Below, one piece after another: positions 1 to 22,401 of a stretch of 22,401 nucleotides of DNA (positions within the stretch are counted from its first letter, which is position 1; the number at the start of each line of letters is the position of its first letter). The DNA is taken from IMG/VR virus record IMGVR_UViG_3300025168_000743, positions 1 to 22,401 of that record. One strand, given 5' to 3'. The stretch comes from a virus. Below the pieces are notes generated by a model. It saw only the letters and a list, made by a program, of their open reading frames with translations, did no database searches and was not told the DNA's origin. A program made the position numbers and the translations under genes.

Positions 1-63
1 AACCTCTTCTTTATTTTTTTCGTTACCGAAATCTGTAAGTTTAGGTTTTATCAATTGTACCAT
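1..63 (-). CDS. Partial CDS, hypothetical protein, cut by the left edge
   Basis: An ATG at 61-63 on the minus strand opens a frame that runs off the left edge after 21 codons and begins MVQLIKPKLTDF. It is preceded at the usual distance by a strong ribosome-binding site (AAGGAGG, six bases before the ATG), one of the best in the window, so I take the start as real. It overlaps the last 23 bases of the upstream 67-residue gene. Too little is visible to assign a function. Its place downstream of the virion genes makes a structural or assembly role possible, but that is only positional inference. Confidence 0.6.
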   Translation of the reverse strand, partial: MVQLIKPKLTDFGNEKNKEEV

Positions 64-244
64 CGTTATCCTCCTTTTGCAGGTTTTTAATATCCTGAAG
101 CAGCGTTTCTAAGGCGCTGAGTCTGCCCCTACCATACATCAGTTGATCTACTGTTTCAACCCCATAGCAGAGGTGATCTTTAATATCTTTAATTGATCTA
201 TTAATTACATTTACTATTTGTTCTTTTGTATGATAATCAAGCAT
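41..244 (-). CDS. Hypothetical 67-residue protein
   Basis: A small charged protein, probably mostly helical, with no membrane segment and no motif I recognise. Its ATG overlaps the stop codon of the upstream methyltransferase-fold gene by one base (TAATG), so it is probably translated by coupling. No good ribosome-binding site is visible. Its end overlaps the start of the gene cut by the left edge. Proteins of this size and place are common in marine phage genomes. Function unknown. Confidence 0.65.
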   Translation of the reverse strand: MLDYHTKEQIVNVINRSIKDIKDHLCYGVETVDQLMYGRGRLSALETLLQDIKNLQKEDNDGTIDKT

Positions 245-846
245 TAATTTCTTTTAAGTGCTATTTTGTTTTTACCTTTTTTAAGTAGCATAAAACCAAA
301 ATTATTAACTGCAATTTCTAAAATAATATTCATATTATACTTAGGGTAGTCATCAAAAACAAAAACAGTTCCAGGTTTGGATCTTTCCCCAAAAAAAATA
401 GTTTCTTTGGTTGCTGCTAAAGTTGTATGAGGTCCATCAAAAAATACTAAATCATATGTAGTTTTTATTTCTTTTTTATTTTTATAAATAGGTACACCAT
501 CATTAAATCTATTCATAAATTCATCATCTTCCATTTGAAATAAACTAAAATTATCATAGCCAGATAAATCTTTTATAAGTTCTGATTTCATTGAGTTAGA
601 GTATGTTGGTGGTGTTGGTTTATTATTCCAAACTGTATTTTCTTGATTATCAAAATGTAAATAATCAATATCTCCGTATGGATCTATTCCTATATGCCAA
701 TGATTTTTATTTTTTAAGGTATCTAAAATAATTTTAGAACCTTGTCCTTGTCTCACACCAATCTCTGCAGTAAACAGATTATCACCATCAAGTGTCTTAC
801 AAGCTTCTTCTAAAATTTCGTATTCTGTACTGTCCCCTTGGATCAT
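244..846 (-). CDS. Class I SAM-dependent methyltransferase-fold protein (Methyltransf_24-like)
   Basis: A 200-residue protein with the landmarks of a Rossmann-fold SAM methyltransferase. The glycine-rich loop TAEIGVRQGQGSK lies at residues 26-38, the acidic residue after strand 2 in HIGIDPYG (D55), the strand-4 motif YDLVFFDGPH at 131-140, and the strand-5 end GTVFVFDDYP at 159-168. The DGPH/DDY arrangement resembles the Methyltransf_24 family. The substrate cannot be read from sequence; a sugar, small molecule or virion protein are all possible. It starts in an ATGA overlap with the upstream 68-residue gene and ends in a TAATG overlap with the downstream one, so it is part of the late operon. 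Such genes near virion genes are usually treated as auxiliary. The fold is fairly sure, the activity is not. Confidence 0.72.
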   Translation of the reverse strand: MIQGDSTEYEILEEACKTLDGDNLFTAEIGVRQGQGSKIILDTLKNKNHWHIGIDPYGDIDYLHFDNQENTVWNNKPTPPTYSNSMKSELIKDLSGYDNFSLFQMEDDEFMNRFNDGVPIYKNKKEIKTTYDLVFFDGPHTTLAATKETIFFGERSKPGTVFVFDDYPKYNMNIILEIAVNNFGFMLLKKGKNKIALKRN

Positions 847-1049
847 AATTTAAATTGATTAAGTATTATTAATTTCTCTTCTGCAGCTGCAATTTTTTCT
901 ATTAGTTTATCTATTTCATCTAGGTGTTGAGGATGTTCTCCAATCGCTACAGGTTTTTCTAAATATATTTGAATAGTTACATCTGCTTCAGATATCTGAG
1001 CGTTATATCTATCTTCCAACGCTTGTAGTAAAGTTGATCTTAGACTCAT
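843..1049 (-). CDS. Hypothetical 68-residue helical protein
   Basis: A small soluble protein. The second half, from about residue 40, is a likely amphipathic helix rich in Glu, Ile and Lys. It ends in an ATGA overlap with the methyltransferase-fold gene, and 15 bases separate it from the upstream 60-residue gene. No ribosome-binding site stands out. I recall very similar short proteins from cyanophage and marine phage genomes, none with a known function. The reading frame is convincing from its amino-acid composition and place in the operon. Confidence 0.7.
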   Translation of the reverse strand: MSLRSTLLQALEDRYNAQISEADVTIQIYLEKPVAIGEHPQHLDEIDKLIEKIAAAEEKLIILNQFKL

Positions 1050-1064
1050 AATGAATCTATATTA

Positions 1065-1247
1065 TTAATTATAAGGTTTGTAAATAGATTTAATTTTACC
1101 TTGTGCTTGTAATTTTTTTAAATCACCTTTAGAATATTTTGAATAATCTTCTTCATTTTCTTTACGTTTACCATAAAGCCAAGTCCATGACCATGAAGTT
1201 AAAGCAGTGGAATAATGATATATTTTTTTTACAACCCAAGTTATCAT
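1065..1247 (-). CDS. Hypothetical 60-residue Trp/Tyr-rich basic protein
   Basis: The first 28 residues are rich in Trp and Tyr (four Trp, three Tyr) and could lie on a membrane surface. The rest is strongly basic and polar. No known domain was recognised. Its ATG overlaps the stop of an upstream 51-residue gene in a TAATG junction. It sits two genes downstream of the likely holin, so a lysis or membrane role is possible but unproven. Confidence 0.6.
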   Translation of the reverse strand: MITWVVKKIYHYSTALTSWSWTWLYGKRKENEEDYSKYSKGDLKKLQAQGKIKSIYKPYN

Positions 1248-1402
1248 TATATTTTTTGCATCTCTGGATTAGTTGATAAAATATTTTTTTCTGCTCTAGG
1301 TCTAGCTATAGAATCTTTACTTCTTTTTCTAAGTTGAGCAATAGCAGATTCTTTCATCTGTTTTTCTTTTTTAAGTTTTTGTAAATCTCTTTCTAGATTC
1401 AT
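1247..1402 (-). CDS. Hypothetical 51-residue basic helical protein
   Basis: This short frame fills an otherwise empty gap exactly. It starts with an ATG overlapping the stop of the likely holin gene (ATGA at 1399-1402) and stops in a TAATG overlap with the next gene. The product begins MNLERDLQKLKKEKQMK and is rich in Lys, Glu and Arg, probably a helix or short coiled coil. The two end junctions match the coupling style of the rest of the operon, which is the main reason to believe it. Function unknown. Confidence 0.65.
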   Translation of the reverse strand: MNLERDLQKLKKEKQMKESAIAQLRKRSKDSIARPRAEKNILSTNPEMQKI

Positions 1403-1794
1403 TTTTTATCCTTATTCATTCCGCCCCTGAAGATCTGAGTTCCCTTAATGCCATAGATGCTCGCCACGACAAGGATCCACAAATTTGTGAACCAGCTAGG
1501 GAGCTGCGAGAACATGTCGAAAAACAATTTTACTTTGTCCATCGCTGTTGGATCGTCTGATACGACTGCCCAGGCCAGAATTGCTATGGGCAAACTTAAA
1601 ATTATCAAAACTGCCTCGTCCTTCCAATCTGACTGACGGGCTTCTAATAATTTTCCTTGGTAAGCTTCTTTTCCTTCAGCCATACGAGACGCATGCATTA
1701 ATTGTGCATCTGACATTGCTATCTTAGTTCTTTGTTTGTTAGCGTAAATTTTTGATCCTGCAGAGACTGCAAGTTTAATAGCTGATAACCACAT
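1399..1794 (-). CDS. Putative holin or holin-like membrane protein
   Basis: A 131-residue protein. An N-terminal part with weak hydrophobicity (residues 1-17) is followed by a polar helical region and two clear membrane segments: about residues 60-78 (AVLIILSLPIAILAWAVV) and 100-117 (PSWFTNLWILVVASIYGI). A short basic tail follows. Length, hydrophobic pattern and place beside virion genes resemble the three-membrane-segment holins of phages and gene transfer agents (PF11351 type); such proteins permeabilise the inner membrane at lysis. I see no endolysin next to it. Its GC content is visibly higher than its neighbours (about 55% over 1431-1490). Coupled to both neighbours by overlaps. A virion-associated membrane protein is the alternative. 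Confidence 0.6.
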   Translation of the reverse strand: MWLSAIKLAVSAGSKIYANKQRTKIAMSDAQLMHASRMAEGKEAYQGKLLEARQSDWKDEAVLIILSLPIAILAWAVVSDDPTAMDKVKLFFDMFSQLPSWFTNLWILVVASIYGIKGTQIFRGGMNKDKK

Positions 1795-2531
1795 TAAAAT
1801 ACTCCTTTAAATTTTGTACCTCTTATAGCTGCTCCACCACCCCTTGATAATTTTACAGGAGGGACTTCAGAGTTAGGTCCTTTTTTAGGAGGTGGTCCAT
1901 AAGGTACTCCACCACCTTTATTCATTTCTAATTTAAAAAATTCATCTGGTTTAAAAGTTTTATCATTTGTTTTTGTCTTAACTTCACAAGGAGGAAGAGT
2001 CCCATCAATACATCGTACAAGATCATCTTTAGGTCTAGGAGGTGCTTTATGTGTGCCTATTATTCCTGCTTCTTTTAAATAATCATCATCTGGTCCTTTT
2101 TTACCAGGGATAACTTTTGTTTGTAATGGTCTGCCATACTGACGATAAAAATCTCGGTTAGCTGGCATGATCTTTTTTTTACTAGTGAAATATTCTCCTT
2201 TAGCTCTTTTTGCTCTTCTAGCATCTTCAACTGCAGTAAAACCTTTTATTGCTAAACTAAATGGTCCTATTGGAGGTAAACTAAAATTACTTTTTCCAGC
2301 GTTTCCAGTGCTTAAATTATTTTTGGGAACTTTAGTTTTTTTAATATTTGTAGTTTGGACTTTATTAGAGGTAGCAGTTCCTGTATTTAAGTTTTTCGAA
2401 GTGTTTGTTGCACCTTCATTACCTCTTGCTAATGGGCTTTTAGTAACACTTTTATTTGTTGATGGAGTTTTAAAATCAGGTTTTGAGGCATCCATGCCCC
2501 CGCCTCTTAATTTTCTAATTTTTCTTTTCAT
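1794..2531 (-). CDS. Basic low-complexity protein with RGGG motifs, downstream of portal
   Basis: A 245-residue protein of low complexity, rich in Lys, Gly, Pro, Thr and Asn and probably largely disordered. It has an RGGG element near the N terminus (RKLRGGGMDAS, residues 6-16), a KGGGVPYGPPPKKG stretch near residue 205, and a C-terminal LSRGGGAAIRGTKFKGVF. I recall such RGGG-tailed proteins from many marine phage contigs, where they flank portal and other head genes, but I know of no described function. Both ends are TAATG overlaps, with the portal gene upstream and the likely holin downstream. A minor virion or head-completion protein is a reasonable guess. A long plus-strand frame over it is an AT-rich shadow. 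Confidence 0.7.
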   Translation of the reverse strand: MKRKIRKLRGGGMDASKPDFKTPSTNKSVTKSPLARGNEGATNTSKNLNTGTATSNKVQTTNIKKTKVPKNNLSTGNAGKSNFSLPPIGPFSLAIKGFTAVEDARRAKRAKGEYFTSKKKIMPANRDFYRQYGRPLQTKVIPGKKGPDDDYLKEAGIIGTHKAPPRPKDDLVRCIDGTLPPCEVKTKTNDKTFKPDEFFKLEMNKGGGVPYGPPPKKGPNSEVPPVKLSRGGGAAIRGTKFKGVF

Positions 2532-4849
2532 TATTTTTTCCTCTTTCTAGCAATTTCAAGCTTCTCTTCTGCAATTCTAATTCTTTCTGCTGCTTGATCT
2601 TCATTATTTTCTAATTTCATTTTCTCTAAATCAATTCTTTCATCCGTTTCATTTTCTCTTATCTCATTAGAGTTCATATCCTGCTCTGCTTTTCTTTGGA
2701 GATCCATTGCTTTTAAATCAAGTTCTCTTTCTTTCAATGCAACTAGTGGATCTTTCTGTTGACCCATAGCTTCACTCTGTGCTAACTCTAATGTTAGTTC
2801 TGAAACTCTTCTTGCAACCATAGATGCAATTTTTATTTGTGCACCTTGAGGATCATTTTGAAATTGTGCTTGCATCATAGGATCTTCAGCAATCATTGCC
2901 CCTACCTCTCCTTGAGCTTTCATTGAAACGTGTTCAGATATATGTGCTTGTAAAGCTGAGTACACTTGAGGATTAATTTGAACCATTCTTGTAGACATAA
3001 ATGCTCTGTGAGTATTGATATGTGCATCATGATCTTGGTCTGGAAATGCTTTAAGTGGTTTTTGCTGCAGTACTTCCATATTTTCCGTAGCAGGATCTTT
3101 AGGAGTAGGCTGTTGTTGTGGAATAAGTAGTTGATCTATATCTTGAGTCCCTAATGCTTCATATACTCTACGATATGCCTCTCTCAAATTATGCATCATA
3201 GGATTTGACATAGCAATCTTTAAATTTTCGTTAGCAAGCGTTACTCTTTGTGCCATACTCATGATATTAGGGTCGGCAACCGGTATAACGTCTACTCTAT
3301 CATCGAAATCAGTTCGTTTTACTGCTTGATCCGCACCATATACTGAATATGGGTAGACTGGTGGTAGATATGTACCAAATACTTTTGATAATAGTCTAAA
3401 TTCTCTACGCATTGAGTAGTAACATCGCTTGTGTATTGCGCTCATGACTCTCGAACCACGCTCTAATAGCGAAACAGTTGTACCAACAGCTCTATTTTGC
3501 ATATCATTACCTGTATCCATGTTAGTTATCGCTGCAAACTTTTGTCCTGCTTGAACAACAAAGCCCATAAGTTGGTATAATGTAGCCGATGGTTCCTTAA
3601 ATGGTAAAATTTGAAACTGATCTTTGATATTACCCCCAGGTGCATCAACATCTCTAAATTCTCCTGGCTGAAATGGTTGATCATCATCTCTAATTCTTAT
3701 GCCTCTAGACTTAAATCCTGCAGGTAAGTTAGATAATGTACCTGCATCTAGTAATTGTCTTAAAGATTGTGTAGCAGTTCTAGATAATCCACCTATCATG
3801 TGGGTTAACCCAAAACCATAAAAACCTAATCCTGGTAAAAATTTGAAATGTACAAAATATTCTTCTCTTTTTTTAGTCTCATCATCTGGTTTATAGTTTC
3901 TATAGATAGATAATACTTCTCCTGAACCTTCATCAATTGTTATAATGTAAGGAACCTTAACTTCTTTTTCTGAATTATTGTTTTCAAATTCTTCTAGATT
4001 ACAATCAACATGCATCTCAAGAACTGAGTATGAATATTGTCTATCCGTTGAAGGTGTTACCCCTTCTAATTCTTGATATTTTTTTTCAATTTCTGTAGGG
4101 CCTGCTGAAGTTGGTTTAAGGTCTACGTCTCTATAAAAACCTGATGCTTGTTTTTTAAGAATCTCGTTTTCTCCCATTTTAATAACGTGAGTAATTCTTT
4201 CACATTCCATTAAATCGGTTGCGTAGTATGGAACCACTAAATCTTCTGCAGGAATAAATTTAGATACAGCTCTTTGCATTACTTCATCATAGTAAACTTT
4301 TTTAAATGCAGATCCTGCTAGTGCTAAATAAAATAATAACTGATCAAACTCTGGAGTATATTCTTCCATCTCCTCTGTGATCATATAATTCATAAAATCT
4401 TGCACCCTTTGTGCTTGATTCATTTTTTCAGGATCTTCCACCCCAAGGACTCTAGTTTTCACTGGTCCTGAAGATGGAAGTAATTCTTTATATGCTTGTG
4501 CCTGAAATGATGTAACCGCTTCTGATAATAGAGGGTGAGTCACGGATGCCGAACCTTTAAACGGTCTAGTCATCTCTATGTGTTTAATACCAAGTAAATC
4601 TAAATTACTAGTATAAGAAGTTTCCCAATCTTTTCTTGAGATTCTATCTTTTTTATAATCATCTAATAGCTGATTAGACATTCTTTGAAGAACATCATCA
4701 TCCATGTCTTCTGCAATATTTTTAAAAAACTCTTCCGCTGCATTTGCTTGTTCTTTAATTGTTGGTTCTTCACCTTCAATTTCAATGTCAACTTCTTCTG
4801 AATCAGGAGTTATTATTTCCTCTTCAATTGCTTTGTCAATTTCAGCCAT
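2531..4849 (-). CDS. Portal (head-tail connector) protein, podovirus type
   Basis: A 772-residue protein recognised as a large podovirus-type portal. The dodecameric portal sits at one head vertex, is the channel for DNA packaging by the terminase, and joins the tail. Visible features are an acidic N terminus (about 1-50) and a conserved early region with GSASVTHPLLSEAVTSF and YKELLPSSGPVKT (about residues 100-130), typical of this portal group. A stem/wing region follows, then a Gln- and Glu/Lys-rich C-terminal stretch (about 690-772) likely to form a coiled coil or barrel. The gene lies two genes downstream of the large terminase. Its ATG has no ribosome-binding site and follows the stop of the 205-residue gene by eight bases, which suggests re-initiation. 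Length is at the large end, as expected for podoviruses. Confidence 0.88.
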   Translation of the reverse strand: MAEIDKAIEEEIITPDSEEVDIEIEGEEPTIKEQANAAEEFFKNIAEDMDDDVLQRMSNQLLDDYKKDRISRKDWETSYTSNLDLLGIKHIEMTRPFKGSASVTHPLLSEAVTSFQAQAYKELLPSSGPVKTRVLGVEDPEKMNQAQRVQDFMNYMITEEMEEYTPEFDQLLFYLALAGSAFKKVYYDEVMQRAVSKFIPAEDLVVPYYATDLMECERITHVIKMGENEILKKQASGFYRDVDLKPTSAGPTEIEKKYQELEGVTPSTDRQYSYSVLEMHVDCNLEEFENNNSEKEVKVPYIITIDEGSGEVLSIYRNYKPDDETKKREEYFVHFKFLPGLGFYGFGLTHMIGGLSRTATQSLRQLLDAGTLSNLPAGFKSRGIRIRDDDQPFQPGEFRDVDAPGGNIKDQFQILPFKEPSATLYQLMGFVVQAGQKFAAITNMDTGNDMQNRAVGTTVSLLERGSRVMSAIHKRCYYSMRREFRLLSKVFGTYLPPVYPYSVYGADQAVKRTDFDDRVDVIPVADPNIMSMAQRVTLANENLKIAMSNPMMHNLREAYRRVYEALGTQDIDQLLIPQQQPTPKDPATENMEVLQQKPLKAFPDQDHDAHINTHRAFMSTRMVQINPQVYSALQAHISEHVSMKAQGEVGAMIAEDPMMQAQFQNDPQGAQIKIASMVARRVSELTLELAQSEAMGQQKDPLVALKERELDLKAMDLQRKAEQDMNSNEIRENETDERIDLEKMKLENNEDQAAERIRIAEEKLEIARKRKK

Positions 4850-4857
4850 GTTAAAAA

Positions 4858-5475
4858 TTAATAAAGTTTAGTTGGTTTCATTCTCGCCATTCCACCACCA
4901 CGAGCTTTAACCATGCTTCCTTTGTTAAGTAAAGGTTTATCAAATGTAAATCCGAACAAACCTGGATTTTTCTTAGTACTTTTTTTAGATACTGTATTTC
5001 TTTTTAACGCTCTTTTACTTTTCATTGCAGATGCATATTCTTTTTTATTAGCATAAGTTTTTCCACCTGATGAAATTTTACCATCTGATAAAACATTAAT
5101 CGCTTTTGGATTTAACTCACTAACTTTTTTTCCACCTTGATAAATTCCTACTTTTTTACCAGAGGATACATCTGTATTTACAAATTTAGTTTTAGTATTT
5201 CCGACTCCAGTGTTAACACCATCTTTAATAACATCTCCTGTGCTAGTAACTTTTAGTCTTGGAAAAGTTTTTTTAGTAGTTAATTTTTTTGTTGGACCAA
5301 CAGCTTTTTTAAATTTATTTGGGCTATATGCTTTATCTGAAGTAAATAAACTTTTTGATGAACCACTTGCACCTGTCGGGATACCTTTGCCTCCTAGCAT
5401 TCCTAACTTAGATGCACCAAATAATGCAGCACCCGCTAGAAGCATCTTATTTCGTCTTCTTGATTTTTTTGACAT
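4858..5475 (-). CDS. Basic RGGG-motif protein between terminase and portal
   Basis: A 205-residue, very Lys-rich protein. It begins with a basic cluster (MSKKSRRRNK) and a short hydrophobic stretch (residues 11-27, MLLAGAALFGASKLGML) that could be a membrane segment or signal-like helix. A polar repetitive body rich in Lys, Gly, Ser and Thr follows, and it ends KARGGGMARMKPTKLY. The tail resembles that of the 245-residue protein on the other side of the portal. The start is supported by a strong ribosome-binding site (AGGAG seven bases before the ATG). It sits 14 bases after the large terminase. Possible roles are DNA-binding or minor virion protein; function unknown. Confidence 0.7.
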   Translation of the reverse strand: MSKKSRRRNKMLLAGAALFGASKLGMLGGKGIPTGASGSSKSLFTSDKAYSPNKFKKAVGPTKKLTTKKTFPRLKVTSTGDVIKDGVNTGVGNTKTKFVNTDVSSGKKVGIYQGGKKVSELNPKAINVLSDGKISSGGKTYANKKEYASAMKSKRALKRNTVSKKSTKKNPGLFGFTFDKPLLNKGSMVKARGGGMARMKPTKLY

Positions 5476-5489
5476 GTCTTTTCTCCTAA

Positions 5490-6974
5490 TTAATAATATA
5501 CGTATTTACGTTCTTTATAACTTTCGACCTCATCCTCGTCAGAATAAGTAGTTACGAAAGAACCTTGTCGATATCTTAACATAGCTTGGGTAGTGCTGTC
5601 CACATAATCGTCATGTTCTCCGTGAGGAAACGCAGCACACTCTTCAATCACTTCTTGAGCCCAATGTTCGTCCCTTGGATAATATACTTGTTTAGATTCA
5701 AATATAGGAGAACAGGCGTTGACCCGTGAGTGTTTGTCCTGGCCTCTTCCTGGAGTGTAATCCATAACAGGGATACCCATTCGTCTTAATTCTTGTAATA
5801 AACTTTGTCCACTTGCTTTAGCTTCAATTACAATTGTCTCTGGCTGCCAATATTTGTATTGGTCTAAGGCTACCATTTTTAATTCTGGAAAATCCCATTT
5901 ACCTTTTACGGCATCAATTAACATAATAGCATCAGGCATGGATTCGTGAGGCGTGAATACTCCCCATGTAGTAATGGCTGAGTAATCGGCAGTTTCTTTT
6001 TTACTGAATGCAGTGTCATAAGATTGAATAACATGTTTTAACGTAGGAAGATCCTCGGTCCACGGCTGCCACCATTCTCTTTTAAGAATTGCTCCTTCCT
6101 CTGAAGTTGGATTTTGCATGTACTGTGCAGACCAATTTCTAATTGATATGGACGCTTTAACTTTTTCTAGTTCTTCTAGGTTCCAATATTCAGGCCACAC
6201 GGGCTGTACGTTGTCATCTTCCCCTAATAAAGCTGGAAAAGAAATTGTTTCCCATTGATCTGACTTAGGTTCATTTTGTGATTTAATTAATCGACCCGTT
6301 AAATCATCTTGAGCCCATCTTGTCATTACAAGTACAATAGAGCCTCCAGGTTGTAGACGTTGTCTGGGACCCGATAAGTACCAATCAAAAGTTCTCTCCA
6401 TTGCACTATCGGACATTGAGTCTTGTTCCGTGTGTGGGTCATCAATAATAAGTAAGTCCGCCCCTCGTCCTGTGATAGAACCGCCAACACCCGCTGCAAA
6501 ATATTCCCCACCTTGATTGGTCTCCCAACGTCCTTTTGCCTTACTATCTTCTCTTAGTCTAACATCTCCAAAGATCTGTTTATACTCCGCACTGTCAATT
6601 AAGTTTCTTACCTTCGCACCGAACCTTCCTGAAAGTTCTGCGTTGTGGGATACCTGCATAATTTTCATCTTAGGATTCTTTCCAATCATCCAAGCAGGAA
6701 AGTATATGGATGCAAATTCTGATTTAGTATGACGGGGTGGCATATTAACAATGAGCCTCCCTTTTTTATTTTTTGATATGTTAGTAAACTCGTGAGCAAT
6801 GTGTTGGTGATGGCCCCACTTATCAGGATTACTATCAGTTCTACAAATAAAATCTGGCCAAACATTCTTTACAAAATACAAGAAGTTGTCCTGACATAAT
6901 TTTATATGTTTTAACCATACTTTTTCGAGCCTCTCTCGTAATTGATCGGTGGTCAATAAATCTGTATCAGTCAT
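5490..6974 (-). CDS. terL: Terminase large subunit (packaging ATPase and nuclease)
   Basis: A 494-residue large terminase, which cuts concatemeric phage DNA and pumps it through the portal into the prohead. The ATPase domain has a variant Walker A, MPPRHTKSE (78-86), Walker B LLIIDD (174-179) and the coupling motif VMTRW (216-220). The RNase H-like nuclease domain has acidic residues at D320 (SYDTAFS), E384 (IVIEAKASG) and D456/D459 (HDDYVDS). Length and motifs are complete. The ATG is in a weak context with no clear ribosome-binding site. Upstream lies a 222-base non-coding stretch with dyad repeats that probably holds the late promoter. The small terminase is not adjacent but about 5.6 kb upstream. 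Confidence 0.95.
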   Translation of the reverse strand: MTDTDLLTTDQLRERLEKVWLKHIKLCQDNFLYFVKNVWPDFICRTDSNPDKWGHHQHIAHEFTNISKNKKGRLIVNMPPRHTKSEFASIYFPAWMIGKNPKMKIMQVSHNAELSGRFGAKVRNLIDSAEYKQIFGDVRLREDSKAKGRWETNQGGEYFAAGVGGSITGRGADLLIIDDPHTEQDSMSDSAMERTFDWYLSGPRQRLQPGGSIVLVMTRWAQDDLTGRLIKSQNEPKSDQWETISFPALLGEDDNVQPVWPEYWNLEELEKVKASISIRNWSAQYMQNPTSEEGAILKREWWQPWTEDLPTLKHVIQSYDTAFSKKETADYSAITTWGVFTPHESMPDAIMLIDAVKGKWDFPELKMVALDQYKYWQPETIVIEAKASGQSLLQELRRMGIPVMDYTPGRGQDKHSRVNACSPIFESKQVYYPRDEHWAQEVIEECAAFPHGEHDDYVDSTTQAMLRYRQGSFVTTYSDEDEVESYKERKYVYY

Positions 6975-7196
6975 CTATATTTACTATACCCTCGGGTCCC
7001 CTTAAAATCTACCCCCTAATTCTACAGGGCCTTACTACCTGTATCTGTCATACAAGTTTTAGTAAAAGTGTATAAAGTTTAAAAAATTTAAGTTTTTACA
7101 AATATAATTTGTAAATTTCAAATTTTGGAATTTGGTTGGTACCTCTATCAATAGGCAAGCCACACGCCCCACGTGGGGCGTGTGTTGTTAGATTAA
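6975..7196 (-). promoter_or_regulatory. Non-coding region upstream of the virion operon, with two dyads
   Basis: No credible gene is visible here. The stretch is very AT-rich in its centre and holds a perfect 9-base inverted repeat with a 3-base spacer (TTTACAAAT arms, 7095-7115), which looks like an operator. It also holds a GC-rich perfect palindrome at 7161-7184. It precedes the large terminase gene and the whole virion block, so it is the natural place for a late promoter, but no convincing -35/-10 pair could be picked. The function is inferred from position. Confidence 0.4.
7161..7184. terminator. 24-base perfect GC-rich palindrome, possible terminator
   Basis: A perfect 24-base palindrome with half-site CACACGCCCCAC. 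It lies 12 bases after the stop of the 90-residue gene on the minus strand. It can fold into a stable hairpin of about 10 base pairs and is the most GC-rich element in an AT-rich gap. There is no U-tract directly after it on either strand, so a classic intrinsic terminator is not proven. A protein-binding palindrome is the alternative. Confidence 0.45.
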
Positions 7197-7469
7197 TTAA
7201 CTTTTAATCTCTTCTTTAATTAATTGGTCTATATGATCGTAAATTAATTTATCTAGATCCGATAAATTTAATCCATGGCTCAAGGGTTTTGAAATTACTT
7301 TGTCCCCCTTCTCTAATTCATATTGAAAGTGACTACCATAATTGAGCCGTCTTATATCAAGTCTAATACATAAGAAAACATATATAGTATAACCTCTATG
7401 ATGTTTAATCGATCCGACTTGTATTTTTTTAACTTTGTCCGATGGTATAAACTTTTTAGACTCATCCAT
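7197..7469 (-). CDS. Hypothetical 90-residue protein
   Basis: A charged soluble protein with no recognised domain. It has a likely beta-rich middle (GYTIYVFLCIRLDIRR, about residues 26-41) and a helical end rich in Asp, Leu, Ile and Lys. The ATG has a ribosome-binding site (GAGGG, eight bases upstream) embedded in the end of the upstream 50-residue membrane gene, two bases after whose stop it starts. It is the last gene of a three-gene set (7953 down to 7197) before the long palindrome. Function unknown. Confidence 0.65.
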   Translation of the reverse strand: MDESKKFIPSDKVKKIQVGSIKHHRGYTIYVFLCIRLDIRRLNYGSHFQYELEKGDKVISKPLSHGLNLSDLDKLIYDHIDQLIKEEIKS

Positions 7470-7471
7470 TG

Positions 7472-7624
7472 TTAAGCCCTCACCATAGTTCTAATTGATA
7501 AGATAATGCCACCCGTGGACAGGAAAAAACCTGTCCACGGGTCAACCGTAAATAATATAATCACACCTAAAAAAGCAATCATAAAACTTATTACGATTAA
7601 AAATATATGTAATGCAAGATCCAT
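7472..7624 (-). CDS. Small (50-residue) two-segment membrane protein
   Basis: A short frame between two accepted genes. Its ATG overlaps the upstream gene's stop in a TAATG junction, and its TAA ends two bases before the next ATG. The product begins MDLALHIFLIVISFMIAFLG. It has one clear membrane segment (about residues 4-26), a turn VDPWTG at 27-32, a second weaker segment (33-43) and a basic end. An internal perfect hairpin (7511-7542) lies over codons 28-38. Hydrophobic pattern and tight junctions support a real gene. Function unknown; a holin-like or membrane-modifying peptide is possible. Confidence 0.6.
   Translation of the reverse strand: MDLALHIFLIVISFMIAFLGVIILFTVDPWTGFFLSTGGIILSIRTMVRA
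7511..7542 (-). repeat. Perfect 13-bp inverted repeat inside a coding sequence
   Basis: Arms ACCCGTGGACAGG and CCTGTCCACGGGT are separated by six bases (A-only on the plus strand). The arms are perfectly complementary and GC-rich, so the mRNA should fold a very stable hairpin within the 50-residue membrane-protein gene. It could act as an attenuator, an RNA-processing site or an RNA-stability element for the downstream 90-residue gene. The role is inference; the repeat itself is directly visible. Confidence 0.75.
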
Positions 7625-7953
7625 TATATTTTAACTGCGTTAACTTCAAGCGTTATAGAATTAACAACCTTAGTTTTATATTGATCATATAATTTAGGGT
7701 GATCTTCCTGCAATCTTTTAAGGTCGATCGTGTTATATTCTTTGTGTTTTGTTTGGGCGTGGACATTGTAACCTTTACAATGTGTAAAGACTTGACCACC
7801 TAAAGCATCGACAATAGTAACTGCAGGATCTTTAAGATCTATAGTTAATTTTGTAAACGCTTTTTTCTTTTTGTTAGCGTCAAAATAATTAAATAAAAGT
7901 TTACTTTGTAAAGTAGACAAATTATCTAATTTGGCTTTTTTAAGTGTACTCAT
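7624..7953 (-). CDS. Hypothetical 109-residue basic protein
   Basis: A Lys-rich soluble protein, probably an alpha/beta fold, with no motif I recognise. It has one Cys (FTHCKGYNVHAQTKHKEYN, about residues 56-74) in a His/Lys-rich stretch. The ATG is preceded by a weak but usable ribosome-binding site (GAGG, seven bases upstream). It is the first gene of a three-gene set that ends at the 7161-7184 palindrome. The upstream 100 bases have inverted repeats and a TATAAT-like element, so it is probably transcribed from its own promoter. Function unknown. Confidence 0.7.
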   Translation of the reverse strand: MSTLKKAKLDNLSTLQSKLLFNYFDANKKKKAFTKLTIDLKDPAVTIVDALGGQVFTHCKGYNVHAQTKHKEYNTIDLKRLQEDHPKLYDQYKTKVVNSITLEVNAVKI

Positions 7954-7972
7954 TTTTTTACCTCGTTTGTTA

Positions 7973-8011
7973 ATTATATATAACTTATGTTATATCTCCC
8001 ATTAATAAGGG
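7973..8011 (-). promoter_or_regulatory. Candidate operator/promoter with inverted repeats
   Basis: A TATAAT hexamer (minus strand, 7973-7978) is overlapped by an inverted repeat with arms ATATAAC/GTTATAT (7978-7995). An imperfect GGGAGATAT/ATATCCC dyad follows further upstream. No good -35 is seen. Position before the 109-residue gene suggests a regulated promoter. Evidence is weak because AT-rich sequence produces such patterns easily. Confidence 0.3.
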
Positions 8012-8053
8012 ATATAAAAAGATATGTAAAGAAAAAGATTTATTTAATTTAAT

Positions 8054-8082
8054 ACAACGCCAGGTTGTGTTCCTGGCGTTGT
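8054..8082. terminator. 11-bp perfect hairpin, likely terminator
   Basis: Arms ACAACGCCAGG and CCTGGCGTTGT are perfectly complementary with a seven-base loop. It lies 16 bases past the stop of the 28-residue gene, at the end of the 9058-to-8098 gene set, so it is well placed as a terminator. The minus-strand sequence after it is AT-rich but has no uninterrupted U-tract. Confidence 0.5.
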
Positions 8083-8097
8083 TAGTTTAGAACGGTT

Positions 8098-8184
8098 CTA
8101 AATGTATATTGCAATAAACAATATAAAAAGAAATAACCACGGGATAGCCATTTTTAAGATAAATTTTAAAAGGTCCTCAATCAT
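8098..8184 (-). CDS. 28-residue single-pass membrane peptide
   Basis: A very short frame whose ATG overlaps the stop of the Gp88-like gene (ATGA at 8181-8184) and whose TAG is followed closely by a hairpin. The product starts MIEDLLKFILKM and then has a single continuous hydrophobic segment to its end (AIPWLFLFILFIAIYI). The ribosome-binding site is weak, so coupling is likely. Chance is a real possibility at this length, but the junction and the uniform membrane pattern argue for a gene. Confidence 0.45.
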   Translation of the reverse strand: MIEDLLKFILKMAIPWLFLFILFIAIYI

Positions 8185-8885
8185 GACGCAATCTTAATAA
8201 AAGAATTTGTCTCGACCTTTTTTCCTAAGCCCTTAGCAACTAAGCCCACAATCACGCCCCTCGGATCCTTAAACCTTAAGTCATGTTTATCACCGTCAAT
8301 GACTTTCCGACTCATCCATTTTGACGGCAGCTTATCCTTGAAAACTACGGCAACGTTTGAATAGTATTTAGTCATCGCTTCAACTTGATCTTTATAATTA
8401 GAACCCGAGTCGCTAAACGTGACATGATAATTTTTTTTATCATGATCAAGATAATTTAAAACTTTGGTATAATCATAAAATTGAACATCTGGGTGAAGAT
8501 CCATAAGAGAGCCACCACCATCAACTTTATATTTAAAAAAGGGCAAATCACTGGTGCCGTTTAATCTAACGGCAAATTTGAAACCGTCCCGAGCTGCCCT
8601 CTTCTTTAATAGCCCGATCTCGTTTGATAATTCATAAAGAAAACCGTTTTTATTATTCCAGAAATAATTGGTTTTATTTATTCTGGCCTGTTGCACCGAA
8701 TTCATTTGTCCACGGCCTGAAGTATTTAAACAGGGCGCAATGCATCCACCAGGACCTTTAGTAGCTTTTGGACAAACATTTTTTCCACTCATATTGTAGG
8801 GGGCAAAATGTAAGATAGCTGTTTTATATCCAAACGCTTCACCCTTAGCCATTTTGGTTTGACTGTAGTAATTTAATAGTGCCAT
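8181..8885 (-). CDS. Gp88-like conserved phage protein with Cys motif
   Basis: A 234-residue protein that I recognise as the phage 'gene product 88' type. It has a conserved region VCPKATKGPGGCIAPCLNTS (about residues 37-56) with three Cys in C-x9-C-x3-C spacing. Further on are RLNGTSD (about 108-114), FYDYTK (about 137-142) and a VTFSDSGSN stretch (about 156-164). The catalytic role of the family is, to my knowledge, not established. The Cys cluster could bind a metal or iron-sulfur cluster, and the FYDYTK-containing part could be barrel-like, but this is inference. The start overlaps the preceding 57-residue gene's stop (TAATG) and has a strong ribosome-binding site (AGGGGGTG). Composition is somewhat richer in GC than its neighbours. 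Confidence 0.7.
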   Translation of the reverse strand: MALLNYYSQTKMAKGEAFGYKTAILHFAPYNMSGKNVCPKATKGPGGCIAPCLNTSGRGQMNSVQQARINKTNYFWNNKNGFLYELSNEIGLLKKRAARDGFKFAVRLNGTSDLPFFKYKVDGGGSLMDLHPDVQFYDYTKVLNYLDHDKKNYHVTFSDSGSNYKDQVEAMTKYYSNVAVVFKDKLPSKWMSRKVIDGDKHDLRFKDPRGVIVGLVAKGLGKKVETNSFIKIAS

Positions 8886-9058
8886 TATTCACCCCCTTCG
8901 ATTATTTTTTTTAAATCTTTAAGATCTGCTGCATCATCACAGAAGTCGCTGCGACTCAGTCCGAGCCCTGCAGCCTTCATTGCTTCTGATGCATCCTTCT
9001 CAGTCCACGGTTTATTGGCTGGCCATCCGCTGGGCGTTTTTATATTTTTTTTAGTCAT
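8885..9058 (-). CDS. Hypothetical 57-residue protein
   Basis: A short frame with a good ribosome-binding site (AAGGA, nine bases before the ATG), ending in a TAATG overlap with the Gp88-like gene. The product has a Trp/Pro-rich start (TPSGWPANKPWTEKDA, residues 8-23) and an acidic, probably helical end (SDFCDDAADLKDLKKIIEGG). It is the first gene after a promoter-like element at 9092-9120. Function unknown, but the pairing with the Gp88-like gene suggests they work together. Confidence 0.65.
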   Translation of the reverse strand: MTKKNIKTPSGWPANKPWTEKDASEAMKAAGLGLSRSDFCDDAADLKDLKKIIEGGE

Positions 9059-9091
9059 TTTTTTTATTCCTTTTTAGTTAGTTAATAAATC

Positions 9092-9120
9092 TTATTAAGG
9101 CGGGATGATTTTAAAGTCAA
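9092..9120 (-). promoter_or_regulatory. Sigma70-like promoter for the Gp88-like operon
   Basis: On the minus strand, TTGACT (9115-9120) and TAATAA (9092-9097) are separated by 17 bases, close to a standard housekeeping promoter. The expected start of transcription is about 30 bases before the ATG at 9058, leaving room for its ribosome-binding site. This is one of the better promoter matches in the window. Confidence 0.55.
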
Positions 9121-9229
9121 CTATTATTTAAATTAAATTTTAGCTGCCATGAGCTGCCACGGTTAACGGGACCAATTTAAAAAAATAAATTTTTTTAAAT
9201 ATTAGTAGTAGTAACAAAGCACCAAAAAA

Positions 9230-9309
9230 GACATGGTAAAAGTTTAGGAACCTCGCACGTATAGTATAAGGGGGCAAACGTAAAATATGACATGGCAAAA
9301 GTTTAGTAA
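9230..9309 (-). repeat. Two imperfect direct repeats with AAAGTTTAG core
   Basis: Copies at 9230-9250 and 9289-9309, starts 59 bases apart, share 19 of 21 bases around ACATGG-Y-AAAAGTTTAG. On the transcribed (minus) strand the core reads TTNCTAAACTTT. The same core occurs twice more at 12350-12400, also upstream of a minus-strand gene. A shared regulator site or phage promoter element is likely. Confidence 0.6.
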
Positions 9310-9324
9310 TAGTAAACCAATCAT

Positions 9325-9346
9325 AAAAATCGCATAGGCGATTTTT
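9325..9346. terminator. Short bidirectional intrinsic terminator-like hairpin
   Basis: Perfect arms AAAAATCGC and GCGATTTTT flank a four-base loop. The A/T ends make it U-tailed on both strands. It is 40 bases past the stop of the VRR-NUC-like gene, a good position for termination on the minus strand. The GC part of the stem is short, so strength is probably modest. Confidence 0.5.
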
Positions 9347-9385
9347 AGCGATATGGTTTTAGTATCGTGAAGCGTGAGAATTGGT

Positions 9386-9751
9386 TCAAGCGTCTTGAAT
9401 TTTTTTCATTGCATCTTTTAAATTAAGTGATGAGTAGGCATGAACCAAGGTTCTCGGCTCACGGATCACGAAAATTTGTAATTCTGAGGAGGTTCCCTGC
9501 GAGAGTGTCTCTCGCAAGATAAATGATTGTCCACCATTTTTAAAATGGGTCAAATGCCAATTGATTTGGTACTTAGATAAACCTAAATTCTTGACATCAT
9601 TTGACTTGAGTTCAATCCAAATACTTTTGTTATTTATCAACCAATAAACGTCTGGAATTCCATTAATAGTGTTACTTTCAATACGGAATAATTGACCTTT
9701 TAACTTAAGAGATTTAATTCGTTTCCATAAATTACTTTCAGATTTTTTCAT
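9386..9751 (-). CDS. VRR-NUC-like PD-(D/E)XK nuclease
   Basis: A 121-residue protein with the signature of small phage VRR-NUC nucleases: RIESNTINGIPDVYWL (residues 23-38) with the catalytic Asp D34, WIELKS with E47 and K49, and LSKYQINWH with Q62. An N-terminal Glu (E5) may complete the site. Such stand-alone domains are thought to cut branched DNA (junction resolution) during replication or packaging, but this one's target is not known. No ribosome-binding site is visible before the ATG. Instead a 7-bp inverted repeat (9753-9773) and a terminator-like hairpin (9774-9810) sit directly upstream, which suggests controlled expression. Length fits the family. Confidence 0.78.
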   Translation of the reverse strand: MKKSESNLWKRIKSLKLKGQLFRIESNTINGIPDVYWLINNKSIWIELKSNDVKNLGLSKYQINWHLTHFKNGGQSFILRETLSQGTSSELQIFVIREPRTLVHAYSSLNLKDAMKKIQDA

Positions 9752-9752
9752 T

Positions 9753-9773
9753 ATGTTATCAAGTCAATAACAT
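9753..9773 (-). promoter_or_regulatory. Inverted repeat directly upstream of the nuclease start
   Basis: Perfect arms ATGTTAT/ATAACAT with a seven-base spacer end one base before the start codon of the VRR-NUC-like gene. As RNA it would occlude the start region; as DNA it could be an operator. Which of these it is cannot be told from sequence. Confidence 0.45.
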
Positions 9774-9810
9774 AAAAAAAGGGACAACTAAAGTCTCCCG
9801 TTGTTGCCCC
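9774..9810 (-). terminator. Intrinsic terminator before the VRR-NUC-like gene
   Basis: On the minus strand GGGGCAAC pairs with GTTGTCCC (one G-U pair) around a loop of about 14 bases, followed at once by seven T. This is the most classical rho-independent terminator in the window. It would end the transcript from the 64-residue gene and upstream, or act as an attenuator for the nuclease gene, whose ATG is only about 23 bases beyond it. Confidence 0.6.
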
Positions 9811-9857
9811 CTTAATCAAGATATTTGGTTGTCTGTGTTAGCCCAAATACCAAGAAT

Positions 9858-10052
9858 TCAATAGTAATATTTCTTATAATACTTATCAAGTGCTTTCTCA
9901 ATTTTAGGCGTAAATGCAAATTTTTTACACTCTGCCAAAGATTTAAAAAAACATTCTCTACAATTTAAAAAATCTAAAATAAAATCTGCAAAAGTCCCAT
10001 GATACAGAGGATTAATTTTTTTTGATCTTATAAAAATTTGTCTTAAATTCAT
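9858..10052 (-). CDS. Hypothetical 64-residue basic protein
   Basis: A Lys/Tyr-rich small protein with three Cys (NCRECFFKSLAECKKF, about residues 30-45), probably helical, ending in a Tyr/Lys cluster. No recognised domain. It starts 11 bases after the upstream gene's stop and is followed by a terminator at 9774-9810, so it appears to be the last gene of the 11984-to-9858 group. The CxxC followed by a third Cys could bind a metal, but this is weak evidence. Confidence 0.55.
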   Translation of the reverse strand: MNLRQIFIRSKKINPLYHGTFADFILDFLNCRECFFKSLAECKKFAFTPKIEKALDKYYKKYYY

Positions 10053-10063
10053 ATTAATAAACT

Positions 10064-10474
10064 CTATTCATATCTTAATATTTCAATGTCTTGCATCATT
10101 TCATCAACATTGTATTTTTCTCCGACTGTTAGATCTGCCAAATCTTTAATAACATCATCCCCATAATAATTTTTATTAAAAAATGTAAGTGGGTCATCAA
10201 CCAAATTTGAGGAGGGTGGAGTTTGATCACCACTCCAACGAACTATTAAAAATTTCATTCCTTGCAACTTTTCAATAAGTTCCTCAGAACTAGGGTCAAT
10301 ATTTAATTTCTTAGTAACAGATCTTAAATAGTGATCAAGATGCATTTCACCAATTTCAATATATGTCTCCTTACTCTCAGACCAAATAACTCGTTTAAGC
10401 ATTTTTTCTATATCATCTGGTAACTTTTTATTATCAATAGTTGATACAAGTTTTAAAATATCTTTAATAAGCAT
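10064..10474 (-). CDS. Hypothetical 136-residue acidic protein
   Basis: I start this at an ATG nine codons inside the longest frame, because that ATG overlaps the upstream stop (TAATG at 10472-10476) and follows a strong ribosome-binding site (GGAGGAGG). The product begins MLIKDILKLVSTID. It is acidic, with a likely helical N-terminal half and a region MKFLIVRWSGDQTPPSS (about residues 79-95). No domain recognised. It belongs to a run of unknown genes that may be accessory. Confidence 0.65.
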   Translation of the reverse strand: MLIKDILKLVSTIDNKKLPDDIEKMLKRVIWSESKETYIEIGEMHLDHYLRSVTKKLNIDPSSEELIEKLQGMKFLIVRWSGDQTPPSSNLVDDPLTFFNKNYYGDDVIKDLADLTVGEKYNVDEMMQDIEILRYE

Positions 10475-11082
10475 TATAAACCCTCCTCCGACCAAGTCCA
10501 ACCAAGTGACACATCAAAAACTTTAAGCTTTTTACCATCAACATTAATTTCAGAACTTTCAATTGTGATCCACTCATCCTCATCAAACATTCTTATACTT
10601 ATGTTGTCTTTATCTATGACTTTAAAAATAGATGAAGATTGTCCATCCATGGTCTTTTTTTGGATTTCATTAAACTTTTCAATCTGGTCAATTTCAACCA
10701 TAGGAATAGACCACCCATTCCATTTATGTGTTGTTACATAACCTTCAATATAATGTTCTATTGTAGCAATTCCATTTTCATCAGTTTTATCTGACAACCA
10801 ATGATCATGGTATAGTTTAACTTTTTTCCAAACAAAAGGCATATCATTTTTAAAATCAAATTTACCTTTTTTAAAATCATTAATGAAACTTTTTTTAGTA
10901 ACATCAATAAATTTAACAAATCCACCACCTTGAGGGCAAATAGATAAAATATTATTTTTAAATGATGAAATATCATAATAATTTTTTTCACGTAAAAAAT
11001 ATTTAGATGACTTTATTTTTTTTCTTATAATACCTAAATCATAATTGATCTCGGTTTGTTTTTTTACTTCAGTATAATCCAT
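10474..11082 (-). CDS. Hypothetical 202-residue protein
   Basis: I choose the ATG at 11080-11082, six codons inside the longest frame, because AAGGGAG lies eight bases before it and the upstream gene stops just two bases before. The protein looks globular and beta-rich toward the C terminus (IFKVIDKDNISIRMFDEDEW; DVSLGWTWSEEG), with many Asp, Lys and aromatic residues. I do not recognise a family. It ends in a TAATG overlap with the next gene, so the two are probably co-translated. An accessory or anti-defence role is possible by context but nothing in the sequence shows it. Confidence 0.65.
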   Translation of the reverse strand: MDYTEVKKQTEINYDLGIIRKKIKSSKYFLREKNYYDISSFKNNILSICPQGGGFVKFIDVTKKSFINDFKKGKFDFKNDMPFVWKKVKLYHDHWLSDKTDENGIATIEHYIEGYVTTHKWNGWSIPMVEIDQIEKFNEIQKKTMDGQSSSIFKVIDKDNISIRMFDEDEWITIESSEINVDGKKLKVFDVSLGWTWSEEGL

Positions 11083-11083
11083 T

Positions 11084-11284
11084 TTATTTGCTCCCTTCAT
11101 TAATTTTATTAATCTTACCTTGTGTTATGTAATTATCGTTATGAAGTTTTTGCTCATCACAATCGAGAACAGACACTAGACCACAACCTAAACAATCTTC
11201 ACATTCTATTCTAGAATGAACATCATCATAACTTGCCGATAAATTATAATATCCAATACCTTCACACTTCTCACATTTATTCAT
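11084..11284 (-). CDS. 66-residue zinc-knuckle protein (DnaJ-type CxxCxGxG)
   Basis: Chosen start: ATG at 11282-11284, preceded by AAAGGAG at proper distance; a longer frame would begin in a poor context. The product begins MNKCEKCEGIGYYN and has a second pair CEDCLGCG at about residues 29-36. The two CxxCxGxG-like motifs match the zinc-binding repeats of DnaJ. Alone, such mini-proteins in phages are of unknown role, perhaps a protein-binding or chaperone-like adaptor. Its leader sequence is nearly the same as that of the next upstream gene. A second protein with this motif is encoded at 14725-14934. Confidence 0.7.
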   Translation of the reverse strand: MNKCEKCEGIGYYNLSASYDDVHSRIECEDCLGCGLVSVLDCDEQKLHNDNYITQGKINKINEGSK

Positions 11285-11307
11285 TTCATTTGCTCCTTTG
11301 TTAGTTA

Positions 11308-11682
11308 TTAAAGTTCTGCAGAAAAAGAACATGCACCTTTTTTTTCTACACATTCTTTTATTTGATTTCCTAATTCGAGTCTTGCATAAAGTTTTAATAT
11401 TTTATTTTTATTTACTTTATTAAGTTTGATTTGATCCCACAACATTTCATCATTATAGCTATCATTTTTTTTAAAAAATTTATCAAGTTTATCCTTCCAA
11501 TCACCTAAACCTTTTAAACATTTTTTAATACCTTCATTAATATTATCTAAATGATCATCCTTATCAAAATAATAGTTTATCTCATTTGGTTCCCCAATAT
11601 CTCCAAAATGATCTGCATCATCACTTGATTGAATACCAAACCAAAATTTACCTTCTATATCTCCTTGATAGTATCTACCCAT
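11308..11682 (-). CDS. Hypothetical 124-residue protein
   Basis: Begins MGRYYQGDIEGKFWFGIQSSDDADHFG, a start I have seen in proteins from phages and bacteria without an assigned role. Rich in Asp and Lys, with aromatic residues in the first 30 positions and Cys toward the end. A good ribosome-binding site (AAAGGAGC) precedes the ATG. The start overlaps the end of the upstream 54-residue gene by eight bases. The conserved-looking first 30 residues make this a convincing gene; function unknown. Confidence 0.68.
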   Translation of the reverse strand: MGRYYQGDIEGKFWFGIQSSDDADHFGDIGEPNEINYYFDKDDHLDNINEGIKKCLKGLGDWKDKLDKFFKKNDSYNDEMLWDQIKLNKVNKNKILKLYARLELGNQIKECVEKKGACSFSAEL

Positions 11683-11839
11683 TTTTGCTCCTTTGTTTCA
11701 TTGTTAGTTTTTTAATTATTTTTGGTAAAATTTTTCTTACTTGTGAATTTGGTAAATAATTTTCTATTTCAATATCCAAATCATCTGTAAGCCACTCAAC
11801 CAAAAACTCTTTTTCTTTTTTTGTTAGTTTTATAATCAT
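11675..11839 (-). CDS. Hypothetical 54-residue protein
   Basis: A short frame filling the gap upstream of the 124-residue gene, ending in an eight-base overlap with it. The product begins MIIKLTKKEKEFLVEWLTDD and is a charged, probably helical protein. The ribosome-binding site of the next gene lies inside its last codons. A promoter-like pair at 11848-11875 sits so close that the transcript would have almost no leader. Function unknown. Confidence 0.6.
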   Translation of the reverse strand: MIIKLTKKEKEFLVEWLTDDLDIEIENYLPNSQVRKILPKIIKKLTMKQRSKNG

Positions 11840-11847
11840 ATCCCATC

Positions 11848-11875
11848 AATATAAGATATATAGAGTATAAGTCAA
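11848..11875 (-). promoter_or_regulatory. Candidate promoter for the accessory gene run
   Basis: On the minus strand TTGACT (11870-11875) and TATATT (11848-11853) are 16 bases apart. If used, transcription would begin within a few bases of the ATG at 11839, giving a nearly leaderless message. The -35 box lies directly after the stop of the 35-residue gene upstream. Confidence 0.4.
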
Positions 11876-11876
11876 A

Positions 11877-11984
11877 TTATAATTTAAAAAATCCACTTAT
11901 TAAAAGATAAGTAAATACAAGTAAAATAAGGGCTAATAATGGTCGTTTTAATATAAATATAAATATGTGTGATAAAAATCCCAT
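11877..11984 (-). CDS. 35-residue membrane peptide
   Basis: A short frame in an otherwise empty gap. The product begins MGFLSHIFIFILKRPL and has a second hydrophobic run to its end (LLALILLVFTYLLISGFF), with a basic KR pair between. No convincing ribosome-binding site. Hydrophobic composition can arise by chance in AT-rich DNA, so confidence is limited, but it resembles the other two membrane mini-proteins in this region in size and place. Confidence 0.4.
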   Translation of the reverse strand: MGFLSHIFIFILKRPLLALILLVFTYLLISGFFKL

Positions 11985-12019
11985 TTAAGTGAGATATACG
12001 TAATTATATAAAAATCAAG

Positions 12020-12343
12020 TTAAACTTTTATTTTTTTTATTGATTGAATTACAGACGTTGGGATGATTGTAGTATTGCCTATATTATCAAACGTGGGCTT
12101 ATCTTTTGTCTCTATATAATCTGTAAAAATTCTAGTAATACCTTTTGATTGAGATAATAAATAACCCTTTGATACACAAGTTGGTAATTTTTCTTTATTT
12201 AAACTTTTAATGTCAGACCAACCACTATCCCCCTCAATATCAAGCCACTTTATTTCTACAAATGGATAGTCTAAAATATTGTTGCCTAAATTTTTAAAAT
12301 TAAAATTTAAAATTTTTGATTTTTGTAATTTTTTTGTTTTCAT
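12020..12343 (-). CDS. Conserved hypothetical 107-residue phage protein
   Basis: A small protein with a pattern I associate with a family in marine phages. It has VEIKWLDIEGDSGWSDI (about residues 29-45), LPTCVSKGYLLSQSKG (about 53-68), IFTDYIE and a final TTIIPTSVIQSIKKI. Mostly beta-strand in appearance, ending with a short helix. The role of the family is not known to me. The region upstream has two perfect copies of a 20-base repeat, probably controlling this gene. No ribosome-binding site is visible. Confidence 0.72.
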   Translation of the reverse strand: MKTKKLQKSKILNFNFKNLGNNILDYPFVEIKWLDIEGDSGWSDIKSLNKEKLPTCVSKGYLLSQSKGITRIFTDYIETKDKPTFDNIGNTTIIPTSVIQSIKKIKV

Positions 12344-12349
12344 AATTTC

Positions 12350-12400
12350 GCATTAGTAAAGTTTAGCAACATAAAAAACTGCATTAGTAAAGTTTAGCAA
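12350..12400 (-). repeat. Two perfect 20-base direct repeats, candidate promoter/operator
   Basis: The sequence GCATTAGTAAAGTTTAGCAA occurs at 12350-12369 and again at 12381-12400, a 31-base period (about three helix turns). The first copy is six bases from the start codon of the 107-residue gene. The core AAAGTTTAG is shared with the pair at 9230-9309. Two sites on the same DNA face upstream of a start suggest cooperative regulator binding or a phage-specific promoter. Confidence 0.65.
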
Positions 12401-12402
12401 TA

Positions 12403-12555
12403 TCATTTTTTAACTTTAAATTCGTTTTCATAAGTAATGTCCGTGCCATGATCTTTAATATTTTTATAGACTCTTTTGTTATTCTCTGTAAGGACAGAGA
12501 CAATGCCGACTGAAGTATTAAGATGTTTGTTATGGATTTCATTAAAGACCACCAT
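12403..12555 (-). CDS. Hypothetical 50-residue protein
   Basis: I place the start at the ATG at 12553-12555, just inside the end of the region after the small terminase gene. The same frame is open further upstream but would overlap that gene heavily. The product (MVVFNEIHNKHLNTSVGIVS...) has a balanced, globular-looking composition. A competing frame starting in a TAATG overlap at 12569 gives a Leu/Ile/Lys-rich product that looks like a shadow. That alternative cannot be excluded because TAATG junctions are common here. Function unknown. Confidence 0.5.
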   Translation of the reverse strand: MVVFNEIHNKHLNTSVGIVSVLTENNKRVYKNIKDHGTDITYENEFKVKK

Positions 12556-12568
12556 AAAATTTCCATCA

Positions 12569-13075
12569 TTAAGTAATTTCTTTTGGCGTAACGTCAATGA
12601 TATTTTTGGCTTCTCCGATTTTACCTTCAAGTTCAGATAAGCGTTTCTCAAGTTGTTCACGACTCATACCCTCCAATCCAACATGGGTTACTTCTTTTTT
12701 ATCTATAAAAAATCCTGCCATTTGTCCACTACGATACTCTGCGTTTACAGCTACAGAAAATTGTTTTTTATCTTCTGCCTTTTTACTTAGTGTTTCAAAT
12801 CTTTTATATTTTTTAAGCTTATCCCCTTCGTGTTTTTTTAATTCTTGATTATATTTCATCTCCATGTAACGTACTACATGAGGGTTTTTATTTGGATCGG
12901 TTAGTCTACTTGCAATTTCTGTTGGTCCTTCTTTTTTAATAGATTGGTACCCAGCCCTAGTGGCTGCTTCAGTCTTAGAGATCTCTCCCCAATTACTAAC
13001 ATATATATCTACAAATGCTTTTTGCTTCAATGTCAGCTCAGATGTTGATTTCAAAGTATTTTTTCTTTTAGTCAT
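12569..13075 (-). CDS. terS: Terminase small subunit
   Basis: A 168-residue protein of the Terminase_2 type: an N-terminal helix-turn-helix region LTLKQKAFVDIYVSNWGE (14-31) and ISKTEAATRAGY (32-43), a basic middle (about 80-105), and a C-terminal helix (GMSREQLEKRLSELEGKI, about residues 134-151) that could form the oligomer interface. Small terminases recognise the packaging site and guide the large subunit. A ribosome-binding site (AGAGG) precedes the ATG. It is on the same strand as the large terminase but separated by about 5.6 kb of small genes. The repeat-rich non-coding region upstream could be its DNA target, though this is inference. Confidence 0.82.
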   Translation of the reverse strand: MTKRKNTLKSTSELTLKQKAFVDIYVSNWGEISKTEAATRAGYQSIKKEGPTEIASRLTDPNKNPHVVRYMEMKYNQELKKHEGDKLKKYKRFETLSKKAEDKKQFSVAVNAEYRSGQMAGFFIDKKEVTHVGLEGMSREQLEKRLSELEGKIGEAKNIIDVTPKEIT

Positions 13076-13115
13076 CTTGACCTCTTATATCATAAATTTT
13101 TTCCTAATACTCTTT

Positions 13116-13320
13116 CTTACAAACTTTTTTATTTTTATTTTTTTGCAGAAAATGGCCTCAAGCAGTGTATTTTCCTAGAACTACTAGGAATTTTCCTAGT
13201 GTTTTCCTAGTGTGTTTTGCTTTAGAAGTGTTGTGTTTCAATGTTTTTCCTAGTTTCCTAGAGAAAAACCCTTACAAACTTTTTTTTATTTTTTTTTTTC
13301 TAAGGAAGTGTACTAGGAAA
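13116..13320. repeat. TTCCTAG repeat cluster with T tracts; candidate origin or packaging site
   Basis: Seven copies of TTCCTAG or its complement CTAGGAA lie within 148 bases: 13172, 13184 (inverted), 13193, 13204, 13247, 13255 and 13313 (inverted), all positions being starts. They are flanked by two copies of CTTACAAACTTTTTT followed by long T/A runs (13116-13144 and 13271-13300). The 13183-13200 pair forms an inverted repeat. Iteron-like heptamers beside long T tracts fit a replication origin; location just upstream of the small terminase fits a packaging site. No gene is visible inside. Confidence 0.6.
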
Positions 13321-13361
13321 CAAGGCCCGTGAGCCGTGGTTCTAGTACCATTGACCCAGAT

Positions 13362-13391
13362 AATAGATACCCTAAGCGTTGGGTATCTATT
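13362..13391. terminator. 11-bp perfect hairpin, possible terminator
   Basis: Perfect arms AATAGATACCC and GGGTATCTATT with an eight-base loop. On the plus strand it is followed by a short T-rich run (TTATT), so it resembles a plus-strand intrinsic terminator, yet no plus-strand gene ends before it. On the minus strand it immediately follows a possible 22-residue gene. Confidence 0.4.
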
Positions 13392-13460
13392 TTATTGACG
13401 GACTTCGACCCAAGGTTTAAAGTTATCTTGAGTTATGTTTTTATCATTTACATCTCTCAT
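13392..13460 (-). CDS. Possible 22-residue peptide
   Basis: A short frame beginning MRDVNDKNITQDNFKPWVEV, ending directly at the hairpin 13362-13391. The composition looks like coding sequence (varied, polar, with an aromatic cluster) and not like AT-rich noise. There is no clear ribosome-binding site, and at this length chance cannot be excluded. Confidence 0.3.
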   Translation of the reverse strand: MRDVNDKNITQDNFKPWVEVRQ

Positions 13461-13520
13461 TTGTTAGTTAGCTTGGGCTCACGTTTTTGAATTTCCTTTC
13501 TAGTGGGCCTAAGTTTTATT

Positions 13521-13718
13521 ATGAGAAATCTTTTCGAAACATTAATTGATGTTGGCTCAGGGTTATTACTCTCAACCTTAGTGCAGCTTTATATATTTCC
13601 CTATTTCGATATGTATCCAACCGTATGGGAATCATTTCATATTGCAGTAATATTCACGGCTATATCTATTTGTAGATCTTGGTTCTGGAGAACATTTTTT
13701 AGAAGAAAAAAATCTTGA
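13521..13718 (+). CDS. Small two-segment membrane protein (DUF7220-like)
   Basis: The only plus-strand gene in this part. A GTG at 13503 opens the longest frame, but I choose the ATG at 13521, giving 65 residues that begin MRNLFETLIDVGSGLL, because the related phage proteins I recall start this way. Two hydrophobic segments (about residues 8-28 and 39-53) are followed by a very basic end (FWRTFFRRKKS). The pattern ETL-x-x-V-x-x-G, then Q-x5-FP, then IAVIFTAISICRS, matches small membrane proteins I know from phages (DUF7220 type), whose role is unknown. No ribosome-binding site is evident for either start. Confidence 0.62.
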   Translation: MRNLFETLIDVGSGLLLSTLVQLYIFPYFDMYPTVWESFHIAVIFTAISICRSWFWRTFFRRKKS

Positions 13719-13756
13719 AAAAAATTTTTAATCTTATATATTTAACTTACTAACTT

Positions 13757-13784
13757 AGGAGAAATCATGAGTTATATACTTTAG
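13757..13784 (+). other. Strong ribosome-binding site with a five-codon open frame
   Basis: AGGAG (13757-13761) sits five bases before an ATG (13767) whose frame stops after five codons (MSYIL, then TAG). In the frame one base back, reading continues as LACSLAIAPWTAG before stopping, which looks like a short hydrophobic peptide. This may be a leader peptide, a frameshifted gene remnant, or a programmed frameshift. Lies between the plus-strand membrane-protein gene and a minus-strand gene. Confidence 0.35.
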
Positions 13785-13818
13785 CTTGCAGTTTAGCGAT
13801 TGCTCCCTGGACTGCAGG

Positions 13819-14292
13819 TTAAAGTTCTATCTCCAAATCCTTTTTAAAATTATCAACAAAAACATTATCAGCGTCCATTATTTGTCTACGCTTATTCTCA
13901 ACATTACGTCTTAATTCTTTTCTTGAATCTAAATCAGTTTCCATTTTAAGTCTTTGAAATAATTTATTATATTCATGCCACAAAAAATGTTTTCTTTTAA
14001 ATTTTATATCACCACTACTCAATGCTTTACGGTATCTATACCTTACATTGTCTGGTTCCCATCCTGCCCACCAACAGATCTGTTCAAAATCTTTTGATCT
14101 TGCAATCCAATAATGTGCATCACACTTAGCTAGACTTGCTTTACGATCTGCATTCAAAGCTCTAGTATCTTCAAACGCATTTAAAATTACATGCCTCCAT
14201 AACTTCTGTTCATTGCATATATGATTTTCTGCAACAATATCGGAAGTTATTTTAATGCCCATAAGTTTTAATAAGTCTACTGAGTAGAGCAC
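13819..14292 (-). CDS. Conserved hypothetical 157-residue phage protein
   Basis: A basic, Trp-rich, probably all-helical protein. It contains LWRHVILNAFEDTRALNADR (about residues 31-50), AHYWIARSKDFEQICWWAGW (about 59-78) and a charged C-terminal half. This arrangement (a helix with VI..AF.D, then a DF..IC..AG element) recurs in phage proteins of unknown role, and the second part resembles a DNA-binding helix pair. The longest frame starts at GTG (14290-14292), with AAAGG upstream; an ATG ten codons further in, near the previous gene's stop, is an equally possible start. Overlaps the upstream gene. Confidence 0.68.
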   Translation of the reverse strand: MLYSVDLLKLMGIKITSDIVAENHICNEQKLWRHVILNAFEDTRALNADRKASLAKCDAHYWIARSKDFEQICWWAGWEPDNVRYRYRKALSSGDIKFKRKHFLWHEYNKLFQRLKMETDLDSRKELRRNVENKRRQIMDADNVFVDNFKKDLEIEL

Positions 14293-14464
14293 GATAATGG
14301 CCTTTCGATTTTTTAAAATTTAATCGAGTGGCGACCTCAAAGTGTTCGTGTACATCATCAATCAAAGTTGTGATGGCTGCGCCTTCTAAGTTTTCTTCTT
14401 CAATATGTTCAGAGATATCTCTAAAATCTAATTGGGCTTCTGCTTTAGTATAATTATCAGCCAT
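14252..14464 (-). CDS. Hypothetical 70-residue acidic protein
   Basis: Start chosen at the fifth codon of the longest frame (MADNYTKAEAQLDF), which overlaps the upstream stop by eight bases and has GAGG upstream. The protein is acidic and helical for its first half (DISEHIEEENLEGAA) and basic at its end (NFKKSKGHYRALLSRLIKTYG). No domain recognised. Member of a tightly overlapping run of small genes (14934 down to 13819). Function unknown. Confidence 0.62.
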   Translation of the reverse strand: MADNYTKAEAQLDFRDISEHIEEENLEGAAITTLIDDVHEHFEVATRLNFKKSKGHYRALLSRLIKTYGH

Positions 14465-14753
14465 CATTCGTGACATCCTCAGTACTAAAATCTTTAAATT
14501 GAATTACATTGTCCTTATACTTAACTTTCTTTTTAATAATTTTTTTGTGAATTTTATCAGCTCTGTGTATAAAAAATAAATCGTTTGAGTCTTCCAAGAA
14601 TCTTGCATCCATAGAAGTATAGCCATAGCTAACCCCATGTAACATTGCAAAAATTACAGATTGTAATTTGCTATATTCTTTTTCATTAAAATTTTTAGCA
14701 GCACAAACTAAAACTTTAGTTAAATCAGTGATACCATCCTTTTTCTCTGCCAT
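14457..14753 (-). CDS. Hypothetical 98-residue protein
   Basis: A soluble protein with a helical first half, a central VIFAMLHGVSYGYTSMDARF (about residues 33-52) and a Lys-rich part before an acidic end. No family recognised. Its start overlaps the preceding zinc-knuckle gene by 29 bases, and its end overlaps the next gene by eight. No strong ribosome-binding site is seen, so coupled translation is likely. Confidence 0.62.
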   Translation of the reverse strand: MAEKKDGITDLTKVLVCAAKNFNEKEYSKLQSVIFAMLHGVSYGYTSMDARFLEDSNDLFFIHRADKIHKKIIKKKVKYKDNVIQFKDFSTEDVTNDG

Positions 14754-14934
14754 TTATATAATCCCACGCTACCTTAAATAATAATACTTGTTCTGCTTCT
14801 GATGATGAGCCGTTGACCGTGGTTCCTGATCCATTGCAAATGATACAAGATACAAACGCTCTGTTTGAAGTCATAATACGACCCGTTCCTTTACAGTCGG
14901 TACATATCTTGTGGTTGCGTAATAGTTTAGTCAT
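14725..14934 (-). CDS. 69-residue zinc-knuckle protein (DnaJ-type CxxCxGxG)
   Basis: Start chosen at the ATG at 14932-14934; the longer frame needs a TTG. The product begins MTKLLRNHKICTDCKGTG and has the paired motifs CTDCKGTG (residues 11-18) and CIICNGSG (30-37), the DnaJ zinc-binding repeat pattern, in a 69-residue protein with no J domain. Second such mini-protein in the window. A good promoter-like element (14965-14994) lies directly upstream, so it is probably the first gene of its transcript. Function unknown, possibly zinc-dependent protein binding. Confidence 0.7.
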   Translation of the reverse strand: MTKLLRNHKICTDCKGTGRIMTSNRAFVSCIICNGSGTTVNGSSSEAEQVLLFKVAWDYINGREKGWYH

Positions 14935-14964
14935 ATAAAAATTTTTGCTTGGTTGCAAGTGCTT

Positions 14965-14994
14965 ATTATAAACTAATCAGTGTCGTGGGTACAA
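14965..14994 (-). promoter_or_regulatory. Sigma70-like promoter
   Basis: A perfect TATAAT (14965-14970, minus strand) with TTGTAC 18 bases upstream (14989-14994). Transcription would begin about 25 bases before the ATG of the zinc-knuckle gene. It lies in the 73-base gap after the upstream 94-residue gene. Confidence 0.5.
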
Positions 14995-15007
14995 GGGAGG
15001 TAGAAAA

Positions 15008-15292
15008 TTATTTTTTACGTCTAAGGTATCTTTTTAAAATATAATTAATTAAGTCTAAAGCTTTAGAAGATTGTTCGTATCTTAAATACATATTCTTCCA
15101 ACCAGGTCTTACCTTCATTCTATCTCTAACAAATTTATCTCTTCTGTTAGCTGCTTGTTGTCTTTTCTCTAAACCTAAATATATTTTGCCAATCGGATTG
15201 TATTGTTCCCATAGATCAATAGCAACTGAGTTGACATCTAGCCAACGACCAACCTTTTTTATTTTATTTATTTTTAAAAGATTAACTTTCAT
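15008..15292 (-). CDS. Hypothetical 94-residue strongly basic protein
   Basis: Very rich in Lys and Arg throughout (for example KRQQAANRRDKFVRDRMKVR, about residues 43-62; final KRYLRRKK), which suggests nucleic-acid binding, though no domain is recognised. Its ATG lies within the last codons of the cytosine methyltransferase gene (11-base overlap). The overlap suggests coupled expression with the methyltransferase. Function unknown. Confidence 0.6.
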   Translation of the reverse strand: MKVNLLKINKIKKVGRWLDVNSVAIDLWEQYNPIGKIYLGLEKRQQAANRRDKFVRDRMKVRPGWKNMYLRYEQSSKALDLINYILKRYLRRKK

Positions 15293-16226
15293 TTAAAACT
15301 TTTTTGATTGCGAGTCCGAAGATTCTTGCCATTTGTGGAACGATTGCATTCCCTAAACTTTTTATTCTGTTGGCTCTATCTTTGTCCAATTCTCTGGAAA
15401 TCCCATTAGGAACTCCACAAAGGTCGGATTCAATTTGCCACCAGGTTCTATCGGTTGATTTACTTTGTTCACTACATCGTTCAACTTCGCTCCGAACTTG
15501 GTTCCAGTGCCAACCCTCGTTACACTCCAACCTGATGAGTTCTGCTTCACTGTCTCTGGTGGTGCTACTACATCCATCTGACAACTGGCCGATGGTGTTG
15601 GATACATCTTCATTGTTTCTGGATCCACTTGTTCTCTCAAGTTCGATGGTTTCGTTCTGCCCTTCCTGTGTCCTTCCATTAACTTCTTGGTTCCTGCTGC
15701 GCTTCTCGGTGGCAAGTAATCCATTGTGTTTGGAGTGGCCCACAATCCAGACTCTGAATCGTTGGTGCCAAGCACCGATGCCCGAAGCTGGTATAAGGAA
15801 ACATTGGACTTCGAAACCTTGACCAACCAAGTCATCTTGCACCTGTCTGAGGACCATGCCGTTTTGGAGGTTAACAAGTCCTTGCACATTCTCTCCAATA
15901 ACGAACTCGGGTTTGATTTCTTTAATGAGTCTAAACATTTCTGGCCAGAGGTATCGGTTGTCATCTCTTCCTTTTTGTTTACCTGCGACACTGAACGGTT
16001 GACATGGGAATCCTCCCACAATGATGTCTGCTTCGAATTCTCTTCCTCTGACATTTTTTATATCTCCTTCAATTGGTACGTTTGGATAATTCTTTTTTAA
16101 AATCTTTTGACAAAACTCATCAAACTCTACAAATTTAATTGTATCAAATATTCCTGTTGAGTGGAGGCCTAACGAGAAGCCTCCAATCCCAGAAAATAAA
16201 TCTAAAACTTTTAATTTATTTTCCAA
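15282..16226 (-). CDS. dcm: DNA (cytosine-5) methyltransferase
   Basis: A 314-residue C5-cytosine DNA methyltransferase with all main motifs. Motif I is DLFSGIGGFSLGL (9-21), motif IV is GGFPCQPFSVAG (71-82) with catalytic C75, motif VI contains GENVQG (about 111-116), and motif VIII is HQRFRVWIVG. The C-terminal motifs IX-X contain RIKSLGNAIVPQMARIFGLAI. A variable target-recognition stretch lies between VIII and IX. It would methylate cytosine in a specific site, commonly to protect phage DNA from host restriction; no partner nuclease is visible. The only in-frame start I can find is TTG (16224-16226), overlapping the upstream stop by 11 bases, with a weak ribosome-binding site. A second full-length gene is nested in its +1 frame. 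Confidence 0.9.
   Translation of the reverse strand: MENKLKVLDLFSGIGGFSLGLHSTGIFDTIKFVEFDEFCQKILKKNYPNVPIEGDIKNVRGREFEADIIVGGFPCQPFSVAGKQKGRDDNRYLWPEMFRLIKEIKPEFVIGENVQGLVNLQNGMVLRQVQDDLVGQGFEVQCFLIPASGIGAWHQRFRVWIVGHSKHNGLLATEKRSRNQEVNGRTQEGQNETIELERTSGSRNNEDVSNTIGQLSDGCSSTTRDSEAELIRLECNEGWHWNQVRSEVERCSEQSKSTDRTWWQIESDLCGVPNGISRELDKDRANRIKSLGNAIVPQMARIFGLAIKKVLNES
15362..16054 (-). CDS. Nested gene in the +1 frame of dcm, WxTP/LNPxxVExLMGFP family
   Basis: A 230-codon frame lying wholly inside the methyltransferase gene, same strand, +1 frame, over dcm residues 58-289. Its ATG has a textbook ribosome-binding site (GAAGGAG, nine bases upstream), better than that of dcm itself. The product has LWATPNTMD (104-112), a second YPTP element, and a C-terminal LNPTFVEFLMGFPENWT (208-224). 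I recognise this combination (W/Y-x-TP repeats, then LNPxxVExLMGFPxxW) from phage and bacterial proteins found next to or overlapping cytosine methyltransferase genes; this is recall, not a search. The central part KTAWSSDRCKMTW (64-76) also fits that family. Function unknown; a partner of the methyltransferase is possible. Other long open frames here could reflect stop-poor composition, hence the moderate confidence. Confidence 0.62.
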   Translation of the reverse strand: MSEEENSKQTSLWEDSHVNRSVSQVNKKEEMTTDTSGQKCLDSLKKSNPSSLLERMCKDLLTSKTAWSSDRCKMTWLVKVSKSNVSLYQLRASVLGTNDSESGLWATPNTMDYLPPRSAAGTKKLMEGHRKGRTKPSNLREQVDPETMKMYPTPSASCQMDVVAPPETVKQNSSGWSVTRVGTGTKFGAKLNDVVNKVNQPIEPGGKLNPTFVEFLMGFPENWTKIEPTE

Positions 16227-16449
16227 TGTATTCTTTACGGCTAGCGTCTCTCATTTTTAAGAATTTAAATTTTGCTATTCTTAACATCCTGTCAAATAAA
16301 GATTCTGCTTTAAATGTTTTGACAACATTCATTATCTTACCATTTACTATTAAGGTAAGTGTGTTAGTAGCATGATCTAATTCTATAGTAATTAACTCTT
16401 TAGCTTTTATTCTAGTGTCAACTCTTTTTAGATCTTTCTCTGTCATCAT
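16216..16449 (-). CDS. Hypothetical 77-residue protein
   Basis: A basic small protein with a likely beta part (LITIELDHATNTLTLIVNGKIMNVV, about residues 19-43) and a basic helical end. Its ATG has a good ribosome-binding site (GGAG, six bases upstream) within the end of the upstream RHH-like gene, which it overlaps by 32 bases. It ends in an 11-base overlap with dcm. No family recognised. Confidence 0.62.
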   Translation of the reverse strand: MMTEKDLKRVDTRIKAKELITIELDHATNTLTLIVNGKIMNVVKTFKAESLFDRMLRIAKFKFLKMRDASRKEYIGK

Positions 16450-16645
16450 TGTTATCTCCGTTTAATAATTTTTTCTTTACATTCTCAACGGTTGTTTTAT
16501 TTTTCTTAGCTTCATACTCAATATGATTATTTATCAATTTAGATATCATAGCTCCTGGAGCCCTATATTTATCTTTGCATATTGCCTTAAGTAAAGTGTA
16601 ATCTTGTTTCTTAACTGCAACTGATTTCCATTTATCTACGTCCAT
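16418..16645 (-). CDS. Putative ribbon-helix-helix DNA-binding protein
   Basis: A 75-residue protein whose first 45 residues fit the small ribbon-helix-helix pattern: a basic strand WKSVAVKKQDY (6-16), a first helix TLLKAICKDKY (17-27), a turn, then a second helix GAMISKLINNHIEYEAK (31-47). The rest is a charged tail. Such proteins are dimeric repressors, so it may control this operon or the divergent promoter region at 16869-16935. Very strong ribosome-binding site (AAAGGAGG, six bases from the ATG). Overlaps both neighbours. The assignment rests on pattern only. Confidence 0.5.
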   Translation of the reverse strand: MDVDKWKSVAVKKQDYTLLKAICKDKYRAPGAMISKLINNHIEYEAKKNKTTVENVKKKLLNGDNNDDRERSKKS

Positions 16646-16868
16646 TTATAACCTCCTTTAAATCATTTAAAGGACTTTCTTCTTTAGTTTTTTCTGTAAT
16701 ACCTAAAGCATCCTTAAGTTTTTTATTTTCTTCTTTTAATTTATCTATATTCTCTTGAAGCATTTTAAAGCTACTCATTAATTTACTAAATGCATTTTGC
16801 ATTCTAAGTAAAGAATTCAATTCCCCTTCTGGCTTTTGACCCAAAGGTAATAAGTTATCTGTTGTCAT
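16632..16868 (-). CDS. Hypothetical 78-residue coiled-coil protein
   Basis: A polar N terminus (about 1-20) is followed by a heptad-rich helix (about residues 22-52, with KLKEENKKLKDALG) that looks like a parallel coiled coil. The end is charged and disordered. The ATG has GAGG five bases upstream. It is the first gene on the minus side of the divergent region at 16869-16935. No function assigned; a self-assembling or partner-binding protein is likely. Confidence 0.62.
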   Translation of the reverse strand: MTTDNLLPLGQKPEGELNSLLRMQNAFSKLMSSFKMLQENIDKLKEENKKLKDALGITEKTKEESPLNDLKEVINGRR

Positions 16869-16909
16869 TTTGTCCTCTATTGTTGGTTTGTTTTTATTAT
16901 GCTATCTTA

Positions 16910-16936
16910 AGTATATGGGATGTAATTAGAAGTCAA
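16910..16936 (-). promoter_or_regulatory. Divergent control region, candidate minus-strand promoter
   Basis: The 67 bases 16869-16935 separate divergent gene sets and must serve both. On the minus strand TTGACT (16931-16936) and TATACT (16910-16915) are 15 bases apart, slightly short for a standard promoter. The -35 box overlaps the start codon of the plus-strand gene, so the two directions may compete. Weak evidence for any exact plus-strand promoter. Confidence 0.35.
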
Positions 16937-17148
16937 TGAAATTAATTTTAATAATGTATGTATGTTCAACAGTTGGTAATACCTGCATGCCTCCTTTAGA
17001 AATCACTAATAACTATACAGATATTTACTCATGTAACTTAGATGGTTACAAAAAATCTGTTGATATGTTAGAAGAAATAGGTAGAGAAGAAGTAAATAAG
17101 TATGACATTTATACAAAATTTATTTGCAAAGAAATAACTGAAACCTAA
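16936..17148 (+). CDS. Small four-Cys protein, first of plus-strand cassette
   Basis: A 70-residue protein with a short hydrophobic N terminus (MKLILIMYVCS) and four Cys at residues 10, 17, 33 and 64. I recall similar short proteins from marine phages (MKLILIM...C...C start), without known function. Spaced Cys and a hydrophobic start suggest a membrane-linked or exported disulfide protein. The next gene has the same Cys layout and is probably a diverged duplicate. It ends in a TAATG overlap with that gene. Only a weak ribosome-binding site is visible. Confidence 0.65.
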   Translation: MKLILIMYVCSTVGNTCMPPLEITNNYTDIYSCNLDGYKKSVDMLEEIGREEVNKYDIYTKFICKEITET

Positions 17149-17408
17149 TGATTCTTAAATTTATGCTATTAACTTCATTTTGTTTAACTTATCCAAATGG
17201 AGAGACAAAGTGTGGTCAATACCTTAGAGATGATCTCATAGATGCTCAGAAATGCCGATCTATGGCTAGAGCTATAGGTACAGCTCAAAAACGTAAGATC
17301 GAAGAACTAGGGGGGTCTATGGCCTCTTACAATGTATTTTGTTATGCTATTGACAGTAAAGGCATGGATATTGACCAAAGCTTTGAAATATCTTATAATA
17401 TCTTATGA
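17148..17408 (+). CDS. Small four-Cys protein, probable paralogue of its neighbour
   Basis: An 86-residue protein with a hydrophobic start (MILKFMLLTSFCLTY) and Cys at 12, 22, 36 and 65, then YAID and an acidic end. Spacing (C-x9-C-x13-C-x28-C) parallels the upstream protein (C-x6-C-x15-C-x30-C), and both place an aromatic residue just before the last Cys. The middle is helical and basic (RSMARAIGTAQKRKIEELGG). Coupled to its neighbours by TAATG and ATGA overlaps. Function unknown; perhaps a phage envelope or periplasmic factor. Confidence 0.65.
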   Translation: MILKFMLLTSFCLTYPNGETKCGQYLRDDLIDAQKCRSMARAIGTAQKRKIEELGGSMASYNVFCYAIDSKGMDIDQSFEISYNIL

Positions 17409-17599
17409 CAGCTTATCGTATCAAAGCATGCATGGGAGGTTTGCAAGTAAACCAAGTAGTTGAAGCAACCGATTGCAAAGAAGCGATATTAAAATTGTCA
17501 GAAAAAGTGGAGGACGGTACTGCCGAAGTCATCAATGATGGCTTTACTGGTAATAAAAGAATCCACATAACATACGAGGAGATCGTTAATGTTAAGTAA
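17405..17599 (+). CDS. Hypothetical 64-residue protein
   Basis: A small alpha/beta protein with a conserved-looking beginning (MTAYRIKACMGGLQVNQVVE) and the repeatable pattern of a short ferredoxin-like or beta-alpha-beta unit. No family recognised. It starts in an ATGA overlap with the four-Cys gene and ends in an 11-base overlap with the next gene, whose ribosome-binding site it carries. Function unknown. Confidence 0.6.
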   Translation: MTAYRIKACMGGLQVNQVVEATDCKEAILKLSEKVEDGTAEVINDGFTGNKRIHITYEEIVNVK

Positions 17600-17774
17600 A
17601 GAAAAATTGGAGTTGCTTAAAAAACTTCAACATAAAGAACATACTTGGTCAGCCAGCCTAATGACTAATGGTGGTTGTACTATTGACATGTTGTCAACTG
17701 AGAGTGAAATTAAATCTCTTAGAAATCAACTTAAGTATCAAGATGTTCAAGAAAATTTAGCTGCAGCAGGCTAA
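17589..17774 (+). CDS. Hypothetical 61-residue protein
   Basis: Begins MLSKEKLELLKKLQHKEHTW and is largely helical, with a central SASLMTNGGCTIDMLSTESE. A clear ribosome-binding site (GAGGAG, seven bases upstream) supports the start. Last gene of the plus-strand cassette. Its TAA overlaps the stop of the oppositely oriented homing endonuclease gene (both fall in 17771-17774), so there is no room for a terminator. Function unknown. Confidence 0.62.
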   Translation: MLSKEKLELLKKLQHKEHTWSASLMTNGGCTIDMLSTESEIKSLRNQLKYQDVQENLAAAG

Positions 17775-18199
17775 GTTTTATTAGGTTTTAAAAAACTAAA
17801 CTTTTTCCTTAGGGATTCTTTCGGCTTAATAAACTCATAATGGTTTATAATTTTTAATAGCTTTGGTCTTTTAACTGTACTGTAAGGTAAAAATAATTTT
17901 GCTAAGTGCAAAGCTTTTTGATGTGAGCACCTCCATCTCCATTGGTCTACTTTGCCTAATGAACCTTTACCAATACCTTTGAAATGAATACTTCCAACTC
18001 TAACAATGTCATAAAAATTTTTAATACAATTTAAATCTGTCATTGCAACTTCCATTGCAACATTCCATTTTAAATAAATTTTCCCGTTTGGTTTTTTACA
18101 TTTATATTGTGCATAATTAATGTTACCTTCACCATCAAATAATCCTGCTGCATAAGCTATTAAGTCTCTGTTATCATGAGGGAAATTTCTACTTAGCAT
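17771..18199 (-). CDS. LAGLIDADG-type homing endonuclease
   Basis: Start chosen at the ATG at 18197-18199 (142 residues); the longer frame begins with TTG. It has a single LAGLIDADG motif, AAGLFDGEGNI (residues 17-27), with the catalytic acidic residue in it, followed by KWNVAMEVAMTDLNCIKNF, RWRCSHQKALHLAKLFLPY and KRPKLLKIINHYEF, typical of the single-motif family. Such enzymes act as dimers. It is a free-standing gene, not inside an intron or intein, and overlaps the DNA polymerase stop by 11 bases. Selfish elements of this type commonly lodge next to replication genes. The probable target is a related phage's allele of this locus, which is inference. Confidence 0.78.
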   Translation of the reverse strand: MLSRNFPHDNRDLIAYAAGLFDGEGNINYAQYKCKKPNGKIYLKWNVAMEVAMTDLNCIKNFYDIVRVGSIHFKGIGKGSLGKVDQWRWRCSHQKALHLAKLFLPYSTVKRPKLLKIINHYEFIKPKESLRKKFSFLKPNKT

Positions 18200-20063
18200 C
18201 ACCCCAACTCTTTCCAAGTCCTACATCAACTACTGAAGGTACTTTAAATTCTATTGAGTCTTCCATAATAGTTTTAATTTTTTTAGCATGAGCATCATCT
18301 TTAATATTAAAACAAAGTTCATCATGTATCTGTAACATAGGTAAGTGTCCTGCATTATAACAATCTAACATTGCTTGTTTTGTTTGATCAGCTGAGGATC
18401 CTTGAATTAATCTATTCAAAGCTTTGTATGTATATGCTCTCTTAATATTATCCTTACCATATTTTGCTACTGCATTGTCAAATGTTTCGGCTTGGTGTAA
18501 TCCAAAGTCTCTTGTTTCCCATTTATCAAATCTACACTTCCTACCTTTTTTAGTTCTTATCACACCCTTCTCATCTGCAGCTAACTTACATCTGTCGGAA
18601 AGTTTTCTTATAAAAGGTACCTTCTTATTATATTTTGTAATCAATTCATCTGCTTCATCCTTAGTAACTCCTAACGATAATGCTAATTTATTCTTACCCA
18701 TTCCATACATAATACCAAGGCCAATAGTCTTAGCTTGTGTTCTTTCAATACCTACAAGATCTGCAACTGTTTGATGAAAGTCTGCACTGTTATCTTTATA
18801 TGCTTCAACTAATTCTTGAGATCCTGCATATCCATTCTCTCCAATAGAGGCTGCATAATGCACAGTCATCCTTGGTTCTTGTTGGGAATAATCAAATGAG
18901 CCCCATTGGTGGCCTTCTTCAGGAATAAATAGTGATCTAATCTTAGGACCAAGATCTTTATTTCTAGCAGGTACTTGTTGTAAGTTTGGGTTACTCATAG
19001 ACAATCTACCTGATACTGTTCCTCCTAAATCTGATCTAAGCTGTTGTATCTCTCCATGGATTCTACCTTTGACTTGGTATCTTAAGATTGATGATAAGAA
19101 GGTACTATGAAACTTATTTACCTCTCTGGCTTGCACAACTAACTGCGCTAGTTTATGTTTGTTATTTATTAACCAATTTTGTGTAAAGGAAGGTTCTTTT
19201 GTTTTTTCAGTTCGTGGATAGTCTAACTTCATTTTGTCAAAAGCTTTGGCAATCTGGCGTGATGCCCAAATGTCTACTTCTATTCCTGATTCTTTTTGTA
19301 TGGCCACCAGTATTTCTTTTTCTTGGATCAACATTTCTTTTTTTAGTTGTTCAGCTAATTCCACTTGGACTCTCACTCCTCGTTGACGCATTTTTATTAA
19401 CACCGGAATTAATTGTTGTTCTAAATCCCAAACTGTTTCTAAGCTTTGAGTTCTTATCTCTTGCTTAAATCTTTGCCATAACTTCAATGTCAACACTGCA
19501 TCTTGCTCTGCATAATAACCAACATGTTCTGCAGGTAACTTCCACATCTCTGCTTTAGGATCTATACCATGAGCTGCTGCAGCTTCTCTTAATTCTGTCT
19601 CTGCTTTTATTTCACCAAGGTAATCAACTGATAATGCATTCAATGAATAACTAAATCTATTTTCATCTATTAATGCTGCAGCTATCATTGTATCTACTAC
19701 TTGTCCGTTGACCGTGATTCCTGATGCTTCAAGCCATCCTACATCGTACTGAGCATTATGAAATACTTTAGTACAAGGTAAGCTACAAACTTTTTTCATG
19801 TATGCTTTAACTTGTTCAGGTATCATATTACCACCACCTAAATGACCAAACGGAAAGTATCCTTGCCATCCATCAACGGCTACTGCAAACCCTACAATCT
19901 CTCCTTTACCTAAAGCCCAACCAGCTCCAAGCTTTTCATTAATACCATCATCTCTAGTCTCTAAGTCAATTGCTATTTCAGTTGCACCAGATAAATCTTT
20001 ATATTCACTTGGGGTATTCCACATTGATTTTTTAAAAGTTAGAGTAAGTTGTAGTCCGTTCAT
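18189..20063 (-). CDS. polA: Family A DNA polymerase with 3'-5' exonuclease
   Basis: A 624-residue replicative polymerase. Exonuclease residues are D33/E35 (AIDLETRDDG), N103/D107 (FHNAQYD) and Y184/D188 (YYAEQD). Polymerase motif A is SFDYSQQEPR (389-398, D391), motif B is RTQAK...YG (441-454; R441, K445, Y453), and motif C is HDE (580-582). There is no 5'-3' exonuclease domain. It would copy the phage genome, with the SF1 helicase and VRR-NUC-like nuclease as possible partners. The residue equivalent to E. coli Phe762 is Leu449, a state linked in the literature to temperate or slower-replicating marine phages. Ribosome-binding site GAGG before the ATG. Starts in an ATGA overlap with the upstream gene. 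Confidence 0.94.
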   Translation of the reverse strand: MNGLQLTLTFKKSMWNTPSEYKDLSGATEIAIDLETRDDGINEKLGAGWALGKGEIVGFAVAVDGWQGYFPFGHLGGGNMIPEQVKAYMKKVCSLPCTKVFHNAQYDVGWLEASGITVNGQVVDTMIAAALIDENRFSYSLNALSVDYLGEIKAETELREAAAAHGIDPKAEMWKLPAEHVGYYAEQDAVLTLKLWQRFKQEIRTQSLETVWDLEQQLIPVLIKMRQRGVRVQVELAEQLKKEMLIQEKEILVAIQKESGIEVDIWASRQIAKAFDKMKLDYPRTEKTKEPSFTQNWLINNKHKLAQLVVQAREVNKFHSTFLSSILRYQVKGRIHGEIQQLRSDLGGTVSGRLSMSNPNLQQVPARNKDLGPKIRSLFIPEEGHQWGSFDYSQQEPRMTVHYAASIGENGYAGSQELVEAYKDNSADFHQTVADLVGIERTQAKTIGLGIMYGMGKNKLALSLGVTKDEADELITKYNKKVPFIRKLSDRCKLAADEKGVIRTKKGRKCRFDKWETRDFGLHQAETFDNAVAKYGKDNIKRAYTYKALNRLIQGSSADQTKQAMLDCYNAGHLPMLQIHDELCFNIKDDAHAKKIKTIMEDSIEFKVPSVVDVGLGKSWGDAK

Positions 20064-20737
20064 TTTTTATCCTCATCAATAGGTATACCATCCTCATCTA
20101 AATTTTTTAATTGATAATCATAGCTACCTTTTTCATGCTCATCTGTAATCCATTTAGAAGAATTTTCTACTGAGTATATTTTATTACTTACTAATCTATT
20201 AATTAAGTTTTTAGATGGATCAACACCCATAGATGCATCAAACATTTTAAGTCTATTGTTAGGTTGAATAGCAAAGTTACCATCCTCTAATTCAAGAACA
20301 TGGCCACACTTATGTTGATCTGGTTTCTCAGCATAGCCAAAGTTGAGTTCATTAAAGTCACCTGCGCACCAATCTATTGTAAACAAATATTTACCTTTAC
20401 GTTTTACTTTACGTCTAGATGTATATTGCATAGTAGCACCAGCTAGTTCATAAAAAGTTGTAACACTTACATTGTAACTAAAACTATCCCACATTACTAA
20501 TTCATCTAGTGGTAATTCTTTTACCCCAGGTTTAGTACAGAAAGCTGAGATAGGTGCTCTCCACCATAGACCACCATCTTCCATTAAAAAATGAAACATA
20601 GGCACTCTGTTTGGTATAGAACTAAAACCAAATACCCCCACTTCAAAATATTTATCGTGTGAATCTTTTTGATCTCTTAGATAGTTGCCTCTTACACAAC
20701 ATTCTATGACAGGTATATTTGCATTTAAGTAAGCCAT
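20060..20737 (-). CDS. Conserved hypothetical 225-residue protein of the replication block
   Basis: A globular protein with many aromatic residues. It begins MAYLNANIPVIECCVRGNYL and has GGLWWRAPISAFCTKPG (about residues 55-71) and YLFTIDWCAGDFNELNFGY (about 117-135). The end is acidic. I recall it as a conserved neighbour of the polymerase in marine phages, with no assigned role. A strong ribosome-binding site (AGGAG, eight bases upstream) supports the start. Coupled to the polymerase (ATGA) and to the DUF3310 gene (TAATG), so it probably acts in replication or nucleotide metabolism by context. Confidence 0.72.
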   Translation of the reverse strand: MAYLNANIPVIECCVRGNYLRDQKDSHDKYFEVGVFGFSSIPNRVPMFHFLMEDGGLWWRAPISAFCTKPGVKELPLDELVMWDSFSYNVSVTTFYELAGATMQYTSRRKVKRKGKYLFTIDWCAGDFNELNFGYAEKPDQHKCGHVLELEDGNFAIQPNNRLKMFDASMGVDPSKNLINRLVSNKIYSVENSSKWITDEHEKGSYDYQLKNLDEDGIPIDEDKK

Positions 20738-20982
20738 TATTTTCTCTCCTCTTTAATTTTCTCTATTTCTAATTCACAATAATGAATTACTTTTTCTAAG
20801 TCTTGTATTGGTGTACCTTTGAATAAATATCTACAAACATATTTCACAACACATCCTTGAAAGAATGATAACTTATTTTTAGAAATAAATGTATAAGGTT
20901 GTATGGGAAGTTCTTTGTAGTGAGATCCTCCAATTTGTTTATCATGTGGAAAGGCATCTTCTAACACATTTTTATTTGTCAT
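20737..20982 (-). CDS. DUF3310 (SaV-like) protein
   Basis: An 81-residue protein with the DUF3310 signature: QIGGSHYKELPIQPYTF (about residues 16-32), NKLSFFQGCVVKYVCRYLFK (about 36-55) and DLEKVIHYCELEIEKI (about 61-76). The family is common in phages and usually sits among replication genes; its biochemical role is not firmly known. The start is the ATG at 20980-20982, which has AGGAG four bases upstream; a longer frame is not needed. It overlaps the helicase stop by 11 bases and ends in TAATG. Confidence 0.82.
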   Translation of the reverse strand: MTNKNVLEDAFPHDKQIGGSHYKELPIQPYTFISKNKLSFFQGCVVKYVCRYLFKGTPIQDLEKVIHYCELEIEKIKEERK

Positions 20983-22401
20983 TTTTCTCCTGTACATATA
21001 TTAAATAGTCTGAACCAATTGGGTAGTTAAACTTATAGTCTGTTCTTAATAAATGTAAAGTTTTTCTTGCTCTTGTTGCACCGGTGTACCAGACTTTTCG
21101 TTCATCACTTTTTTCTTGTTTGTTTTTATTTGCATAGTCAGATGGGTAGTTACCTTTACTATAAAGTACAACATGATTTGCTTCACCACCTTTTACACTA
21201 TGTATTGTATCTATTGTTATTAATGGATCTTTATCTAATTCTTTTTGTCCATACCTTCTTAACAATCTTATAAAGTGTCTTACTTGTTTAGGTTTAAAGT
21301 TTCTTCTTAGTATCCAATACCACGGTTTATTTTTTTGTGTATCCCCTAATGATAAACCACACCACTCTTTCAAAGTTTGAAAATCATAATCTTTTAAGTC
21401 TGGTTCGTTTCTCCAGAACTTATCTAATCTAAATGCAGGGTCATCAAGTTCTCTTATATACTTAACCATATTACGTGCTGCTCTCTTATCTATTTTTTTA
21501 TTCATACTAATAGTTGTCCAAGCTTTAATAGCTTCCCATTGTCTCTGATCAAAACATTTGGTGCCCTTATTATCTTTGTAATATAGACCTGCATCCTTAG
21601 CTAACATCCTAAGTTCATTTACAGTTTCATTAATACGGCCTAGGATATACCAATCCTCTTTTAATTTTTCAAAAGGTATTTCTTTAAATGATAAATAACT
21701 TTTAACAGATCCTTCAGAATCTCCATGTTGATATTGCTTCTCTTCACTATCTCTTATTCCTCTTCTAATTACTTGAGAGAACTTATGAATAGCTTCTCCA
21801 AATCTTTGAGTCTTTCTTAATTTTACTTTTCGACCTGGAAAGAATTGAGTAAAATATTTTGGATCAGCTCCATTCCATTTGTATATAGCTTGATCATCAT
21901 CACCTGCTAAATATATTCTATCTACCTTAGGTGCCATCTTATATAAGACTGACCATTGTAACGGTGTACAATCTTGTGCTTCATCTAATATTAAAACTTT
22001 AAGTGGTGGGAAATCTACTTCTGTTATTGCTCTTTGAATCATATCATCAAAGTCTATGAAGGATCTTTCTCCTCCTCCTGTCTTGTAATGTTCATAGGTA
22101 TCTATCTTTCTTTTAAATACTGTAAGTGAATCTCTTTTATAACTCTCCATCTTGTATGCTTCCTCTGGATCAATTAATAAATTTCTAGCTTTACTGTAGA
22201 CTCCTAGTGACCAATCCTTATACATGAAGTTATCATCTGCTAATCTTTTATCTGAAGACTTAATTACTTTAGTTTGTAATGCAAAATCAATTGTACAATC
22301 TTTAGGATCAAATACTTCTTCTGGAAAGTATCTACGACAATAGGTATGTAATGTTTTAAATCTTGAAAAGTCTTCTGTAGAATAATTTGGAAAAGACTCC
22401 A
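20972..22401 (-). CDS. SF1 (UvrD/Rep/PcrA-like) DNA helicase, 5' end outside window
   Basis: The frame stays open to the right edge, so the visible 475 residues lack the true start and the Walker A motif. Visible SF1 motifs are a TLHTYCRR stretch near the edge, motif II VLILDEAQD, motif III IYLAGDDDQAIYKWNGA, motif IV TQRFGEAI, motif V ITIDTIHSVKGGEANHVVL and motif VI VWYTGATRARKTL. It therefore belongs to the UvrD/Rep group of 3'-5' DNA helicases and would unwind DNA ahead of the polymerase. The methionine at 22225 is internal, not the start. Heads the replication block on the minus strand. Confidence 0.9.
   Translation of the reverse strand, partial: ESFPNYSTEDFSRFKTLHTYCRRYFPEEVFDPKDCTIDFALQTKVIKSSDKRLADDNFMYKDWSLGVYSKARNLLIDPEEAYKMESYKRDSLTVFKRKIDTYEHYKTGGGERSFIDFDDMIQRAITEVDFPPLKVLILDEAQDCTPLQWSVLYKMAPKVDRIYLAGDDDQAIYKWNGADPKYFTQFFPGRKVKLRKTQRFGEAIHKFSQVIRRGIRDSEEKQYQHGDSEGSVKSYLSFKEIPFEKLKEDWYILGRINETVNELRMLAKDAGLYYKDNKGTKCFDQRQWEAIKAWTTISMNKKIDKRAARNMVKYIRELDDPAFRLDKFWRNEPDLKDYDFQTLKEWCGLSLGDTQKNKPWYWILRRNFKPKQVRHFIRLLRRYGQKELDKDPLITIDTIHSVKGGEANHVVLYSKGNYPSDYANKNKQEKSDERKVWYTGATRARKTLHLLRTDYKFNYPIGSDYLIYVQEKNDK

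Follow-up and report, generated by a model that had tools for sequence, protein, structure and literature searches.

A stem-loop under selection within the codons of a small membrane-protein gene in a relative of Pelagibacter phage HTVC023P

We report that a small phage gene for a predicted two-helix membrane protein carries, within the codons for the turn between its helices, an mRNA stem-loop that is under selection. The gene lies in a virus record of 22,401 bases (IMGVR_UViG_3300025168_000743; hereafter the window, by which we mean the entire stretch analysed). The terminase encoded in the window shares 91% identity with its counterpart in Pelagibacter phage HTVC023P, and the source virus is a relative of that phage, whose hosts are ocean bacteria. 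In most homologues of the gene a stem at or beside the turn, in one of several registers, is kept beyond what coding needs, and the stem-loop is a real, well-supported coding-region RNA element of a phage gene family. The gene carries two codes at once, in that the hairpin is kept by most relatives while both its letters and the protein change, and in this family the turn residues should not be taken as a record of constraint on the protein only.

RNA viruses are well known to conserve RNA structures within their coding sequences; for a DNA phage, coding-region compensatory change on this scale has, to our knowledge, seldom been shown. The change described here extends over dozens of contigs near HTVC023P, and the stem goes together with changes in the protein itself. 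The HTVC023P type has been called widespread in the available part of one paper (PMC9599517), where the words "hairpin", "terminator" and "promoter" do not occur, and none of the open-literature matches listed concerned a stem-loop within pelagiphage coding sequence. The element may bear on the way in which such phages fix the ratios of their proteins where genes are tightly packed and terminators are lacking.

The hairpin and the protein that it helps to encode

An earlier sequence-only reading of this DNA had described a 13-bp perfect inverted repeat with a six-base loop inside a 50-codon gene, and both parts of that description were borne out. The gene has an ATG start on the minus strand and homologues of 49-53 aa; the hairpin takes up codons 28-38, and its 13-nt arms are 100% complementary and lie 6 nt apart (Table 1). 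Among the 13 inverted repeats in the window with arms at most 40 nt apart, this one ranks first. The longest perfect stem in the window with a loop of 3-10 nt is the one of 13 bp, against 7-11 bp in 40 first-order Markov resamples, and the window has two GC-rich stems (>=11 bp, >=6 GC) where each of the 40 resamples has none. Likewise, the 153-nt ORF folds at -47.3 kcal/mol, compared with -28.8 kcal/mol (sd 3.5) for 200 dinucleotide shuffles, none of which was as good (z -5.25). Because of these comparisons with resampled and shuffled sequence, a chance origin of the stem itself is excluded. Against codons sampled according to the usage of the phage, with the protein unchanged, the turn region of the window stood at z -8.7 (about -9), the fraction of 3000 draws that were as stable being 0.000. 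Among the codons of the window's stem are CTG, TCC and ACG, which account for 2%, 6% and 6%, respectively, of those tallied for Leu, Ser and Thr. The exact arm sequences do not occur elsewhere in viral contigs, and the U6 loop is not conserved among relatives. (Note that the minus strand at 7534-7552 can also form an alternative stem of 7 pairs, followed by the U6 loop, that resembles a weak terminator and is exclusive with the main hairpin.)

Table 1. Positions in the window of the stem-loop and of neighbouring features, in the direction of transcription
Feature	Position	Strand	Remarks
Gene-boundary hairpin 1	8054-8082	-	11 bp, perfect, no U-tract; upstream of the 109-aa gene
Upstream 109-aa gene	7624-7953	-	Its stop and the 50-aa start overlap; weak PHROG hits only
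Two-helix membrane-protein ORF, 50 aa (predicted helices)	7472-7624	-	From the ORF list; homologues in 85 other records
5' arm of stem (mRNA sense)	7530-7542	-	13 nt; codons for D-P-W-T-G; pairing kept despite changes in homologues
Loop	7524-7529	-	Six U in the mRNA; 4-6 nt, of other sequence, in register 33 and 41 relatives
3' arm of stem	7511-7523	-	Codons for F-L-S-T-G
Shine-Dalgarno-like GAGGG for the next gene	7477-7481	-	In the last codons of the 50-aa ORF; read from the sequence
Downstream 90-aa gene	7197-7469	-	Starts 2 nt past the stop of the 50-aa ORF; other gene kinds in relatives
Gene-boundary hairpin 3	7161-7184	-	12-nt perfect inverted repeat, no sense U-tract; 12 nt past the 90-aa gene

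The predicted model of the 50-aa protein has helices at residues 3-26 and 29-49 with a tight turn between them (mean pLDDT 92.8), and the earlier suggestion that the codons of the hairpin also encode a sensible membrane turn is, on this model, a reasonable one. With its Gly, Thr, Pro and Trp codons, the turn may simply be where a hydrophobic ORF can hold a GC-rich stem. The protein has no family in Pfam, PHROGs or NCBIfam, a tblastn search against named phages gave no match (although the low-complexity filter may hide one), and a search of genome contigs confirmed no relative. The 51-aa homologue at L017:1804-1956 matched the Pfam two-transmembrane domain PF20712 below threshold (E 0.0025, short of the cut-off). 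Elsewhere in the window, a GP88 family protein (8181-8885; PF17338, E 4e-36) adjoins these genes, and a C5 cytosine DNA methyltransferase (PF00145, E 1.6e-49), with a TTG start in the ORF listing, lies at 15282-16226.

Pairing among homologues of the 50-aa gene

The 50-aa gene was found in 85 records beyond the window (73 together with 12 new contigs), and the resulting 86 contain 57 distinct turn sequences, 51 in the main set and six more, identical ones being counted once. One set of homologue queries consisted of patterns from the hairpin region and the others of patterns outside it; one of the latter re-found all 17 loci of the former. For all 57 sequences we compared the fold at the turn with a synonymous null, in which the protein is held fixed and codons follow the phage's own usage. 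In 48 of the 57 there is a strong stem-loop at the turn (z < -3), which lends strong support to the earlier idea that coding and structure constraints coincide here; the remaining nine lie between -1.3 and +0.7. In a scan across two ORFs, that of the window shows the signal at the turn only; that of L045 peaks at the turn and reaches -2.8 upstream as well.

The stem occurs in more than one register, which we define as the sum of the paired positions with bases counted from the Asp codon. Among the distinct sequences the sum is 33 in 33 and 41 in 13, and it is 37 in L017 and 55 in L085, where the stem is weaker. Stems in registers 33 and 41 are 9-14 bp long, with loops of 4-6 nt. Register classes were picked by the presence of a stem in that register, 29 by computation and four added by hand. 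In register 33 (32 distinct rows) pairing is 91%, falling to 26-45% when the partner is slid by 1-3 bases, and in register 41 (12 distinct rows) 99.4% of cells are paired, as against 35% when those rows are read in register 33; these percentages are partly circular, because the rows of a class were chosen for a stem in that register, which is not so for the synonymous null.

The compensatory changes in the arms that the sequence-only reading had suggested looking for in homologues were found by three approaches. First, in register 33, 39 cells at 6 of the 13 pairs are changed on both sides, and the covariation score is 0.401, compared with 0.224 in shuffled alignments (0/500 as high) and 0.02-0.11 when the partner is slid; in register 41 the score is 0.244 against 0.159 (0/500). 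Second, RNAalifold predicted 12 pairs of the stem for the register 33 class, 7 of them with two-sided changes. Third, reconstruction of register 33 on a tree gave 12 two-sided changes that keep a pair and 2 that break one, with 35 and 15, respectively, for one-sided changes; the tree, which holds 53 of the 57 sequences (L017, L085, L133 and L134 are out), is rough, being built on ~110 nt per sequence with no support test. Some of the paired changes alter the protein. In particular, where one arm replaces Thr by Leu or Ile, the other shows a synonymous Leu change, either by itself or accompanied by Ser to Ala.

Departures from Watson-Crick pairing in registers 33 and 41, read on the sense strand, comprise 38 to G.U and 4 to A.C, an imbalance that points to the mRNA as the likely target of selection. 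We regard this evidence of strand as moderate, because codon positions and constraints, as well as base composition, favour G.U over A.C too; in the eight sequences that lack a stem in register 33, 37 or 41, G.T exceeds A.C likewise (20:7, 44:2). By z, the sense fold beats the antisense fold in 35 of 48 sequences and the antisense wins in 13 of 48, the antisense strand thus folding too.

Nine distinct sequences (L006, L013, L015, L054, L062, L066, L041, L133 and L134) have no turn hairpin. The pattern that the sequence-only reading had named as its refutation, the protein kept and the pairing lost, therefore does occur for the turn hairpin in 9 of the 57; five of these nine have instead a shifted 11-bp stem upstream. 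The first six of the nine cluster together in the tree, and in each of that group except L015 z falls to its minimum (-3.1 to -5.6) at a single site a little upstream of the turn. The shifted stem has a 16-nt loop and 94% of its cells paired over six rows, compared with 32-48% when slid, a figure that is not separated from shuffles (212/500 on cells paired, 45/500 on covariation). At or near the turn of L015, L041, L133 and L134 there is no significant stem. L041 stands for four identical records (L041-L044), and L041, L133 and L134 adjoin the next gene yet have no significant stem. Five sequences were inspected for a U-tract terminator after the ORF, which is present in L006, L013, L015 and L066 and absent after L054. 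The idea that a terminator replaces the stem when no gene abuts, which at first seemed likely, was weakened: L006, L013 and L066 carry a terminator plus the shifted stem, so stem and terminator are not simple substitutes.

The gene junction and candidate roles of the stem

In the window the stem spans 82-113 nt past the stop of the upstream 109-aa gene. In most records the order is a boundary hairpin, a gene of ~110 aa, the 50-aa gene with its stem, a variable gene and a second boundary hairpin. Downstream, at 400-2902 nt, terL follows in 70 of 73 records; the remaining three are truncated at contig ends. The ~110-aa protein beside the same 50-aa gene is of several divergent types, and unrelated genes of several kinds follow the 50-aa gene. 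(Weak hits of the ~110-aa protein were to PHROGs 1956 and 6244 and to the end of a RecE-like exonuclease family, 434; in L031, upstream of 3001, its gene was not found whole, and a 55-aa ORF ends 190 nt upstream.) Hairpins matching the two boundary hairpins of Table 1 occur in related loci in 24 and 33 distinct sequences, respectively, with letters that differ between phages. In L046, L065 and L086 the gene that follows the 50-aa ORF has weaker internal stems of -13 to -16 kcal/mol (z -2.5 to -3.4) within 60 nt of its start.

Two familiar kinds of element were considered and rejected. The stem-loop is GC-rich, as in a Rho-independent terminator, and no U-tract lies directly past it on the sense strand; because the U-tract is lacking, we rule out a terminator of this kind. 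None of the 7 terminator-like sites at positions 5400-9400 is the 13-bp stem, and the 8 nt past the stem contain on average 3.2 T over 34 distinct stems (2.0 and 2.1 for the boundary stems; n = 24 and 33). A programmed frameshift signal was rejected because the offset of the next start from the stop varies between relatives, being -1, 0, +1, +2 or other values. In a search of Rfam there were no matches at the gathering score in the window, and at E up to 1 the region 7100-8200 gave two sub-threshold matches, neither of which covers 7511-7542.

Loci that lack the 50-aa gene were compared as well. In HTVC023P no such ORF follows the ~110-aa gene, and a 14-nt inverted repeat forms a stem 9 nt past it (of the 8 strong plus-strand stems in that phage, 7 are intergenic). 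In five contigs (L200, L201, L202, L020 and L024) the ~110-aa gene directly overlaps another gene. Three of them, L202 (1857-1886), L020 and L024, have a stem inside that next ORF, ~33-62 nt past the ~110-aa stop (z -7.0, -4.4 and -4.5), and may be a single case because the next gene and the stem are common to all three; L200 and L201 have no such stem, their best z values being -2.1 and -3.3, the latter weak and elsewhere. The notion that the stem belongs to the 50-aa gene alone, which L200 and L201 had suggested, was dropped, since L202, L020 and L024 have a stem without that gene. The sequence-only reading had proposed a regulatory or processing element acting on the downstream gene. Its first half remains the likeliest kind of element; its second half is less secure, the next genes being of several unrelated kinds, and an element of the upstream junction fits at least as well, because four of the six loci that lack the 50-aa gene have a stem shortly past the same upstream gene, three of them inside the next ORF.

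We put forward, tentatively and as the foremost of several candidates, that the stem is a cis-acting, ORF-internal RNA-end former or attenuator placed after the ~110-aa gene, in the manner of the galE hairpin of Escherichia coli, a reading suggested by an ORF-internal stem at a similar distance past the previous stop. On this proposal, 3'-to-5' exonucleases that enter from an end made downstream, by Rho termination or by an endonuclease, would be stopped by the stem, and polymerase pausing or RNase III cutting would perhaps contribute; a stem of 9-14 bp is close to the smallest that RNase III accepts. Some transcripts would then end just past the stem, ~115 nt after the ~110-aa stop and before the 50-aa stop, so that expression of the ~110-aa gene would be kept high while the full-length membrane protein and the product of the next gene would be held down.

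The stem might instead act on the next gene, by insulating its ribosome-binding site, by providing a stable 5' end of a processed message or by holding a terminating ribosome near the next start, a reading that we consider unlikely. The stem lies ~40 nt upstream of the next start and upstream of its Shine-Dalgarno-like motif, which falls within the last codons of the 50-aa ORF; such a motif (nine short motifs, a loose set) precedes the next start in 70 of 71 hairpin-bearing records scored and in 6 of 14 hairpin-less ones. Moreover, of 62 hairpin-bearing records, 61 have a next ORF whose start is at -14 to +2 relative to the stop (none was found in the 62nd, L002), whereas among 12 hairpin-less records the gap to the next ORF is 97-108 nt in six and 15 nt in two, and four of the six longer gaps, those inspected, contain a terminator. 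Against this, the following genes are unrelated in kind, L041-L044 abut the next gene with no significant stem, L200 and L201 overlap theirs with none, the stem of L202, L020 and L024 lies inside the next gene and not before its start, and the gap-bearing L006, L013, L054, L062 and L066 still show the shifted stem.

That the stem stays with the 50-aa gene whatever follows downstream, in or next to the turn, would also suit a brake on elongation, by which ribosomes slow between the two helices and so tune insertion or amount of the protein. We think this improbable: stems also follow the ~110-aa gene at loci without the 50-aa gene, a significant stem is lacking in four distinct homologues, and a ribosome stopped at the stem would have made only ~25 residues, which would still be inside the exit tunnel.

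An RNA that ends past the stem would have no stop codon, which raises a further reading, again an improbable one, in which the phage deliberately makes a non-stop mRNA, as for arfA and brfA, and the functional product is a truncated one-helix peptide under ribosome rescue. Both of those genes have ORF-internal stem-loops of this sort (PMC8012679, in the part available), and HTVC027P, a phage of the HTVC023P type, is reported in the available part of another paper to encode ArfA (PMC12753301). The part of the protein after the stem (GGIxLSIR...) is as conserved as the rest, even where the turn hairpin is lost, and for this reason the full-length protein seems to be needed; in addition, the 20 window proteins searched against Pfam include no ArfA match, and the stem lacks a U-tract. 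A bolder form of the idea, to which we likewise give little weight, is that a programmed fraction of messages ends inside the ORF to yield the non-stop one-helix peptide, dosing a harmful membrane protein in the course of infection, with the stem as the conserved feature and turn residues that change in pairs. If true, it would be a phage counterpart of arfA-type self-limitation, without a terminator or a known protein relative.

Still less probable is a structure that works as DNA, that is, a single-strand or cruciform hairpin used in replication, in recombination of shuffled genes or in packaging near the terminase gene. The mosaic nature of the surrounding genes, the proximity of terL and the good fold of the antisense strand are in keeping with it; the excess of G.U over A.C changes on the sense strand, unexpected for a cruciform, and the more frequently stronger sense fold are not, and the drift of register and sequence argues against a fixed protein site. 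Finally, although a Gly-bearing turn is common to all members, the synonymous null, the covariation and the change of register leave almost no room for a coding coincidence in which the protein turn happens to yield an inverted repeat.

Comparison with known systems

Rho-independent terminators resemble the phage stem in having a GC-rich stem and a short loop and differ from it in their U-tract; U-tract terminators are present elsewhere in the related phages. In the puf operon of Rhodobacter the hairpins lie between genes, where they confer segmental stability, whereas the phage stem is built into an ORF. Those hairpins shape the decay of the polycistronic message, according to the part of the source available (PMC7509114), and the stem-loop described here is proposed to act on message decay similarly.

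Another comparison is with arfA and brfA, whose ORF-internal stem-loops give rise to non-stop mRNA (PMC8012679, same part). Here too a stem-loop lies in a short ORF before its stop codon. Unlike those genes, the phage gene encodes a protein that shares no family with theirs, has no terminator U-tract and conserves the part after the stem; with no Pfam, PHROGs or NCBIfam hit and a two-helix model, the 50-aa protein does not present itself as a ribosome-rescue factor.

The nearest parallel is the galE hairpin of the E. coli gal operon, an 8-bp stem with a 4-nt loop situated within galT, where the RNA end lies ~120 nt past the galE stop (PMC11925234, in the part available). In that available account the hairpin blocks exonucleases and sets the RNA end that gives polarity, as tested with mutants. 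The two elements are alike in being stem-loops inside the following gene at a comparable distance from the previous stop: a galE-type element would be expected ~110-120 nt past that stop, and the phage stem, at 82-113 nt, has its foot at 113 nt. Extending the galE case to junctions that lack the 50-aa gene, we find a stem in HTVC023P, L202, L020 and L024 and none in L200 and L201. For galE, the 3' ends, the exonuclease block and the polarity have been demonstrated, as far as the available text goes, whereas the phage element is known from comparison of genomes; conversely, the phage stem sits within a gene of just 50 codons, and its covariation is shown here over many phages.
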